Shown here piece by piece: positions 1 to 64,000 of a stretch of 64,000 bases of DNA. This DNA is from an uncultured Cryomorphaceae bacterium (GTDB taxonomy: Bacteria; Bacteroidota; Bacteroidia; Flavobacteriales; Schleiferiaceae). The position numbers and the translations under genes were made by a program. Location: NCBI GenBank assembly GCA_937120475.1, contig CAKZJV010000005.1:62001-126000 (forward strand), read 5' to 3'. Positions within the stretch are counted from its first letter, which is position 1. The number at the start of each line of letters is the position of its first letter. The notes below the pieces were generated by a model that was not told the origin of the DNA, made no database searches, and saw only the letters and a list, made by a program, of their open reading frames with translations.

Positions 1-550
1 AAGTAAAACCTTCCAATGGACGGTAATCCAGGCGGTTCCAAACTCCTTCCGATGATTCAGGCTGCTCTTCGTATATCTCGGTCATGTACTGCACATTGAA
101 CCGCAGGAAATCCACAATTTCACAAGCTGAATCAATTTCGGCCTGGAAAGCATTTTTTCCTTGTCCTATCATGGTTGAGGCGTTCAGGCGATCACGATAA
201 GGACCAGCCATCAGATCAGCGGCCTTCAGGAAGATTGAAGCCCGGTGCTCCCAGGTCATACCCTCCCATTTTTCCTTGGCTTCTAAAGCAGCTTGTATAG
301 CATCTTTTACATGTTGAGTTGTTCCAAAATGAAAAGAGCCTACATCGTGTTGGTGGTCATGGGGAGGGAGGACTCTTTTAAGGTTACCGGTTGTTATTTT
401 TTGGCCTCCGATGATCATGGGAATATCCTTTTTGGAATTCCACATTTCATCGTAGGTTTTTTGAAGGCTTGCACGTTCAGGACTCCCAGCAGCATAGCTT
501 AATACGGGCTCGTTGATGGGATAGGGAACGTTGTAAAATCCTTTGATCAT
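1..550 (-). CDS. pruA: L-glutamate gamma-semialdehyde (1-pyrroline-5-carboxylate) dehydrogenase, N-terminal part
   Basis: The gene runs off the left edge of the window; 183 codons of its N-terminal part are visible. The product is an NAD-dependent aldehyde dehydrogenase that oxidises glutamate semialdehyde to glutamate in proline breakdown. The visible part starts MIKGFYNVPYPINEPVLSY and continues with a PGSPER-like segment (AAGSPERASL), which is characteristic of the animal/Bacteroidota P5CDH (ALDH4) branch. A GQGKNAFQAEIDSACE helix near residue 140 also fits. The catalytic Cys and Glu lie outside the window. The ATG at 548-550 is the natural start and gives the N-terminus expected of the family. 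The reading frame is intact to the edge. Confidence 0.9.
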   Translation of the reverse strand, partial: MIKGFYNVPYPINEPVLSYAAGSPERASLQKTYDEMWNSKKDIPMIIGGQKITTGNLKRVLPPHDHQHDVGSFHFGTTQHVKDAIQAALEAKEKWEGMTWEHRASIFLKAADLMAGPYRDRLNASTMIGQGKNAFQAEIDSACEIVDFLRFNVQYMTEIYEEQPESSEGVWNRLDYRPLEGFT

Positions 551-922
551 TTGCTCTGCTATTTTTTGAGGTGAAGCACAAAATTATAATAATAAAAGAG
601 ACTGCCCGAAAAGCTGAAAACCCCCTTTAAAAAGCGGACCTTTTGAAACCGGTTCAATTGAGAACTTCAGGAACAGGCCTGCCTTAACGGCCGAAGATTA
701 CAAAGCCGAATCCCGGGTTTATACCTTTTGGGGGTTTGGTTGTAAAACCGAAGAGTTTGCCTTAGCCGGTAGCAGGATAGCAATTGTAACGGGTATTCCA
801 TTCTTGGAAATACACATCACGGGAGCAGTTCGTGTAATGGAGCCATGCCAACCTAGTCTTCATTTTTGGCGTTATTTATGTTATCGGACCACAAACAAAA
901 ACCGACTAAATATCCATCGATT
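551..922. other. Intergenic region between divergent pruA and the DUF4177-like gene
   Basis: About 370 bases with no supportable gene. It holds the likely pruA promoter at its left end. The plus-strand promoter of the gene at 923 must lie here, but I cannot point to a clear box; TACCTTTTG near 722 is one base off the usual spacing. I see no tRNA, terminator or long repeat. Confidence 0.4.
579..586 (-). promoter_or_regulatory. Candidate -7 promoter box for pruA
   Basis: Read on the minus strand this is TAATTTTG, a match to the Bacteroidota -7 consensus TAnnTTTG, about 30 nt upstream of the pruA ATG. I found no convincing TTG at the expected -33 spacing, so this rests on one box only. Confidence 0.35.
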
Positions 923-1279
923 ATGAAAAATGTACTGCTGGGCGCGGTAATCACCGCGGCCGTTTTATTAGGGATTAACGCCAGCGTTAATCAAACCCAG
1001 GTTGAGGAGTATGCCATTGTGAACGTTATCGAAAAATCCACACGGCTGATCATCAGAACTACGGTTAACGGTGAAGAAACCAAAGTGGATAACTTAAAAC
1101 TGGATTACCTGGATGACGAGGACCTGGTGGAATTCAAACCGGTGGTTCAGGAGTTAGCCCGGCTTAACGCTGCCGGTTTTCAACTGGTGAATGGCTCCAC
1201 CACCTCCATGGTGTACGGTTCTTCTAAATTTAACAGCAACCGCCCCTACCACACTTTTGTGTTGAAGAGAATGAAATAG
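923..1279 (+). CDS. DUF4177-like exported protein
   Basis: A small protein of 118 residues, unknown in function. An upstream ATG at 866 is in frame, but I chose the ATG at 923 because it places a signal-like segment (MKNVLLGAVITAAVLLGI) at the N-terminus. The C-terminal half has the pattern of DUF4177 proteins: a segment resembling LNxxGxxLV (LNAAGFQLVNG) followed by a final FVLKRMK strand. The protein is probably exported to the periplasm. It stands alone on the plus strand and ends at a strong hairpin shared with the convergent barrel gene. The family call rests on a short pattern and is tentative. Confidence 0.6.
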   Translation: MKNVLLGAVITAAVLLGINASVNQTQVEEYAIVNVIEKSTRLIIRTTVNGEETKVDNLKLDYLDDEDLVEFKPVVQELARLNAAGFQLVNGSTTSMVYGSSKFNSNRPYHTFVLKRMK

Positions 1280-1294
1280 GCAAAACTATTTACC

Positions 1295-1328
1295 AAAAAA
1301 AAGGCCCCGCTAAGCGGGGCCTTTTTTA
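1295..1328. terminator. Bidirectional intrinsic terminator
   Basis: A perfect 8-bp stem (GGCCCCGC / GCGGGGCC) with a TAA loop is flanked by an A-run on the left and a T-run on the right. It can therefore stop transcription of both the gene ending at 1279 (+) and the convergent gene ending at 1351 (-). Confidence 0.9.
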
Positions 1329-1350
1329 TAAATATTATATATACTGCCGA

Positions 1351-1941
1351 TTAACGACCGAATCTCCAACCTACAGTAGCTCCTAAACGGATGTCCCAAG
1401 CTGGAAGATCATCAGTTGCATTATCAAAATCATTGGGCTCGTAATCGTCACCATAAGTTTCAGATACAAACAGGTAACGGCCAAAACCTACCCAAGTTTC
1501 GAACATAAAACCAGAACGGGTTACCCACTTACGACCGGTAGTGATACCAAGAGCTACACCGTTGGTAGTCTGCTTAACCAATCTAAAGCTACCAAAACCA
1601 GTGGTGTCGATTCCAGGATACTCATCAGTGGTTGTATTTCTATACTTCAAATAACCACCTACAAAGTAACCATCCGCATCTTCGTCCGGGTTAAAATAAT
1701 ACCTGAACTCAGGCGTGAAAGAGATAGCCTGATAATCATAAGAAAAAGAGGAGGGAGGGGTAAAATAAGCCAAAGAACCTACTATACCCATATTGTCATC
1801 CAATACGTATTCGTAAGTTAGACCAAATTGATTGAAAATAAGACCTAATACGTTAGTCTTTACTTCGTGTTGCGCACTTGAACGCAGGCTCACCAAACTG
1901 AATGCTACCAACAGGAGAGCGGTAAATCTAAAATTTCTCAT
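1351..1941 (-). CDS. Outer-membrane beta-barrel protein, DUF3575-like
   Basis: A 196-residue protein with a clear signal peptide (MRNFRFTALLLVAFSLVSL, cleavage near SSAQ). Alternating hydrophobic/polar strands rich in Tyr, Phe and Gly follow, ending in WRFGR. The first strand after the signal (KTNVLGLIFNQFGLTYEYVL) is typical of DUF3575 and related small Bacteroidota outer-membrane barrels. Its substrate or partner is unknown. It is a single gene, convergent with the DUF4177-like gene across the bidirectional terminator. The reading frame is complete, with an ATG start at 1939-1941. Confidence 0.75.
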   Translation of the reverse strand: MRNFRFTALLLVAFSLVSLRSSAQHEVKTNVLGLIFNQFGLTYEYVLDDNMGIVGSLAYFTPPSSFSYDYQAISFTPEFRYYFNPDEDADGYFVGGYLKYRNTTTDEYPGIDTTGFGSFRLVKQTTNGVALGITTGRKWVTRSGFMFETWVGFGRYLFVSETYGDDYEPNDFDNATDDLPAWDIRLGATVGWRFGR

Positions 1942-2090
1942 AGTAGTGTTAAGATTTGCAATATGCCTACTCTATAAGCTTTTCGGCTTCCGCGATGCAA
2001 ATAAAACCAATTTGTCAGAAAAATTACGCTGATAACCTAAAATTAACATACAACATATCAACAATCTTATTAGCAATGGGTTATAGAGGG

Positions 2091-2729
2091 TTAATCATTT
2101 TTGGAGCGTGCTTCCCGGATTACTTTAGCCTCCGTACCATCTTCAGAAATGATCAATGCCGAAAGGTATTTGCGTGTCCAGGCCCCGGTATCTATAAACC
2201 AGGCATTTTCCCGTGGATTGAAAACCGGTTTTCCGCCCTGTACCATGGTATGACCTACCACTTGTACCTTTTCCAAACGCCTTAAGGAGGAACGGTTATT
2301 CAAAACTCCCTTCTTACTGGAAATTTCAAATGGATCGTCTGCATTTTTGCTAATGCCGGCATGGGTGATTAAAACACCTTCTGTTTCCCACCTGAGTCCT
2401 TTGATGGCAAGCCATTCGCATACTTTTTTGAGAGAAAGCCCTTCTGCGGTTATATTATCTACCAGGGGCTTGAGCTCGGGCAGAGGGTTTTTACCGGTGT
2501 AATGATTGATGAGTGACTGCTCATGGTTTCCCCTTAATAAAACGGTACGCCCCGGGTTTGCTTTTTCCAGTTCCTGCCAATAGCGGATACATTTCCCCGA
2601 AAAGGGTCCCTTGTTGATAAGGTCTCCCAATTGCACCAGCACCTGTTCTTCAGGTTTCCAGTGTTTATCCACCAAAGACTTTAAAGTATGGTAACAACCG
2701 TGAACGTCTCCGATAATGAGGATCTTCAT
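2091..2729 (-). CDS. PPP-family metallophosphoesterase
   Basis: A 212-residue metallophosphatase related to bacterial PrpA/ApaH-type Ser/Thr phosphatases and diadenosine-tetraphosphatases. The metal-binding motifs appear in order: GDVHG (residues 7-11), GDLINKGP (near 35), RGNHE (near 66), a THAG block (near 122) and VVGHT (near 158). The natural substrate cannot be told from sequence. The gene lies 33 nt downstream of dnaN on the same strand, so it may be cotranscribed with dnaN. It is complete and lacks a signal peptide, so it should be cytoplasmic. Confidence 0.85.
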   Translation of the reverse strand: MKILIIGDVHGCYHTLKSLVDKHWKPEEQVLVQLGDLINKGPFSGKCIRYWQELEKANPGRTVLLRGNHEQSLINHYTGKNPLPELKPLVDNITAEGLSLKKVCEWLAIKGLRWETEGVLITHAGISKNADDPFEISSKKGVLNNRSSLRRLEKVQVVGHTMVQGGKPVFNPRENAWFIDTGAWTRKYLSALIISEDGTEAKVIREARSKND

Positions 2730-2762
2730 ATCCAGAGTTTCTTCCGGGGCGGGCCTTAACCT

Positions 2763-3884
2763 TTAACTATTGAGCATTACGGGCATTACCAGCATCAAAA
2801 TATTCTCCCCGTCTTCCAAACCATCGTTAGGGAGAATAATACCGGCCCGGTTAGGAGCGGACATTTCCAGGCTGATCACATCCGATTCAAGGTTGCTCAG
2901 CATTTCATTCAGGAAACGGCTATTAAAACCGATCTCCATATCCTCACCCTGGTAGTTGCAACTGAGCCTCTCATGGGCTTTGTTGGAAAAATCAAGGTCT
3001 TCAGCTGAAATATTCAATTCGGAACCGGCCAGTTTCAGGCGTACCTGGTGAGTGGTTTTATTGGAGAATATAGCCACCCGCTTTACCGAGCTGAGGAATA
3101 CTCCTCTCTCGATTTCCATACGGTTGGGGTTATCTTTAGGAATGACCGCCTCGTAGTTGGGGTATTTACCATCAATCAACCGGCAGGTCATTACAATATT
3201 GTCAAACTCAAAACGGGCATTGGTATCGTTGTAGTGAATATGCACCTCATCCCCTACCGATGCCAGGGTTGACTTGAGAATGGTCAAAGGTTTACGCGGC
3301 ATAATGAACTCCGCAGTCTGGCTGCTTTTAAGATCATTCCTGCGATAGCGCACCAACTTGTGGGCATCTGTGGCTACAAACGTCAGGTTTTCGGAACTGA
3401 ACTGGAAGAAAACCCCTGACATAACCGGCCTCAATTCATCATTACCGGCAGCGAACAGGGTTTTATTAACGGCAGTAGCCAATATTTCGCCCGGAATGGT
3501 GGTGGTGCTGATATCTTCCATCTCCGGAAGCTTGGGAAACTCATCACCTTCTATAAAAGCCAGGGAGTACTTACCGTAATCCGAGCTCATTTCCACCGTA
3601 TTGCTGCCGGCATCCATCACAAAGGTTACGGGTTGCTCCGGTAAAGCCTTTAAACCATCCAGCAACAAACGGGCGGGAACGGCCGCCAGGCCGCTGTCGT
3701 CACTATCCACTTGCAGCGTAGCACTTATAGTAGTTTCGAGGTCGGAGGCCGAAATGGTAAGCTCCTTACCGTTGAGATCAAAAAGAAAGTTATCCAGGAT
3801 AGCCAGGGTATTATTATTATTCAAAACCCCTCCTACAATTTGTAATTGCTTTAAGAGTGCCCCACTGGAAACGATAAATTTCAT
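2763..3884 (-). CDS. dnaN: DNA polymerase III beta subunit (sliding clamp)
   Basis: The beta sliding clamp tethers DNA polymerase III to the template. At 373 residues it has the family length. It opens with MKFIVSSGALLKQLQIVGGVL, carries the three-domain clamp pattern including the central DGKYPNYEAVIP segment, and ends in a VMLVMPVML-type strand. It lies downstream of the gldFG cluster rather than next to dnaA; this gldG-DUF4340-dnaN order is, as I recall, common in Flavobacteriia. A 94-nt gap with a -7 box separates it from the DUF4340 gene, so it probably has its own promoter. Confidence 0.97.
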   Translation of the reverse strand: MKFIVSSGALLKQLQIVGGVLNNNNTLAILDNFLFDLNGKELTISASDLETTISATLQVDSDDSGLAAVPARLLLDGLKALPEQPVTFVMDAGSNTVEMSSDYGKYSLAFIEGDEFPKLPEMEDISTTTIPGEILATAVNKTLFAAGNDELRPVMSGVFFQFSSENLTFVATDAHKLVRYRRNDLKSSQTAEFIMPRKPLTILKSTLASVGDEVHIHYNDTNARFEFDNIVMTCRLIDGKYPNYEAVIPKDNPNRMEIERGVFLSSVKRVAIFSNKTTHQVRLKLAGSELNISAEDLDFSNKAHERLSCNYQGEDMEIGFNSRFLNEMLSNLESDVISLEMSAPNRAGIILPNDGLEDGENILMLVMPVMLNS

Positions 3885-3919
3885 GTTAGTTCAGTTTGAT
3901 AAACTTTTGCGATAAAAGG

Positions 3920-3927
3920 CAAATATA
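3920..3927 (-). promoter_or_regulatory. Candidate -7 promoter box for dnaN
   Basis: On the minus strand this reads TATATTTG followed by CC, matching TAnnTTTG, 36 nt upstream of the dnaN ATG. No clear -33 TTG is visible. Confidence 0.45.
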
Positions 3928-3978
3928 AAGGGAAATAGCTCTGCCGACCGGTTCTTTTTATCAGTAATTTTTAACAAA

Positions 3979-5004
3979 TCAGTTCTTTAAAAAATACTGC
4001 CTGGGTTTAAGGATTGAGCTTAGCCCGTAGTATTGCAGCAGCACCATTTGCTCGTCATTAATAAAGCCGTGCATACGATCTACATCGTAATCACGCCTTT
4101 CCATATCCGGTTCCAGCATTTCCATTTCCGCATTACCTTTTATCCGGTAGCCACTGAGGCTGGTGGTTTTTCCATCCACATCGGTAAGTTCCATTCTGAA
4201 AACCGGGGTACTGGCCAGAAGGGAGTCTCTGCGGCCATAAATGGGATCGCTGGGTACAATAAGCCCTTCGTACTTCAGATTTTTGAAGGCGTTGAGAAAA
4301 AGGTTGGTTTTCACCTTATCGCGGTTGCGCAAAACCTCTCCACTACGCAAATTGGTGATGTATAAGCTATCGGGTGAAAAAACGTGCAGCTTAAAGGAGG
4401 CATCAGCCGAGTCGGGATAATACATTTCCACACTGCGAATGTTGCGGGGGTTCATGGTAATCACATCACGGCTTCGCCATAAGTGTTCTTCCGTAAAAAA
4501 GCGTGAGGAAAGATAACCGTTAAAACCGGGTATATGAACCGCAAAGGGCTGGTCGCTGCCCTTTATCAACATGTAGGTAGCCATTTCATCCTGCGCCTCA
4601 GTTCCCACATAATAGGTTTTGAACAATTTACCGTTTTTAAATACCTGTACCTCCTTTCCATAAACCGTCATTCTTTTGATAACCGTTTCCTGCATCCGCT
4701 CCTCTATAAAGTTGCGCATCTCCATACGGTAGAGGGTTTCCAGTAATATGCGAATGGCATCTTTACGTGCACGGTGCTCACTGTTTACCGTCCAGTGATT
4801 GCTTTGCCGTTTTAAAATTACTTGCCGCGGGTTTTTATCCTTGATTATGATCTTATCGATGTCGGCCGTATCCTTAATGGAAAAGGCGTACCGCTCCTTC
4901 CCATCCTTATCGAGGGTTCCACTGCCGCGGTTCTCAGTAATCAACCAACCGGCCACCGCCAGTAGTACCAGGAAGAGTACGAGGTATAGAATATTGTTCT
5001 TCAT
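3979..5004 (-). CDS. DUF4340 domain-containing protein
   Basis: A 341-residue protein with one N-terminal membrane helix (NILYLVLFLVLLAVAGWLI) and a long periplasmic part. The pattern of residues 40-150 (IIIKDKNPRQVILKRQ, then VFKNGKLFKTYYVGTE) fits DUF4340, a family found beside GldG-like ABC auxiliary proteins in many bacteria. It starts 2 nt after gldG and is surely in the same operon. Its role is unknown; I infer an accessory part of the GldFG transporter from context. The start codon is ATG at 5002-5004. Confidence 0.8.
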   Translation of the reverse strand: MKNNILYLVLFLVLLAVAGWLITENRGSGTLDKDGKERYAFSIKDTADIDKIIIKDKNPRQVILKRQSNHWTVNSEHRARKDAIRILLETLYRMEMRNFIEERMQETVIKRMTVYGKEVQVFKNGKLFKTYYVGTEAQDEMATYMLIKGSDQPFAVHIPGFNGYLSSRFFTEEHLWRSRDVITMNPRNIRSVEMYYPDSADASFKLHVFSPDSLYITNLRSGEVLRNRDKVKTNLFLNAFKNLKYEGLIVPSDPIYGRRDSLLASTPVFRMELTDVDGKTTSLSGYRIKGNAEMEMLEPDMERRDYDVDRMHGFINDEQMVLLQYYGLSSILKPRQYFLKN

Positions 5005-5006
5005 AA

Positions 5007-6722
5007 TCAGGCGTATTTCCTTTTGCGTATAAAAGTGAGTAGAATACCGAACAGGATAATAACAGCCACCGGCACCAGCGTATTGATCAGTTGCCAGTAC
5101 AGGCGGTTACCCCGCACCTTTTCAGGGTTCAGTAATCGCAATTTCAATTCGCGTGAACGAATACTGATCAAACCGGAATCGTCCAGCATATAATCCATAA
5201 TGTTCAACAGCAGGTTCTTATTACCGTATTGCTGGCCGGTAAACTGATCGAAGCCCAGCGGCAAGGGTGTACCTTTGGGGATGTTGGGATTCAGGATATT
5301 GAGCTGATTGCGAATAATATCCCCATCACCAATCACCACCATTTGTGTGTGGTCACCTTCAGTTTTCAGCTTCAGCTGTTCCGGTCCGTTTTCCTTGGGC
5401 AGCAAACGGTTTTTAAAAGCCGACTCAAAGCTACCCTCCAGCAGAACTCCCAGTGGCAGAAATTTTTGGTTGAACAAGGCCTGGTTCGGTTCTTCGTAAA
5501 GGCGTTGCAGGCTCACTATATGCGGTGTAGCCACGGTCCGGGAGTAGGGTGAACTCTTGAGTAACACCGTCTTTTTAATACCGGGGGCAATAATGGTATC
5601 GAGGCTGGATACAAAATCCAGCTTTACCGCGTTCAAATCCTTAGTAATAGGGTGCTTTACCTGCGGCATCACCAGCGGAAAATAAATCCAGTTGTTTACG
5701 CTGCGCCTGTCCGAGACTCCGGCCGAAATAATATCCTGCACCAAATTAGTATTGATGCGCACCCCGTAGCGGAACAACATATCCGAAATACGGAGCTTAT
5801 CATAAATCGGAAAAGAAATAAACTGTGACTTTTCACTCAGGCTGTCCATTTCAGCATAAACCGCATCTACCAGCCACACTACCTTACCGCCATTCATAAT
5901 GTACTGATCGATAAGGTATTTGTCCAGGTCAGTAAACGGTTCGCGGGGTTTAGCGACAATGAGGGCATCAAAACGGTTGAGTTTACGCTGTTGATCCTGG
6001 ATGCTGATCTGCTCTCCCGTACTGTCACTTCTGAATTTGCGGATGTCAAAACGATCCAGCGTGTAATTATCACCGATGGAACGGGCAAAGTCGGCAATGT
6101 ATTTAGGCTCCAGCTCACCATGCCCGTACAGGAAGCCTACCGAGGGTTTGCTGGACGCTACCAGCGCCCGGATACCATTGGCCAGTTGAAACTCCAGGTT
6201 TTGAATGGAGTTGTTGACCTGCGCCTCCGGGCTGGCGGCAAACTGGTCCAGTAACAGCAATACCGGTACTTCTTTATCCCCATAGCTCATAATGGCTCCG
6301 GGATATATCTCCAGTTCCGTATTCCCCCCCTGTTCACGTACCTGTAAGCTGAAAGGTTTTAAACCTTTGAACTGCAACTGTTGCTTAATCTGCCCGCTTA
6401 TTTTAGGGTCGTCCGAGGCATCGGGATTGATAAACTGGTATTCGATATTCTCGTTATACGCCCTGAATTCATCCAGCATCTGTCGCGTTTCCCTTTGCAG
6501 GCGCTGAAACCCAGCCGGGAAATCACCATCCAGGTATACCTTTACGTAGAGTACATCGTCAAAGCTCTTGAGCAAACTCTTGGTGGCTTCGGAAAGGCTG
6601 TAGCGATTTTCAGAGGTAAGGTCGAGCCGGAAAAACTTCAGCGAACCGATTATATTGAGCAGCACAATAATGGCCAGCACTATAATAAAGCGGAATAAGT
6701 CTCTATTCTTACTGTTCTTCAT
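5007..6722 (-). CDS. gldG: Gliding motility ABC transporter auxiliary protein GldG
   Basis: GldG is the membrane/periplasmic auxiliary component of the GldAFG ABC transporter, needed for gliding in flavobacteria studied so far. The protein has about 571 residues: an N-terminal helix (FIIVLAIIVLLNIIGSLKFF), the ABC-transport-auxiliary domain with RYSLSEATKSLLKSF and later GGKVVWLVD, and a C-terminal helix (LVPVAVIILFGILLTFI) followed by a basic tail. I chose the ATG at 6720-6722, overlapping the gldF stop by one base (TAATG); a GTG two codons upstream is less likely. The ATPase GldA is not in this window. Confidence 0.92.
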   Translation of the reverse strand: MKNSKNRDLFRFIIVLAIIVLLNIIGSLKFFRLDLTSENRYSLSEATKSLLKSFDDVLYVKVYLDGDFPAGFQRLQRETRQMLDEFRAYNENIEYQFINPDASDDPKISGQIKQQLQFKGLKPFSLQVREQGGNTELEIYPGAIMSYGDKEVPVLLLLDQFAASPEAQVNNSIQNLEFQLANGIRALVASSKPSVGFLYGHGELEPKYIADFARSIGDNYTLDRFDIRKFRSDSTGEQISIQDQQRKLNRFDALIVAKPREPFTDLDKYLIDQYIMNGGKVVWLVDAVYAEMDSLSEKSQFISFPIYDKLRISDMLFRYGVRINTNLVQDIISAGVSDRRSVNNWIYFPLVMPQVKHPITKDLNAVKLDFVSSLDTIIAPGIKKTVLLKSSPYSRTVATPHIVSLQRLYEEPNQALFNQKFLPLGVLLEGSFESAFKNRLLPKENGPEQLKLKTEGDHTQMVVIGDGDIIRNQLNILNPNIPKGTPLPLGFDQFTGQQYGNKNLLLNIMDYMLDDSGLISIRSRELKLRLLNPEKVRGNRLYWQLINTLVPVAVIILFGILLTFIRKRKYA

Positions 6723-7453
6723 TACCACTTCCTGCTTTGAATGACCAGGCGGGTTGCCAGGGCAAAAATTGTAATCAGGCTTATAAAATACAGCACATCA
6801 CGGCTGTCGATAACTCCTCGGCTCATCGAGGTATAGTGTTCACTAATACCCAGGCTTATAATCAGCAGCTCCATGTTCCGGAAAAAGCCCACGGCCGCCA
6901 ATTGGTTAAAACCGAAGTAAAAAACAAAACAGAGAAACATGCCGATGAGGAAGGCAATGATCTGGTTATCCGTTAAGGAGGAAGAAAACACGCCTATCGC
7001 CACATAGCTGGAACCTAAAAACAAGAGGCCAATGTACGAGCCAAAAGTTCCTCCAACATCAATATTACCCACCGGGTTACCCAGTTGGTAAATGCTGAAA
7101 TAATAGATGAGCGTGGGCAGCAAGGAAAATAAAACCAGTATAAAGCCGGCCGAAAATTTGGACCACACTATACTCATATCGGAAAGGGGTTTGGTGAGTA
7201 AAAGCTCCATAGTACCCGCCCTTTTTTCATCGGCAAACATGCGCATGGTAATGGCCGGGATGAGGAACATAAAAACCCAGGGGGATATCAGAAAAAGGTT
7301 ATCGATACTGGCATAGCCTCCTTCCAGCAGGTTGAAATTACCGGGAATCAACCACAGGAAAACACCGTTTATGACCAGATAGACCACGATGACCAGGTAA
7401 CCGGTTACCGAGTTCAGGAAACTCCGTATTTCCTTCAGCATTAATGCTCTCAT
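6722..7453 (-). CDS. gldF: Gliding motility ABC transporter permease GldF
   Basis: GldF is the permease of the GldAFG ABC transporter in the inner membrane. It has 243 residues with six hydrophobic segments. The N-terminus MRALMLKEIRSFLNSVTGYL and the block AITMRMFADEKRAGTMELLL near residue 65-85 are characteristic of GldF and ABC-2 type permeases. It follows the ABM gene by 3 nt and overlaps gldG by one base, so the two subunits should be made together. Gliding in this organism is inferred from family knowledge only. Confidence 0.93.
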   Translation of the reverse strand: MRALMLKEIRSFLNSVTGYLVIVVYLVINGVFLWLIPGNFNLLEGGYASIDNLFLISPWVFMFLIPAITMRMFADEKRAGTMELLLTKPLSDMSIVWSKFSAGFILVLFSLLPTLIYYFSIYQLGNPVGNIDVGGTFGSYIGLLFLGSSYVAIGVFSSSLTDNQIIAFLIGMFLCFVFYFGFNQLAAVGFFRNMELLIISLGISEHYTSMSRGVIDSRDVLYFISLITIFALATRLVIQSRKW

Positions 7454-7456
7454 AAT

Positions 7457-7750
7457 CTAAAGCTCCAATCTTTTTTCGAGGCTCCACGCCTCGGGTTTAG
7501 CTGCAAAAAAAGTTTTGGTAAGTTGCCATACCCCTTTAAAAAGGTCGGATTGGCGGTACGCCTCGAGGTACTCTTCACCACGCCACCAACTGTAGGTGAA
7601 GTAAACGTTGGCCTTTCCCTTTTCTTGTAAAAGTTCCAGGCGTTCACAACCATCGAAGCTACGGATAGCTTCTTTATTTTTATTGAAGCTGGCCAGAAAG
7701 TCATGGGTTTTTTCCGGCTGAAAAGTCATTTTTACAATCCTCACGATCAT
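7457..7750 (-). CDS. ABM-domain putative quinol monooxygenase
   Basis: A 97-residue protein of the antibiotic biosynthesis monooxygenase (ABM) fold, a dimeric alpha+beta barrel. Features seen are the opening strand MIVRIVKMTF, a DGCERLELLQ strand after the first helix, and a YFTYSWWRGEEYLEAYRQS segment in the position of the usual W-x-x-E-x-x-L-x-x-H/Y motif. Its substrate is unknown. It overlaps the SAM hydrolase gene by 4 nt (ATGA) and is followed 3 nt later by gldF, so it belongs to the gldFG operon by position, although a role in gliding is not implied. Confidence 0.8.
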   Translation of the reverse strand: MIVRIVKMTFQPEKTHDFLASFNKNKEAIRSFDGCERLELLQEKGKANVYFTYSWWRGEEYLEAYRQSDLFKGVWQLTKTFFAAKPEAWSLEKRLEL

Positions 7751-8541
7751 TTAAACGTAACGGTAACCGTGTTTTGAACGCCTACCCCCAATAGGGTATT
7801 TGCTCCGTTATAGTATTTTCCGCTGGCCTCACTCAGGGCTATTTCCAGCAGATTTTGTGAATTGAACAGTGCTATTACACTTCCCTTGGAAGCCGGGTAA
7901 TAACTGTCCTGTAATTTACGGATTACCTGCCGCCTGGGGAGTGCGATCTCAAAGGAGCGGTCCTGCCCCACCTCGTGAAAGGTTTTCCGCGAAATATTCG
8001 TAATCAGGTTGCCAAAGTTATCTACATAAAGTACGCTACCCAAAATTAAAGACCCTTCATTGGGAATCCGTGGCCTCACCTGGGCACTTTCCTTAAATTC
8101 CTTAACCTGGCGGCCCAGTACATCCAGCGAACCACCGCGTGCCAGATGACAGGCGGCCCGCACCAATACATCACGGGCCGGAAAAAGCGTTTCCTCCTGC
8201 TTTAAATTGATTTCCACCACGCGGTTTATGCGCACTTCGGGATTGATAAGCCCAAGCAAGCCATTGTCGGCCGACAGGAAAAAATGCCCATCCAGTTCAG
8301 CGGCCAGCAACCTGCGGTTTTCGGTAATTTCCTGCACCGCCACCAGGTGCACCGTGCCATCGGGAAAAGCATGGTAGCAATTGCGGAGAATGAAGGACGC
8401 CTCTAAAAAGTTACCGGGCTGAATAGCATGGGAAATATCCACCAGGCGGATGTCCGGTAATTCACTGATAATGCGGCCTTTCACTACCGCCAGGTAGTGA
8501 TCCGTAAGTCCATAATCGGATGTGAGGGTAATTACCGGCAA
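7747..8541 (-). CDS. SAM hydrolase / SAM hydroxide adenosyltransferase (DUF62 family)
   Basis: A 264-residue member of the fluorinase/chlorinase-like DUF62 family, whose ordinary members split S-adenosylmethionine with water into adenosine and methionine. The N-terminal nucleotide-binding motif TSDYGLTDHYLAVVKG is clear, followed by DISHAIQPGN, FPDGTVHLVAV and SADNGLLGLI; the C-terminal domain contains the LYVDNFGNLITNI block. Nothing points to a halogenase. The start is TTG at 8539-8541, since no ATG gives the conserved N-terminus. It heads the minus-strand operon leading into gldF/gldG and is divergent from phoH. Confidence 0.88.
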   Translation of the reverse strand: MPVITLTSDYGLTDHYLAVVKGRIISELPDIRLVDISHAIQPGNFLEASFILRNCYHAFPDGTVHLVAVQEITENRRLLAAELDGHFFLSADNGLLGLINPEVRINRVVEINLKQEETLFPARDVLVRAACHLARGGSLDVLGRQVKEFKESAQVRPRIPNEGSLILGSVLYVDNFGNLITNISRKTFHEVGQDRSFEIALPRRQVIRKLQDSYYPASKGSVIALFNSQNLLEIALSEASGKYYNGANTLLGVGVQNTVTVTFK

Positions 8542-8591
8542 TGTTGTAAACTTTAGGCCTTTAAAAGCAACTTAAAGTAGGTTCAAATTTG

Positions 8592-8599
8592 TTACTTTG
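8592..8599 (+). promoter_or_regulatory. Near-consensus -7 box for phoH
   Basis: TTACTTTG followed by CC is one mismatch from TAnnTTTG and lies in the 123-bp gap between divergent genes. The implied leader before the TTG start at 8665 would be about 60 nt. No good -33 box is seen. Confidence 0.25.
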
Positions 8600-8664
8600 C
8601 CGTCAAAAGTAATCATTATTTAAGGTGGGCAATAGCATGCCCCGCAATAGTTATCTACTGAAAT

Positions 8665-9639
8665 TTGATCGAGAAAACCATTCAGATTGAAAATGCCGAC
8701 CCGCGTGAACTGTACGGCAACAACAACACCTTCTTAAACATCATTCAATCCTATTTTCCCGAGGTGCGCATTACAGCACGTGGCCACACCATTAAAGTAA
8801 ACGGTGAGCCGCAACGCATTGAGGCCTTCGAGCAGAAAATAGAAGAAATACTGCACCATCTACATCGCTTTAATTCGCTTACTCCCAACCAACTGGAGCG
8901 AATTCTGAAGGATGAAATGGACAAGAGCCGTGAGGGGGAGGCTGCCACTGATACCATACTGTTCGGTACCAGCGGGCAGGCCATTAAAGCGCGCACCCAA
9001 AACCAGCGTAAAATGGTAAAGGCCATCAGTAATCACGATATGCTTTTTGCCGTAGGACCGGCCGGAACCGGGAAAACCTATACGGCCGTGGCCCTGGCGG
9101 TGCGTGCCCTGAAAAATAAGGAGGTGCGCTCCATCATTCTTACCCGCCCCGCGGTGGAGGCCGGTGAAAACCTGGGATTTTTACCGGGCGACCTGAAGGA
9201 AAAACTGGACCCCTACCTGCAACCCCTGTACGATGCCCTGCGGGATATGCTCCCACCCGAAAAACTGAACTTTTACCTGGAAAGTGGCACCATACAAATT
9301 GCACCCCTCGCCTTTATGCGGGGTCGAACGCTGGATCGGGCCTTTGTAATCCTGGACGAAGCGCAAAATACCACCCGCAGCCAAATGAAAATGTTCCTTA
9401 CCCGTATGGGAGCGGATGCGAAATTTATCATTACCGGTGACGCCAGCCAGATAGACCTGCCACGCAAACAGGTGTCAGGGCTTAAAGAGGCTATGTACCT
9501 GCTGCAGAACATTGAAGGGGTATCCATCATTCGCCTGAACCAGGAAGATGTGATCCGCCACCGCCTGGTGAAAGACATCATCAATGCCTATGAGGAGGAT
9601 GAAAGTAAAAGGGACGCTCAAAAAGACGCGAAAGCATGA
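8665..9639 (+). CDS. PhoH family protein (P-loop ATPase)
   Basis: A 324-residue PhoH-like ATPase, thought to act on RNA or in stress responses. It has an N-terminal KH-like region ([14 protein letters not shown]), a Walker A GPAGTGKT at residues 131-138, and the Walker B segment FVILDEAQN, followed by [11 protein letters not shown]. The start is TTG at 8665: an in-frame TGA lies two codons upstream and no ATG gives the conserved N-terminus. It overlaps purC by the ATGA motif, so the two are translationally coupled. Confidence 0.93.
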
Positions 9640-10589
9640 AAGCATTACAGCAAACCGATTTTAAACTAACCGGCCAAACCGCCTTTTACCGCGGCAAGGT
9701 TCGCGATGTGTACTCCGTAGGTGAAGACCTCCTGGTAATGGTGGCCACCGACCGAATTTCGGCCTTTGACGTGGTATTGCCCATAGGTATCCCCTTTAAG
9801 GGGCAGGTGCTGAACCAGATTGCCACCCGCTTTTTAGACCTTACCCGTGACATAGTGCCCAACTGGAAGCTGAGCTCTCCCGATCCGATGGTGACCATCG
9901 GCCGAAAAGCCCAACCTTTTAAAGTGGAAATGGTAATACGCGGTTACCTGGCCGGGCACGCCTGGCGCACCTATCGCTCCGGCATACGCGAGCTTTGCGG
10001 TGTGGTATTGCCCGAAGGACTTAAAGAGAATGATGCCTTTCCCGAACCCATTATCACCCCTACCACCAAAGCCGATCAAGGCACTCATGATGAGGACATC
10101 AGCCGCGAAGCTATATTGGAGCAAGGCATTGTGAGTGAAGCGGATTATGTACAACTGGAAAAATATACCCGCGCCCTTTTTGCCCGTGGACAGGAGTTTG
10201 CCCGCAAGCAAGGCTTGCTTTTGGTAGATACCAAATATGAATTTGGAAAATCGGCCGATGGAGAAATTATACTCATCGATGAGATACACACTCCCGACAG
10301 CAGCCGCTATTTTTACCGTGAGGGTTACGAGGAACGCCAGGAAAAAGGCGAGGCGCAAAAGCAATTATCCAAGGAGTTTGTGCGCCAGTGGCTTATTGAA
10401 AACGGCTTCCAGGGTAAGGAGGGACAGCGAGTTCCTGAAATGAACGATACCTTTGTGAACAGTGTAAGCGAACGCTATGTTGAGCTGTTCGAGAAAATAA
10501 CCGGGGAAGCTTTTGAGCGGCAAACTACCGATGGGCTTTCTGAAAGGATTGAAAAGAATATTGAAAACGCTTTAAATCAATTACCATGA
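9636..10589 (+). CDS. purC: SAICAR synthase (phosphoribosylaminoimidazole-succinocarboxamide synthase)
   Basis: This purine biosynthesis enzyme condenses CAIR with aspartate, using ATP. It has 317 residues, the longer form also seen in yeast and many Bacteroidota. Motifs seen are [20 protein letters not shown] near the N-terminus, [11 protein letters not shown], the [11 protein letters not shown] block, [13 protein letters not shown], and the C-terminal [12 protein letters not shown]. It overlaps phoH (ATGA) and is followed by the barrel gene, also with an ATGA overlap. The protein is complete. Confidence 0.97.
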
Positions 10590-11197
10590 AAAAAATTTTA
10601 ATTGCAGTGCTGCTGTTCGCAGGACTTCAGGCCAACGCCCAGATTTTTGAATTTGGATTGCGCGGAGGCGTAAACCTGCACGGAGTACAGGTAGAAGAGT
10701 TTGACGGTGATCAAACCATTGAAGACGTGGAAAGCGGAGACCGCAAACTGGGTTTTCACGCAGGGGCTTACGGACGTATTAAGCTGGCTACCTTTTTTAT
10801 ACAGCCTGAATTATTATACACCAATGTAAACGGTGAGGTACAAACCGAAAATGCAGACGGTTCTTCGCAAACCATTGACCTGGGCTTTAGCCGCCTGGAT
10901 ATTCCAGTAATTTTAGGAGTAGCCCTGGGGCCGGTACGCCTGGGCGTAGGCCCGGTAGCTACTTTCGCCATCAGCGAGCCCGGTGATGCCTTCGACAAAA
11001 GCTTTAACCAAGCCAATTTCGGTTACCAGGCTGGTTTGGGCCTCGACCTGGGAAAGCTCAGCATCGACCTACGCTACGAAGGGCCCTTCGGCAAAACTGC
11101 GGAAACCATTACCATTGGTGGTACCGACTATCAAACCGATACCCGCACCAACCAGATTATGTTAGGACTAGGCTTTGCCCTGTTTGAAAGTAACTAA
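10586..11197 (+). CDS. Porin-family outer-membrane beta-barrel protein
   Basis: A 203-residue protein with a signal peptide ([19 protein letters not shown]) and then a Gly-rich barrel typical of the Bacteroidota PorT-like/OMP beta-brl family ([43 protein letters not shown]). Its acidic loop is rich in Asp and Glu. Its role is unknown. It is the last gene of the phoH-purC operon, with an ATGA overlap to purC, and is followed by an intrinsic terminator. The link to purine synthesis is probably only shared transcription. Confidence 0.8.
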
Positions 11198-11220
11198 AGG
11201 TTTTAAAAATATGCTATAAA

Positions 11221-11248
11221 AGCCCTGGCCAATGCGAGGGCTTTTTTT
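11221..11248 (+). terminator. Intrinsic terminator of the phoH-purC-barrel operon
   Basis: The stem AGCCCT / AGGGCT with a 10-base loop is followed by seven T residues, 23 nt after the stop codon of the barrel gene. Confidence 0.8.
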
Positions 11249-11370
11249 GTTTCACTAAACAAAATGGTTAGTTTACTAAAAATTTCGGGCGCTTAACTTT
11301 TATTCATGGTTTTTTAACCCGGTAATAAGCGGGTAAATCCTACTTTACCGGTTCCAAATCTTAAAAAACC

Positions 11371-13002
11371 ATGCGCCATACACTTTCCTTCGCCTTATCT
11401 TTTTGCAGTTGTATCGTTTTTGCCCAGCTGTCCACCCCCTCCGGAACCGTAAGCACCAATAGCTCGGGTACCGGCATCGGTATCGGCCAAACGGCCCCGG
11501 AACACCAATTGCACATTAAATACAACAATAACGCCAGCAGCACCAACGGCCTGCTTTACCTGCGGGCGGCTACCGCCAATGGCCTGGGAGGCACGGTAAG
11601 CCAGCCTTTCGGCATTCGTTTGCAATACGCCAATGAACTTACCAGTTATCCGCTGACCACGGTTTTTGACCTTTCACCTTCAGGAGCCCTGCAGGTGGGC
11701 GACCTGAGTGCCATTCCTCCAGCTGAACTGGGAATTACCCGTCACGACTTTTCGCAACACCTGGGCCTTTATAATGGTGAAAATACCCTCCGTTTTTCGG
11801 CCCAACAGCCGGTAATCAGTTGGAGTGGCAGCGAAAGCCTGCGTTTTAAGAACGGAAATTTCAGCGGTACCACCCTTTTGAGTTTACACGACAACCAGCG
11901 GGTGGGTATCAATACCGAAAGCCCGGAGGCACCTTTGCACATCGATAATCCTTCGCCCAACAACTCGGTAAACGATGGTACGGTGAATGGGCTGCTCATT
12001 AATTCGGGTGGACATTTCCCTCAAAACTATAGCCTGCTGGTCAAAAGTGCCTGGTTGCCGGAAGAAGGTATTTTTTCGGTAAGCGACCGGGGGTACGTGG
12101 GTATTGGCGCTGAAAACGGGGGTACGGCCCCCTTGTATATCAAGAATATGGATGCCGATGTTTCTGCCCCCAACACCACCAGTGGCATGATGATCCAGCA
12201 CAACAGCATGGCTGCTGATAAGTACAGTATCCGGGTGGCTACCGGCTTTTCGAGTACGGCTTTTACGGTGTCGGACAAGGGTTGGATTTGCTCCAACGGA
12301 ACGCCTTTTCCACAAGCGGCCCTCTCCCCCTTACATATTCGCAGCACCACGGCTAACAATAATTCCGATGGTACGGTAAATGGCCTGCTGATTGAAAACT
12401 TCAACGCCAACACTGATGGCAATTACAGCCTGAAGATCGATACGGAACTAGGTGAGGTGTTTTCGGTATCAGACCAGGGCAATGTGCTCATCAAAAACGT
12501 ATGGGCCACCAACAGCGGGGCTACCGGCCAACTAAACGGTTTAAAAATACTGACCAACGGCTACCGGGGCCACGATTACGCTTTTGAAATATGGACCGGC
12601 AATACCAATAAGATGTTCAGCGTATCACAATCCGGGCACGTGCACATTGGGCCGGACCTGAATTTTGATATTCCCGACAGTGATTTGTACCGCTTGTACG
12701 TACAGGACGGCATCAGAACCGAACGGGTGCGGGTGGATGTGGCCAGCCTGAACGGTTGGGCGGATTACGTTTTTGAAGAGGATTACCAAATGATGCCCCT
12801 GGCGGAACTGGAAAGCTATATTCAAAAAAACAAGCACCTGCCCGGGGTGCCCTCGGCTCAGCAGGTGGTGGAAGAGGGTATTGATTTGGCGGAAATGAAT
12901 AAAGTGCTGCTGGAAAAGGTGGAGGAGTTGACTTTGCGCAATATTTACTTAGATAAACGTCTAGATGATCTGGAAAAGAAAATGGCAAAGACAATTGATT
13001 AA
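11371..13002 (+). CDS. Modular repeat surface protein with a conserved C-terminal WADYVF domain
   Basis: A 543-residue exported protein with signal peptide MRHTLSFALSFCSCIVFAQ. The middle consists of about five degenerate modules of 45-60 residues, each with the pattern NGLLI...YSL.....FSVSD.G.V.IG (from about residue 185 to 430). The last 100 residues contain LNGWADYVFEEDYQMMPL, HLPGVPSAQQVVEEG and a coiled coil. This tail is common in Bacteroidota proteins annotated as tail-fibre-like, and it resembles the region before S74-type chaperone domains. No T9SS sorting domain is seen. It probably forms a trimeric or fibrous surface structure, which is inference. G+C is high, unlike the next genes. 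Confidence 0.65.
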   Translation: MRHTLSFALSFCSCIVFAQLSTPSGTVSTNSSGTGIGIGQTAPEHQLHIKYNNNASSTNGLLYLRAATANGLGGTVSQPFGIRLQYANELTSYPLTTVFDLSPSGALQVGDLSAIPPAELGITRHDFSQHLGLYNGENTLRFSAQQPVISWSGSESLRFKNGNFSGTTLLSLHDNQRVGINTESPEAPLHIDNPSPNNSVNDGTVNGLLINSGGHFPQNYSLLVKSAWLPEEGIFSVSDRGYVGIGAENGGTAPLYIKNMDADVSAPNTTSGMMIQHNSMAADKYSIRVATGFSSTAFTVSDKGWICSNGTPFPQAALSPLHIRSTTANNNSDGTVNGLLIENFNANTDGNYSLKIDTELGEVFSVSDQGNVLIKNVWATNSGATGQLNGLKILTNGYRGHDYAFEIWTGNTNKMFSVSQSGHVHIGPDLNFDIPDSDLYRLYVQDGIRTERVRVDVASLNGWADYVFEEDYQMMPLAELESYIQKNKHLPGVPSAQQVVEEGIDLAEMNKVLLEKVEELTLRNIYLDKRLDDLEKKMAKTID

Positions 13003-13065
13003 AGTTTAAAGTAGTACTAATACTGAATTAAATTTTGATAACTTGAAACTAAATCATCACATAAA

Positions 13066-13854
13066 TTGAGAATAGCAAATATTTCCCATAAGTATATCCT
13101 TCCACTGAAAGTAATTAAAGTCATATTGATGTCGGCTTTCTTCACAAGTGCTGCTTTATCTCAAGATTTATCGGTACTAAACGATTCTGCATTAAGCTAC
13201 AAGTACAGGTTCAAAATGGATAGCTGCATGGAAAGTTTATTTAATGAGAGACAATATCAAAATTTGGATTTAACCCAGCTCCGACAATATTATGATTTTC
13301 TCAAAAAAGAAATAAAATATTGCAAATATGACATTAATCGTAAAGAAAATAAATCCAACTTAGTAGAAGGTACAATACTAAAAGATTCCACGCTTTCTTC
13401 TGAAGAAATAGGGTTATTAACAAATAGTGAACTCATTTGTGTTGGAAATGTCATATCATTAAGAAGATATCCCCTAGAAGGATGTAACCGTTACCACACG
13501 ACTTATTTAATTGTAGTGAATGATGTTCTTTTCTCGATGTATGACATCAGTATAGGAGACACTATAGTCCTAAAATCCCAAGAAGGCTTTATTGGTCCAG
13601 ATTGCCGTGAAGGCGGAGACCGAATGCACGTTGGCATTTCTCACTACACCCCATATGATACTGGCGATGTAAAGCTCTTTTCTTTGACAAACGTCAACTA
13701 TTTCATTGACTCTATTCACGCAAATAAAAAATCTGCAAATATTAACTACAAAATTAGCCCCTACTTTTTCACCAACTTTGATTCTAATGTATTAAACAAT
13801 GATTTTGATAAAATACCTTACATTAAAGATTTCCTCACAAAATACTTTGATTAG
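13066..13854 (+). CDS. Exported protein with a domain often linked to secreted metalloproteases
   Basis: A 262-residue protein of unknown function. The start is uncertain: TTG at 13066 gives an N-terminus of 35 residues ending in a signal-like stretch (LMSAFFTSAALSQ), while ATG at 13129 gives only the short form. Residues 120-215 (LICVGNVISLRRY..., TTYLIVVNDVLF, IGDTIVLKSQEG) follow the pattern of a small beta domain that, as I recall, often precedes matrixin domains in other bacteria; here it is a separate gene. It overlaps the matrixin gene by 8 nt if that gene starts at 13847. It opens the AT-rich cluster: 13141-13200 has 22 G+C in 60. Confidence 0.55.
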   Translation: MRIANISHKYILPLKVIKVILMSAFFTSAALSQDLSVLNDSALSYKYRFKMDSCMESLFNERQYQNLDLTQLRQYYDFLKKEIKYCKYDINRKENKSNLVEGTILKDSTLSSEEIGLLTNSELICVGNVISLRRYPLEGCNRYHTTYLIVVNDVLFSMYDISIGDTIVLKSQEGFIGPDCREGGDRMHVGISHYTPYDTGDVKLFSLTNVNYFIDSIHANKKSANINYKISPYFFTNFDSNVLNNDFDKIPYIKDFLTKYFD

Positions 13855-15736
13855 TATTTTCATTTTAGCCGCACTTACATTTAGCTTGAATACAAATGGT
13901 CAGGTTAATCATACTAATTATGTCTTTTGTGGAAGATACGTAGAATGGAAAAATGTTCTAAGTGATCCGAATGATGATGGGCCTTTCCCAACATCCAGTA
14001 TTTACACACTGGACCCTCTAATTTACATCAAAGGATTTTATGACAAGATTTTCACCTTGACAGTTTTATATGATGATTCGGTGGCCGCCAGAAACGGATG
14101 GGTATCAGATATACAGGCAGCAAGTTCGGATTGGAATAATAGCTCTAATTATGCCCAAGTTTCTATAGACCCGCTAGGGCAGGTCGTAAGTGAGCCGATA
14201 TGGGAATTCCCATCAATCAATACAATTGCATTATCCAGTTCAGCTAGCAGCCCATTATTTGCTCCAGGGAGTAAGGCTGTGGGTAAGGCTTATCTATACC
14301 ACATTTACAGCAATTCTTGTACAAGCGATCCATCTACAACCTGGACTAAAGGTAGTGTAATAGTAGGTGCTGATATATTCTTTAATGTTGATAAATATCA
14401 ATTTTTCACTGGTTCAGGCCCTGCCGGTCCTTTTGACTATAGCGTAAAATCAATAACAATGCACGAGTTAGGTCACCTTTTGGGGCTTAATCATCATCCC
14501 TACATCGGTAAAAGAAGAGTTATGCATAAATCACATTCATCCAACAAAGTAAAACAGTTGCAACCCGAGGACATAACGGCAATCAATCGTCTCTATGGCT
14601 ATGATGGCCTTAATCAAGGTAGCGACCCTTTCTATAGCTCAATTCCATGCGATGCATTTAATCCTGTAATTCAGAATGGCCTCTTGGCAACTTCATCTGA
14701 TGGAGAAGACGATGACGTTGCTGAAGGTATAGAGTTATTTAACTCAGACCCTTGCAACAATTGTGTTAAAGATCCAAATGAAGACGGAATTGACTGCGGA
14801 ATATTTTCAGGATGTGGTGACTGCTCAGAAATCTGCACAGGCACAATCAATAGCCTATATATTTCTAAAAACTCCACACCTATCCCAGATTATAATCTTG
14901 TTAAAAACACCATAAGTATAAGTCCTGATGACAATATAATTGTTTCCGCGGGTGATTTTAAATATTTTAAGGCAGGACAATCCATCGAGATAATCCCTTC
15001 AGCAAGTACTGGGTCATTTTCCATTGAAAAGTTTGTGGATTCAGAACTTTTAATTGGAACTTGCGATTGTCCCAACATATGTTTACTTTTTTTACCTAAT
15101 ATAATAACCCCAGACTGTGATGGCATAAATGATTTCCTTTTTTTTCACTTTAATGGAGCAGATGAATATGAATTTACAGTTGCAAACAGGAATGGACCTA
15201 CTGTATTTAGTGAATCCGGAACCATTACAGGCAGTAGGTTATACGCATGGAATGGAATCACTAGTACTGGCGCTCCGGTTGCAGATGGAGAATATTTTTA
15301 TAGGTTAACACTTAAAAGCTCATGCGATGATTCAGAACTTATTGCTACGTCAAGCTTAGCCGTGCTTGGTGCTAAAGAATGCATGAATGAAAACTCACCA
15401 CCCACTCAACTTGTCACGTATTCAAATAACGATCCGATGCAGGTTGACACAAAAGGTCACAACAATAAGGCCTTTCAACTAAATAATCCATCACCAAATA
15501 AATATATCAAGGTTTATCCAAATCCCTTTGAAAGCCAACTTAGTATTGAATCCGTTGGAGAATATATTACCCAGTTAACTGTAATTGACGCAGCCGGTAA
15601 TCACATCTATTCCCAGAATAATATTAAATCAAACAGCTTATCACCATCCATATCTAATATGATCTCGCCAGGAGAATATATCCTCTTAATTAAAACTAAT
15701 CTCTCGAACTATAATGTCAGGATTATAAAGAAGTGA
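13847..15736 (+). CDS. Secreted matrixin-type zinc metalloprotease with two T9SS-type C-terminal modules
   Basis: A predicted secreted protease of 629 residues. I chose TTG at 13847 (MISIFILAALTFSLNTNGQ signal peptide) over ATG at 13799, which would overlap the previous gene by 56 nt. The zinc site HELGHLLGLNH starts at residue 206 and matches HExxHxxGxxH; VMH downstream fits the Met-turn and LQPEDITAINRLYGY fits the end of matrixin domains. A Cys-rich linker follows (CNNCVKDPNEDGIDCG). Near residues 410-520 a module resembles the gliding-motility-associated C-terminal domain (PNIITPDCDGINDF, WNG, DGEYFYRL). The last 75 residues are a type A T9SS sorting domain (KVYPNPFESQLSIES to VRIIKK). 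Substrates are unknown. Confidence 0.82.
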   Translation: MISIFILAALTFSLNTNGQVNHTNYVFCGRYVEWKNVLSDPNDDGPFPTSSIYTLDPLIYIKGFYDKIFTLTVLYDDSVAARNGWVSDIQAASSDWNNSSNYAQVSIDPLGQVVSEPIWEFPSINTIALSSSASSPLFAPGSKAVGKAYLYHIYSNSCTSDPSTTWTKGSVIVGADIFFNVDKYQFFTGSGPAGPFDYSVKSITMHELGHLLGLNHHPYIGKRRVMHKSHSSNKVKQLQPEDITAINRLYGYDGLNQGSDPFYSSIPCDAFNPVIQNGLLATSSDGEDDDVAEGIELFNSDPCNNCVKDPNEDGIDCGIFSGCGDCSEICTGTINSLYISKNSTPIPDYNLVKNTISISPDDNIIVSAGDFKYFKAGQSIEIIPSASTGSFSIEKFVDSELLIGTCDCPNICLLFLPNIITPDCDGINDFLFFHFNGADEYEFTVANRNGPTVFSESGTITGSRLYAWNGITSTGAPVADGEYFYRLTLKSSCDDSELIATSSLAVLGAKECMNENSPPTQLVTYSNNDPMQVDTKGHNNKAFQLNNPSPNKYIKVYPNPFESQLSIESVGEYITQLTVIDAAGNHIYSQNNIKSNSLSPSISNMISPGEYILLIKTNLSNYNVRIIKK

Positions 15737-16383
15737 AAGGGCTTTTTACATTAATCATAATGATTTTACTCACTAATTTTGCTTTGGGTCAAAGTCAGTT
15801 TTCGCTAATTTATCAATTGGCGTACCAACCTCAATCATTTACTACAACCGCAGATAACTTTGATCAGGAGTTTACCCCATCACTCAGCCACTCGATTAAC
15901 ATTACATTTTTGAGGATCTGGAAATCATCGGGTGTACGACTAACAACTGGATATGTAATATCTGACCCTAACCTTAAGAGGAACGAAAGAGGGGACCTTA
16001 CCATTGAGGATTTGAAATTGAGACTATTCAAGGTTTCAGGTAATTATGTTTTCAAGAAAGATTTTAAGAGGGGAAAGTCTATTTTACTTGAAGCAGGACC
16101 GGCATTTTTGATTCCCATAAATGAATCATCATCGCTCTTTGTTAATGAAACTGGCGGTATTCAGAGAAAAGTTGAGATTGACCAATTATATGCCTATAAT
16201 GGCAGGCCCTTCGTTGGGTTCAACACCAGTTTTTCATATTCATTTAAGTTCAACCAAAAGTCGATAAGGCCCGGCTGGGGTTGCGAGTTAGGCTTACCTC
16301 TTGAAGTATATTGGTTAACCGAAAGTGAGGGGAGGCCGAGCTTTTTGGGAGCTTTAAGAATAGGCGTTTTCTATGAGTTCTAG
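15733..16383 (+). CDS. Outer-membrane beta-barrel-like protein
   Basis: A 216-residue protein of unknown function. It starts with GTG at 15733, overlapping the matrixin stop by 4 nt (GTGA), and has the signal peptide MKGLFTLIIMILLTNFALGQ. The rest alternates aromatic and polar residues in strand-length blocks and ends YEF, as expected for a small outer-membrane barrel (FSLIYQLAYQPQSF, LEAGPAFLIPINES, GVFYEF). No family was recognised. The tight overlap suggests it is made together with the protease. Confidence 0.6.
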   Translation: MKGLFTLIIMILLTNFALGQSQFSLIYQLAYQPQSFTTTADNFDQEFTPSLSHSINITFLRIWKSSGVRLTTGYVISDPNLKRNERGDLTIEDLKLRLFKVSGNYVFKKDFKRGKSILLEAGPAFLIPINESSSLFVNETGGIQRKVEIDQLYAYNGRPFVGFNTSFSYSFKFNQKSIRPGWGCELGLPLEVYWLTESEGRPSFLGALRIGVFYEF

Positions 16384-16441
16384 AAAGTATTTAAAGACCA
16401 AAAGAACACCAGGCATTGATAGGGGCAATAAACCACAGCTT

Positions 16442-16870
16442 ATGAAAAATATTTGGGGTGTTATTTTAATGCTGACCGGATTTACAATGTCAGCACAGGA
16501 ATTACGCTTTGAGGAGATTCAGGCGAAATGTACCCAAATACCTGATGGCAAATACATCATAGACAACCAAAAGGATTACCAAGCTCTCTTGGATAATCGA
16601 TCCCCCCATCCAGAGTGTTCAACCTACCGTTCGCCTGAAATTGATTTTAACAAGTATACACTAGTCGGTTTTGCAGTAAGCGTGAAGGGTTGTCAAAGTC
16701 CAGTTTCAAGCCTTAGTTATTCTGATGACCTTGACTCTTGCCATGTTACTTTAAACATTACTACTTATGGTTTATGCAAAAGGCGAAATCGCATTAAACG
16801 GTGGTTACTTATTCCAAATGCCACAGCGGAAAGGTTGACCCATCTGAACATAGAAATTACAGAAGAATAA
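16442..16870 (+). CDS. Secreted cysteine-containing protein, paralogue 1
   Basis: A 142-residue exported protein, family not recognised. I chose the ATG at 16442 because it starts a signal peptide (MKNIWGVILMLTGFTMSAQ); an in-frame ATG at 16373 would add 23 polar residues before it. The mature part has five cysteines and the pattern PDGKYII, YQALLDNRS, PEIDF, YTLVGF, VKGC, GLCKRRN, RWLLIPN. Roughly half of its residues match the protein encoded at 17296, including all five cysteines, so the two are duplicates separated by one gene. It may form disulfides in the periplasm or outside the cell. Confidence 0.65.
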   Translation: MKNIWGVILMLTGFTMSAQELRFEEIQAKCTQIPDGKYIIDNQKDYQALLDNRSPHPECSTYRSPEIDFNKYTLVGFAVSVKGCQSPVSSLSYSDDLDSCHVTLNITTYGLCKRRNRIKRWLLIPNATAERLTHLNIEITEE

Positions 16871-16873
16871 GCA

Positions 16874-17299
16874 ATGGGATACAAAAAGTTATTATTAATA
16901 GCTCTCTTTGGAATAACATCCCCGGTATTAGCTCAGTCTAACCCTGGCGATAATAATTCCCTGGAAGCCGAAATAATTGGTACATGGGTGAACGTTAAAA
17001 ACTACGACCCCTACCCGCATAGCCAAATGGAGGCTGACACTAATGATTTCCTGATATTTTCCCCAAACAATACTTATGAGCACATTAATCCTGGAAGTAC
17101 CAACATACAAGGAGAATGGAAGCTTTGTTCCGGTACTGTAAAAAAGAGTTTGGAAATAAGTTACTATTTAGGGGCTCGCTTCCCATGTGGTGAAAACCCG
17201 CGAGAAGAATGTTTTATAGATGAGAAGGGCGTGTTGAATTTTCACATTTTGGGGAGACATGGGGTATGCGAAATCGCATATAAAAAGCAACTATTATGA
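16874..17299 (+). CDS. Small exported lipocalin-like protein
   Basis: A 141-residue protein with signal peptide MGYKKLLLIALFGITSPVLAQ. The mature part has the outline of lipocalin-like domains: EIIGTWVNVKNY early, then FLIFSPNNTYEHI, then IQGEWKLC. Three cysteines are present in the second half. The assignment is weak because only the GxW and strand pattern are seen. It lies 3 nt after paralogue 1 and overlaps paralogue 2 by ATGA, so it sits between the two duplicated genes and is cotranslated with them. Confidence 0.55.
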   Translation: MGYKKLLLIALFGITSPVLAQSNPGDNNSLEAEIIGTWVNVKNYDPYPHSQMEADTNDFLIFSPNNTYEHINPGSTNIQGEWKLCSGTVKKSLEISYYLGARFPCGENPREECFIDEKGVLNFHILGRHGVCEIAYKKQLL

Positions 17300-17718
17300 G
17301 AAAAATAAGCTGCGTTGTTTTGCTCCTGATGTGTTTCACCGTAAGCGCCCAGGTTTCTTACGAAGAGATTCAGATAAACTGTAGCCAAGCCCGCGATGGC
17401 AAATACATTATTACTACCCATAAAGAGTATCAAGCTTTAATAGATAATCGTTCTTCTCACCCCAACTGTTCAGGCTACACCTTTCCTGAAATTGATTTTA
17501 CAAGCTATACTTTGATAGGGTTTGTTGCTGGTGTGAAAGGCTGCTATAGCCCACTAGTTAATATAGATTATTCCACTAATGGTGAAGATTGTGAGGTTGA
17601 CTTAAACATAAGCACACGTGGCTTATGTAAAATGAAAAATATGGTGGTGAAATGGCTCCTGATACCCCGCACACCTAAAGCAAACATCCAGCTGGAAATC
17701 AAAATCCGTGAAGAATAG
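17296..17718 (+). CDS. Secreted cysteine-containing protein, paralogue 2
   Basis: A 140-residue exported protein with signal peptide MRKISCVVLLLMCFTVSAQ. It is a paralogue of the protein at 16442, with the shared blocks RDGKYII, EYQALIDNRS, PEIDF, YTLIGF, VKGC, RGLCK and KWLLIP and all five mature cysteines conserved. Its function is unknown. It overlaps the lipocalin-like gene by 4 nt (ATGA) and is overlapped by the next barrel gene, which starts at a GTG inside its last codons. The duplication is old enough that the DNA is no longer obviously repeated. Confidence 0.65.
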   Translation: MRKISCVVLLLMCFTVSAQVSYEEIQINCSQARDGKYIITTHKEYQALIDNRSSHPNCSGYTFPEIDFTSYTLIGFVAGVKGCYSPLVNIDYSTNGEDCEVDLNISTRGLCKMKNMVVKWLLIPRTPKANIQLEIKIREE

Positions 17719-18412
17719 GACCGTAATCGTTAGAGGTGCTTTATTGGTGGCCGTGTTTATTTCAATACTTTCTTCAATGAAAGCCCAAAACACCGCACAC
17801 CTTTCGGCAGGCACCTATTTCGCACAGGATTACTTTTCATTCCGATACGAAGGTTTATACAACCGCTGGAAAGGCTGGATACGTGAAACGCCTACTTACC
17901 AGGTTTCAGTAAGTTATCAAAGGGTTTTTGGTGAACACCTTTTGTTAGGAGTGGGTCTGCAGTCCTTCTTTTACCGGGTAAATTTTGAAAATTCAGAATT
18001 CCGGGACGGAAGCGGTTTCATCAATGACTTAAAGCCTGAATATTCCGTGCGCAATTACCTGGTTCCATTCTTAAGCATTGGATATACCACCGATAAAACC
18101 GAGAGGTTTAGCTTCTTTGCTTTGGGCTCCTTCCGCTACGCCCTACCTACCAACGCTTACGACCGTGTGACTTATCCTGACGGAAGTCAAGAAGAACTTC
18201 CACCATATCAAAGTACCGATGATTATAAAGAAGGGCTGATGCATGGCCCGGGGCTTAGATTGGGGGCTGCTTTCAGTCCTAGAAGAACGTTGGAAAAACA
18301 GTGGCTATCCTACCAGCTGGCTTTAGACTCACAACTTTTGTTTTATTCGGAATCCGATTTCAACCCCAAGTTCCTTTTTGGGCCGGAACTATCTGTGGCT
18401 TATAATTTCTAA
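17708..18412 (+). CDS. Outer-membrane beta-barrel-like protein of a tandem array (1)
   Basis: A 234-residue protein with a GTG start at 17708 that overlaps the previous stop by 11 nt, and a signal peptide ending near SSMKAQ. Strand-like blocks follow (YQVSVSYQRVFGEHLLLGVGLQ, LVPFLSIGYTTD, GPELSVAYNF), ending in Phe as most outer-membrane barrels do. It shares a YPDGSQEE-type loop and general layout with the protein at 20456 (YPDGSIVE), suggesting distant paralogy. Its function is unknown. Confidence 0.6.
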   Translation: MKNRTVIVRGALLVAVFISILSSMKAQNTAHLSAGTYFAQDYFSFRYEGLYNRWKGWIRETPTYQVSVSYQRVFGEHLLLGVGLQSFFYRVNFENSEFRDGSGFINDLKPEYSVRNYLVPFLSIGYTTDKTERFSFFALGSFRYALPTNAYDRVTYPDGSQEELPPYQSTDDYKEGLMHGPGLRLGAAFSPRRTLEKQWLSYQLALDSQLLFYSESDFNPKFLFGPELSVAYNF

Positions 18413-18423
18413 AAGCAATAGAA

Positions 18424-19059
18424 TTGAAAGCAGCTAAACTGACTCTTTTATTCATCATTCCCATTAGTGTTCTTTCCCAAAAGCTACCGAAAAACAGTTT
18501 TTCAGTATCCCTTGGTTCAAGAACCTATAATTCCGATTATTTCAGGCATTCTCTTGATCGTTTTACAAAGCCTTCTTCGAATAACACCACTTTCCCTTAC
18601 CTAAATGCTTCCTATGACTATAATTTAACCAAGAAGTTCTCAATGGGGTTTATAATGGCTTATGAGTTCCGGCCCTTTGAATACAGCTTTGTAGATAGTG
18701 TGGAGTTTTATCTTTTCACTGAAGGTTTTGAGGCGAGTAGTAATATATTTTCTACCGGACTGCAAGCCTCTTGGCTAGTGATTGACCAAAGAAAATACCA
18801 CTTCAAGCTTTTGATGGACGCGCAGTATCATTTTCTCGATGCAGGCAAGCTACTCAATGATGAATATTTTTCTTTGAGTGTTCAATTGCCTAATGAGTTT
18901 TTGATAAGCCAAAATTATGAGCGAGCCCTAAGCATATTCATAACACCGGGCTTAAGAACCTATTCCTTGGGGCTTAAACGTAACGATGAAGGTAACCGGT
19001 CATTTAATAAGTTTTTCTATTCGATTGATATTAACGTAGGCTCACGATTTTATTTTTAA
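18424..19059 (+). CDS. Outer-membrane beta-barrel-like protein of a tandem array (2)
   Basis: A 211-residue protein with a TTG start at 18424, 11 nt after the previous stop, and signal peptide MKAAKLTLLFIIPISVLSQ. The mature part (FSVSLGSRTYNSDYF, FPYLNASYDYNLTKKFSMGF) alternates strand residues and ends in NVGSRFYF, a typical C-terminal barrel strand. No named family was recognised. The protein is complete. Confidence 0.6.
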   Translation: MKAAKLTLLFIIPISVLSQKLPKNSFSVSLGSRTYNSDYFRHSLDRFTKPSSNNTTFPYLNASYDYNLTKKFSMGFIMAYEFRPFEYSFVDSVEFYLFTEGFEASSNIFSTGLQASWLVIDQRKYHFKLLMDAQYHFLDAGKLLNDEYFSLSVQLPNEFLISQNYERALSIFITPGLRTYSLGLKRNDEGNRSFNKFFYSIDINVGSRFYF

Positions 19060-19103
19060 AAAAGCACCAGCTCTTCATTATTTCAATCAAATACCTGTTC
19101 AAA

Positions 19104-19781
19104 TTGAAAAACACTTTATTCGTTAGCCTGATTAGCCTTTTTTGCCTGACCGGTTTACGGGGTCAAAATTCAAATTTGGAAATTTCCATTTCTAAAGAGT
19201 GGCGCTCCGGGCCTAGGTTTAATGCGGGGGAACCTTTTCGGTTTGAAAATACCCAAGCTCTTTTTACAGATGGTTTTCAAAGCAGGCTTCAATTTAATTG
19301 GTGCATTATGGAGTTTGGGCGTAAAAAGGCTTGGCGATGGTTTGTTTCTCCCAACGCAGCTTATTCCTATTACTCCTACACTGAGGATGAAATGACCCAA
19401 GGTGCTCGTTTAAAAATCAACCTTTCTTATATGGCACCTGGGCTTAATACCCGCCTATGGTGGCGTACATCCAAGCTTTTTGGAATGTTTGGCGAGATAG
19501 GTTATCAAAGATACTTTTTGGTTTCCAGCAAATCTTATGAAAAGGATATGGGCAATGACACTTATAAGCCCGCCTCAGACCCTGGCATCAACGAAAACAT
19601 AAACGATTTAAACAATTTTCAATCTTTACTAGGTCTTACCTATGGTAAAAAACATCAGGTTTTAATTAAATCAGGCATAAACATTTCGAATCAGCACTTT
19701 ATCGATATTTTAGAGGATAGCAACAATGCCTATTCCGTAGCTCCCTTCGTAGCCATCGGCTACATTTTGGTATTTGATTAA
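19104..19781 (+). CDS. Outer-membrane beta-barrel-like protein of a tandem array (3)
   Basis: A 225-residue protein with a TTG start at 19104 and signal peptide MKNTLFVSLISLFCLTGLRGQ. The pattern resembles its neighbours: an aromatic-rich mature part (NAAYSYYSYTEDEM, MFGEIGYQRYFLV) and the last strand PFVAIGYILVFD. A 44-nt gap to the gene before it is the longest in the cluster, so an internal promoter is possible, but none is clear. Its function is unknown. Confidence 0.58.
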   Translation: MKNTLFVSLISLFCLTGLRGQNSNLEISISKEWRSGPRFNAGEPFRFENTQALFTDGFQSRLQFNWCIMEFGRKKAWRWFVSPNAAYSYYSYTEDEMTQGARLKINLSYMAPGLNTRLWWRTSKLFGMFGEIGYQRYFLVSSKSYEKDMGNDTYKPASDPGINENINDLNNFQSLLGLTYGKKHQVLIKSGINISNQHFIDILEDSNNAYSVAPFVAIGYILVFD

Positions 19782-19794
19782 ATGCGCTACACTC

Positions 19795-20433
19795 ATGAAA
19801 CACTTAAAGCTAATACTCTACATAATTCTTTTTGCTGTTGCACTGAATGCTATTCGGGCGCAAAGCCCTGATATCCGCCTAACCATTCCTTTTTCGAGGG
19901 TAGAAAACCTGGGGCAATTGGACGAATACCATAATTATTACACCTATGGTGCGGAAATCGGTATCGAAGGAAAATGGCCGGTGGATATAGGCCTCTTTTA
20001 TTTAAACCTTAAAAAACATAACTCCCGCTTTGAGGCGTATCGGCCTTGTGATTTTATAATGTTGGAAGACTGTGAAAATCCTCCCGTAAATCACCTTTTC
20101 CGTATGTACTTAAGTCACCCATTTGATCTATGGGATATTTACACGGACGGAAAACAATCTTTGAAACTCAATACCAATGTGGGCCTGGTCACCAACTGGA
20201 ACCTGAACTCGCATCGCAATTTCTGGTCTATCGGGCTACGAAGCAATATTGGCCTTGCTTATGAAATTAATCGCTTTCAATTTGGTTTTTACCCTTTAAA
20301 CCTGGAAGCTTTCATCGGTTGGTATTATGACTATCCAATATCTAATTCTCAAGAAGGATATTATAATAACAGGTTTAATTCGTTTCTATACTTCTATAAC
20401 TTTCGTCTGGGCTATTACTTATTCAAAGACTGA
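19795..20433 (+). CDS. Outer-membrane beta-barrel-like protein of a tandem array (4)
   Basis: A 212-residue protein. I chose the ATG at 19795, which begins a signal peptide (MKHLKLILYIILFAVALNAIRAQ); a TTG seven codons upstream is in frame but would add a polar leader and overlap the previous gene. The mature part is rich in Tyr, Phe and Asn (YHNYYTYGAEIGIEG, FYPLNLEAFIGWYYDYP, YFYNFRLGYYLFKD). It looks like a small barrel; no family was recognised. Confidence 0.55.
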   Translation: MKHLKLILYIILFAVALNAIRAQSPDIRLTIPFSRVENLGQLDEYHNYYTYGAEIGIEGKWPVDIGLFYLNLKKHNSRFEAYRPCDFIMLEDCENPPVNHLFRMYLSHPFDLWDIYTDGKQSLKLNTNVGLVTNWNLNSHRNFWSIGLRSNIGLAYEINRFQFGFYPLNLEAFIGWYYDYPISNSQEGYYNNRFNSFLYFYNFRLGYYLFKD

Positions 20434-20455
20434 AGTATTTCTAATCCTACCATAA

Positions 20456-21148
20456 ATGTCTTTTCGCAATGCGATATTAAAAATAGGTTTTGGCATGGTG
20501 TGTTTGATCCTCGGGAACTTGTCCTGCAAAGCCCAAAGCAGCCTCATCCTCAAAACCGGAATCGGTTTGAAATCCAAGAGCTTCACCTTTGCCAATACTT
20601 TTTTGGAAGAAAGTTTTCGGGATAACGTAAAGAATAAGCCTGCCTACCAATTTGGCATCGGTTATCAATACCAGTGGAACTCGTTTTCACACCTTTGGGT
20701 GGATGTATCTTACGTAATACGCGATACGGACTATGAATTTGAACTTCGTTCCGAAAATAATGACCCATCCATTACCACAGAAGAAATGGGTGTGCTACGT
20801 TTTATGGATATTGCCTTGGGGTATGGCTTTCAATGTTTCGAGGGTAACTCCTGGTCAATTGACACACGCCTGGGTGGTATTCTGGGCATCCCGCTAAGCT
20901 TAAAATCCCAATACGAATACCCGGATGGAAGCATTGTAGAAACTGATGAAACCTTTTTACCGAAAGCAGCCCTGTACGGTGCACAACTGGAGCCCGTATT
21001 CAACTTTAAACTGAACTCCGATTTCAGTTTATACAGCAGCTTACCCCTGCGTCTTTTTTGGGTACAGAACAAAGCCTTTCGCGGAGAAGCCTACAATCCA
21101 CGTTGGGAGGCTATGGTACACTTGGGTATCCGCTATCAAATGAATTAA
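20456..21148 (+). CDS. Outer-membrane beta-barrel-like protein of a tandem array (5)
   Basis: A 230-residue protein, the last gene of the cluster, with an ATG start at 20456 and a signal peptide ending near LSCKAQ. A cysteine precedes the cleavage site (LGNLSCKAQ), so a lipoprotein is a weak alternative. Blocks such as YQFGIGYQYQW, MDIALGYGFQCF and VHLGIRYQMN fit a barrel. It is related in layout to the protein at 17708. It converges with the DnaQ/GIY-YIG gene, 15 nt away, with no hairpin between them. Confidence 0.6.
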   Translation: MSFRNAILKIGFGMVCLILGNLSCKAQSSLILKTGIGLKSKSFTFANTFLEESFRDNVKNKPAYQFGIGYQYQWNSFSHLWVDVSYVIRDTDYEFELRSENNDPSITTEEMGVLRFMDIALGYGFQCFEGNSWSIDTRLGGILGIPLSLKSQYEYPDGSIVETDETFLPKAALYGAQLEPVFNFKLNSDFSLYSSLPLRLFWVQNKAFRGEAYNPRWEAMVHLGIRYQMN

Positions 21149-21163
21149 AGGAGATACAGAGAT

Positions 21164-22417
21164 TTATACTCCTTCCATAAGGACAAACTCCCTGCCCAAT
21201 ATCCCCAACTTCAGCAGTTCCGTAAATTCAGGGCGCGGCTCCACCGGTACCAACGACTTTTCCAGGCGTTCCTTACGGCTGATTTGCTCATGGAGCGAGT
21301 AGTAAAAATACCCGGCCAGTTGGCCACCTTTAACCACTAGGGCAGCTCTTTCGCGGTTATTGCGCCCCCGGCTGCTGTACACGGCTTCCTCCGGAAAATC
21401 CCTCAATAGCTCCAATTGCTTTTGCTTGGCTTCCGCATTAGGATTTCTGCGGTACATACGGATGGTGCGCAGGGCAATTTTAAAGCTTTCGGCCTTTAGC
21501 AGGGGCTGTTTTTTACCGCCTTCATCCAGGGGTTTAACCGTCATTTGTGTTTTGGATGATTGGGTACTCAGGTAAATACCAAAATCCAATTGCAGGGGCA
21601 CCCCCGAGTTGTAGGGTGGGTTCACCTTTTCCACCTCTTCGGTTTTCTTCATCCGCGCAATCAGCCAGTTACCGGTAGCCTCGGTGGTGATGGTATGCAC
21701 CGCTTCCCTGAGCTTTCCGGCCTTATCGTTTTCAGCTACAAAAAGACGGTTGAGCGCATTTTTAATATTGTCGGAAGTACCAATGTAGAGCACTTTCCCT
21801 TTTTGATCGTGCAGGTAAAACAGTCCCTTATTGTACTTTACCGAACGCCTTAAATCACTGATCTTATCGCCAATGGCATCGTTCTCCTGTATGCTTTGGC
21901 CCAGTACGCTGATGTCCTTCTGCTTATCCTTTTCCTGTAACATACCGAACAGCTCTAAAGTGGCGCGGGCATCGCCTTCCGCGCGGTGGCGTTGCGCCCG
22001 GTAAATTCCCAGCTCTTCGCAAATACGATCGAGCCCGTAGGCCGGAAGACCCGGTATCAGCTTTTCCGCCAGGGCAATGGTATCCAGGGTTTTTATTTCG
22101 AAAGGATACCCCAGGCGGCCGAACTCCTGCCGCAGCATGCGGTAATCGAAATCCACATTATGCCCAACCAGTACCGCATCGCGCGTAAGCTCTAAAATAC
22201 GTTTGGCTATTTCGTGAAAGCGCGGAGCGCGCATCAGCATTTTAGGGGTAATGCCGGTAATTTTGGTCACGTATTGCTGCACCTCGCGATGGGGATGTAC
22301 CAAACTGATCAACTGATCGGTAATTTCCGAGCCATCGTAACGGAAAAGGGCAATCTCCATAATGGCCTCTTGACCGAACTTACCTCCCGTAGATTCAATA
22401 TCTAAGATGCAATACAC
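21164..22417 (-). CDS. DnaQ-type DEDDh exonuclease fused to a GIY-YIG-like domain
   Basis: A 417-residue cytoplasmic protein. Residues 1-165 are a 3'-5' exonuclease domain with the DEDDh residues in place: DIEST (D6, E8), VGHNVDFDYRML, and HRAEGDAR. Residues about 195-270 align with the GIY-YIG nuclease domain of UvrC/Cho (GLFYLHDQKGKVLYIGTSDN), but the first motif reads GLF instead of G-I/V-Y and the usual LRKR arginine is replaced (IKNAL). That domain may therefore have lost nuclease activity. Similar fusions are known in several phyla and are thought to act in DNA repair. The ATG at 22415-22417 gives the right N-terminus. Confidence 0.85.
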   Translation of the reverse strand: MYCILDIESTGGKFGQEAIMEIALFRYDGSEITDQLISLVHPHREVQQYVTKITGITPKMLMRAPRFHEIAKRILELTRDAVLVGHNVDFDYRMLRQEFGRLGYPFEIKTLDTIALAEKLIPGLPAYGLDRICEELGIYRAQRHRAEGDARATLELFGMLQEKDKQKDISVLGQSIQENDAIGDKISDLRRSVKYNKGLFYLHDQKGKVLYIGTSDNIKNALNRLFVAENDKAGKLREAVHTITTEATGNWLIARMKKTEEVEKVNPPYNSGVPLQLDFGIYLSTQSSKTQMTVKPLDEGGKKQPLLKAESFKIALRTIRMYRRNPNAEAKQKQLELLRDFPEEAVYSSRGRNNRERAALVVKGGQLAGYFYYSLHEQISRKERLEKSLVPVEPRPEFTELLKLGILGREFVLMEGV

Positions 22418-22529
22418 GGCCGCGAAGATACATATCTATGCCACGGTAAATTGCCTTGGGAACCTATCCCTAAAGTTTTTTGCCCTTCTAAACTACAGAG
22501 TACTTATTTTGCCGTGGTTTAAATCATAC

Positions 22530-25007
22530 ATGAAAACCCGCATTACCGCCATAATAACTTTACTGATGAGCCTGATGGCTGCCCCTACCTACGCCCAGGT
22601 GTTCGAGCTCCGCGGGCAGGTGGTGGATACAGCCGGAAAGGGCGTGGCACAAGCCTACCTGGTTTTTGAGGAAACGGGTTTTTTAGTGATGACCGATGAC
22701 AGTGGCTATTTCGAGCTGGAGTTGGAACAGGCGGTGCACCACCTATTGGTAAAAAAACCGGGTTATATATCGCAAAAGCTGCACTTTCCCTATCATCACA
22801 ATGAACCCATCCGGTTAACGCTCGAAAAAGTAGATACCACCACTACCTTCGATGCCGAGCGATTGGTACGCCTGGCCATTGCTCACCGCGCCATTAATGA
22901 AGCCAACTACGTTTCGTACGAAGCGCAGGTGTATAAAAAGAACATCGCCTACTTTAGTAAAATACCCTTTGAAATATGGCGAATATCAGGTGTGGTTATC
23001 CCCTCGCGGCTGGATTCGGGTATGGTGTTTATCAGCGAAAAAACAGCTGATTTTTACTATAAAGATGCCCGTAACTTCAACGAAAACCTGCGGCATTATC
23101 AAACGGCCGGCCGCTTCTCTATTCCCGGGTGGCATTACCTCCCCGACCTGGATATTTCCTTTTACCACACCAAAATTTATTTGCAAAACATTAGTACCGT
23201 AGCCTACAATTCACCCCTGGCCCCCAAAAGCATTCGCTTCTATAACTTTTACCCGGCCGGGCAATACCAGGAAGGCCCGCGAACGGTGTACCGCATACGC
23301 CTGGAACCCAAAAAGAAGTACTCCCCCAACTTTTCGGGCTTTATGGAAATTTACGGGGACAGCCTATACCGCCTGTCTTCCATTGCCGTTTCGCTGGGTG
23401 ACCGCAATATGCTGGAAGTGGTGGATAGTGTGGATTTTGAGCAGGTATTTTACCATACCGACACCGCCTACCACCAGGCCATGCAAAAGCAATTGTACCA
23501 CGCTTTTATTGTGGGTTTTGACGGCACCTATTCCGTCTATAACTTTTTCAAAAAACACCGCTTTTTCAATCCGGAAGAAGAAGCCCTGAGCTGTGATGCG
23601 GAAGTGATGGTTTTGGAAGACAGTAACATTGTGCACGGTACGATTTGGGACAGCCTGCGCCCCGTGACCCTTTCCAAGCCGGAGCGGGATATCCTCCAAA
23701 CCCACCCCCATCCCAACCGCTGGATATTCCAGGAGCAAAGGGGAACGGCACCCATTTTTGAGGAACGGCCCTTCCGTTGGTACGACTTTTTTGTAGCCGG
23801 TTATGACTTTGACAGTGCCCGCACTACCACTAAACTTTCCCCGCTATGGTATGGCCTGGGTTACAATACCGTGGAAGGCACTTACCTGCGTTATCAGTTG
23901 GAGCACTACCGTTATTATGAAGATGCCGAATGGTACCTGCAACCCAGCCTGCGCTACGGCTTTTCCAGCCGCACTTTTTATTACGAGCTCCAAACCAGCT
24001 ATCTTTTTAACCTGGACCAGCCCCGTAAGCTGGGGTTTCATGCCGGGCACGGCATCAGCCAGTTTAACGATGAGCAGCCCATACTGCCCATCCTCAACAG
24101 CCTGTACACCCTTTTCCTGAGCCGCAACTACATGAAGTTGTACGGTCACGATTTTGTAAAGGCCTCCTATGATTTTGAACCGGTAAACGGTTTGGAAGTA
24201 AGTACCAGTGCTGAACTGGCCCACCGCTTTCCCCTTTACAACAGCACCGATTTTCTCATTATCGGCAACCCCTTTTCCTTTACCCCCAACAACCCCGATT
24301 TTTCTCCGGTGATTAACAGCACCGGTTTTGAGGAACACCAGGCCCTGAACCTGCATTTATCGGTGGTATATCAGTTTAACCAGCTTTATAAAAGAGTGAA
24401 CGGGCGCAAGGTAAACCTCTCCTCCACTTACCCCCGCGTTTATTTCAATTATTACAAGGGGGTGCCCACTTCCTTCACCAAAACCAATTACGATCACCTC
24501 AACCTGGGCATTACCGCACAACAGCACTTTGGCCGGGTGGGTTTATCCAAAATCGATATTAATGCCGGTAGCTTTTTGAACCGTGCCCACGTACCTTTTG
24601 TGGACTTTCGCCACTTCAACGGTATCCAAACCTTTTTCCTGCAACCCGCACCGAGGCGCACCAATAGCATCCGCCAGTTCAGTACCCTGCCCTACTATGA
24701 TTTTTCAACCGACCAGCATTACCTCGAACTGCACTTTGAACACGATTTTTCAGGCCTGCTGCTGGGTGCGGCCCCGCTTTTGGCACCACTTAAACTCCAT
24801 GCCTTTATGGGGCTCAACTACCTGAATACGGCCGGGCGTGATCAGTTTACAGAATTCTTCCTGGGGGTGGATAACATTTTAAACGTAATGCGGGTGGAGC
24901 TGGCCGGTGGCTTCGATAACTTCCTGAAATTCACCCCCTCCATGCGTATCGGAGTGGATTTTGATTACCGCTATTATTTCGATCACCGCAAAAAATTGCG
25001 TGAATAA
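22530..25007 (+). CDS. DUF5686 family protein: carboxypeptidase-like regulatory domain plus outer-membrane barrel
   Basis: An 825-residue outer-membrane protein. I chose ATG 22530, which starts a signal peptide (MKTRITAIITLLMSLMAAPTYAQ); the open frame continues upstream but overlaps the divergent gene's start. Residues 27-105 are a CarboxypepD_reg beta-sandwich (LRGQVVDTAGKGVAQAYLVF, DDSGYFEL). The middle contains the DUF5686 region (AHRAINEANYVSYEAQVYKK) and the C-terminal half a barrel ending with DFDYRYYFDHRKKL. The family resembles TonB-dependent receptors without a plug; its cargo is unknown. It is followed 50 nt later by the LVIVD lipoprotein genes. Confidence 0.85.
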   Translation: MKTRITAIITLLMSLMAAPTYAQVFELRGQVVDTAGKGVAQAYLVFEETGFLVMTDDSGYFELELEQAVHHLLVKKPGYISQKLHFPYHHNEPIRLTLEKVDTTTTFDAERLVRLAIAHRAINEANYVSYEAQVYKKNIAYFSKIPFEIWRISGVVIPSRLDSGMVFISEKTADFYYKDARNFNENLRHYQTAGRFSIPGWHYLPDLDISFYHTKIYLQNISTVAYNSPLAPKSIRFYNFYPAGQYQEGPRTVYRIRLEPKKKYSPNFSGFMEIYGDSLYRLSSIAVSLGDRNMLEVVDSVDFEQVFYHTDTAYHQAMQKQLYHAFIVGFDGTYSVYNFFKKHRFFNPEEEALSCDAEVMVLEDSNIVHGTIWDSLRPVTLSKPERDILQTHPHPNRWIFQEQRGTAPIFEERPFRWYDFFVAGYDFDSARTTTKLSPLWYGLGYNTVEGTYLRYQLEHYRYYEDAEWYLQPSLRYGFSSRTFYYELQTSYLFNLDQPRKLGFHAGHGISQFNDEQPILPILNSLYTLFLSRNYMKLYGHDFVKASYDFEPVNGLEVSTSAELAHRFPLYNSTDFLIIGNPFSFTPNNPDFSPVINSTGFEEHQALNLHLSVVYQFNQLYKRVNGRKVNLSSTYPRVYFNYYKGVPTSFTKTNYDHLNLGITAQQHFGRVGLSKIDINAGSFLNRAHVPFVDFRHFNGIQTFFLQPAPRRTNSIRQFSTLPYYDFSTDQHYLELHFEHDFSGLLLGAAPLLAPLKLHAFMGLNYLNTAGRDQFTEFFLGVDNILNVMRVELAGGFDNFLKFTPSMRIGVDFDYRYYFDHRKKLRE

Positions 25008-25057
25008 ACCCAACCCCTTTTTCATGGGCAGCGTTTATGAGAGTAAATACCTGACCT

Positions 25058-25549
25058 ATGAAAAATCTGTTTCCCCTAGCCTTAACCCTTCTGCTTTTCA
25101 GTTGCATAAAAGAGCCTTATGAAGAACCTATCAGCGGTTATGAAGCAGTGCTTATGGAACGCTCCGAACTGGAAAATTCCATCCGTTTTGATGAGCCCCG
25201 TAAATTGAACCGGGCGGGTAAAATTTACATTAAGGATAACCTGCTTTTTATAAACGAGCTGTTTAGCGGGGTTCACGTTTATGACAACTCCGACCCTACC
25301 CAACCCAAAGTGCTGGGGTTTATCAACATCCCCGGCAACGTGGATATTTCCATTGATGGCGACATTATGTATGCCGATAATGCGGTAGACCTGATTGCAT
25401 TACGCTTTACCGGCACCCAGGTGGAAATACTGGACCGCAACCGCAATGTGTTCCCCGAGCTTTCACCGCCTGACCTGCCCGGATATATTCCCTTCCAGTA
25501 CACCAAGGGCGAACGCCCGGAGAACACCGTTATCGTGCGCTGGGACTAA
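25058..25549 (+). CDS. LVIVD-repeat-type lipoprotein, short form
   Basis: A 163-residue predicted lipoprotein with lipobox LLLFSC (Cys16). The mature part has one beta-propeller-like repeat (IYIKDNLLFINELFSGVHVYD, then FINIPGNVDISIDGDIMYADNAVDLIAL) and ends PENTVIVRWD. I recall proteins of this size and ending in other Flavobacteriia next to a second LVIVD gene, so I do not think it is truncated. Its function is unknown. It lies 39 nt before the second LVIVD lipoprotein. Confidence 0.7.
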   Translation: MKNLFPLALTLLLFSCIKEPYEEPISGYEAVLMERSELENSIRFDEPRKLNRAGKIYIKDNLLFINELFSGVHVYDNSDPTQPKVLGFINIPGNVDISIDGDIMYADNAVDLIALRFTGTQVEILDRNRNVFPELSPPDLPGYIPFQYTKGERPENTVIVRWD

Positions 25550-25588
25550 GCCTTAACCCTAATTATACAACCTAAATACCCCTTAATC

Positions 25589-26326
25589 ATGAAAAAAATC
25601 CTCTCCCTTCTTCTGTCAGTACTCCTTTTTAGTGCCTGCCAGCAAGATAACAGCGGTAGCGATGGCGGCCTTGGCGGACCTGGAAAAGGCGGAAGCCTGG
25701 CCCGTTTTGCCATAGTTGGCGATTACCTCTATACCGTTGATGATACAGAACTGAAGGTTTTCGACATCTCAGATCGTACCAACCCGGTTTACCTCAGCCG
25801 CCAAGACCTGGGAGTTACCGTGGAAACCATTTTCCCGCGCGACAGTGCCACCATTTTCATCGGGTCCATGCAGGGCATGTTTATTTATGATGTGTCCGAT
25901 GCACCGGCTATTCAACAACTGAGTCGCTACGATCACGTGGTGAGTTGCGACCCGGTGGTGGCCAATCAGAATTACGCCTACGTTACCCTGCATTCCGATG
26001 TTAACAGCACCCGCTGCTTCCGCAATGTGAACCAACTGGATATTATCGATATCCGCAACCTGCGCGACCCTCAACTGGTTCGTACTTTTCCGATGATAAA
26101 ACCACTGGGGCTGGGGCTTTACGGGGATACCCTGCTGGTTTGCGACCACGGTGTTAAAGTGATGGACGTTTCAGACCCTACCCAGTTGAAATTATTGCGC
26201 GCTATTGAAGACATTGAGGCCCGGGATATTATCCCCAATGGTGATGTAATGATTATTTCTACCGCAACCGGGCTGGAGCAATACCGCTACCACAAGCAAC
26301 AACTCACCTTTTTAAGCAAACTATAA
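25589..26326 (+). CDS. LVIVD-repeat lipoprotein
   Basis: A 245-residue predicted lipoprotein with lipobox LLFSAC (Cys17), followed by a Gly-rich linker (GGLGGPGKGG) and several LVIVD repeats: FAIVGDYLYTVDDTELKVFD, PRDSATIFIGSMQGMFIYD, NQLDIIDIRNLRDPQLVRTF and GDTLLVCDHGVKVMDVSD. These form a beta-propeller-like surface, probably on the periplasmic or outer face of the outer membrane. Its partner is unknown. The stop shares a base with the next start (TAATG), so the downstream gene is coupled. Confidence 0.82.
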   Translation: MKKILSLLLSVLLFSACQQDNSGSDGGLGGPGKGGSLARFAIVGDYLYTVDDTELKVFDISDRTNPVYLSRQDLGVTVETIFPRDSATIFIGSMQGMFIYDVSDAPAIQQLSRYDHVVSCDPVVANQNYAYVTLHSDVNSTRCFRNVNQLDIIDIRNLRDPQLVRTFPMIKPLGLGLYGDTLLVCDHGVKVMDVSDPTQLKLLRAIEDIEARDIIPNGDVMIISTATGLEQYRYHKQQLTFLSKL

Positions 26327-26976
26327 TGCAAAAGGCAAAGCTTGTTTGGTTGTTTCTGTTGGGCGTTTGCCATAGCTATGCGCAAACGGATGATGCCAGG
26401 GCCGGTAAGTATCCCGAAGAGCGGTTACAAGTTGGTTTTTACTTCGGTGATTTTCTCTTCAGGGGCGACCTTACTTTTGATGTGAATTACCGCTTTGCTG
26501 CCAACCATGCCCTGGGGGCAGCCTTCGGTTATATAGATGACCGTAACGACTTTTATGAAATAAACGGTGAAGATTTCTGGCGTGGTACCGATGCCCGCCT
26601 GTACCATTTGATTTACCTGGGCAGCACGGTGAATGAAAATTATTTTTTCCTGCGGCACGGAGCGCGTTTAGTGGAAGGCAATTTCCGTTATTCGGTATTC
26701 GACTTTTTTCCCTACCAGGAAAATGGGAACACCTACATTAAAAAGCAAAACCGGGATTTCTACCAGCCTTCCCTACAATTCAGCTACGAGCTGGTATTCG
26801 GGTTTCAATGGAAGATCAACCGCTTTTTTTCAGACTATTACCTGGGGGCAAACCTCAGCCATGTTCAGCACAACAATCTACACGGGCTGAACGGGGAAAG
26901 CTATGGTAATACCGATCCTCGTTATAGTGGCTTGCGGCCCCTGGCCGGTATGCGTATGGGGTTTTACCTCGATTAG
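26326..26976 (+). CDS. Exported barrel-like protein coupled to the LVIVD lipoprotein
   Basis: A 216-residue protein with a signal peptide (MQKAKLVWLFLLGVCHSYAQ) and an aromatic-rich, strand-patterned mature part (LQVGFYFGDFLFRGDLTFDVNYRF, RPLAGMRMGFYLD). It looks like a small outer-membrane barrel. Its start shares one base with the stop of the LVIVD gene, so a functional link is plausible. It is convergent with yggS and overlaps its stop by 4 nt. No named family was recognised. Confidence 0.65.
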   Translation: MQKAKLVWLFLLGVCHSYAQTDDARAGKYPEERLQVGFYFGDFLFRGDLTFDVNYRFAANHALGAAFGYIDDRNDFYEINGEDFWRGTDARLYHLIYLGSTVNENYFFLRHGARLVEGNFRYSVFDFFPYQENGNTYIKKQNRDFYQPSLQFSYELVFGFQWKINRFFSDYYLGANLSHVQHNNLHGLNGESYGNTDPRYSGLRPLAGMRMGFYLD

Positions 26977-27635
26977 CGCTTGCCGAAAATAGCGGAACCG
27001 ATGCGCACCATATTGGAGCCTTCATCCACCGCCCACTGAAAGTCACCGCTCATGCCCATGGAAAGGATGTTGAAATCGGCCGGTGCCAGCTCGGTGCGCA
27101 CCTTATCGTAAAACTGTCGCAAGCCCTTGAATTCATTACGTACCTGGGTTTGATCATCGGTAAGGGTGGCCATGCCCATTAAACCACGGATACGCACACT
27201 CGGGAATTTTTCTTTTGGTTGGTCTTCCAGCAAAGCCCAGGCTTCCTCGTAATCAAAACCAAATTTCGATTCTTCTTCGGCAATGTGTATTTGCACCAGG
27301 CAGTCAATAATCCGTTCATTTTTAGCCGCCTCTTTGTCCAGCTCCTTAAAGCGTTTGAGCTTGTCCATACCGTGTACCAGGTGCACAAAGGGAGCCATGT
27401 ATTTGATTTTATTACCCTGCACATGGCCGATCATATGCCAGCGGATATCCTTCGGCAACTCCTCGTATTTATCCACCATTTCCTGGATGCGGTTTTCACC
27501 GAAATCGAGATGGCCCGCTTCATAAGCTTCGCGGATATCACTCACCGGCTTGGTTTTAGAAACCGCCACCAGGGTTACCTTTTCGGACAATTGACTTTTA
27601 AAGCGCTGAATATTTTCGGCAATTAAAGCATCCAT
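26973..27635 (-). CDS. yggS: YggS-family pyridoxal phosphate homeostasis protein
   Basis: A 220-residue PLP-binding protein (PLPBP/YggS) involved in vitamin B6 and amino acid balance. The PLP lysine is in VTLVAVSKTKP (near residue 28), followed by DFGENRIQEM, WHMIGHVQGNK, the ADFNILSMGMSGDF block, and a C-terminal MVRIGSAIFGKR. The size and all motifs are standard. It is transcribed divergently from pheT with a 12-bp palindrome in the gap. Its last bases overlap the stop of the convergent barrel gene. Confidence 0.95.
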   Translation of the reverse strand: MDALIAENIQRFKSQLSEKVTLVAVSKTKPVSDIREAYEAGHLDFGENRIQEMVDKYEELPKDIRWHMIGHVQGNKIKYMAPFVHLVHGMDKLKRFKELDKEAAKNERIIDCLVQIHIAEEESKFGFDYEEAWALLEDQPKEKFPSVRIRGLMGMATLTDDQTQVRNEFKGLRQFYDKVRTELAPADFNILSMGMSGDFQWAVDEGSNMVRIGSAIFGKR

Positions 27636-27655
27636 AAATTGATTTTAGAAAGTAA

Positions 27656-27663
27656 CAAAGGTA
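27656..27663 (-). promoter_or_regulatory. Candidate -7 promoter box for yggS
   Basis: On the minus strand this reads TACCTTTG, an exact match to TAnnTTTG, 20 nt upstream of the yggS ATG. A -33 TTG is not evident. Confidence 0.45.
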
Positions 27664-27684
27664 AAAGCGCATGGTTTATTAAGT

Positions 27685-27696
27685 TTTACCGGTAAA
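27685..27696. promoter_or_regulatory. 12-bp palindrome between divergent yggS and pheT
   Basis: TTTACCGGTAAA is a perfect inverted repeat lying between the two -7 boxes. It could be an operator. The core ACCGGT is common in this genome's coding DNA, so chance is a real alternative. Confidence 0.25.
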
Positions 27697-27725
27697 GCTG
27701 ATTCGTATTTAAAGCCCAGCCTGCT

Positions 27726-27733
27726 TACCTTTG
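27726..27733 (+). promoter_or_regulatory. Candidate -7 promoter box for pheT
   Basis: TACCTTTG followed by CG matches TAnnTTTG and ends 21 nt before the pheT ATG at 27755. This argues against the upstream in-frame start at 27731, which would lie inside the promoter. Confidence 0.5.
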
Positions 27734-27754
27734 CGCCTTAAATTTTTTCAGTAC

Positions 27755-30175
27755 ATGAAGATCTCCTACAACTGGCTTAAAGATTACATTCCAACGGACC
27801 TCACTCCCGAGGCTATGGCTGAAGTGTTAACCGACACCGGACTGGAAGTAGGAGGTATTGAACCCTTTGAAAGTATTCCCGGAGGGTTGAAGGGAATTGT
27901 GATTGGTGAAGTACTGAGTTGCGAGCCACACCCCAATGCCGACCGCCTGAAAAAAACCACGGTTAACGTGGGTAATGGTGAACCGCTGCACATAGTTTGC
28001 GGAGCCCCCAATGTAGCGGTAGGGCAAAAAGTACCGGTGGCCACCGTAGGTACCATTTTATACAACGGAAAGGAGAGCTTCGAAATCCGCAAGAGCAAGA
28101 TTCGCGGTGAAGTAAGCGAAGGAATGATTTGTGCCGAGGATGAACTGAACCTGGGCGGATCGCACGATGGTATTATGGTGCTGGAACAAGATGCCCAGCC
28201 CGGAACCCCCGCTTCGGAATATTTCAATATCCAGAACGATTACGTGATTGAGGTGGACCTTACCCCTAACCGCACCGATGCCATGAGCCATTACGGGGTG
28301 GCACGCGACCTGCGGGCTGCGCTTATCCGCCACGGCCACGAAGGCCTGGATCTCAAATTACCCCCGGTAAGTGATTTTAAGATCGACCATACCGACCTGC
28401 CCATAGAAGTGGTAATTGAAGACCCCGAGGCTTGTCCGCGCTATGCCGGGGTTTCACTGACCGATGTAAAGGTAGGCCCATCACCCGAGTGGCTGCAAAA
28501 CCGCCTGAAGGCCATCGGCATTGGCCCGATTAACAATATAGTAGATATTACCAATTATGTACTGCATGAAACCGGGCACCCGCTGCACGCCTTTGATGCG
28601 GATAAGATTATTGGTAATAAGGTGATTGTAAAAAAACTGAAAGACGGTACCCGGTTTACCACCCTCGATGAAAAGGAAAGAAAGCTGGACGGGGAAGACC
28701 TGATGATCTGCAATGAAAAAGAAGGGATGTGCATTGCCGGGGTATTCGGAGGTTTACATTCCGGTGTAACCGAAAATACCACCCGCATTTTCCTGGAGTC
28801 GGCTTATTTTAATCCGGTGTCCATCCGAAAAACCGCTAAGCGGCACGGGTTGAGTACCGATGCCTCCTTCCGTTACGAAAGAGGTGTGGACCCGGAAATG
28901 GAATTGTACGCCCTTAAGCGGGCGGCCCTGCTGATGCGCGAACTGGCCGGTGCTAAAACCGCCATGGAAATAGTGGATGAAAACCCCGTTCCCCTTAACG
29001 GGTTCGAGGTTCACTTTAACCTGGACAACATGAATCGCCTTATCGGGCAGGAAATAGATGCCGATATGGTACACCGCATCCTCAATGCACTGGAAATACG
29101 CATTAAGGCGGAATCCGGTAAAAACCTGGTGTTGGAAGTACCGGCTTACCGGGCCGATGTACAGCGGGAGATTGATGTGATTGAGGAAGTACTCCGTATT
29201 TATGGCTTTAACGCCATTGACATGCCGGAAAAGATGAACATTTCGGTGGCGCAAACCGACATTCGCGATGAGGCACGTTACCGCGAAAAGGTGAGTGAAG
29301 CATTGACTAACCGCGGCTTTTCCGAAATAATGAACAACTCCCTCACCAAAGGCACCTACTTTGAACGTTGGGGATTTAAGGCGGAGGAATCCGTAATGAT
29401 GCTCAATCCCCTGAGCCAGGATTTGAACGCCATGCGGCAGAGCCTGCTTTTTGGTGGCCTGGAGTCAGTGGCGCGCAACAGCAACCGCCAACGCCCCAAC
29501 CTGCGTTTATACGAATTCGGTAAAACGTATCATAAAATGCCCGATGCCTACGTGGAAAAAAGCCACCTCGGAATTTGGGTGAGTGGCACGGAAAGCCCGG
29601 AAAACTGGAAGGTAAAGGATCAGCCGTCAGACTTTTATACCCTAAAGGCCCAGGTATCTCAAATCCTTTCCACCCTTGGGTTGGAAACGGAAGAAAAAGA
29701 AACGGAGCACCCCCTTTTCGATTATGCCCTAAGCTTGTTTTTAAACCAAAGGGAAGTGATTACCCTGGGTAAGGTAAAGGCGGAGCTAACCCGGCAAATG
29801 GATATTAAACAAGAGGTGTTTTTTGCCGATTTCGACTGGAGCTACCTGAGCCAGAAGGCCCGTAAAAAGAAAATACAATTTGAAGAAATGCCCCGGTTCC
29901 CGGAAGTAAGGAGAGATCTTGCCCTTTTACTGGATAAAAAGGTAGCCTACTCCGATCTGAAGCTGGCAGCCGAAAAAACGGAACGCAAACTTCTGCGGGC
30001 GGTTAACCTCTTCGATGTTTATGAGGGTAAAAATCTGCCGGAAGGCAAAAAATCATACGCCTTAAGCTTTACCCTACGCGATGATGAAAAAACGCTGAAC
30101 GATAAACAGGTAGATAAGGTGATGAGCAAAATCCTCGATCACTTTAAAAAGGACTTTTCGGCCGAACTCCGTTAA
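27755..30175 (+). CDS. pheT: Phenylalanine--tRNA ligase beta subunit
   Basis: The beta subunit of PheRS charges tRNA-Phe together with PheS, which is not in this window. It has 806 residues in the usual domain order: N-terminal MKISYNWLKDYIP, a tRNA-binding OB domain near residues 45-150 (CEPHPNADRLKKTTVNVG), the B3/B4 editing domain (NIVDITNYVLHETGHPLHAFD, GVFGG), B5, a catalytic-like core (FRYERGVDPE, PRFPEVRRDLALLL) and the anticodon-binding FDX domain at the end. I chose ATG 27755 over one eight codons upstream. It converges with the DUF6090 gene, overlapping it by 4 nt. Confidence 0.97.
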   Translation: MKISYNWLKDYIPTDLTPEAMAEVLTDTGLEVGGIEPFESIPGGLKGIVIGEVLSCEPHPNADRLKKTTVNVGNGEPLHIVCGAPNVAVGQKVPVATVGTILYNGKESFEIRKSKIRGEVSEGMICAEDELNLGGSHDGIMVLEQDAQPGTPASEYFNIQNDYVIEVDLTPNRTDAMSHYGVARDLRAALIRHGHEGLDLKLPPVSDFKIDHTDLPIEVVIEDPEACPRYAGVSLTDVKVGPSPEWLQNRLKAIGIGPINNIVDITNYVLHETGHPLHAFDADKIIGNKVIVKKLKDGTRFTTLDEKERKLDGEDLMICNEKEGMCIAGVFGGLHSGVTENTTRIFLESAYFNPVSIRKTAKRHGLSTDASFRYERGVDPEMELYALKRAALLMRELAGAKTAMEIVDENPVPLNGFEVHFNLDNMNRLIGQEIDADMVHRILNALEIRIKAESGKNLVLEVPAYRADVQREIDVIEEVLRIYGFNAIDMPEKMNISVAQTDIRDEARYREKVSEALTNRGFSEIMNNSLTKGTYFERWGFKAEESVMMLNPLSQDLNAMRQSLLFGGLESVARNSNRQRPNLRLYEFGKTYHKMPDAYVEKSHLGIWVSGTESPENWKVKDQPSDFYTLKAQVSQILSTLGLETEEKETEHPLFDYALSLFLNQREVITLGKVKAELTRQMDIKQEVFFADFDWSYLSQKARKKKIQFEEMPRFPEVRRDLALLLDKKVAYSDLKLAAEKTERKLLRAVNLFDVYEGKNLPEGKKSYALSFTLRDDEKTLNDKQVDKVMSKILDHFKKDFSAELR

Positions 30176-30813
30176 AGGAGCTCCACCATTGCCCGGGCAC
30201 TTTCCAAAGCCTTGCGTTGAGCCTTGTGCTCAATCACATAAATCCCGCTCAGGGCGAATACCAGGTTGTGAAAGTAAGGGTCATCCATAAACGCAGCCCC
30301 TTCACCGGTTCTGAACTTGGTATAATCAATTTCGGTCATGTAGTATTTCGCCATATAATCTTTGGCAAAATTGATGTGCCTTTCAGACTCCAACTCTACT
30401 TCCTCATAAAGGCTATAATGTGCCATAATGCGGTTTTTCAGCTCCAGATCGCTAATCAGTTTAAGGTCACCCGAAAATTGCAGGCTTTGAATGGTATGAT
30501 CCTGCGGGCGAAAGCTAACCGGATCAGTAGCCTTAAAAATTCCCATGGCCATACTGTCGCGCTTAGGTAAACGCCCGTACAAATGCGGCCTCAACCGCTC
30601 CAGGTATTTCATGCGCCTTTCTATTTCGGCCACATTGGAATCCAACTGCCGGATGTCATTTAGCAGGTCTTCTTTAATACTCAGCAGGTACACCTGTTTT
30701 TGATCACGGTCTTTAAGTTCTCCGCCCCAGTTGTTCAGGCCAAAGGCAATCATTATTCCGGTAGTTACAATCAGTAGTTCACCGAGGGCGTAGCGCCAGT
30801 TAATACGTTTCAT
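30172..30813 (-). CDS. DUF6090 family membrane protein
   Basis: A 213-residue protein with one N-terminal membrane helix (ALGELLIVTTGIMIAFGLNNW) followed by an Asp/Glu/Lys-rich, mostly helical region (IKEDLLNDIRQLDSNVAEIERRMKYLE). The pattern of a single helix ending in NNW and then a coiled helix is that of DUF6090, a Bacteroidota family of unknown role. It is a single gene between pheT, whose 3' end it overlaps by 4 nt, and the divergent deacetylase gene. Confidence 0.75.
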   Translation of the reverse strand: MKRINWRYALGELLIVTTGIMIAFGLNNWGGELKDRDQKQVYLLSIKEDLLNDIRQLDSNVAEIERRMKYLERLRPHLYGRLPKRDSMAMGIFKATDPVSFRPQDHTIQSLQFSGDLKLISDLELKNRIMAHYSLYEEVELESERHINFAKDYMAKYYMTEIDYTKFRTGEGAAFMDDPYFHNLVFALSGIYVIEHKAQRKALESARAMVELL

Positions 30814-30884
30814 GGGTTCGGTATGATTTTGTTTCTAAAGTCGGAAATATTTTTTATCCCACCTGCCGGTAGTATTTTCGGCTG

Positions 30885-31787
30885 GTGCTAAAAATTGCCT
30901 TTGCCCCCATTTACCACCACCCTCTTCCGGAAGGTCACCGCTTTCCAATGGCCAAATACTCTTTATTGCCGGAGCAGTTATTATATGAAGGCACTTGTAC
31001 GGAGGATAACTTTTTTGCACCCTCACCACTCAAAGAGGAACAGATATTACGCACCCACGATGCCGGTTATTGGCAAAAGCTCAGGAACACCCAGCTAAGC
31101 CGTGCCGAGGAACGAAAAACCGGTTTTCCGCTTTCACCCGCATTGGTACAACGGGAAATTACCATCTGCCAGGGTACCATCGACAATTGCCGATATGCTA
31201 AACAAAATGGCGTATCGATGAATATTGCCGGGGGCACCCATCACGCCTATCGCGACCGGGGTGAAGGTTTTTGCCTGCTCAATGATATTGCCCTGGCCTC
31301 GCATTGGCTGCTGGACCACCAGGAAGCTTCGCAGATACTGGTAGTGGACCTGGATGTTCACCAGGGCAACGGCACCGCCAAGATTATGGAGGCTGAGTCG
31401 CGGGTTTTTACCTTCTCCATGCACGGGGCTAAAAATTACCCGATGCACAAGGAAAAATCGGATTTGGATATTGAGTTGCCGGATGGCGCGGACGATCAAT
31501 TGTATTTAACGCAACTGCGGGAAACTTTACCGCGCCTGCTGGATAAAGTGCAACCGGATTTTATTTTCTTTCAAAGCGGTGTGGATGTGCTGAAAACGGA
31601 TAAACTGGGCCGTTTGGGCTTGAGCCAGGACGGCTGCAAGGCCCGCGACCGTTTTATTTTTGAGCAATGTAAAAAGAACGGTATCCCGGTAGCTGTAAAC
31701 ATGGGCGGTGGTTATTCCGAACGTTTAGCAGATATTGTGGATGCCCATACCAATACCTTTCGGATGGCGCAGGAGATTTACTTCTAA
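30885..31787 (+). CDS. Histone-deacetylase-family hydrolase
   Basis: A 300-residue zinc-dependent deacetylase of the arginase/HDAC fold. Bacterial members act on acetylated polyamines, acetoin-related targets or lysine; the substrate here is unknown. Catalytic features are all present: the His pair in GGTHHAYRD, GFCLLND, the metal ligands in VDLDVHQGNGT, the SGVDVLKTDKLG aspartate, and the tyrosine in MGGGYS. The start is GTG at 30885, matching the family N-terminus (KIAFAPIYHHPLPEGHRFP). It is followed 3 nt later by the SRPBCC gene. Confidence 0.9.
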   Translation: MLKIAFAPIYHHPLPEGHRFPMAKYSLLPEQLLYEGTCTEDNFFAPSPLKEEQILRTHDAGYWQKLRNTQLSRAEERKTGFPLSPALVQREITICQGTIDNCRYAKQNGVSMNIAGGTHHAYRDRGEGFCLLNDIALASHWLLDHQEASQILVVDLDVHQGNGTAKIMEAESRVFTFSMHGAKNYPMHKEKSDLDIELPDGADDQLYLTQLRETLPRLLDKVQPDFIFFQSGVDVLKTDKLGRLGLSQDGCKARDRFIFEQCKKNGIPVAVNMGGGYSERLADIVDAHTNTFRMAQEIYF

Positions 31788-31790
31788 CGA

Positions 31791-32246
31791 ATGGAAATAA
31801 CCCTCGAAACTAAAATAAAAGCACCCCTACTCCGGGTTTTTAACCTTAGCCGAGATATTGGCTTCCACACCCAAACGGCCAGTCATACCCATGAAGAGGC
31901 AATTTCAGGGGTAACCAGTGGGTTGATTGAATTTAATGAAACGGTTACCTGGAGGGGGAGGCACTTTGGTTTATACCTTAAACACACTTCGAAGATCACG
32001 GCTATGGATAAACCTCACTTTTTTGTAGATGAAATGATTGAGGGTTTATTTAAGAGCTTCCGTCATGAACATTACTTCAAGAAAGTTGACGAACTGGTAA
32101 TTATGACGGATCATTTAAGCTTCCGATCACCACTCGGGCCTATAGGCAGTTTAATCGACCGCTGGGTCCTAAAGCCGTACCTGAGCCGGTTTTTACAGCG
32201 AAGAAATGCGGTTATTAAGCAATATGCTGAGCACGGAAGCTTGTGA
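31791..32246 (+). CDS. SRPBCC (START-like) family protein
   Basis: A 151-residue protein with the SRPBCC/Bet v 1-like fold. It opens with a strand and helix (LETKIKAPLLRVFNLSRDIGFH), and later has FVDEMIEGLFKSFRHEHYF and DHLSFRSPLGPIGSLIDRWVL, typical of the cell-division-inhibitor-like or polyketide-cyclase branch, which binds small hydrophobic ligands. It lacks a signal peptide. It lies 3 nt after the deacetylase gene and is probably cotranscribed with it. Its ligand is unknown. Confidence 0.75.
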   Translation: MEITLETKIKAPLLRVFNLSRDIGFHTQTASHTHEEAISGVTSGLIEFNETVTWRGRHFGLYLKHTSKITAMDKPHFFVDEMIEGLFKSFRHEHYFKKVDELVIMTDHLSFRSPLGPIGSLIDRWVLKPYLSRFLQRRNAVIKQYAEHGSL

Positions 32247-32334
32247 GTATGCATTTGCTTCGGACGACATAAAAGGCATTACCCCCAACCAACTTCTGCC
32301 TTGTTTTTCACGTATAGTTTACAAAGCCTTACCG

Positions 32335-33267
32335 ATGAAACCTGTATTCCTGATTCTTTGTATAGTTGTACTCAGTGCCTGCTCTCAACTCAATAAAAGC
32401 CACAGGAAAATTTACCTGCATACCGAAGAGGGCGTATTGGTAAGCCATGAAACCGACTCCTTGCTATGTACCGAAGAAGCCTTGCCTTTATCGCTGAAAA
32501 GGCAAAAGGAAGACCACATCATAGTTCTCCGAAAGGATTCCGTGGAGAAAACCATTGCCTTATCTCACAATATTTCGGGCGCGTACTGGTTTAATTTTAT
32601 GTCGTACGGCATCGGTTATATTATTGATCTCCTTAACCACAGGCGCTTTACTTACCCCAAACACATTTATACCAGTGTTTACGATACGGCCGTTTCCTAC
32701 CGTAATTACCAACCGGTAATGCCCGCTCAAACCCTGTTGTTTCAAATTTCGCTTCCCTCGGTTAATTACCTGTTTCAACAACCGGATGGTTACACAAATC
32801 CAAAACAGGGTGTTGGTTCGGCCGGTATTGGCCTGGGTTTGGATTACTACTATAAAGACGATCACTTTATTCATTCCTACTTTTTGATGGGCACGGATGT
32901 TTTCTTTATACCACCCGTGCCGCAAACCTTCCTGTGGGCCCAACAACACAATATGTCGTTCATGAGTATTTGCCTGAGCCACGGACAACGAGCCGGTCGT
33001 TTTTCCATGTCGCAGGGCCTTTCATTTAGCCGTAATTACTTTTGGCCTGACCAGTTTTGGGGCGATGATTTCAACTTTAATCAGACCGCCCGCTCCGTTA
33101 CCAACGTGTACGGGTTTTACTTTGACCTGTACCTGCAATTGAACCATAATTTTTACCTGGGCGTAATTTATAAACCCTCGGTTTGGAGGGTATCCGGTGA
33201 AAGGCCACAAGCCTATGAACACAGTGTGAGCCTGGACCTGTCCTGGAAACTACCTTTACGGCCTTAA
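32335..33267 (+). CDS. Predicted lipoprotein with a barrel-like C-terminal part
   Basis: A 310-residue protein. I chose ATG 32335 because it starts a lipoprotein signal (MKPVFLILCIVVLSAC, Cys16); an in-frame ATG at 32206 would add 43 residues and overlap the SRPBCC gene. One hydrophobic stretch lies near residues 82-95 (YWFNFMSYGIGYII), a pattern seen in Bacteroidota proteins with a short inner hairpin. The later part has barrel-like strands (IGLGLDYYYKDD, FYFDLYLQLNHNFYLGVIY, SLDLSWKLPL). Its function is unknown. Confidence 0.6.
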   Translation: MKPVFLILCIVVLSACSQLNKSHRKIYLHTEEGVLVSHETDSLLCTEEALPLSLKRQKEDHIIVLRKDSVEKTIALSHNISGAYWFNFMSYGIGYIIDLLNHRRFTYPKHIYTSVYDTAVSYRNYQPVMPAQTLLFQISLPSVNYLFQQPDGYTNPKQGVGSAGIGLGLDYYYKDDHFIHSYFLMGTDVFFIPPVPQTFLWAQQHNMSFMSICLSHGQRAGRFSMSQGLSFSRNYFWPDQFWGDDFNFNQTARSVTNVYGFYFDLYLQLNHNFYLGVIYKPSVWRVSGERPQAYEHSVSLDLSWKLPLRP

Positions 33268-33315
33268 GCTCTTTAATTTGCAGAGAAAATAGGCGGAATG
33301 GCTATCTTTCGCCTT

Positions 33316-33912
33316 ATGGAAATCAAAGACGGAGTGCAAAGCTTTTACCCCAAATCCACTGAAGAGTGGCGGCAGTGGCTGGAAGTAAATCACCGGCACG
33401 AAAAATCCGTTTGGTTGATTTTGTACAAGATGGATAGCGCAAAGCCCCATATAACCTATCCCGAATCAGTGGACGAAGCATTGTGTTTCGGATGGGTGGA
33501 TAGTAAACCCAATAAACGCGATGCGGAAAGTTACTACCTCTTTTTTGCCAAGCGTAACCCCAAAAGCAACTGGAGCCGTATTAATAAGGAAAAAGTAGAG
33601 CGGCTGTTGAAGGAAGGCCGCATGGCCCCGGCCGGATTGGAAATGGTAGAAATAGCCAAAGCCAACGGCAGTTGGGATGCCCTAAACGATGTGGAAAACC
33701 TTATCGTTCCCGATGATCTGCAAAAGGTTTTGAACGAATATCCTCCGGCCACGCAGCATTGGGAAAACTTTCCCCGCTCGATAAAACGGGGCATCCTGGA
33801 ATGGATACTGAACGCCAAACGTGCGGATACCCGCCAAAAGAGGATTGAGGAAACCGCTACTTTAGCGCAAAAGAACAAACGGGCTAATCAGTACCCACCA
33901 CAGAATAATTGA
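33316..33912 (+). CDS. YdeI/OmpD-associated family protein (1)
   Basis: A 198-residue cytoplasmic protein of the YdeI/OmpD-associated (bacteriocin-protection) family. It has the typical N-terminal WRQWLEVNHRHEKSVWLILYK, the VDEALCFGWVDSKPN block, FAKRNPKSNWSRINKEKVERL, and the C-terminal YPPATQHWENFPRSIKRGILEWI. The molecular role is poorly known. The ATG at 33316 is preferred; an ATG six codons earlier is also in frame. A TTG-22 bp-TATCTTTCG arrangement directly upstream is promoter-like and would give an almost leaderless message. A second family member lies at 55186. Confidence 0.85.
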   Translation: MEIKDGVQSFYPKSTEEWRQWLEVNHRHEKSVWLILYKMDSAKPHITYPESVDEALCFGWVDSKPNKRDAESYYLFFAKRNPKSNWSRINKEKVERLLKEGRMAPAGLEMVEIAKANGSWDALNDVENLIVPDDLQKVLNEYPPATQHWENFPRSIKRGILEWILNAKRADTRQKRIEETATLAQKNKRANQYPPQNN

Positions 33913-33928
33913 CTCAAAACCAATATAC

Positions 33929-34288
33929 ATGATAAAAGGAGTGCATACCATGTTTTACAGCTCACAGGCCAAAGAACTGCGACTGTTTTTGAGGGATAAG
34001 CTGGGGTTTAAAGCCACTGACATAGGTGAAGGCTGGCTTATTTTTGACCTGCCTGAAGGAGATATGGGTGTACATCCTTCCGATGAATCGGCCAGGGACG
34101 GTGCGCCCTCCGGCACACGCGATATTTCCTTTTACTGTGACGATATTGAGCAAACCGTGGCGGAACTAAAATCCCGGGGCGTAGAATTTAAAGGGGAGAT
34201 TGAAGACCACGGCTACGGCCTGGTTACCTTTTTTAAGGTGCCGGGCGATTTTTACCTGCAGCTCTACCAACCTCATTACAGCAAGTAG
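33929..34288 (+). CDS. VOC family (glyoxalase/bleomycin-resistance-like) protein
   Basis: A 119-residue single-module VOC protein. It opens GVHTMFYSSQAKELRLFLRDKLGF, has a paired strand motif WLIFDLPEGDMGVHP, then DISFYCDDIEQTVAELKSRGV and a final strand FYLQLYQPHY. Metal ligands are suggested by the first His (H6), the HP near residue 50 and the Gln near the end, but enzymatic activity cannot be inferred. It lies 16 nt after the YdeI-like gene and may be cotranscribed. Confidence 0.85.
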   Translation: MIKGVHTMFYSSQAKELRLFLRDKLGFKATDIGEGWLIFDLPEGDMGVHPSDESARDGAPSGTRDISFYCDDIEQTVAELKSRGVEFKGEIEDHGYGLVTFFKVPGDFYLQLYQPHYSK

Positions 34289-34411
34289 GGCTTGTCGGTA
34301 TATCAATAACAATAAATTGTAACCAAGGTGTCCGGGTTTTTAAAGCCCCGTTTAAATTTCAGGTAAATGGACATTACCGGTAAACACAGGCTTAACCGGA
34401 TGCTTTGCTCT

Positions 34412-37081
34412 TTACTGGATACGCATTTCGGCACTACCGGTGGCCAGTTTCCATCCCTCTACGGGTGTGTCTTTAGTTTTTAAATGACTACTCAGGTAAT
34501 ATAGTCTTTGCCCATCCTTACCCTTAGCCGTGTTGAACCGCTGTTGTAAATAAAAGGGTGGTATGGACTGATAATACAACACGGCTATCACTTTACCCCC
34601 ACGAGCCTGCACCTGGCTAATATCGGTCTGATAAACAATGGCATCCTGCCCCTGGCCGCTCATATAAAGCTTGTCTTTGGTAGAGTTGCCGTGGGGCATA
34701 GTGGCCTCTGCAAAATCCGGGTCAAAACCCTCCGGGCCGTTTTTAGTCCAGCCCTGCGGTAACAGGCGATTATCTTTCACCACATCCGCAATGGCGACAA
34801 AACTGGTGGTAAACTTCCCTTCGGGATTTTTAGTAAGCTCCTGGTAAATTTGCACCTGGTCCTGGCGGCTGATCATTTCGTAGTGCGGCTCATACAATTG
34901 CTCCCCGGTTTTGGGGTCTATTTCCAGGAATTCAGAAGGTAAGGGCTTACCGTTTTCATCAACCACCACCCCAACGCTATTGGCGCGACCGGAAGCCCAA
35001 AGGGTATCCCCCCCGGCACTGATTACCGCAAATTGCAGGAAGGCCCTGCGGAAGCCCACTCCGGAAGGAAAGCGGTGCCCCACCAAGTTGGTGAGTTTTA
35101 CACGTGCATTCAATTTTCCATTGCGGTAACCTACCTCCTCAATTTCCACCTTTACGCTGTGGTTTTTAGCCAGATTATTGGAGTTGGCAATGGCACTTTG
35201 CAGGCCGTGCAATCCACTCATATAATCCTTTTTACGAACGCCCAGTACCTCATCAAACTGGTTGAACATTTCCAGGCCGTACAAATTAATGCCCAGCAAG
35301 GTGTGCCTGCGGAAGCCTTCACGGGTTTCGAGGGTAATATCTTTTGCTGAGGCCAGGTGATCGGCTTCCGGGTAATCCTGATCCTGGATGTTGGCAATTT
35401 TAAAGGCCAGTTCCTCACCCTTTTTAAATGGATATTGGGTAGGCATGTGGCAATCCTGGCAGGTTTGTACGTTGCTGCCAATGGGTGCATATTCATTTTG
35501 GAACGAACTATTGAGCCACTCCAGGTAGGTAGCTTGCTCATAGTGCATCCCCACCTTTTTTCCTTCGGCATTAAAAACCGGCAGATTAATGGTGTGGCAA
35601 CTGCCACAAACCCTTGATTTTCCGATATAGGTGCTGTATTCGGGCTTTAATCCCAAACCGTTGTCCATCGCATGGACCGGTGGGTTCTCAAAAGGCCCGA
35701 AAATATGCCCGGGTTCTGAAATGGAAAATTTGCCGGTTTCAATCTCCTTGAGGCTCTTACCATCGTCCACAATCTGGTGGCAACTCATACAGGAAATACC
35801 GTCCCGCGCCAGGGCACCGTATTTATTTTTAGGATCGGACATATCGTAACCTCCCTTACCGGAGTGGTACACCATTTCTTCCTTAAAATAATCTTCACCG
35901 GGGTTATCGATATGAAACTGCCTTTGGCCCATTACCCCGTGGCAACTGAAGCAAAGGTTTTGGATAACATCGGGTAGTTCTCCCTGGTTATGGATGGCTT
36001 TTTCACTTTCCAGTTGAGCAAAGAAAATGGGGTCGCGCCCCGCCAGTCCCATCATAGACCAGCGCCACTCTCCAAAAGGGGAAACATTTACCATAGAGTC
36101 ACCGGAAGCAGCGGTCATGTTGGGCAAGAAGGCCCCGGTTTGCCCATCGTGGCAGGAAAGGCACTGATCGGAAGTGAGAAATTGCCCGGGACCATTGGGA
36201 CCGGAAATAACATGGTCATAGGTAGCCGGTGGAAAACGGCTCACCTCATTGGCCGAAACAGGTTTCTGCTGGTTAAAGGTTCGCAAAAATGCTTCATTGA
36301 TATAGTCTTTTTGTTTGCTTTCCTTATCCGACTTCAGGCGATTGGCCAGTTTTTCGTGGGCATCTTCGTATTCTTTAAGCTCAGGTTGCTTCCAGGAAGC
36401 ATCTACATAATAGGTAATAGGATTACCCGGCTCTCCCTCAATATTGTCAAGGCTGCTGAAAGTAAATTCCTTTTCAGCGGAAGCGTGGCAACGGATACAG
36501 TAATTACCAAAACCGGAGTTAGGATAGTCGAACGGATATTTAAGGAGTGGGTCCACCGGCTGCCCCGGTGCATAATAACTCCAGAACCAGCCATCCTTGG
36601 AACCATTCTTGTCTTTGACCATCACCGTCCAGCCGTCAAAAAGCTTGGTTCCTTCATCGTGGATAAGATCACTAACCTCATCCATACTCATATTGACGTA
36701 CCGCTGGGCCGGAGCCTGGTACATTGCCTTTACAATCATAGCTCCATCGGCAATCTCACCCTCGCGGCCATTTTTGAGCCATTCCATAACCTCCGGAGAA
36801 TAATAAATGACCACTGCGGGATGCACACCGTACATCTGCCCGTTTACAAAGGGTCCGGTATTACGCACCGATTTATCCCTTTTCCACCCCAGCTTTTCGT
36901 ATTCCAGATTATCCAGGAAGGCATAAAGCTGCTTTTCATATTCATCCAGCGGTAAAGTGCTGGGCAGGGGTAAAGAGGCGGGGTCGCCCGAATCATTTTT
37001 TAAGTGTTCATCAATTTTGTGAAGGGAAAATCCAAATAGGAACAAGGCGCAGAGCACCGCCAAGATCTTGAAGGAGCGCAT
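34412..37081 (-). CDS. Cytochrome P460-like / multihaem c-type cytochrome (six CxxCH)
   Basis: An 889-residue exported cytochrome. I chose ATG 37079-37081 because it begins a signal-anchor (MRSFKILAVLCALFLFGFSL); the longer frame runs into the sulfotransferase gene. Residues about 60-260 resemble the P460 domain (MSMDEVSDLIHDEGTK, DGWFWSYYAPG) and end with the first haem motif CIRCH. Five more follow: CLSCH, CFSCH, CMSCH, CGSCH and CQDCH. The C-terminal 300 residues are beta-rich (LTNLVGHRFPSGVGFRRAFLQF). It may carry electrons or oxidise a small nitrogen or sulfur compound in the periplasm; the substrate is unknown. It is a single gene. Confidence 0.83.
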   Translation of the reverse strand: MRSFKILAVLCALFLFGFSLHKIDEHLKNDSGDPASLPLPSTLPLDEYEKQLYAFLDNLEYEKLGWKRDKSVRNTGPFVNGQMYGVHPAVVIYYSPEVMEWLKNGREGEIADGAMIVKAMYQAPAQRYVNMSMDEVSDLIHDEGTKLFDGWTVMVKDKNGSKDGWFWSYYAPGQPVDPLLKYPFDYPNSGFGNYCIRCHASAEKEFTFSSLDNIEGEPGNPITYYVDASWKQPELKEYEDAHEKLANRLKSDKESKQKDYINEAFLRTFNQQKPVSANEVSRFPPATYDHVISGPNGPGQFLTSDQCLSCHDGQTGAFLPNMTAASGDSMVNVSPFGEWRWSMMGLAGRDPIFFAQLESEKAIHNQGELPDVIQNLCFSCHGVMGQRQFHIDNPGEDYFKEEMVYHSGKGGYDMSDPKNKYGALARDGISCMSCHQIVDDGKSLKEIETGKFSISEPGHIFGPFENPPVHAMDNGLGLKPEYSTYIGKSRVCGSCHTINLPVFNAEGKKVGMHYEQATYLEWLNSSFQNEYAPIGSNVQTCQDCHMPTQYPFKKGEELAFKIANIQDQDYPEADHLASAKDITLETREGFRRHTLLGINLYGLEMFNQFDEVLGVRKKDYMSGLHGLQSAIANSNNLAKNHSVKVEIEEVGYRNGKLNARVKLTNLVGHRFPSGVGFRRAFLQFAVISAGGDTLWASGRANSVGVVVDENGKPLPSEFLEIDPKTGEQLYEPHYEMISRQDQVQIYQELTKNPEGKFTTSFVAIADVVKDNRLLPQGWTKNGPEGFDPDFAEATMPHGNSTKDKLYMSGQGQDAIVYQTDISQVQARGGKVIAVLYYQSIPPFYLQQRFNTAKGKDGQRLYYLSSHLKTKDTPVEGWKLATGSAEMRIQ

Positions 37082-37163
37082 GATGGATAAAGTTTGGTTT
37101 GGTACCCACAATTTAAAAATTATTAACCGGAAAAAAAGAAAAAATGGGTGAACGTACCTTATC

Positions 37164-38039
37164 TCAGGATTTAAGGGCATCGGCAGAATAGCCGTAGGCT
37201 TCAAAATCGCGCTGGTAAAAATTATAAACCCGCCTCCGGAAATTGGCATCCGTGTAAAAAAGACTGTAGTCTTTGGGGAATTTTTTCAAAAAATCTTCAT
37301 AGGGCCAAAGGTGCAGGTTACCCTCTTTCATATTTTCCCTTGGTGCAGCGTGACGCAAAACGGTGACCTTCCGGTCGAGGGGATCATCCCAACCATACTT
37401 TTGGTTCATTTTACGGATTTCCTCATCCATGCTTTCCAGGTGCAACACCTCATCCAACAGTCCGGGCACCATATCTTCCCACAAAGCGTATTGCAGACTG
37501 AAATGCGGATTGAGCCACGGCTTGTGCAAATTTTCAAGCACATCCAGAAAATCCTGCATATTAAAGCCTTTGGGCAAACCTCCGGGAAAAAAGTGCTCGC
37601 GGTGGCGGAAGGCGTGGTAAAAGCTACTGGCGAAACGCTGATAGGGGTTTCGTACCACTTTGATTTTTACAAAATCATGGTTAAGCAAGGCCTTTGGCAG
37701 TTCTTTATAGATGGAATATTCATGAGGATAAACTTCTGCCACGTAGCGGTGTACCCAGGGGTCGTAAGCCAGAGCCTCCTCCAGCAGGCCGGCCCCGCGC
37801 AAAAACCATTGAATAGCGGTGGAGCAACCGGCTTTAGGAGAATAAAAAAGTATCCGTTGGTTGCGGTGATCCACCAACGGAAGACGCCCCCAATAGGGCA
37901 ATTGCCTGCTTATTTCCAATACCCCTAAATTTTGAAAAGGCCAATACTGCATGAGCCGCAACAACCATCGTTGCCTTTGCAGGTTCACCTTTCCGGGGGG
38001 CTGGCGCAAGTACAGATTTATGGCATCCTTCTGCATCAT
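37164..38039 (-). CDS. Sulfotransferase family 2-like protein
   Basis: A 291-residue protein of the PAPS-dependent carbohydrate/lipid sulfotransferase type. The 5'-phosphosulfate-binding loop is PKAGCST (residues 68-74) after the strand RILFYS, and the 3'-phosphate motif is VVRNPYQRFASSFYHAF near residue 130. The acceptor is unknown. No signal peptide or membrane helix is seen. It lies 2 nt downstream of the OlsF-like acyltransferase gene, which suggests a lipid acceptor; this is inference. The ATG is at 38037-38039. Confidence 0.78.
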   Translation of the reverse strand: MMQKDAINLYLRQPPGKVNLQRQRWLLRLMQYWPFQNLGVLEISRQLPYWGRLPLVDHRNQRILFYSPKAGCSTAIQWFLRGAGLLEEALAYDPWVHRYVAEVYPHEYSIYKELPKALLNHDFVKIKVVRNPYQRFASSFYHAFRHREHFFPGGLPKGFNMQDFLDVLENLHKPWLNPHFSLQYALWEDMVPGLLDEVLHLESMDEEIRKMNQKYGWDDPLDRKVTVLRHAAPRENMKEGNLHLWPYEDFLKKFPKDYSLFYTDANFRRRVYNFYQRDFEAYGYSADALKS

Positions 38040-38041
38040 GG

Positions 38042-39781
38042 TTAACGGCTACCCGAAAGCGTTTCTTCAGGAAGGTCCTGAATGCGGATGTACATAAAGC
38101 CATCCAGGGAATCATTGAACAGCGGATCTACGTTAAAGCACACGATCCTTGCGTTTTGCTTGATGTATTTTTTGATGAGAATGGGGAAACGCATATTACC
38201 GGGCTCCAACTCTTCAATAAGCCGGTCGAATTTATTGAGGTCATCATCGCTACTCTCAAACACTACTTCCTTATGCTCTTCCTTCAGCTTGACTTTAAAG
38301 GCTTTGCGAGGCCTGATATGCTCACGCATTTCGGGATCACCGTGGTGGCGGGTAAGGTATTCCACCATCAGCGACTTGCTGAATTTTGAAAATTTATTGC
38401 TGATGCTGGCACAACCGGTGATATACTCCAGTTCGGGATGGCGCTGCAAAACCATGGTAATACCCCGCCAAAGGAGAAAAAGTGGCAGGGGCTTTAGTTG
38501 CTGCTCGGGGGTAATGAAGGCGCGGCCCATTTCCAGTGACCTGGAAAATACATGGCTCATATAATCGTCCACCTTAAAAAGGGTGGTTACGTAAAAACCT
38601 TTAACGCCATAGCGTTGGTAAATATCACTTCCGATGCCCAGGCGATAGGCCCCGGCCAGTTGCTGTGCCTCTTTATCCCAAAGTATTAAATGCTGGTAAT
38701 GGTAATCGTAGGTATCCAGATCGAGCGGTAGGTTGGTGCCTTCACCCACCTTGCGGAAGGTAACTTCGCGCAATCGCCCGATTTCGGTTAAAAGGTTAGG
38801 TATCATCTTCGAGGAAGCAATGAATACCTCATAGTTTTTCTGCTCAAACAAAAATGCATCACCGGACCGTAAGGCAGCCAGTTCAGCCTCCATACTTTCC
38901 AGGGCTACCGGGGCAATGATAGGTCGGGGTTTTTCCGGCCTTTTCAGGCTGAATAATTTCTTTTCGGGCGAAAGGGCCTGGCGCAGCAAATAGGTACGTT
39001 GCCGTAAAAAAGCCCCGTAGTGCTCCACCGTTTTATAACCCTTTTGCTCTTTTACGGAAATGGAGCGGCCAATCCTGATGCGTATGGATTTGCTTTTTTG
39101 CTGCCTTAACTCCGAAGGTAGCTTGGCTGTACGGAGGTTGGGGTGCAAGGCCGAAAGCAGGTAAAAGAAAGCACTGTTGCGCGCCTTGAAATACACCGGT
39201 ATTACGGGTACCTCCAGTTTTTGGATCATACGGATGGCTCCTTCCTCCCAGGGTTTATCGGATATTTTTCCTTCTTCAAATTTATAGGTACTCACCTCAC
39301 CGGCCGGGAAGATGCCCAGCGCGTGACCGTTTTTCACGTGCTCCATACTGTCTTTGATACCGGTAAAGCTGGAGCGTAAATCCTTATTATCAAAAGGGTT
39401 TACGGGCACAAAAAAATCCTTGAGGGGTTCTACTTTTTGCAGCAGGAAATTGGCCATTACCTTGTAATCGGGCCGAACCTGGCTAATGAGCTTAATAAGG
39501 ATAATACCATCAATACCGCCCAGGGGATGGTTAGAAACCGTAACAAAGGGTCCCTCCTTGGGAATACGCTTCAATTCATCCTCGTAATAATCGAAGGTTA
39601 CTTTGAATTCCTTAAGAACGGCATCGATAAATTCCACCCCGTGTAACTCTTCAAATTTGCCGTACACCTCATTGAGATCTGATATTCCGAGAATGTCCAT
39701 AATGGGCTTGGCCAGGCTGGAAAGCCCCAGCTTATCCAGTTGAACTACTTTGGCAATATCATCTTTGTTAACCAGGCCCAC
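38042..39781 (-). CDS. OlsF-like bifunctional acyltransferase (PlsC-like plus GNAT/hemolysin-like domains)
   Basis: A 579-residue membrane-associated acyltransferase. The N-terminal half has a PlsC-type site NHPLGGIDG (H85 and D91) and the LGIFPAGEVS block near residue 155. The C-terminal half (from about residue 300) resembles the N-acyltransferase OlsB/GNAT-like hemolysin family: LREVTFRKVGEGTNLPLDLDTYDYHYQHLILWD, then YRLGIG and a GCASIS segment. This layout matches OlsF, which makes ornithine lipid in Serratia and Flavobacterium; glycine lipid is an alternative product. The start is GTG at 39779-39781, with an in-frame stop just upstream. Confidence 0.85.
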   Translation of the reverse strand: MGLVNKDDIAKVVQLDKLGLSSLAKPIMDILGISDLNEVYGKFEELHGVEFIDAVLKEFKVTFDYYEDELKRIPKEGPFVTVSNHPLGGIDGIILIKLISQVRPDYKVMANFLLQKVEPLKDFFVPVNPFDNKDLRSSFTGIKDSMEHVKNGHALGIFPAGEVSTYKFEEGKISDKPWEEGAIRMIQKLEVPVIPVYFKARNSAFFYLLSALHPNLRTAKLPSELRQQKSKSIRIRIGRSISVKEQKGYKTVEHYGAFLRQRTYLLRQALSPEKKLFSLKRPEKPRPIIAPVALESMEAELAALRSGDAFLFEQKNYEVFIASSKMIPNLLTEIGRLREVTFRKVGEGTNLPLDLDTYDYHYQHLILWDKEAQQLAGAYRLGIGSDIYQRYGVKGFYVTTLFKVDDYMSHVFSRSLEMGRAFITPEQQLKPLPLFLLWRGITMVLQRHPELEYITGCASISNKFSKFSKSLMVEYLTRHHGDPEMREHIRPRKAFKVKLKEEHKEVVFESSDDDLNKFDRLIEELEPGNMRFPILIKKYIKQNARIVCFNVDPLFNDSLDGFMYIRIQDLPEETLSGSR

Positions 39782-39820
39782 TTTGTGGAATTTTCAGTAA
39801 AGCTAGCCAATTTTATCGGC

Positions 39821-41071
39821 TCACTGGGTGATTACCTGGTAGGTATTCCGGCTAATTTGCTCCAACAATATGGCCCCGGTATTTTGTACCCTTTCACGGG
39901 CGGCATCGTCATAATGGCGCACACTGTACAGGCGAACATCATCATTATAAGCTACTTCAAAATCCTTTTGCAATTCATCCAGGATAACCGGGGTGGTTAT
40001 GGGGTCGTAATTGATGCAAAAGGAAGAGCTTACCGCGGTGTTCTGGGAAAGGTTAACGCGTATGCCGTACTGGTGAAAAACCTTGTAAATTTTGCTAAGG
40101 TGCTCTTCTACAATAAAAGCCAGGTCGCGGGTAGAAACGGTGATCAACACCTGCTGGTCCTTTTTAATGAAGCAGGGCAACAGGGGTTCCAGGTCGGAGC
40201 CTTCGCGAATAAGCGTTCCTTGTTCATCAGGTTTTACAAAAGATTTTACGCGCAGGGGAATGTTCTTTTTTTGCAGCGGCTGAATGGTTTTAGGGTGAAT
40301 TACCGAAGCCCCGTAATAAGCCAGCTCAATGGCTTCGCGGTAACTGATCTGGTTCAGTAAGGCGGTGTTTTCAAAAACCTTGGGGTCGCCATTTAAAACA
40401 CCCGGCACATCCTTCCAGATGACCACCTCCTCGGCACCTAAAACATAGCCTAAAACAGAGGCCGTATAATCGGAACCTTCACGCCCCAGGGTGGTTGGAT
40501 TCAAATCGTCATCGGAACCGATAAAACCCTGTACTACATAGCGATTACCGGGCAAAATGGTATCCTTCACCAGGCGCTCGGTAAAACTCCAGTCCACCCG
40601 GGCAAAACGGTAATTCTGGTCGGTGCGAATCAGTCTGCGCGCATCCAGCCACTTATTCTGGTAGCCTGAACTGTTCAGGTAACTGGATACTATTTTGGTA
40701 GAAAGCAGTTCACCGTAGCTCACTACTTTATCGTAAGTTTTATTGAAGTTATCCTCGGGCTGGCCCTGGCAGATAATTTCCAGTTGCATCAGCAGTATTT
40801 CCACATCGTTGTGTACACGATGCTCATCGGCCGGAAATAGCTCGCGGATAATGGCCAGGTGGCTTTCCCTGATTTCTTGCAACAGCTCTCCTACTCCTTC
40901 CTTTCCGTGATGAAAAAGCTGTACTACCTTTTCCAGGGCATTGGTGGTTTTCCCCATAGCGGAAACCACGATCAATATTTCCTCACCAGGGTAGTGGTTG
41001 AGCACATTGGCCACATTGCGCACACTATCCGCATCCTTGATAGATGCTCCTCCAAATTTGAAAACCTTCAT
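39821..41071 (-). CDS. lysC: Aspartate kinase
   Basis: This enzyme phosphorylates aspartate, the first step toward lysine, threonine and methionine. It has 416 residues, the monofunctional form. The kinase domain has KFGGASIKDADSVRNVA at the N-terminus, VVSAMGKTTNAL, and the GREGSDYTASVLGYVL block with VVIWKDVPGVLNGDP. The last 120 residues contain two ACT-type domains (QVLITVSTRDLAFIVEEHLSKI), so feedback control is likely. It lies 39 nt upstream of the olsF-like gene on the same strand. lysA lies 1.6 kb further on but in a separate transcript. Confidence 0.95.
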   Translation of the reverse strand: MKVFKFGGASIKDADSVRNVANVLNHYPGEEILIVVSAMGKTTNALEKVVQLFHHGKEGVGELLQEIRESHLAIIRELFPADEHRVHNDVEILLMQLEIICQGQPEDNFNKTYDKVVSYGELLSTKIVSSYLNSSGYQNKWLDARRLIRTDQNYRFARVDWSFTERLVKDTILPGNRYVVQGFIGSDDDLNPTTLGREGSDYTASVLGYVLGAEEVVIWKDVPGVLNGDPKVFENTALLNQISYREAIELAYYGASVIHPKTIQPLQKKNIPLRVKSFVKPDEQGTLIREGSDLEPLLPCFIKKDQQVLITVSTRDLAFIVEEHLSKIYKVFHQYGIRVNLSQNTAVSSSFCINYDPITTPVILDELQKDFEVAYNDDVRLYSVRHYDDAARERVQNTGAILLEQISRNTYQVITQ

Positions 41072-41144
41072 GCTATTAATTTAAAGTGGCGCAAGTTACT
41101 AAGCTTTCCATAAAAGCCTTGGCTTACCAAAAGGCGCAGATTGA

Positions 41145-41152
41145 TATATTTG
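41145..41152 (+). promoter_or_regulatory. Candidate promoter -7 box for the gene at 41173
   Basis: TATATTTG matches TAnnTTTG; a TTG at 41119-41121 lies 23 bp upstream, near the allowed range for the -33 element. The start codon follows 20 nt later. It is one of the few places where both boxes can be seen. Confidence 0.5.
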
Positions 41153-41172
41153 TGAAAACCAGAAAGTAAAAT

Positions 41173-42150
41173 ATGTTGCGGAATTACCTTTTAACAGCCC
41201 TCTTCAACCTGGCCCTCATTTTTGGCGCTAACGCCCAAATCAACATTGGTTCGCTGGAAAAACCTAACCTGCGTGACGGTGCCGGGCAAATCCGGAAATC
41301 GGATGCCCGCAGATTGCAACGCAGCAAAACCATCTTCTTTTATGGTGACCGTGACGAGGAAAACCTACCTATGCTGAAGAAGATATTTCAGAAAGCCTGG
41401 AAGCTGAACAGTATAGAGTTTGACCATATCAAGAACTTTAAAAAATACGAACGCGCCCGCAATACAGCTTTCATAACCCTGGAGGTTAACCCCATTTACA
41501 AGGTAAATACCAACATTGGCCGCCAAACGGAGATAGACTGTGAAGTGTATTACCTTTTATGGGTGCCCAAAAGCCGGGAACGAATGGTGTACGCCCGGAT
41601 TGATCTTTACCCGGAACATAATTTTTTGAAGAAACTCATTAAGCTTCCCAAGCCGGAAGACAAGCTTGAAATGATTTACAAAAAAGGGCAGTTTTACAAT
41701 GATAGCCCCGGAATGCTGGGCCTTTACCTCCGCTACGTATCTAAATCACTGACGGTTGATGATAATATTAACGGGCCATCACTCTATGAAGACTGGGCGC
41801 GGGAGGATTCAGCCAGCCTGGGGCTTTTGCGCAACCAAACCCTTTACGTTCCCGATTATGTTTTGATTGAAGAGGACCTGAAAGATGATACCACCAAATT
41901 TCGTGATGAACAGGAATTTTTTGAAGATTACCCGCACCAATATGAGTTTGTGCGTAGGGAGCTTTTAAGCGACCTCATTGTTGATGATGAAGAACTGATG
42001 TACATTTTCGTGTACGTACAGTCGGGGGAGGCCAAACACTTTTCAGTCTTCACCACCAGCGGTGAAATCCTGTTTCATGAGTTTGAAGGCAATAGCTTTA
42101 ACCTCAAGCCCAACGACATTCGTGAATTAGCACGATCAGTTGGGGATTGA
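41173..42150 (+). CDS. Conserved exported protein of unknown function
   Basis: A 325-residue protein with signal peptide MLRNYLLTALFNLALIFGANAQ. The mature part alternates helices and strands and is rich in Asp, Glu, Lys and Tyr (IFFYGDRDEENLPMLKKIFQKAW, DEELMYIFVYVQSGEAKHFSVFTTSGE). No family was recognised. It is a single gene divergent from lysC, with a promoter-like region directly upstream. Two copies of TAGTTATTAGT lie just after the stop. Confidence 0.6.
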   Translation: MLRNYLLTALFNLALIFGANAQINIGSLEKPNLRDGAGQIRKSDARRLQRSKTIFFYGDRDEENLPMLKKIFQKAWKLNSIEFDHIKNFKKYERARNTAFITLEVNPIYKVNTNIGRQTEIDCEVYYLLWVPKSRERMVYARIDLYPEHNFLKKLIKLPKPEDKLEMIYKKGQFYNDSPGMLGLYLRYVSKSLTVDDNINGPSLYEDWAREDSASLGLLRNQTLYVPDYVLIEEDLKDDTTKFRDEQEFFEDYPHQYEFVRRELLSDLIVDDEELMYIFVYVQSGEAKHFSVFTTSGEILFHEFEGNSFNLKPNDIRELARSVGD

Positions 42151-42217
42151 GGGGTAGTTATTAGTGGATTAGTTATTAGTTGAACAGTTTTTCATTGTTC
42201 TACTCCCAACCACACCC

Positions 42218-42667
42218 TCAAATCACCAACTTACAATTCCACCACTCTTTTTCGATGTGGGTACCCAGGCTTTCGTAAAAGCGAACCGCACTTTCATTCC
42301 AGTCCAGCACCTGCCAGTCCAGGCGCCCGGCCCCGGCTTTTTTAGCCTCTTCCACCGTGGCCAGCAAAAGGGCCTTTCCGGCACCCATGCCGCGCATTTC
42401 CGGTTTTACGTATAAATCTTCCAGGTAGTAACAGCGGCCGTTCCAGGTGGAGTAACGTGGGTAGTAAAGTGATATTCCAACCACCTTACCTTCCGATTCG
42501 GCTACGAGAAAATCGAAAGCCCGGTGCTCCTTCCAATCGCGCATCAAAAGGGCTTCACTATTGGCCACCTTTTCAGGTGCCTTTTCAAACTCCGCCAACT
42601 CCCTGATAAGAGCCATCAGGTCGGGAATATCCTTTTCCTCTCCTTGGCGTATTTCATAGCTGATCAT
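42218..42667 (-). CDS. GNAT family N-acetyltransferase, SSAT/thialysine-acetyltransferase-like
   Basis: A 149-residue acetyltransferase. The acetyl-CoA site is LYVKPEMRGMGAGKALL, preceded by YYLEDL, and the C-terminal block RLDWQVLDWNESAVRFYESLG is the signature of the SSAT family, whose members acetylate spermidine/spermine or thialysine. It overlaps lysA by 4 nt (ATGA), so it is translated together with diaminopimelate decarboxylase. A lysine-like or diamine substrate fits this context but is inferred. Confidence 0.88.
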   Translation of the reverse strand: MISYEIRQGEEKDIPDLMALIRELAEFEKAPEKVANSEALLMRDWKEHRAFDFLVAESEGKVVGISLYYPRYSTWNGRCYYLEDLYVKPEMRGMGAGKALLLATVEEAKKAGAGRLDWQVLDWNESAVRFYESLGTHIEKEWWNCKLVI

Positions 42668-43896
42668 AACTCCACCTCTATTTGGTTGCTGAGCACATCC
42701 TCCAAGGTTTGCCTTTTAGTAACCAGGTGAGCCTTGCCTTTATGCACCAGCACTTCGGCCGGTTTAAAGCGGCTGTTGTAATTATTGCTCATGGTAAAGC
42801 AGTAGGCCCCGGCATTGTGAAAGCACAGCAGGTCGCCTTCGGTAATTTCATTGATCTGCCGATCGCTGGCAAAAGTGTCGGTCTCGCAGATGTAGCCCAC
42901 CACGGTATAAACCCGTTTGCGCCCATTGGTATTGGACACATTGGTAATATGGTGGTAAGCATCGTAAAACATAGGACGTATGAAGTGATTCATACCTGTA
43001 TCTACCCCCGCAAAAACGGTAGCGGTGGTTTGCTTAATCACGTTCACCTGGCATAAAAAATACCCGGCTTCACTGACCAGGAATTTACCCGGTTCAAATT
43101 CTATTTCCAATTCGCGGCCGTACTCTTTGCAAAAGGCGTTGAACATTTTGGTCATTTTTGATCCGAGTTCCTCTACATCGGTAGCAATGTCTTCGGGTTT
43201 ATAGGCCACTTTAAAACCACTTCCGAAATCGATGTATTGCAGATCAGGGAAATCACGGGCTACATCCAGCAATAACTCTGCACCTTTTAAAAATACATCC
43301 ACATCCAGAATATCGCTACCGGTGTGCATGTGCAGCCCTTCCACCTTAATACCCAGGCTTTTCACCAACCTTTCCAGGTGACGGGTTTGATGAATGCTGA
43401 TACCGAACTTCGAATCAATATGCCCTACCGAAATCTTTACGTTTCCACCGGCCATAATATGTGGATTCAGGCGGATGCAAACCGGGTATTTACCTCCATA
43501 AATACTCCCGAATTGTTCCAGGATGCTCAGGTTGTCAATATTGATGCGCACGCCCAGCTTTACCGCTTTCTTAATCTCTTCGATGGACACGCCATTAGGG
43601 GTATAAATAATGTCTTCTGGTTTGAAGCCTGCTTTTAAGCCAATCTCCACCTCCTGTATGGAAACCGTATCCAGCCCGCTGCCCAAATCGCGAAAAAAAC
43701 GCAACACGTTAATATTGGTCAAGGCCTTACAAGCGTAATTGATCTTATGTTTACTACCCTTAAAAGCCTTTTTCAAGCGTTTATACTGGCTCTCCATTTT
43801 GGCGGTATCGTAAACATAAAGGGGAGTTCCGAACTCCTTGCCAAGTTGCAAGGCATCTACCCCGGCAATCTCAAAAGCTTGCATTTTGTGTGACAT
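42664..43896 (-). CDS. lysA: Diaminopimelate decarboxylase
   Basis: A PLP enzyme that converts meso-diaminopimelate to lysine, the last step of lysine synthesis. It has 410 residues. The PLP lysine K57 is in NYACKALTN; the specificity helix and HMHTGSDILD, SGFKVAYKPED, EFEPGKFLVSEAGYF and CETDTFA blocks are present, and the C-terminal GAYCFTMSNNYNSRFKPAEVL closes the fold-III domain. It is first in a two-gene operon with the SSAT-like acetyltransferase. The upstream region is shared with divergent serC. Confidence 0.96.
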   Translation of the reverse strand: MSHKMQAFEIAGVDALQLGKEFGTPLYVYDTAKMESQYKRLKKAFKGSKHKINYACKALTNINVLRFFRDLGSGLDTVSIQEVEIGLKAGFKPEDIIYTPNGVSIEEIKKAVKLGVRINIDNLSILEQFGSIYGGKYPVCIRLNPHIMAGGNVKISVGHIDSKFGISIHQTRHLERLVKSLGIKVEGLHMHTGSDILDVDVFLKGAELLLDVARDFPDLQYIDFGSGFKVAYKPEDIATDVEELGSKMTKMFNAFCKEYGRELEIEFEPGKFLVSEAGYFLCQVNVIKQTTATVFAGVDTGMNHFIRPMFYDAYHHITNVSNTNGRKRVYTVVGYICETDTFASDRQINEITEGDLLCFHNAGAYCFTMSNNYNSRFKPAEVLVHKGKAHLVTKRQTLEDVLSNQIEVEL

Positions 43897-44041
43897 CTAA
43901 ATTTTTAAGGGTTGAATTACAAAAAGGAAGCTAAAATACGCAGTCTGAAGTATTTATTTTAAAAGCTACCTTCGAAAATTTAAATTCTTCATTGCCAACG
44001 GATTTAACCCGTGCTTAACCCCTGCGGCATTGTGATTTTGT

Positions 44042-44049
44042 TAATTTTG
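44042..44049 (+). promoter_or_regulatory. Candidate -7 promoter box for serC
   Basis: TAATTTTG followed by CC matches TAnnTTTG, 33 nt before the serC ATG at 44083. No -33 TTG at the right spacing was found. Confidence 0.45.
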
Positions 44050-44082
44050 CCCATCCACAGGAATACCTTACAAACGATTTCT

Positions 44083-45156
44083 ATGAAAAAACACAATTTT
44101 TCGGCCGGGCCCTGTATCCTTCCACCGGAGGTTTTACGGCAGGCTTCACAGGCTATATTGGATTTTGACGGCCTCGATCTTTCGCTGATCGAAATCAGTC
44201 ACCGCAGTAAAAACTTCGTAGCAGTAATGGAGAAGGCCCAGGAACTGGTGCGTGAGTTGCTGGATGTGCCCAGCGGCTATTCCATACTATTTTTACAAGG
44301 TGGTGCCAGCCTGGAGTTTGTAATGGTACCCTACAACCTCATGAAAAATGAAGGTGGCCATGCGGCTTATACCGATACCGGAACCTGGGCCAGCAAAGCC
44401 ATTAAGGAAGCACAGCGCATGGGTGAAGTGAGTGTGGTGGGCAGCTCCAAAGACAAAAACTACAACTATATCCCCAAGGGATATGAAATTCCGGAAAGTG
44501 CCGATTATTTTCACTGCACTTCCAACAATACTATTTTCGGAACGCAAATGCGGGAGTTCCCCAAAACTCCCGGGTTGATGGTTTGTGATATGTCTTCTGA
44601 TATATTCAGCCGTCCGGTTAACGTTTCGGACTTTGACCTGATTTATGCCGGAGCGCAAAAAAATATGGGCCCGGCCGGGGCTACCCTGGTAATTGTTAAA
44701 GACGAAATATTAGGTAAAAACGGCCGTGATATACCGGCTTACCTGGACTACCGGGTACATATCGATAAAGAGTCGATGTTCAATACTCCCCCGGTATTTT
44801 CGGTGTACGTTTCCATGCTTACCCTGCAATGGCTGAAAGATAACGGTGGCCTTGAATGGATTACCGAAGTGAACAAGCAGAAAGCGGAGGTTATGTACAA
44901 TGAAATAGACCGCAATCCATTGTTCACCGGTACGGCCGAGAAGGAAGACCGCTCCCACATGAACGCCTGCTTTGTTCCGGTAAACGGTGTACAAACCGAA
45001 GGTTTTGATAAGCTTTGGAAAGAGGCCGGAATAAGCGGTATCAATGGTCACCGTAGCGTGGGCGGTTACCGCGCCAGTATGTACAACGCCTTACCACTGG
45101 AAAGTGTAAAAACCCTGGTGGACGTGATGAAAGAATTTGAAAGAACTCACGGTTAA
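44083..45156 (+). CDS. serC: Phosphoserine aminotransferase
   Basis: This PLP enzyme makes phosphoserine from 3-phosphohydroxypyruvate in serine synthesis. It has 357 residues with the family N-terminus KKHNFSAGPCILPPEVL, ISHRSKNF, LFLQGGASLEFVMVPYNL, the PLP-lysine block YAGAQKNMGPAGATLVIV, and the C-terminal GHRSVGGYRASMYNALP. I chose ATG 44083 over an in-frame ATG at 44011, because the promoter-like box lies between them. serA follows 39 nt later, so the two form an operon. Confidence 0.97.
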   Translation: MKKHNFSAGPCILPPEVLRQASQAILDFDGLDLSLIEISHRSKNFVAVMEKAQELVRELLDVPSGYSILFLQGGASLEFVMVPYNLMKNEGGHAAYTDTGTWASKAIKEAQRMGEVSVVGSSKDKNYNYIPKGYEIPESADYFHCTSNNTIFGTQMREFPKTPGLMVCDMSSDIFSRPVNVSDFDLIYAGAQKNMGPAGATLVIVKDEILGKNGRDIPAYLDYRVHIDKESMFNTPPVFSVYVSMLTLQWLKDNGGLEWITEVNKQKAEVMYNEIDRNPLFTGTAEKEDRSHMNACFVPVNGVQTEGFDKLWKEAGISGINGHRSVGGYRASMYNALPLESVKTLVDVMKEFERTHG

Positions 45157-45195
45157 TCGCTAAACACTCTAAATTTTAAATCCTCAATAACAGAT

Positions 45196-46149
45196 ATGAA
45201 AATACTCGCTAACGATGGAATTTCAGCCTCAGGAAAAAAGAAGCTGGAGGAACACGGTTTTGAAGTAGATATCAATAAAGTGGCCCAGGAACAACTGGCC
45301 AATTACATCAAGGAAAATAACGTTAGTGCCATTTTGGTGCGTAGTGCTACCAAAGTGCGGCAAGACCTGATTGATTCGCTGAACGGTCAGTTGAAACTGA
45401 TCGGCCGTGGTGGCGTAGGTATGGATAATATTGATGTGGACTATGCCAAATCCAAAGGCATTCACGTTATCAACACTCCGGCTTCGAGCTCCCGCTCGGT
45501 GGCGGAATTAGTTTTTGCCCACCTCTTCGGTATGGTGCGTTACCTGTTTGACAGTAACCAGAAAATGCCGTTGGAGGGCGACTCTAAATTCAAGGAGCTG
45601 AAAAAGAACTACGGGGCCGGTATTGAGTTGAAGGGGAAAACCATCGGTATTATCGGTTTCGGGCGCATTGGCCAGGAAGTGGCCCGCATGGCTTATGGTT
45701 TAGGTATGCACATTATTGCAGCCGACCGCAATAACGATACAGTGAGTATTGAAGTACCCTTTGCCGATGGGCAAAAAATTACCACCCAGGTTAAAACCAC
45801 CAGCATTGAAGAGGTTTTAAAGACCTCTGATTTTGTAAGCGTTCATATTTCGGGTGCCGGGCAAACCCTGATCAGTAAAAAGGAAATGGAAATGATGAAA
45901 GACGGTGCGGCCCTGATCAATACCGCCCGTGGCGGGGTAATCAATGAAAAAGATCTTTTGGAGGCCCTGGATAGCGGTAAGCTTCGCTACGCGGCACTGG
46001 ACGTTTTTGAAAATGAGCCTACGCCCGCCATCAATGTACTGATGAGCCCGTACACTTCACTAAGCCCGCATATCGGTGCGGCTACTATGGAGGCCCAGGA
46101 TCGCATTGGCGAAGAACTGGCCGACCAGATCATAGAGCTGCTGAAGTAA
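45196..46149 (+). CDS. serA: D-3-phosphoglycerate dehydrogenase (short form)
   Basis: This NAD-dependent enzyme catalyses the first step of serine synthesis. It has 317 residues, which is the short form: there is no C-terminal ACT domain, so classical serine feedback is unlikely. Seen are LVRSATKVRQDLID, the GRGGVGMDNIDVDYAKSKGIHV block, the Rossmann motif GIIGFGRIGQEVARMA, NTARGGVINEKDLLEAL, and the catalytic His in PHIGAATMEAQ. It is cotranscribed with serC and followed by an intrinsic terminator. Confidence 0.95.
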   Translation: MKILANDGISASGKKKLEEHGFEVDINKVAQEQLANYIKENNVSAILVRSATKVRQDLIDSLNGQLKLIGRGGVGMDNIDVDYAKSKGIHVINTPASSSRSVAELVFAHLFGMVRYLFDSNQKMPLEGDSKFKELKKNYGAGIELKGKTIGIIGFGRIGQEVARMAYGLGMHIIAADRNNDTVSIEVPFADGQKITTQVKTTSIEEVLKTSDFVSVHISGAGQTLISKKEMEMMKDGAALINTARGGVINEKDLLEALDSGKLRYAALDVFENEPTPAINVLMSPYTSLSPHIGAATMEAQDRIGEELADQIIELLK

Positions 46150-46174
46150 GCTAGTCTCTATACTCTAAATTCTA

Positions 46175-46199
46175 AGCCACGGTTTTCCGTGGCTTTTTC
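46175..46199 (+). terminator. Intrinsic terminator of serC-serA
   Basis: A perfect 8-bp stem AGCCACGG / CCGTGGCT with a TTTT loop is followed by a T-rich run, 26 nt after the serA stop. Confidence 0.9.
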
Positions 46200-46325
46200 T
46201 TTTTACCATTCACCACCCTTAATCCACCGTTCATCTACCTTAGTCCCCGGCCCGGGCGCAAAACGTTTTCACGAAGCTTCCTATGCCCCTACTTTTGACC
46301 TATCAATCGTAAAAACCAAAAAAAG

Positions 46326-47060
46326 ATGAGTTCAGATAAAATTAGCAGGCCCAGGGGCCGCAAGGGTTTGGGAGCCGGAATCATAATCCTTTTGATCGGT
46401 GTTTTCTGGCTGCTTCGCAAAATGGATCTTTACATTCCCGGCTGGTTGTTCGAATGGGAAATGATCCTGATCTATATTGGATTAGCCATAGGTATCAATT
46501 CCCGTTTTCAAAACAACTCGTCCTGGATATTGATAGCCATTGGCGCATTTTTCCTGATCGATGACCTGCGCTTTATTCCTTACGAGATACGTGAATATTT
46601 TTGGCCCCTACTGGTTATCGGCATCGGGCTGGTGATACTCATTAAGCCTAAAAGGCGGAATAAAAACCATTGGAACCTGGACCTCAACAGTAGCCAGGGA
46701 CATTACAAGCAGGCTTCCCCCAACGATAAAATCGATAGTGTGGCCATTTTTAATGGCAGCAAACGAAACGTATTCTCCAAAAACTTCAAGGGTGGTGATT
46801 CCGTAACGGTGTTTGGAGGTACCGAAATTAATTTGCTCAATGCTGATTTTGAGGGTACCATCGAATTGGAAAGCGTGGTTGTATTCGGTGGCCTTAAGCT
46901 TATTATTCCCCCCAACTGGGATGTTCGCAACAACATTGACTGCATACTGGGCGGTGTGGAAGATAAAAGAACCTCCACCATTGAGGTAGTGCCGGATGAC
47001 AAGGTGCTGGTACTTACCGGGGTGGTAATATTCGGTGGATTGGACATTGTAAGTTACTAA
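46326..47060 (+). CDS. LiaF-like membrane protein (DUF5668 plus LiaF C-terminal domain)
   Basis: A 244-residue inner-membrane protein. It has a basic N-terminus, then about four hydrophobic segments (AGIIILLIGVFWLLRKM, MILIYIGLAIGI, WILIAIGAFFLI, WPLLVIGIGLVILI), which is the DUF5668 layout. A C-terminal beta-helix-like part repeats the motif AIFNGSKRNVFS, VTVFGGTEINLL, VVVFGGLKLIIP and VVIFGGLDIVSY. LiaF-type proteins modulate cell-envelope stress sensing in Firmicutes. It is followed 32 nt later by a LytS-type kinase and a LytTR regulator, an arrangement that suggests a three-component envelope sensor. Confidence 0.85.
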   Translation: MSSDKISRPRGRKGLGAGIIILLIGVFWLLRKMDLYIPGWLFEWEMILIYIGLAIGINSRFQNNSSWILIAIGAFFLIDDLRFIPYEIREYFWPLLVIGIGLVILIKPKRRNKNHWNLDLNSSQGHYKQASPNDKIDSVAIFNGSKRNVFSKNFKGGDSVTVFGGTEINLLNADFEGTIELESVVVFGGLKLIIPPNWDVRNNIDCILGGVEDKRTSTIEVVPDDKVLVLTGVVIFGGLDIVSY

Positions 47061-47092
47061 GCGGCTTAACTTAGCCGTAAGAGAAGCTAAGT

Positions 47093-48130
47093 TTGGTTAT
47101 TAATCCACTGTTATACCGCCAAAATTTAATGTACCTCGGCCTGGGCCTTTTGGCCCTGGCGGGGTTTCAGGCGTGGGCACTTACCGAACTTCTGGAGTTA
47201 CCCTTCCAATGGGCTTTGATGGATGCAGGCTTTCATTGGCTTATTCTGGGCCTAATAGCCTACTTCATCGCCAATACCTTGTCGTATTACCATCCCTCCC
47301 GTGGAAAGATAGCCTTAAGCCTTTTAGCCCCCGCCCTGCTTACCTTGATAGGTTTGCAATTAGCCGGTGGTGTTTGTCATTGGTTTATCCGGGATTCTGC
47401 CTATGATTACTTTACCGCCAGCTGGGCTCTTTACCGTTATACCGTTTTCTTTCTCATACTGGTAGCCATCACCATGTTAAGCTTGCTTTGGTATCGCCTG
47501 GGTGAAAAAGAAGATGCCCAACGCAGGAAGGAAGAAATGGAACGCATCGCCCGCGAAGCCGAACTTTTTAAGTTACGCCAGCAACTCCAGCCGCATTTTT
47601 TGTTCAATAGCCTTAACTCTATCAATGCTCTCATTGGCAGCAGACCTGCCGAAGCCCGGAATATGGTGCAGCAACTTTCGGATTTTCTGCGCGGTACACT
47701 TAAGCGTGAAGATCAGAAGCTCATTTCCCTTAATGAGGAACTGGAATACCTGAAGTTGTACCTGGATATCGAGCAGCTGCGCTTTGGACATCGTTTGAAA
47801 GTTGAAATGGAGCTGGATGAATCGGCCGCTACCTGGCAAATTCCACCGCTTATCCTGCAGCCATTGCTGGAAAACGCCATTAAGTTCGGGGTGTACGGAA
47901 CTACCGGCAACATCACCATTTTTCTGAAGTCATCGGTGCAGGATAACCACCTTTACATTACCGTCCAAAACCCTTACGACCAGGATATGGAGCCGCCCCG
48001 GGGCACTGGTTTTGGCTTGAAATCAGTAAGGCGTAGGCTTTTGCTTTTATACGGCCGCCCGAACCTATTGAATCTCCATAAGGAAGATGGGCAGTTTATG
48101 GCTGAAATTAAAATTCCCAAATCGTTATGA
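47093..48130 (+). CDS. LytS/YehU-type sensor histidine kinase (1)
   Basis: A 345-residue kinase with four predicted membrane helices in the first 130 residues, a short coiled linker and a His_kinase domain. The phosphoacceptor is H168 in QLQPHFLFNSLNSINALI; the ATP-binding lobe has PPLILQPLLENAIKFG and GTGFGLKSVRRRL. The start is TTG at 47093; an ATG 12 codons later is possible. The last bases overlap the regulator by ATGA. The signal is unknown, but the LiaF-like gene upstream suggests envelope state. Confidence 0.88.
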   Translation: MVINPLLYRQNLMYLGLGLLALAGFQAWALTELLELPFQWALMDAGFHWLILGLIAYFIANTLSYYHPSRGKIALSLLAPALLTLIGLQLAGGVCHWFIRDSAYDYFTASWALYRYTVFFLILVAITMLSLLWYRLGEKEDAQRRKEEMERIAREAELFKLRQQLQPHFLFNSLNSINALIGSRPAEARNMVQQLSDFLRGTLKREDQKLISLNEELEYLKLYLDIEQLRFGHRLKVEMELDESAATWQIPPLILQPLLENAIKFGVYGTTGNITIFLKSSVQDNHLYITVQNPYDQDMEPPRGTGFGLKSVRRRLLLLYGRPNLLNLHKEDGQFMAEIKIPKSL

Positions 48131-48858
48131 CCCGAACTCTTTTGATAGACGATGAACCCCTGGCTTGTGACCTGGTCGCGGAATACCTTCAAAACTTCCC
48201 CGATTTTGAAATTGTAGGGCGTTGCCACGATGGTTTCCAAGGCATGAAAGCCATTCAGGAACACCAACCGGATTTGATCTTTCTGGACGTGCAAATGCCC
48301 AAAATCAGTGGTTTTGAACTGTTGGAATTACTCGATGAACCTCCCGCCATCATTTTTACCACGGCTTTTGACGAATACGCTCTCCAGGCTTTTGAAGCCA
48401 ATGCCGTGGACTACCTGCTCAAGCCTTTTTCGCAGGAACGTTTTAACAAGGCTCTCCAAAAGTTTAAAAGTCAACAAGGGGAAAACCGTAACAACCTCAA
48501 AGAGCTAAGCACCCAAACCGCTGCTGCACCCAGCCACCGTATTGTTTTGAAGGATGGCGGGCAGGTACGTATTATACCAATGCAGGAAATTGTGAGGTTG
48601 GAAGCAGACGGTGACTACGTGAAAATATGTTCGTCCGGGGGTAATTACATGAAGAAGAAAAGCCTTAGCCATTTTGAGAAAACCTTGCCCCATGAACTTT
48701 TTGTGCGTGTTCACCGTACCCACTTACTAAATATTTCCTACCTGCAACGCATCGATCCCTACCATAAAAATAGCCATATTGCGCGCCTTAAAAATGGCAC
48801 CCAAATTCCGGTAAGCCGCAGCGGCTACCAGAAGCTCAAGGAGGTATTAAAACTTTAA
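48127..48858 (+). CDS. LytTR-family response regulator (1)
   Basis: A 243-residue DNA-binding response regulator. The receiver domain (residues 1-115) has the acidic pair D8/D9, phosphorylation site D54 in FLDVQMP and the FTTAFDEYALQAFEANAVDYLLKP block; the C-terminal LytTR domain (about 145-243) begins RIVLKDGGQVRIIPMQEIVRLEADGDY and contains FVRVHRTHLLN. It overlaps its kinase by ATGA. Its targets are unknown. The cystathionine gamma-synthase family gene follows 11 nt later on the same strand. Confidence 0.93.
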   Translation: MTRTLLIDDEPLACDLVAEYLQNFPDFEIVGRCHDGFQGMKAIQEHQPDLIFLDVQMPKISGFELLELLDEPPAIIFTTAFDEYALQAFEANAVDYLLKPFSQERFNKALQKFKSQQGENRNNLKELSTQTAAAPSHRIVLKDGGQVRIIPMQEIVRLEADGDYVKICSSGGNYMKKKSLSHFEKTLPHELFVRVHRTHLLNISYLQRIDPYHKNSHIARLKNGTQIPVSRSGYQKLKEVLKL

Positions 48859-48869
48859 AAAACATTCTC

Positions 48870-50126
48870 ATGAACAAACACGAAATGCACCCCGAAAGCC
48901 TGATGATGTCTCACGGTTACAAACCCGAACTTTCGGAAGGCTCCATCAAGTGCCCCATTTTTCAAACCTCCACCTTTGTTTTTAAAACGGCTGAAGAAGG
49001 GAAAGCCTTTTTTGAAGTGGCTTATGGCCTGCGTGAGAAAGATGAGCATGAAGAACTAGGGCTTATTTACAGCCGCCTGAACAATCCCGACCTGGAAATT
49101 TTAGAAAACCGCCTTTGCCTATGGGACAAGGCCGAAGATTGTGCCGTTTTTGAAAGTGGTATGTCCGCCATATCCACGGTATTGATGGAGTTTTTAAAAC
49201 CCGGTGACCTGCTGTTGTACAGCAACCCCATTTACGGGGGTACTGATCACTTTATCAAACAGGTACTCACCAAATTTGGCATTCACGTGGTAGGTTTTAA
49301 AACCGGGCAAAGTGAGGCCGAAATTCAACAAATCATTGATAACTCCGGTCATGGCGACCGCCTGGCGATGATTTACGTGGAAACCCCGGCTAACCCTACC
49401 AACGACCTGATAGACCTGGACTCCTGCCGCAAACTGGCGGAGCGAAATAGCCGGGGTGAGGAGAAAGTGCTGTTGGCGGTGGACAATACTTATTTGGGAC
49501 CTTTATGGCAACATCCTTTGCAACACGGGGCGGACCTGGTGATGTATTCGGCCACCAAATACATTGGCGGCCATAGCGATGTAATTGCCGGAGCCTGCCT
49601 GGGCAGTGCCGAACTAATGAAAAGGGTGAAGGCCCTGCGTACCTTCTTCGGGAATATGGCCGGCCCATGGACGGGCTGGTTGCTCATGCGTAGCCTCGAA
49701 ACCTTAAAGGTACGCATGGATCAGCAGGCGCGAAATGCCCGTGAGATTGCCCGTTTCCTGGAAACACACCCAGCCGTGGAACGGATTTATTACCTGGGCT
49801 CTATTCCTGAAGATGACGAGCGCAACCAGGAGATTTTCAAACGCCAGTGCCTTTCACCGGGTGCCATGCTCTCCTTTGACCTGAAAGGTGGCGAGAAAAA
49901 TGCCTTCAAATTTTTGAATAAGTTGCGCCTTATTCGCCTGGCGGTGAGTTTGGGAAGTACCGAATCACTGGCCCAACATCCGGCCTCTATGACCCATGCC
50001 GGGGTTGATCCTGAATTGCGCCAGGAATTGGGGATAACCGATAAGTTGGTACGCCTGTCGGTAGGAGTAGAACATTACGATGATTTGATCTCCGATCTGA
50101 AACAGGCTTTGGATAGTTTAAGTTGA
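48870..50126 (+). CDS. Cystathionine gamma-synthase family PLP enzyme
   Basis: A 418-residue PLP-dependent transsulfuration enzyme. The PLP lysine is K230 in MYSATKYIGGHSDVIAG; other blocks are IFQTSTFVF near the N-terminus, the YSRLNNPDLEILENRL motif, VFESGMSAIST, NPIYGGTDHF, and near the C-terminus SLGSTESLAQHPASMTH and LVRLSVGVEHYDDLI. Members make cystathionine or split methionine, and the exact reaction cannot be fixed here. It follows the regulator by 11 nt, so it may be controlled with the two-component system. It converges with the second regulator, 2 nt apart. Confidence 0.88.
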   Translation: MNKHEMHPESLMMSHGYKPELSEGSIKCPIFQTSTFVFKTAEEGKAFFEVAYGLREKDEHEELGLIYSRLNNPDLEILENRLCLWDKAEDCAVFESGMSAISTVLMEFLKPGDLLLYSNPIYGGTDHFIKQVLTKFGIHVVGFKTGQSEAEIQQIIDNSGHGDRLAMIYVETPANPTNDLIDLDSCRKLAERNSRGEEKVLLAVDNTYLGPLWQHPLQHGADLVMYSATKYIGGHSDVIAGACLGSAELMKRVKALRTFFGNMAGPWTGWLLMRSLETLKVRMDQQARNAREIARFLETHPAVERIYYLGSIPEDDERNQEIFKRQCLSPGAMLSFDLKGGEKNAFKFLNKLRLIRLAVSLGSTESLAQHPASMTHAGVDPELRQELGITDKLVRLSVGVEHYDDLISDLKQALDSLS

Positions 50127-50128
50127 TA

Positions 50129-50872
50129 TCACTCCCCCGCCACCCAGCTTTTAAAACGGGGCGATTTATCTACACTCACAATGGCATCTTCCGGGGTTTG
50201 GGGCTCCATTACCAGTTTAAGACGCCCCTTGGAGTAAGGTACCATTTCCTTGATGGCATTGATGTGAATAATAAACTGGCGGTTGATCTGGAAAAACTTC
50301 TGTGGATCCAGTTGCTCGATAAGCGCGGTTAGGGACTGATCGAATAAATATTGATTACCGGCCACATCGGTTATAAAGGTATGCTTGCCCTGGGCAAAAA
50401 AGAACGCTACCTCATCCTGCTGCAAACTCCGGATACGTTCACCGGTACTTACCAAAAAACGATCTTTATAATGCGGCCGCATATCGGCCTGCAACTTTTT
50501 CCAGTCGGCCCTGGGCCCGGTACCACGGGTTTCCAATTTTTGAAGTGCCCGCTCCAGGTCACTTTCCACAATGGGCTTCAGGAGGTAGTCAATACTGTTG
50601 ACCTTAAAAGCCCGGAGCGCATACTGATCATAAGCGGTAGTAAAAATAATGGGACATTGAATCTCCACCTGATCGAATATCTGAAAGGAAATACCATCGG
50701 AAAGGTGAATATCCAAAAAGAGAAAATCGGGCTGAGTAACCAGAAGTTCCTGCACAGCTTCGCGCACGGTTCCCAGCGTTTTCAGGTGTTCCCAATCCGG
50801 TTTTTTACGCTGAAGGTTGCGCACCAGCTTTTCAGCCGCCAGGGGTTCATCTTCAATCACCAGGTACTTCAT
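50129..50872 (-). CDS. LytTR-family response regulator (2)
   Basis: A 247-residue regulator. Receiver residues 1-120 have the acidic pair E7/D8, phosphorylation site D54 in FLFLDIHLSDG, and the FTTAYDQYALRAFKVNSIDYLLKP block. A LytTR domain (about 140-240) contains FFFAQGKHTFITD and FQINRQFIIHINAIKEM. It is the last gene of a minus-strand operon and overlaps its kinase by 4 nt. The receiver resembles that of the regulator at 48127, but the two are not close copies. Targets are unknown. Confidence 0.93.
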   Translation of the reverse strand: MKYLVIEDEPLAAEKLVRNLQRKKPDWEHLKTLGTVREAVQELLVTQPDFLFLDIHLSDGISFQIFDQVEIQCPIIFTTAYDQYALRAFKVNSIDYLLKPIVESDLERALQKLETRGTGPRADWKKLQADMRPHYKDRFLVSTGERIRSLQQDEVAFFFAQGKHTFITDVAGNQYLFDQSLTALIEQLDPQKFFQINRQFIIHINAIKEMVPYSKGRLKLVMEPQTPEDAIVSVDKSPRFKSWVAGE

Positions 50873-51924
50873 TGCTCGGATTCTATTAAGGGAATTTCCG
50901 CCCGGTACCGATGATCAACAATACGGAAGCTGGGCTTATGGGAAGTAAGCAACTGGTAGCGCTTTTTAAGATTGGGGAGGCCGGTACCAGTGGAAGCCGG
51001 ACGCTCTCCGCGCAACTGCAAATTATTTTCCACCACTATGTAGCGACCTTCGCTACGCAAATGAATTTCAAGCGGCTTGGAGGTGGAGGCCTCGTTGTGT
51101 TTGATAGCGTTACTCACCAGCTCCTGCAAACTCAAGGGCGGAACAAACTGCTCCAGGTGTTCCGAATCAATGTCGCGCTTTACGCTAATGCCTTCGCTAA
51201 AACGGATCTTTTGCAAGTTGAGATAACTATCCAATACCTGTAACTCCCGGTGCAGAGGAACTACCATTTGATCTTTTACTTCCAGCACATAACGATATAC
51301 CCGGGCAAAATCATCGATAAAATGCTGCGACTTTTCCGGGTCTTTTTCCACCAATGAAGAAAGAACGTTCAAACTGTTGAACATAAAATGTGGGTCTAAC
51401 TGCCCTTTTAAAGAATCAAACTGGCTCTTAAGGCTTTCACTGCGCAACTGCTCCGTCTGCAGCAAACTGGCTTTCCAGGCCCGGAAAAGGTACACGCTTT
51501 CAATAATTGCCATTACAATAAGAGTGATGGTATTCCCGAAAAAAATATTCTCAAAATAAAGGGAAGGTGTTAACTCTTCCCCTTCAAAAACAGCCGTTCC
51601 GGCAAAAGCCGAAAAAATAAGAAACTGAGTGACCGTGGTATAACTGAAAATCACCAGTATTTCGGGCAACAACCTTTTTAAACCGTACTCACTCCAGGGC
51701 ATCCTGCGGTTAAACTGTAAAAAGATAAAGCGGCAGCCGTAGTAGAGGCTGGCGGTTACCAAAAAGGAGTACGAAATAGAAACTGAGCAGTATTGCACTG
51801 AAATCTCATCCGGTGCATGTAGCGAATCCAGGTAATAACGCACCACTGAAAGCAAGGTGGGCACAACGGAAATGCCCACTACTATCAAAAACTCGCCTAC
51901 GTTTGGATTTAAGCGCTTAGCCAT
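50869..51924 (-). CDS. LytS/YehU-type sensor histidine kinase (2)
   Basis: A 351-residue kinase with four predicted N-terminal membrane segments (FLIVVGISVVPTLLSVVRYY and following). The phosphoacceptor is H179 in GQLDPHFMFNSLNVLSSLV; the ATP-binding part has PPLSLQELVSNAIKHN and STGTGLPNLKKRYQLL. Its start overlaps the upstream alpha/beta-barrel gene by 16 nt and its end overlaps the regulator by 4 nt. With the TonB receptor two genes upstream, the system may respond to the receptor's substrate; that is inference. Confidence 0.9.
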   Translation of the reverse strand: MAKRLNPNVGEFLIVVGISVVPTLLSVVRYYLDSLHAPDEISVQYCSVSISYSFLVTASLYYGCRFIFLQFNRRMPWSEYGLKRLLPEILVIFSYTTVTQFLIFSAFAGTAVFEGEELTPSLYFENIFFGNTITLIVMAIIESVYLFRAWKASLLQTEQLRSESLKSQFDSLKGQLDPHFMFNSLNVLSSLVEKDPEKSQHFIDDFARVYRYVLEVKDQMVVPLHRELQVLDSYLNLQKIRFSEGISVKRDIDSEHLEQFVPPLSLQELVSNAIKHNEASTSKPLEIHLRSEGRYIVVENNLQLRGERPASTGTGLPNLKKRYQLLTSHKPSFRIVDHRYRAEIPLIESEQ

Positions 51925-52274
51925 GCAGCAAGATCGGCTTTTTGCAATTTATCTTCAAGGCGCAAACGGCCCTCTTGCCTCGCGGGCATGGTGAGGCTTT
52001 CCCAACCGGTGGTGTAGCCCTTTCCCATTTTAGCACTCCACTTCATCGCTTTTAAATGGGCTCCGCTGTTGCGGAATTTCAGCATATCCCGCTCACTCAT
52101 CCAAACCGTAAGGGTGTGATAATTTCGAAGGTCACTGGCCCAGGTTTGCATATTTACGAGGCCCTTTGTACGTGCAGCCTGTGTTCCTGAGCGGAGGGCA
52201 TACCACTGGAACAGGGGCACCGCCCACCACTTTTCTACTCTGAAATGCGTGTAACTGCAATACATAAAGCGCAT
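51909..52274 (-). CDS. Small dimeric alpha+beta barrel protein, DUF3291/CrtA-like
   Basis: A 121-residue cytoplasmic protein. The middle (YHTLTVWMSERDMLKFRNSGAHLKAM) has the strand-helix W..e..M..F...H pattern of DUF3291, spheroidene monooxygenase and ABM-type proteins. Its function is unknown. It starts 2 nt after the TonB-dependent receptor gene and overlaps the kinase start by 16 nt, so it is firmly inside that operon. The ATG is at 52272-52274. Confidence 0.65.
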   Translation of the reverse strand: MRFMYCSYTHFRVEKWWAVPLFQWYALRSGTQAARTKGLVNMQTWASDLRNYHTLTVWMSERDMLKFRNSGAHLKAMKWSAKMGKGYTTGWESLTMPARQEGRLRLEDKLQKADLAAWLSA

Positions 52275-52276
52275 CT

Positions 52277-54661
52277 TTAAAAAGTAATACGGTATAGCAC
52301 CATGGGGAACAAGCCTAATTGATAGGTGGTAACGGCTTCCTGCGCTTCAGCATCGTAATCCTGCCCAAAAGGATTCTGATTATTAGTAATATTCTGAATA
52401 TCCACTGCCCATTCCTGCGTTACTTTTTTACCGGATAGCTTGTAACCTACCCTCAAATCGGCCCGGAAATAGGGATCGTATTGCTCTCCGAAGGCACGAC
52501 TTTCATCATAACGCTCTTCATCGGCTATAATGGAAGCAGGAAGGTCTAAAGGCGTGTAACGCTGCCCACCGGCATAGGTAATTTTAGTGTCCACAGTAAT
52601 CGTTTGCCGTTTACGCTGCTCCTCTTTGTTTTTACCTAACACAAACTCCTTACCGGCCAGGCCATTCCATACGTAGTTTCCATTAAAAGCGGTATTTCTC
52701 CATACACCGTCACTGCCCTGGTATTGTGATTCGTAAAGCGAAAGGGTGGTCAGGAAGTAGAATCCTTTATCCATAAATTTTTCCAGGGTAAGGTCCAAAC
52801 CATAGTTGTAACCGCGACCACCGTTTTTTACCGAATCAGGAGCACCGAAGTTGAAACCACCGGCATTCAGGCTGGAGAAGGAGCTGGGTTGCCTCTCAAT
52901 TACCGCATCATATACACGCTGGTAATAGGTTTCCGCTTTGAAATGAATGCGGTTGCGGAACATTTTATCGTAGCCCAGTACGATATGATGACTTTTGGTA
53001 AAATCCAGGTTGCGGTTTGGTTGCAGGTAACTGCCATCGGCCAAACGGATTTGGTCGTATAATACGTTCACCGGAGGAATCTGGCTGTGCAAGCCGTAAC
53101 CAAAATTCAGGCTTTGGCTTTCATCTACCTGGTAGCTCAGGCCTAAACGGGGTTCGATATTGTAATTCTGGTTGGATTGCAAAATCATGGCGTGAACCCC
53201 CAGGTTAGCCTCCCAACGCTCGTTGAAACGATGCTGCCAGTTTATATAGGGTTGGTACAGCATATCGTTTTCATTATGATCGCGCAGGTTGCGAAAATCA
53301 TTAAGGGTGAAATCAAAGGCACTGTCCATCAGGTTGTAATTTTTGAAGGTTACAAACGCGCCCGCGCGTACCACGTTGCGGGCGTTGAACTTCCGGTTAA
53401 TGAAACCACTGAACTGTATATCGTTTTGCACAAACTCCTGGCGGTAGGTGGGTGTAATAATATTACCATCGGAACTGATGGTATCAATTTTCGTGAAATT
53501 ACCGATGCTGCTGGCCGCAACCGTCAGTTTGGAGTAGGTGTCTTTATTGTAAAAATACTGGTGCGATACGCCCAGTACGCCCGTGCGCACCTCATTCCGC
53601 AAATCCTGGTCATCGCTGTAAAAGCCCCCATCACTCTCTTCGGACTCACTGTCTAAAAACTCAATGGAGCTGATACCCCCCAACGCAAACACATCAATAG
53701 TACCGTTCTTGCTGCTGGGGAAGTGCAACTTCATATTCAAATCCTGGTAGTAAGGTACGGCCGTACCGGTACCAAAGTCGATGCCCATGGCCGACATAAT
53801 ACCGAGGGTGGAATAGCGATAATTGACCAGGTAGGACGATTTGTTCTCACGGCTGATTGGCCCTTCGGCCCCGAATTCCAAACCGTTGAAACCGATCTGC
53901 CCTAAAAATTCGTGCTGATCGTAATTACCGTTGCGCATTTGCAGGTCAAAAACCCCGGAAACACCATCTCCGTATTCCGATGGAAAGGCACCGGTTAAAA
54001 AATCGGAATTGGCCAGTACGTTGTTATTCAGCATACTCACCGGGCCACCGGTAGCTCCTAGCCCGCCAAAGTGGTTGGGGTTGGGAATATCGATCCCTTC
54101 CAACCTCCAGATCAAACCGATGGGTGAGTTACCCCGTATTACGATGTCATTTTGTGCATCGTTAGCGCGCTGTACCCCGGCAAAGTTGGAAGCCATGCGC
54201 GACACATCCTGTACAGAACCGGCAAAACGCATGCTCTCTTCAATGGAGAAAGTACGCCCGCTAACGGTTACCCGTTCATTCTTTACCCTTTCTTTATCCT
54301 GTTCGGCTTTAATAACCACCTCGTCCAGTTGCTGCGTACTCTCACGCATGGTAATGTTCAATACCAATTCTTTGGAACTCAGCAATTCTACATTCTGGGC
54401 CGTCATAGGTTCGTAACCCATAAAGCTGAAGCCCACGGATACACGGCCTACCGGAACATCGCGAATTACGTAATAACCATCACCATCGGTAGTGGCGCCC
54501 TTACCGGTTTCGGCTTCCATTATAAAAACATTCACACCGGGGAGGGGAGTTTCACTTTGCTGGTCCACCACCCGACCCCGGATGTTTTGGGTGATAGCCT
54601 GCGCCTGTGCGGCAGTGTAAGAGAGGCTTAAAAGGCAGGCAACTAGTACTTTAATTTTCAT
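52277..54661 (-). CDS. TonB-dependent receptor with carboxypeptidase-like regulatory domain
   Basis: A 794-residue outer-membrane receptor. It has a signal peptide (MKIKVLVACLLSLSYTAAQA), a CarboxypepD_reg domain (NIRGRVVDQQSETPLPGVNVF, GDGYYVIRDVPVGRV), a plug (residues about 115-230: VQDVSRMASNFAGVQRANDAQNDIVIRGNSP, GDGVSGVFDL) and a 22-strand-size barrel ending LGLFPMVLYRITF. The substrate is unknown. It heads a four-gene operon with a small alpha/beta-barrel protein and a LytS/LytTR pair. The upstream region shows no TAnnTTTG box on its strand. Confidence 0.92.
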   Translation of the reverse strand: MKIKVLVACLLSLSYTAAQAQAITQNIRGRVVDQQSETPLPGVNVFIMEAETGKGATTDGDGYYVIRDVPVGRVSVGFSFMGYEPMTAQNVELLSSKELVLNITMRESTQQLDEVVIKAEQDKERVKNERVTVSGRTFSIEESMRFAGSVQDVSRMASNFAGVQRANDAQNDIVIRGNSPIGLIWRLEGIDIPNPNHFGGLGATGGPVSMLNNNVLANSDFLTGAFPSEYGDGVSGVFDLQMRNGNYDQHEFLGQIGFNGLEFGAEGPISRENKSSYLVNYRYSTLGIMSAMGIDFGTGTAVPYYQDLNMKLHFPSSKNGTIDVFALGGISSIEFLDSESEESDGGFYSDDQDLRNEVRTGVLGVSHQYFYNKDTYSKLTVAASSIGNFTKIDTISSDGNIITPTYRQEFVQNDIQFSGFINRKFNARNVVRAGAFVTFKNYNLMDSAFDFTLNDFRNLRDHNENDMLYQPYINWQHRFNERWEANLGVHAMILQSNQNYNIEPRLGLSYQVDESQSLNFGYGLHSQIPPVNVLYDQIRLADGSYLQPNRNLDFTKSHHIVLGYDKMFRNRIHFKAETYYQRVYDAVIERQPSSFSSLNAGGFNFGAPDSVKNGGRGYNYGLDLTLEKFMDKGFYFLTTLSLYESQYQGSDGVWRNTAFNGNYVWNGLAGKEFVLGKNKEEQRKRQTITVDTKITYAGGQRYTPLDLPASIIADEERYDESRAFGEQYDPYFRADLRVGYKLSGKKVTQEWAVDIQNITNNQNPFGQDYDAEAQEAVTTYQLGLFPMVLYRITF

Positions 54662-54916
54662 GGTTGACGAATTTTATTCCACAATTAATTTCATGGACAA
54701 AACACGCCCTAAAAATAAACTCCTAAAACTAAATGGGAGTGAACGGGAGTTTAAGCGGAGTGAACCGGATAGTTTATTGAAAAGGTAGTTTACCTGACAG
54801 TTCGCCCGAATTTTGGAACGTAATTTTGAAATATCTCTGAAAAGTTAAGATAGCAGTCATCCATAATTCCTGAATTCCCGTAAGTAATTACAGGAATAGG
54901 AATAGAATTAAGATTT

Positions 54917-54924
54917 TAGTTTTG
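54917..54924 (+). promoter_or_regulatory. Candidate -7 box upstream of the hairpin and small gene
   Basis: TAGTTTTG matches TAnnTTTG. It would start a transcript near 54930, just ahead of the hairpin at 54943 and 88 nt before the ATG at 55018. No -33 TTG is seen. Confidence 0.35.
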
Positions 54925-54942
54925 TAGGTTAAGGTTGGGAAG

Positions 54943-54973
54943 CCTCCCCTCTTCAGGGGAGGTTTTTCTTTTT
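54943..54973 (+). terminator. Terminator-like hairpin upstream of the Lacal_2735-like gene
   Basis: A perfect 8-bp stem CCTCCCCT / AGGGGAGG with a 4-base loop is followed by TTTTTCTTTTT. No plus-strand gene ends before it, so it is either a terminator of an unseen short RNA or a 5' leader attenuator of the gene at 55018. Confidence 0.6.
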
Positions 54974-55017
54974 AGAACCTTTTGCGGCTATGCGGAGTTC
55001 TTTATAAAAACAGGAAT

Positions 55018-55185
55018 ATGTTCGGACTATTTAAAAAGAAGAGTGAGCGCGAAAAGCTGGAAAAGCAGTACAAAAGCCTGATTGCCGAATCGCACCGCCT
55101 GAGCACCAGTAACCGTGCAGAGAGCGACCGAAAAGCAGCCCAAGCTGAAGAAGTAGCGCGGAAAATAGAGGCGCTGGACTCGTGA
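55018..55185 (+). CDS. Lacal_2735-like small helical protein
   Basis: A 55-residue protein starting MFGLFKKKSEREKLEKQYK. This start and the following helix (ESHRLSTSNRAESDRKAAQAEEVARKIEAL) match, from memory, the Bacteroidota Lacal_2735 family of unknown function, all short coiled-coil-like proteins. I chose ATG 55018; an in-frame ATG at 54982 gives an unrelated N-terminus and is closer to the hairpin. Its stop abuts the stop of the convergent YdeI-like gene with no spacing. Confidence 0.75.
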   Translation: MFGLFKKKSEREKLEKQYKSLIAESHRLSTSNRAESDRKAAQAEEVARKIEALDS

Positions 55186-55686
55186 TTACTTCGGTTTTCC
55201 GGCCCGCTTGATGCCCATCTTCAAATTTTCGATCAGTTGGAGGGAACGGTTAATGCGGGTATCCACCGTTTTACCGGTGTTGATGTAATAGAGGAAACTG
55301 CGTTGCATACCCGGGTTTAGCTCTTCAAAACGTTGTCTCCCCTCTTCATCCTGATTCATCACTTCCTCCAGCTCCTCCGGCATGGGCATACCGTATTGAC
55401 TGGTGTCCTTTTCCAACCAAACTTCCACCTCATCCCCCGGAAAGTGATCTGCTTCTTTCAAAGTGGTTTTACCCAAGGAAATAAATATCTCCCCGTTTTT
55501 ATTGCGTTGTATAGCACGATGGAACTTTGCCCCGTTCGCAAAATGGATTACCACCCGTACTTTGTTCTTTTTGCCTAGTAAGGGCTCTGCAATTTCCGGT
55601 GGAATATCCAGCAAAGGGTAATACGCCATCCCCTCTCCTGCGGGTGGGCGGATGAAGGTTTTGAAGGTGTTGGCTTTTTGGGTCAT
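55186..55686 (-). CDS. YdeI/OmpD-associated family protein (2), with DUF1905-like domain
   Basis: A 166-residue cytoplasmic protein. Residues 10-100 look like DUF1905 (YYPLLDIPPEI, VRVVIHFANGAKFHRAIQRN, GDEVEVWLEKD); the C-terminal part (EELEEVMNQDEEGRQRFEELNPGMQRSFLYYINTG) is the YdeI/OmdA C-terminal helix bundle. Function in the family is poorly known; the name comes from bacteriocin-protection reports. A different family member lies at 33316. It is probably a single gene. Confidence 0.82.
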   Translation of the reverse strand: MTQKANTFKTFIRPPAGEGMAYYPLLDIPPEIAEPLLGKKNKVRVVIHFANGAKFHRAIQRNKNGEIFISLGKTTLKEADHFPGDEVEVWLEKDTSQYGMPMPEELEEVMNQDEEGRQRFEELNPGMQRSFLYYINTGKTVDTRINRSLQLIENLKMGIKRAGKPK

Positions 55687-55721
55687 GGGAATAAGATACC
55701 GTTTCCTACAGGGTCGAAGAC

Positions 55722-55811
55722 TTAGCTCTCTATACAGTTATTTACTGTCTCAAAGAACTCCTGAAGTATTATCTCTACTTCTGCTTGTTTTCCCTTGACG
55801 GTTGTAATCAT
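55722..55811 (-). CDS. 29-codon ORF coupled to the toxin gene
   Basis: A very short frame (29 residues plus stop) whose ATG overlaps the toxin stop codon by 4 nt (ATGA). The peptide begins MITTVKGKQAEVEIILQEFF and ends in an acidic tail with one Cys. It could be a third gene of the toxin-antitoxin operon or chance. There is no family match. Confidence 0.3.
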   Translation of the reverse strand: MITTVKGKQAEVEIILQEFFETVNNCIES

Positions 55812-56089
55812 TTTCTCGGCTTCCGGCTGGTATGAAGAATGGCATGAACATATATCATATCATCCTCAATGGTGTAATGAACTCCGTATTTAAATTTCCT
55901 GGTATATCTTATCCTGATATTCCTGTAGCGTTTTTGATATTGTTCAGGATTTTTAGCAATATCCTCAAAAACTTCGGTAACTTTTCGGTACAGTTCCACT
56001 TCCAGACCTGACCGCTCTTTTTTGTACCACTCCAAGGCTTCACGAAGATCTTGTTCAGCTCCGGGTTTAATGATCAGCTTATGCACCAT
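55808..56089 (-). CDS. RelE/ParE-family toxin
   Basis: A 93-residue toxin of the type II RelE/ParE superfamily. It has the N-terminal VHKLIIKPGAEQDLREALEWYKKER helix pair and the C-terminal strands RIRYTRKFKYGVHYTIEDDMIYVHAILHTSR, typical of ParE-like plasmid stabilisation toxins. Whether the target is gyrase or ribosome-bound mRNA cannot be told. It overlaps the upstream antitoxin gene by 11 nt. Confidence 0.88.
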   Translation of the reverse strand: MVHKLIIKPGAEQDLREALEWYKKERSGLEVELYRKVTEVFEDIAKNPEQYQKRYRNIRIRYTRKFKYGVHYTIEDDMIYVHAILHTSRKPRK

Positions 56090-56309
56090 ACTTGGTCGAT
56101 AGCTCGGCCTTTACTTCCTCCCAACTTCTACCAGCCTCGGGGTTGGATTTATGGTCGGCCAGGCGTTGCTCCAAAATCCGCTTGTGCTCATCGGATACGT
56201 GAAGATCGCTCTCTCGTGATTTTATAAAGGCCTCTAATTGCTTGAGGTACTTCTCATCCGCTCCCTGAACAACTTCTATGATCTTATTTCTCAATTCTGC
56301 TACGCCCAT
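56079..56309 (-). CDS. Addiction-module antitoxin
   Basis: A 76-residue acidic protein upstream of the toxin. The C-terminal block ILEQRLADHKSNPEAGRSWEEVKAELSTKYGA matches the addiction-module (Unstab_antitox) family, in which the NPxxxxSWEEV segment is characteristic. It should neutralise the RelE/ParE toxin and may autoregulate the operon. The 3' end overlaps the toxin gene by 11 nt. The antitoxin-first order is standard. Confidence 0.85.
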   Translation of the reverse strand: MGVAELRNKIIEVVQGADEKYLKQLEAFIKSRESDLHVSDEHKRILEQRLADHKSNPEAGRSWEEVKAELSTKYGA

Positions 56310-56547
56310 ACGGTTGTTATTCTTAACGTCTTATAAAGATACGACAATTATACCGCCTTTGGCTTCCCAGACTAAAGTGGTAAATGATATCTGGCCCATA
56401 GATAGTGTCTCATTTTAAAACGAAATACCAATTCGAATTTCGAAGATACCCTTTGAAAAATGAGTAACTTCTCAATGCCTTATTTTACTGGGTTTTGGTG
56501 AATTTAGAGTCTCTGATCCGTCTTGGAATTGCATTCAACCCAGTCAG

Positions 56548-59500
56548 TTAAAGCTGATCTTTAATCAGTTCTCCTTTCACCAAAGGCTCCAACAACCTTA
56601 TAGCCGCATCCACCGTTTTTACCTCACTAAACGAAAGGTATAGTTTCTTATTCCGTTCTTTCATTTGGGCTTTGGGCTGGTCTTTCAAAAAGTGCAACAC
56701 CCGTTGGAACTTACCACTCTGATAAAAAGGTGAATCCGGGTCGGATACAAAGTAACCGATCAGTCGCTCCTGCTTGAGTACCATCTTCTCAAAACCGATT
56801 TCCTTACCCATCCAGCGTAAGCGTACGGAGTTCAGCAGTTCGTACACCTCTTCGGGCGGATTGCCAAAACGGTCCGTGAGTTCCTGTTCAAATTCATCCA
56901 GTTGCACGGGACTTTCCAGGCTATCGAGGGTTTGGTAGAGGCGCAAACGCTCTTCCACCTTATTCACATAGGTATCGGGGATCAGTATTTCGAGATCGGT
57001 ATCCAACAGGGTTTCTTTCACAAAGTCCTTCTGCTCCTGTTCTTCGTTGTAGAGGTCTTTGAACTCCCCGGCTTTGAGCTCTTCAATGGCTTCCGCCAAA
57101 ATTTTCTGGTAAGTATCAAAACCAATATCGGCCATAAAACCGCTTTGGTCCGCTCCTAAAAGATCACCGGCCCCGCGTATTTCCAGGTCGCGCATGGCAA
57201 TCTGGAAACCACTGCCCAAATCACTGAACTGCTCAATGGCCGTGAGGCGTTTGCGCGCTTCATCGGTCAGTGTACTCATGGGGGGAGCAATCAGTTTGCA
57301 GAAGGCTTTTTTGTTGCTACGCCCTACGCGGCCCCGCATCTGGTGCAAATCGCTCAAACCTACGTGGTGGGCGTTGTTGATAATAATGGTATTGGCGTTG
57401 GGTACATCCAATCCATTTTCGATAATAGAGGTGGCTACCAAAACGTCAAAGTGGCCTTCAATAAAGTTAAGCATCAGCCCTTCCAGCTTTTTGCCTTCCA
57501 TTTGTCCGTGGCCGATGCCGATCTTGGCATCCGGCACTAAACGGCCGATCATTCCGGCTACTTCCTTAATATTTTCCACGCGGTTGTGAATGAAAAATAC
57601 CTGCCCGCCCCGGCTCATTTCGTACATGATGGCATCGCGGATCATTTCCTCGCCAAAGGGTACCACCTGTGTTTCAATGGGGTGACGATTAGGCGGTGGT
57701 GTGGTCATTACGCTCAGGTCGCGCGCCTGCATGAGGCTGAACTGTAGAGTCCTCGGGATTGGGGTTGCGGTGAGGGTGAGCGTATCCACGTTTACCTTCA
57801 GGTTTTTGAGCTTGTCTTTTACGCTCACGCCAAATTTCTGTTCTTCATCAATCACCAAAAGACCGAGGTCTTTGAATTTCACATCTTTTCCCACCAGGCG
57901 GTGCGTCCCGATAATGAGATCCAGCTCTCCGCTTTCCAGTTTTTTCAGGATCTCGGTTTGTTGTTTCCGGCTACGGAAGCGGTTGAGGTAGTCGATGTTA
58001 CAGGGCAAATCCTTGAGGCGCTCACTAAAGGTTTTGAAGTGCTGAAAAGCTAGGATGGTGGTAGGCACCAGAACGGCTACCTGCTTGCTGTCGGCCACGG
58101 CCTTAAAAGCCGCACGGATGGCAATTTCAGTTTTTCCAAAACCTACGTCCCCGCATATTAAGCGGTCCATAGGCGTTGGTGCTTCCATATCGGCTTTTAC
58201 GTCTGCGGTAGCACTGATCTGGTCAGGCGTGTCCTCGTAAATAAAGGAGGCCTCCAATTCGTGTTGCAGGTAGGTATCGGGTGAAAAGCGAAAACCTTCG
58301 TTGGCCTTGCGCTGGGCGTAGAGTTTAATCAGGTCAAAGGCCACTTCCTTGACCCGCTTTTTAGCTTTGGCCTTGGTTTTTTGCCAGGCTCCCGATCCGA
58401 GTTTATGGGTGGTGGGCACCGTGCCTTCTTTGCCGTTGTAACGGGCAATTTTGTGTAGCGAGTGGATGCTGATATACAACACATCGCCACCATTATAGAT
58501 CAGTTTAATGGCTTCCTGGCTTTTGCCGTTCACATCGATCTTTTGCAGTCCGCCAAACTCACCGATACCGTGGTCAATGTGGGTAACGTAGTCCCCAATC
58601 TGCAGGCTAGTGAGTTCCTTAAGGGTAATCGCCTGCTTTTTTTCGTAGCCGGTTTTGAGTTTAAAACGCTGGTAACGTTCAAATATCTGGTGATCGGTGT
58701 ACACGGCTTTTTGCCCTCCTGCATCCGCAAAACCCTCGTGCAGGCTATACACTATGGGTTGAAATTCCACCTCGTGGCCGATGTCGTCAAAAATGGCGTA
58801 AAAGCGTTCCACCTGTTTAGTACTGGCGCAAAGCAGGTAGTTCTGCCAGCCTTTTTCGGTGTTGGCCTTGAAATCCTCCACCAAAAGTTCAAACTTCTTG
58901 TTGAAGGAAGGTTGTGGTTTGGCATCGAACTCAAAGCTCCGGTCGGTGGTGTAATACACATCATTTCCCCACTCCAGGGTGGCGAAGCTTTGCAGGGTTT
59001 TCTTCAGCCCGCTGCCATCTATGAAGAGTTCACCCGGTTGGCTATGACTGATCTCACCTTGCAGTTGTTTGAAGGCTTCTTCGGCCTTTGCATAGAGGTC
59101 ATCCAGCTTTTTGGCCGCCAGGGGAATGCTCTTGGCCCACACCACGGTTTGATCGGAAATGTAATGCAGGAAACTCTCCCGTTTTTCCAGCATGAGCTTG
59201 TTCTCCACGTTGGGAATCAGGTTGAGCTTTTTAACCTTATCAATGCTGAGTTGGGTTTCAATATCGAAGGTGCGGATGCTTTCCACCTCATCACCAAAAA
59301 ACTCGATGCGGTAGGGTTGATCGTGCGCAAAGGAAAATACATCCACTATACCACCCCGTACGGAAAACTGGCCGGGTTCAGCCACAAAGTCCACTCTTTC
59401 AAAATGGTATTCAAAGAGGGTTTCGTTGAGAAAATCGATGCTTAGGTCATCACCTTCCTTTACGGTAAAAGTATTGGAGTTGAGTTGCTTGCGAGTTACA

Positions 59501-59904
59501 ACCTGTTCAAAGAGCGCATCGGGATAACTCACAATGGCGGCTGGTTTCTTGCGACTGTTGATGCGGTTGAGCACTTCGGCACGCAGCAATACGTTGGCAT
59601 TATCGGTTTCTTCCACCTGGTAAGGCCTGCGGTAAGAGCCAGGATAAAACAGCACGTCTTTTTCTCCGATAATTCGCTCCAGGTCGTTCAGGAAATAGGC
59701 GGCTTCTTCCTTATCCTGTAAAATGAAAAGGTGTGGCCGCTCCGAATGCTGAAAAGAGGCACAGGCCGCCAGTGAGGTGAGCGAACCGGTGAGGCCTTTG
59801 GCATGGGCCTTTGCCAGGGTATGCTGTTTAAAGAAGTTGCCGATTTCCACCAGCCTTTCATCGGCCAGGTAGGATTGAATAAAATCGTTTGCAGTGCTTG
59901 CCAT
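56548..59904 (-). CDS. mfd: Transcription-repair coupling factor Mfd
   Basis: A large ATP-driven translocase that removes stalled RNA polymerase and recruits UvrA to DNA damage. It has 1118 residues from the ATG at 59902-59904; an upstream GTG would add seven residues. Domains seen are a UvrB-like N-terminus, the RNA-polymerase-interacting CarD-like part (LTSLQIGDYVTHIDHGIGEFGG), helicase motif I GDVGFGKTE (K near residue 591), DEEQKFG, LTATPIPRTL, motif VI QMRGRVGRS, and the C-terminal TRCF domain (RFGNPPEEVYELL). It is a single gene, 238 nt from the toxin-antitoxin pair. Confidence 0.97.
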   Translation of the reverse strand: MASTANDFIQSYLADERLVEIGNFFKQHTLAKAHAKGLTGSLTSLAACASFQHSERPHLFILQDKEEAAYFLNDLERIIGEKDVLFYPGSYRRPYQVEETDNANVLLRAEVLNRINSRKKPAAIVSYPDALFEQVVTRKQLNSNTFTVKEGDDLSIDFLNETLFEYHFERVDFVAEPGQFSVRGGIVDVFSFAHDQPYRIEFFGDEVESIRTFDIETQLSIDKVKKLNLIPNVENKLMLEKRESFLHYISDQTVVWAKSIPLAAKKLDDLYAKAEEAFKQLQGEISHSQPGELFIDGSGLKKTLQSFATLEWGNDVYYTTDRSFEFDAKPQPSFNKKFELLVEDFKANTEKGWQNYLLCASTKQVERFYAIFDDIGHEVEFQPIVYSLHEGFADAGGQKAVYTDHQIFERYQRFKLKTGYEKKQAITLKELTSLQIGDYVTHIDHGIGEFGGLQKIDVNGKSQEAIKLIYNGGDVLYISIHSLHKIARYNGKEGTVPTTHKLGSGAWQKTKAKAKKRVKEVAFDLIKLYAQRKANEGFRFSPDTYLQHELEASFIYEDTPDQISATADVKADMEAPTPMDRLICGDVGFGKTEIAIRAAFKAVADSKQVAVLVPTTILAFQHFKTFSERLKDLPCNIDYLNRFRSRKQQTEILKKLESGELDLIIGTHRLVGKDVKFKDLGLLVIDEEQKFGVSVKDKLKNLKVNVDTLTLTATPIPRTLQFSLMQARDLSVMTTPPPNRHPIETQVVPFGEEMIRDAIMYEMSRGGQVFFIHNRVENIKEVAGMIGRLVPDAKIGIGHGQMEGKKLEGLMLNFIEGHFDVLVATSIIENGLDVPNANTIIINNAHHVGLSDLHQMRGRVGRSNKKAFCKLIAPPMSTLTDEARKRLTAIEQFSDLGSGFQIAMRDLEIRGAGDLLGADQSGFMADIGFDTYQKILAEAIEELKAGEFKDLYNEEQEQKDFVKETLLDTDLEILIPDTYVNKVEERLRLYQTLDSLESPVQLDEFEQELTDRFGNPPEEVYELLNSVRLRWMGKEIGFEKMVLKQERLIGYFVSDPDSPFYQSGKFQRVLHFLKDQPKAQMKERNKKLYLSFSEVKTVDAAIRLLEPLVKGELIKDQL

Positions 59905-59960
59905 GGGTACAAAATGCCTAACCACCCGATCCGTTTGGGAGGGGTGGTAAAATTGGATGG

Positions 59961-59968
59961 CAAAAATA
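59961..59968 (-). promoter_or_regulatory. Candidate -7 promoter box for mfd
   Basis: On the minus strand this reads TATTTTTG followed by CC, matching TAnnTTTG, about 57 nt upstream of the chosen ATG. Confidence 0.4.
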
Positions 59969-59978
59969 GGGAAGTAAT

Positions 59979-60443
59979 TTATCTGAGGGCGAGAGCTCCG
60001 AATAAAAGTAGCATCAAACTACTCAAAGAAAAAACAATGTCTTTTTCCACCTTGGATACAGGTTTTCGAAACGGCCAGGGATCTACCCAGCCCGGATCCC
60101 ATTCTTTTATTTCTACGTCCATTATAGTGAAACGTCCCGGCTGCACCTTCACCTCCTCCACTATCTTTTCCTCGTATCCAGGGTAGTTAACTTCCAAGGT
60201 GTATATTCCAGGCTCCAGTTTATCTAAGCGGTAATGACCTTCAAAATCGCTGAGGGCTCCGGTTGGCAAACTCCCATTTTCGTTCTTGATAGTAACCTCT
60301 ACACCAATCATCTCTTCCCCGCTTTCTGCATCAGTAACTTTACCTTTAATGGTGCCCCACTCCATTTGCGCACTTAGCGGCTGATAAATGCTGGTAACCA
60401 ACAAAAAGAAAAATACCATTCTGGCCATGATCTGTATTTTCAT
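59979..60443 (-). CDS. Small CarboxypepD_reg-domain protein with C-terminal membrane helix
   Basis: A 154-residue exported protein. I chose ATG 60441-60443; a GTG three codons upstream is in frame. After a signal peptide (MKIQIMARMVFFFLLVTSIY) comes one carboxypeptidase-like regulatory domain (GTIKGKVTDAESGEEMIGVEV, GHYRLDKLEPGIYTLEVNYPGY). A C-terminal hydrophobic segment (IVFSLSSLMLLLFGALAL) probably anchors it in the inner membrane. The domain usually begins TonB receptors; here it stands alone. It follows the lipoprotein gene by 62 nt. Confidence 0.7.
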   Translation of the reverse strand: MKIQIMARMVFFFLLVTSIYQPLSAQMEWGTIKGKVTDAESGEEMIGVEVTIKNENGSLPTGALSDFEGHYRLDKLEPGIYTLEVNYPGYEEKIVEEVKVQPGRFTIMDVEIKEWDPGWVDPWPFRKPVSKVEKDIVFSLSSLMLLLFGALALR

Positions 60444-60505
60444 TTTTGACACTCCGAATACATCAGGGTTGCCTTTTAACCGTTATACAAGATACTGAAA
60501 GATGG

Positions 60506-61267
60506 CTAAATCCGAATGGATGCGCTGGCCTTAAGGTTAAAACCGTTCAGTTTGTAGTTCAGATCACAGAATTCAAAAAGCCAGCCTCCATTATCCAGTT
60601 TAGTCACATACACTTTTTGGTCGGCTGCAACCTCCACCGGTCCTGAAAAACCAGGTGTTAGCACCACACGGGCCACATCCGCTCCTTTATCACCTATGTT
60701 TCCATTGGCGGTGGTGTAGGTACCGTTTCTGGGTTTGCGGTTTAACTCAATCAGAATATTAGGACCCGGTGAATCCGCCTGAATGGCAAAAGCACCGAAA
60801 ACCTGGTACACCTCGCCTGTATCTATATACCGCAGATTGTAACGCACTTCATTGTCTTTAAGGGTATTTTCCGGCTCTGAACAAGGAACGTCAGGAGGTA
60901 TAAAATCAGGGGTAACTATGGAAAGTACATCTCCATAGCTATAGCCGTACTCGTTAACGGCAAAGGTTCGTACATATATAGTTACGCCCGCCTCGTCATA
61001 ATACAAAAGGCCCCTGAAGTCATTATTGGAGCCGGAGCCTATTACCTGGGTTTGCTCCATGGTAGGCTCGGGATCTAAACTTGCGCAAAAGCCTGCGGCT
61101 TCCACCTCCAGTCCACGGTCATCAGCAATGCGACCCTTCATCAAAATTACCCCGTCCTCCGGGCTATTTAGGTCCACGGTTTCCACCAGAGGTAAAATAT
61201 TGTCATAATCAGGGGTGCAGGCCCAAAAACCGAGGGTAATAACAATGGTGGTTATAATCTTCTTCAT
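60506..61267 (-). CDS. Predicted lipoprotein of unknown function
   Basis: A 253-residue protein. I chose ATG 61265-61267, which starts a lipoprotein signal (MKKIITTIVITLGFWAC, Cys17); an in-frame start further out gives a weaker N-terminus. The mature part is beta-rich: VILMKGRIADDRGLEVEAAGFC, YYDEAGVTIYVRTFAVNEYGYSYGDVLS, a pattern recalling fibronectin-type domains, then a second sandwich. It sits 19 nt after the barrel gene. No family was recognised. Confidence 0.62.
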   Translation of the reverse strand: MKKIITTIVITLGFWACTPDYDNILPLVETVDLNSPEDGVILMKGRIADDRGLEVEAAGFCASLDPEPTMEQTQVIGSGSNNDFRGLLYYDEAGVTIYVRTFAVNEYGYSYGDVLSIVTPDFIPPDVPCSEPENTLKDNEVRYNLRYIDTGEVYQVFGAFAIQADSPGPNILIELNRKPRNGTYTTANGNIGDKGADVARVVLTPGFSGPVEVAADQKVYVTKLDNGGWLFEFCDLNYKLNGFNLKASASIRI

Positions 61268-61286
61268 GGAAAGTATAAGGTTTAGG

Positions 61287-61889
61287 TTAATCAAAAAAAT
61301 AGGTTACCCCGAGGGCCGTTTGCCAGAAAACGGTGGAAGCTCCGCTGGTAAAGTTCCAGCTATAGCCCATTCCCAGATCCAGCAGGAATTGATCGTTCCC
61401 GTAACTCAGTCCCGCTTTAGGGATAAACCCTACATACCCCTGGGAAACATCTTCTGAACCGTCACTTATTCCATAATAATAGCTATCAAGCCTGTAATTT
61501 TCAGATCTTACCGTGACATCCGTGGCCACAAAAGGTGAAAAATTTGCATCCAGTATCCGGTACTGGTAGCCAAAGCCGAGTATCCATCCGTAGTGGTCCG
61601 CATAAACTTCATAACCTGGCCTTACCTGCGGGTACTCGCTGGAATAGGCCACCACGGGAAAAGTATCCTGCCGGGCATTAAGTGAATAGTATGAAGCGTA
61701 AATAGTGGCTTGCCACTGATCGAGAGGATCTTCGCTAATCCGGTAACCCAGGGAATACATAAGGCCCGGTTTGAATACGTAGCCGAAGCGTCCATCGGGT
61801 TGCAGGTAGGTGATTTCCGTGTAGATTTGGCCCTTTACACTCCCTGCCAAGGCAGACAGCAATATAATCAGGCTCAGGATTTTTTTCAT
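61287..61889 (-). CDS. Outer-membrane beta-barrel-like protein
   Basis: A 200-residue protein from the ATG at 61887-61889, which starts a signal peptide (MKKILSLIILLSALAGSVKG). The mature part has barrel strands (YTEITYLQPDGRFGYVFKPGLMYSLGYRI, ILGFGYQYRILDANFSPFVATDV) and ends LGVTYFFD. A -7 box lies 21 nt upstream. It is cotranscribed with the lipoprotein gene. Its function is unknown. Confidence 0.68.
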   Translation of the reverse strand: MKKILSLIILLSALAGSVKGQIYTEITYLQPDGRFGYVFKPGLMYSLGYRISEDPLDQWQATIYASYYSLNARQDTFPVVAYSSEYPQVRPGYEVYADHYGWILGFGYQYRILDANFSPFVATDVTVRSENYRLDSYYYGISDGSEDVSQGYVGFIPKAGLSYGNDQFLLDLGMGYSWNFTSGASTVFWQTALGVTYFFD

Positions 61890-61909
61890 GGAATGGTTAA
61901 TTAAGGCGG

Positions 61910-61917
61910 CAAATATA
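61910..61917 (-). promoter_or_regulatory. Candidate -7 promoter box for the barrel/lipoprotein operon
   Basis: On the minus strand this reads TATATTTG followed by CC, an exact TAnnTTTG match, 20 nt upstream of the ATG at 61889 and just after the terminator of the previous gene. Confidence 0.45.
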
Positions 61918-61930
61918 AAATAAGCGGTAT

Positions 61931-61959
61931 AAAAAAAGAGCCCGGTTAGCACCGGGCTC
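61931..61959 (-). terminator. Intrinsic terminator of the CarboxypepD_reg gene at 61995
   Basis: A 9-bp stem GAGCCCGGT / ACCGGGCTC with a 4-base loop. On the minus strand it is followed by seven T residues, 35 nt after the stop of the gene ending at 61995. Confidence 0.9.
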
Positions 61960-61994
61960 TTTCGTCCAACATAAACAACACCTACTACTTTCTC

Positions 61995-62432
61995 TTAAAA
62001 TCCTTTAAGGGCTGCGTTTTTCACAATACCGCCCAACATTTCAATAATGTCTGATGAGCCGGAACCTTCTTTTTTGGCAACTTCTACTTTTTTTCTTTCA
62101 AGGGGAATATCGAATAGCGCTACCCTGGACTCCTGGGCCACCAGATTATTGACCACCATTTTTTCGAATTCACGGCCATATACTTCGATGCGATAAACGC
62201 CCGGCTCAATGGAATCCGTGGAATACTTTCCGTTGTAGCCGCTGGTGATGCTGGTAATTACCTCACCTTGGTGGTTGCGGATAAGAATGTTGACGTGTGA
62301 AACGTCCTCAAAAGTTTGCGCATCGTAAATGCGCCCTTTGATTATAGAATTTTGGGCACTCATCCATTGCGATAGGCAAAGGCAGATACTTAAAGCCCAG
62401 CCGGTAAAACCGGTTCCTGCTGCATTTTTCAT
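61995..62432 (-). CDS. Small CarboxypepD_reg-domain exported protein
   Basis: A 145-residue protein with a signal peptide (ALSICLCLSQWMSAQ) and one carboxypeptidase-like regulatory domain (IIKGRIYDAQTFEDVSHVNILI, GYNGKYSTDSIEPGVYRIEVYG). The tail is basic then Gly/Ser-rich and ends in a short amphipathic segment (DIIEMLGGIVKNAALKGF). Unlike the protein at 59979 it has no clear membrane anchor. It is a single gene closed by a strong terminator. Its function is unknown. Confidence 0.7.
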   Translation of the reverse strand: MKNAAGTGFTGWALSICLCLSQWMSAQNSIIKGRIYDAQTFEDVSHVNILIRNHQGEVITSITSGYNGKYSTDSIEPGVYRIEVYGREFEKMVVNNLVAQESRVALFDIPLERKKVEVAKKEGSGSSDIIEMLGGIVKNAALKGF

Positions 62433-62606
62433 AATGGCTTCGTTTAAAAGTGAATACTCCGTGAATACCTGCCGGAACTACATCGGGCAGACTTTTGCCT
62501 GAGCTTTATAGCGATACGTTTCAGGGGGTAGAAAACCCCTTTGTGTATAATTTCCAGGGCTTTGCTTCCTTACTTATATAGAGTGAAATACTGAAAAAAG
62601 GTTGCC

Positions 62607-63116
62607 CTAGTTATTGGCTGATTCTTCGGATACAGCGGGGCGCATCCAACTCAATACGGAAATACGGCCGTCCTGCTCCCTGCGGGCTATGCCCATCCAT
62701 TCCAGTAGTGGCAGGCCCATCAATTGACCGGAGGAATACATTTGTTGCAAATACTGGGACTCGCCCTTGTAACCACCATCATGAAAAAGCATCTGTACGG
62801 GAATTTTACAAACCTGGGAGGCGAGGAACGACCAGCACATAACCGCCATTTCATCGTCCTTCTTATGTGGAAATTCTACGGCTATATCCCCAAAAATCTG
62901 GTCCCGCTCTTCCGGCAAGGTTACGGCCAGGTGACCCGCTTCGTGTAGTAAGTCGCCCGGGTATTTCAGCTTGGTGGGGTCATAAACCACCGCTCCTCCG
63001 CTGATGGTTACGCCCGGTAGAAAAGTATCATCCGGTAGTTCTTCGATTTTATAGGGGATTTGAAAATGATCGAAAAAAGCAGTGATATTTTGTACGGCTT
63101 GTTGTTCGGGCTCCAT
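62607..63116 (-). CDS. Conserved protein with a HExxH motif
   Basis: A 169-residue cytoplasmic protein. It contains LLHEAGHLAV near residue 57, a HExxH zinc-binding motif within a helix, preceded by GGAVVYDPTKLKYPGD. Downstream lie DDEMAVMCWSFLASQVCKIP and LPLLEWMGIARRE. It resembles small zincins such as the ImmA/IrrE type in layout only, and activity is not shown. Its ATG directly abuts the stop of the SDR gene, so the two are probably made together. Confidence 0.65.
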   Translation of the reverse strand: MEPEQQAVQNITAFFDHFQIPYKIEELPDDTFLPGVTISGGAVVYDPTKLKYPGDLLHEAGHLAVTLPEERDQIFGDIAVEFPHKKDDEMAVMCWSFLASQVCKIPVQMLFHDGGYKGESQYLQQMYSSGQLMGLPLLEWMGIARREQDGRISVLSWMRPAVSEESANN

Positions 63117-63878
63117 TTAAGCTTGGTTTTTATGAACCAGGGTTGAACTGGCTTGTGCACTGGGTAAAATTAATACATCTGCGAGATTTACATGAGCGGG
63201 GCGGGTAGCGATAAACACTACCAAATCGGCAATATCTTCAGCCTGTAAGGCTTGGTAGCCTTCATATACTTTTTGGCTGCGCCCGGAGTCTCCTTTAAAA
63301 CGAACCAATGAGAATTCGGTTTCTACCAAGCCCGGTGCTATTTGTGAAACACGGATGTTATGTTGGTTCAGGTCAAGGCGCATGCCGCTATTGATGGCAT
63401 CTACCGCGTGTTTGGAAGCACAATACACATTGCCGTTGGGGTACACCTCCCGACCGGCTATGGAGCCGATGTTGATAACATGCCCGGAGTTGCGTTGTAC
63501 CATTCCCGGCAGAATAGCCCTCGAAACATAAAGCAGGCCCTTCACATTGATATCAATCATCGCCTCCCAATCTTCCAGGCTACCTTCCTGGATAGAGGAA
63601 AGTCCGTGGGCATTTCCGGCATTGTTGATCAGCAGATCAATTGCTCGCCATTCTTCCGGTAAAGATTCAATAGCCGCAACTACCGCTTCATGGTCTCGTA
63701 CATCAAAGGTAAGGGTGGTAATATCGGTAACGGCAGACAGTTCTTCTTTCAATTCTTTCAGGCGTTCCGCCCTGCGGCCACAGGCAATAATGCGGTAGCC
63801 TTCTTTAGCCAGTAAGCGGGCAGTAGCCCTTCCGATGCCTGAGGTAGCACCCGTGATGAAAGCGGTTTTTTGAGCCAT
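63117..63878 (-). CDS. SDR family NAD(P)-dependent oxidoreductase, YdfG-like
   Basis: A 253-residue classical short-chain dehydrogenase. The cofactor loop is TGATSGIGRA at the N-terminus; CGRR fits NADP preference; NNAGNAHG, the catalytic IGSIAGRE and YCASK (Tyr and Lys) blocks and PGLVETEFSLVRF are present. The nearest type is YdfG, which oxidises serine or 3-hydroxy acids; the substrate is not certain. Its stop abuts the HExxH gene. The promoter should lie in the last 120 bases of the window. Confidence 0.9.
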   Translation of the reverse strand: MAQKTAFITGATSGIGRATARLLAKEGYRIIACGRRAERLKELKEELSAVTDITTLTFDVRDHEAVVAAIESLPEEWRAIDLLINNAGNAHGLSSIQEGSLEDWEAMIDINVKGLLYVSRAILPGMVQRNSGHVINIGSIAGREVYPNGNVYCASKHAVDAINSGMRLDLNQHNIRVSQIAPGLVETEFSLVRFKGDSGRSQKVYEGYQALQAEDIADLVVFIATRPAHVNLADVLILPSAQASSTLVHKNQA

Positions 63879-64000
63879 GCATTGGAATTTAGCCCGAAGT
63901 TACTGGACCTTTTTTTAATTCCTAGCATAAAGAAGAATTGAATGTATTTTCCACAACTACTTACTTTCGTAAATATTTATCCGCCAATCTTAAACTTAAT

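What the first reader, a model, noticed from the sequence alone, without database searches (positions are those of the whole stretch)
13066..21148. Eleven-gene AT-rich cluster of exported proteins around a secreted metalloprotease
Seen: eleven plus-strand genes with overlaps or gaps of at most 44 nt, every product with a signal peptide, and much lower G+C than the flanks (22 of 60 at 13141-13200 against 37 of 60 at 9121-9180). Inference: one transferred operon that builds a surface or secretion-linked assembly, with a matrixin protease, a duplicated cysteine protein, a lipocalin-like protein and six barrels. I know of no described system with this content.
Basis: partly seen in the sequence, partly recalled or inferred. 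Interest (0 to 1): 0.62.

Follow-up and report, generated by a model that had tools for sequence, protein, structure and literature searches.

The report
Inserted secreted-protease cassette with inhibitor-like neighbour
A marine-type Bacteroidota genome carries an extra block of twelve exported-protein genes, absent from its closest relatives, built around a type IX-secreted matrixin protease whose upstream neighbour has a predicted fold like that of animal protease inhibitors (TIMPs); it is one of a family of similar cassettes that swap the enzyme they carry.

Summary
The eleven AT-rich, co-directional, exported-protein genes are real. The unit is larger than reported: it starts at 11371 with a normal-GC gene (called ADH here) and runs to 21148, 12 genes. 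In six relatives the flanking genes are adjacent, so this is an insertion in this genome (or, less likely, a set of losses). Homologous ADH genes head comparable cassettes in the family: a type IX secretion (T9SS) cargo or other exported enzyme (matrixin, M43 protease, GH16 or unknown), then one to six small exported, partly barrel-like proteins. The cargo and barrel part is AT-rich in 11 of 12 loci, so low G+C is not by itself proof of foreign origin. The protease g2 has HExxHxxGxxH, a Met-turn methionine and a T9SS type A tail. Its upstream, overlapping neighbour g1 accompanies this protease in all three genomes that have it; its core domain model is medium-confidence, but all 50 listed structural matches are NTR/TIMP-type folds. 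That resembles the potempin-karilysin pairs of Tannerella. Best reading: a cassette that secretes a matrixin, with g1 as periplasmic inhibitor or latency guard and barrels and small proteins as surface partners (roles inferred). Inhibition is untested.

The parts
11371..13002 (+). ADH: exported fibre-like protein with conserved C-terminal ~100-residue domain (DYVF..Y....L...I..N.HLP.VPSA..V...G.D..EMN..LL...EELTL); first gene of the cassette
   Evidence: Heads homologous cassettes in G010, G030, G018 and others; no Pfam, NCBIfam or useful PHROG match
13066..13854 (+). g1: exported 262-aa protein with helical N-terminal part and an NTR/TIMP-like OB-fold domain at about residues 112-210; candidate inhibitor/partner of g2
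   Evidence: AF2 of the domain, mean pLDDT 62.5, core 70-86; all 50 listed VIA-align rows are NTR/C345C/TIMP/agrin-NtA folds, best Z 5.7; found with g2 in the same 3 of 395 genomes of the order
13799..15736 (+). g2: T9SS-exported matrixin metalloprotease (HELGHLLGLNH zinc site, Met-turn M, CHU_C domain 432-507, T9SS type A sorting tail 572-645, ends RIIKK)
   Evidence: PF00413 1.4e-8, PF13585 2.9e-12, PF18962 8.4e-6; TIGR04183 9.5e-7 over cut-off; MMP-1 match 0.001
15733..16383 (+). g3: small exported protein, possible outer-membrane barrel (C-terminal F)
   Evidence: Weak match to g11 (E 0.003); a barrel-size gene follows the protease also in G010 and G030
16442..16870 (+). g4: exported cysteine protein, paralogue of g6 (ORF opens at 16373, likely start ATG 16442)
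   Evidence: 53.5% identical to g6
16874..17299 (+). g5: lipocalin-like exported protein
   Evidence: Matches the Lipocalin_4 domain at the C-terminus of the G018 ADH
17296..17718 (+). g6: exported cysteine protein
   Evidence: Homologue in the G018 cassette (39%, 1.6e-29), Owenweeksia sp. MAG
17708..18412 (+). g7: small exported barrel-like protein, homologue of g11
   Evidence: HHalign g7/g11 77-89%; homologue in G018 cassette
18424..19059 (+). g8: small exported barrel-like protein (ends RFYF)
   Evidence: 34% identical to G018 cassette gene, 1.8e-33
19104..19781 (+). g9: small exported protein, barrel nature unproven
   Evidence: No family match; leader and Q at +1
19795..20433 (+). g10: small exported protein, barrel nature unproven (ORF opens at 19774, likely start ATG 19795)
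   Evidence: No family match; leader and Q at +1
20456..21148 (+). g11: small exported outer-membrane barrel-like protein; near-native codon usage
   Evidence: OMP_b-brl 6.5e-4, below cut-off; 32% identical to G018 cassette gene
11218..11247 (+). terminator-like hairpin after the upstream OMP gene, kept from the ancestral junction; the inserted DNA starts after it
   Evidence: Same hairpin at the empty junction of G002

Best explanation
The block 11371-21148 is an inserted cassette of the kind 'ADH gene - secreted enzyme - small surface proteins'. Shown: it is absent from the same site in six relatives; g2 is a matrixin with a type IX sorting tail; homologous cassettes elsewhere carry other enzymes; g1 sits directly upstream of and overlaps g2, and occurs with this protease in all three genomes that have it. 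Inferred: g1, an exported protein with an NTR/TIMP-like OB domain, stays in the periplasm or on the outer membrane and binds the catalytic domain of g2, keeping it inactive until it has crossed the outer membrane by the T9SS, as potempins are reported to inhibit the KLIKK proteases. The protease is then released or anchored by its tail and digests proteins outside the cell, while ADH, the lipocalin-like protein, the cysteine proteins and the barrels act at the surface as binding or docking partners.
For: Empty site: OMP gene and convergent exonuclease adjacent in G002, G001, G018, G016, G011, G020. Same order ADH-g1-protease-barrel in G010 and G030. G018 cassette shares ADH, g6, g7, g8 and g11 homologues but carries an M43 protease. 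Of 16 strong-clade ADH genes, 13 are followed by a large exported protein (8 with a type A T9SS tail by HMM) and 10 then by 1-6 small exported proteins. g2: HELGHLLGLNH-type site and M conserved in all three, T9SS tail, SprA in genome. g1: OB/NTR fold expected from sequence before the model was run; all 50 listed VIA rows agree, and Foldseek lists TIMP-2, MMP-13/TIMP-2 and MMP-3/TIMP-1 among its first rows. Protease genes directly preceded by inhibitor genes is the reported rule for KLIKK proteases (PMC4404884; PMC7296668).
Against: g1 gives no significant sequence or Foldseek match to any inhibitor (E 0.12 or worse; HHalign to bacterial TIMP-family proteins 0.5%); Z below 8 may mean only a common arrangement. 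A TIMP inhibits through an N-terminal cysteine; g1 has about 80 residues before the domain and no such cysteine. A g1 homologue in G023 stands alone, with no protease beside it. No expression data; barrels g3, g8, g9, g10 are not proven.
Confidence: 0.5

Rival explanations
1. The cassette is a T9SS cargo with accessory outer-membrane proteins in which g1 is not an inhibitor but a structural partner (chaperone or substrate-binding NTR domain), and the barrels are secretion shuttles or anchors for the cargo, as SprF/PorP-like proteins are for type B cargo.
For: PorP/SprF-like shuttle genes lie directly downstream of type B cargo genes (PMC12618676); here small barrel-like genes lie downstream of the cargo in 10 of 16 loci; NTR domains also occur in non-inhibitors (C3, meteorin, PCOLCE, agrin).
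Against: g2 ends in a type A tail, for which PorV is the reported shuttle; its CHU_C domain is internal; none of the barrels scanned matches the NCBIfam PorP/SprF model.
Confidence: 0.3
2. No joint function: a hotspot between an OMP gene and an exonuclease where unrelated exported-protein genes accumulated; the neighbours are passengers.
For: G005 carries a different block at the same site (L055); codon usage drifts from very atypical (g1-g4) to normal (g11, ADH), as if of different ages.
Against: Four gene families plus ADH recur together in G018 at another chromosomal site, and ADH-g1-g2-barrel in G010 and G030 at others; tight spacing throughout.
Confidence: 0.15
3. The block is ancestral and was lost in the relatives rather than gained here.
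For: Sporadic presence (3 of 395 genomes of the order for the protease) is compatible with either.
Against: Six relatives with clean junctions, and a retained terminator-like hairpin in the closest one, would need parallel exact losses; other cassettes lie at different sites.
Confidence: 0.05

Closest known systems
KLIKK proteases and potempins of Tannerella forsythia (karilysin-PotA)
   Same: T9SS-exported matrixin; gene for a smaller exported protein directly upstream; several protease classes in equivalent loci; the g1 domain is a predicted five-stranded OB-type barrel, and from memory PotA is an OB-fold inhibitor (Ksiazek et al. 2023, paper not held)
   Different: g1 is 262 aa with a Q-rule leader, not a small lipoprotein; no sequence similarity shown; inhibition untested; embedded in a cassette with ADH, cysteine proteins and barrels; the C-terminus is RIIKK, not the conserved KLIKK domain
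Animal MMP-TIMP pairs
   Same: Matrixin beside a protein with an NTR/TIMP-like fold (model only)
   Different: No N-terminal inhibitory cysteine, extra N-terminal part, no detectable sequence homology
Type B T9SS cargo with PorP/SprF-like shuttle (Flavobacterium johnsoniae)
   Same: Exported cargo gene followed by outer-membrane-protein genes
   Different: Cargo tail is type A; downstream proteins do not match the PorP/SprF model

Membership tests
Matrixin (peptidase M10) | HExxHxxGxxH zinc site followed by a Met-turn methionine, PF00413 above cut-off | tested here: met
   HELGHLLGLNH...VM in g2, conserved in G010 and G030; PF00413 35.2 bits against cut-off 24
T9SS type A cargo | Signal peptide plus C-terminal TIGR04183 tail; T9SS in the genome | tested here: met
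   TIGR04183 28.7 bits against cut-off 23; SprA 2641.7 bits in the same genome
T9SS type B cargo with PorP/SprF shuttle | C-terminal CHU_C/TIGR04131 signal and downstream PorP/SprF-family gene | tested here: not met
   CHU_C is internal (432-507 of 645), TIGR04131 below cut-off, no PorP/SprF match among g3-g5 and g7-g11
Potempin (KLIKK inhibitor) | Gene directly upstream of a T9SS-exported protease | tested here: met
   g1 overlaps g2 by 56 nt; same order in G010 and G030
Potempin (KLIKK inhibitor) | Small outer-membrane lipoprotein | tested here: not met
   262 aa; leader ends ALSQ-D, no lipobox cysteine; reported upstream ORFs are 360-550 bp and predicted lipoproteins
Potempin (KLIKK inhibitor) | Inhibits the downstream protease | not testable with these tools
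   needs a protein assay
TIMP/NTR fold | Five-stranded OB/NTR fold | tested here: inconclusive
   All 50 listed VIA rows NTR-type, best Z 5.7, but Z under 8 and pLDDT 62.5; Foldseek E 0.29 or worse
TIMP/NTR fold | Free N-terminal Cys (CxC) for zinc chelation | tested here: not met
   g1 sequence after the leader starts QDLSVLND

The most novel reading that the evidence does not exclude
Free-living Bacteroidota carry exchangeable secretion cassettes in which a constant fibre-like lead protein (ADH) and small barrels go with a swapped hydrolase, and the matrixin version brings its own TIMP-like-fold inhibitor, an independent bacterial counterpart of the MMP-TIMP pair outside Tannerella.
Probability: 0.3. 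Interest if true: 0.65.

Novelty: new variant of a known kind. Interest (0 to 1): 0.5.

Why it matters
If g1 inhibits g2, protease-inhibitor pairs guarding T9SS proteases would extend from one oral bacterium to environmental Bacteroidota, with a TIMP-type fold next to a matrixin. The ADH-cargo-barrel rule would also give a way to find uncharacterised secreted enzymes and their surface partners by gene order.

Tried and rejected
Phage origin of ADH: no match in 50,697 phage records, PHROG matches weak and unnamed. Plasmid relatives of g2: none. PDB sequence search with g1 profiles: no meaningful match. HHalign of g1 with PF00965-type proteins of the order: no match. A phylum g1 hit in G484 was a stretch of a large unrelated T9SS protein, rejected. 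Phylum sample for g2: none outside this genome. HHalign of single barrels against a known OMP family: not significant for g3, g8, g9, g10. A home-made strand-alternation score separated poorly and was not used as proof. Direct or inverted repeats at the insertion ends: at most 7 nt. Bacteroidota-type promoter scan found nothing convincing upstream of ADH. The genome-contig scan with g6 gave one relative. The absence of potempin structures among the 50 shown rows was not taken as evidence.

Full report
Setting. The window is part of a 3.65 Mb Bacteroidota genome in 9 contigs. The nearest named relative of one cassette gene is an Owenweeksia sp. MAG. The genome has the T9SS translocon SprA.

Observation. 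The eleven genes, their strand, spacing, leaders and low G+C are as reported. The leaders all end in a small residue followed by Gln, the Bacteroidetes Q-rule (PMC5837995). Codon usage deviates most in g1-g4 and hardly in g11.

Boundaries. In G002, the closest relative (flanking proteins about 67-93% identical), and in G001, G018, G016, G011 and G020, the gene corresponding to 10586-11197 is followed directly by the convergent exonuclease of 21164-22417. The G002 junction keeps the same terminator-like hairpin that lies at about 11218-11247 in the window. So the inserted DNA runs from just after that hairpin to about 21160, and includes the normal-GC gene 11371-13002. No target duplication or terminal repeat was found. 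G005 carries other genes at this site.

The lead gene. The protein of 11371-13002, called ADH here for its fibre-like look (a label, not a function), has a conserved C-terminal domain with no Pfam or NCBIfam family. A profile of that domain finds it in 17 of 88 genomes of the family, in a strong and a weaker group. Sixteen strong-group loci were read. In 13 the next gene or genes encode a large exported protein: a matrixin in three (this window, G010, G030), an M43 protease in G018, a GH16-like protein in G019, others unknown. Eight of them carry a type A T9SS tail by HMM. In 10, one to six small exported proteins follow. In 11 of 12 loci with usable flanks the cargo and barrel part is lower in G+C than its flanks, by 0.077 on average. 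AT-richness therefore goes with the cassette class, whatever the host.

The G018 cassette shares ADH, g6, g7, g8 and g11 homologues with the window in a different order and at another chromosomal site (between a tRNA-guanine transglycosylase-like gene and a glycosyltransferase-like gene, names from sequence), and fuses a lipocalin-like domain to ADH. This is the best evidence that these genes belong together. The G010 cassette has a truncated tyrosine integrase and a tRNA-Val next to it, and the G098 cassette transposase genes (rve and HTH_Tnp_1): hints of mobility.

The protease. g2 has a matrixin zinc site and Met-turn conserved in three genomes, a Cys-rich linker, a CHU_C domain and a type A tail. 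No cysteine in the segment before the catalytic region is conserved in all three, so no conserved cysteine switch was seen. This protease type is found in 3 of 395 genomes of the order and nowhere else in a phylum sample.

The upstream partner. g1 is found in the same three genomes, always between ADH and the protease, and alone in a fourth, G023. From its sequence I expected an NTR/TIMP-like OB domain. A full-length model was poor (pLDDT 39); the trimmed domain with four homologues reached 62.5, with a core of 70-86 and five strands. Foldseek gives no significant match, yet meteorin NTR, TIMP-2 and MMP-TIMP complexes are among its first rows. VIA-align's 50 listed rows are all NTR, C345C, TIMP or agrin NtA domains, best Z 5.7. 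This is a consistent but not conclusive fold call. Sequence profiles do not connect g1 to TIMP-family proteins.

Comparison. In Tannerella forsythia every KLIKK protease gene is preceded by a gene for a small predicted lipoprotein (PMC4404884), later named potempins and said to inhibit the downstream protease specifically (PMC7296668). From memory, PotA is a five-stranded OB-fold inhibitor of the matrixin karilysin; that paper is not held. The window pair plausibly works in the same way, but g1 fails the lipoprotein and size features and is not filed as a potempin.

What is inferred only: inhibition by g1, surface location and role of ADH, g4-g6 and the small proteins, and co-transcription.

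Noticed in passing
L065:2256-10746 (own genome, contig C7, about 2216255-2224745): The second ADH-like gene of this genome heads a cluster with a barrel-size protein, a 2099-aa RHS/SpvB-type protein with a Ntox23 domain and a small downstream gene.
   Followed up: partly
L066:7858-8712, L071:76-924, L073:9409-10263, L084:2326-3141: A second partner class follows ADH in some genomes: about 270-285-aa lipoprotein-like proteins without a credible Pfam match.
   Followed up: no
L014:1659-3666: The G030 matrixin homologue is split by stops or frameshift, perhaps a decaying gene or an assembly error.
   Followed up: no
L055:10882-13413: G005 has a different block of minus-strand genes, one with a weak OmpA-like match, at the same chromosomal site: a variable site.
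   Followed up: partly
L079:2506-11382: G020 has six ADH-type genes in tandem.
   Followed up: no
window 22407-25007: Large DUF5686 protein with a carboxypeptidase-regulatory-like domain next to the site, conserved in the relatives.
   Followed up: no
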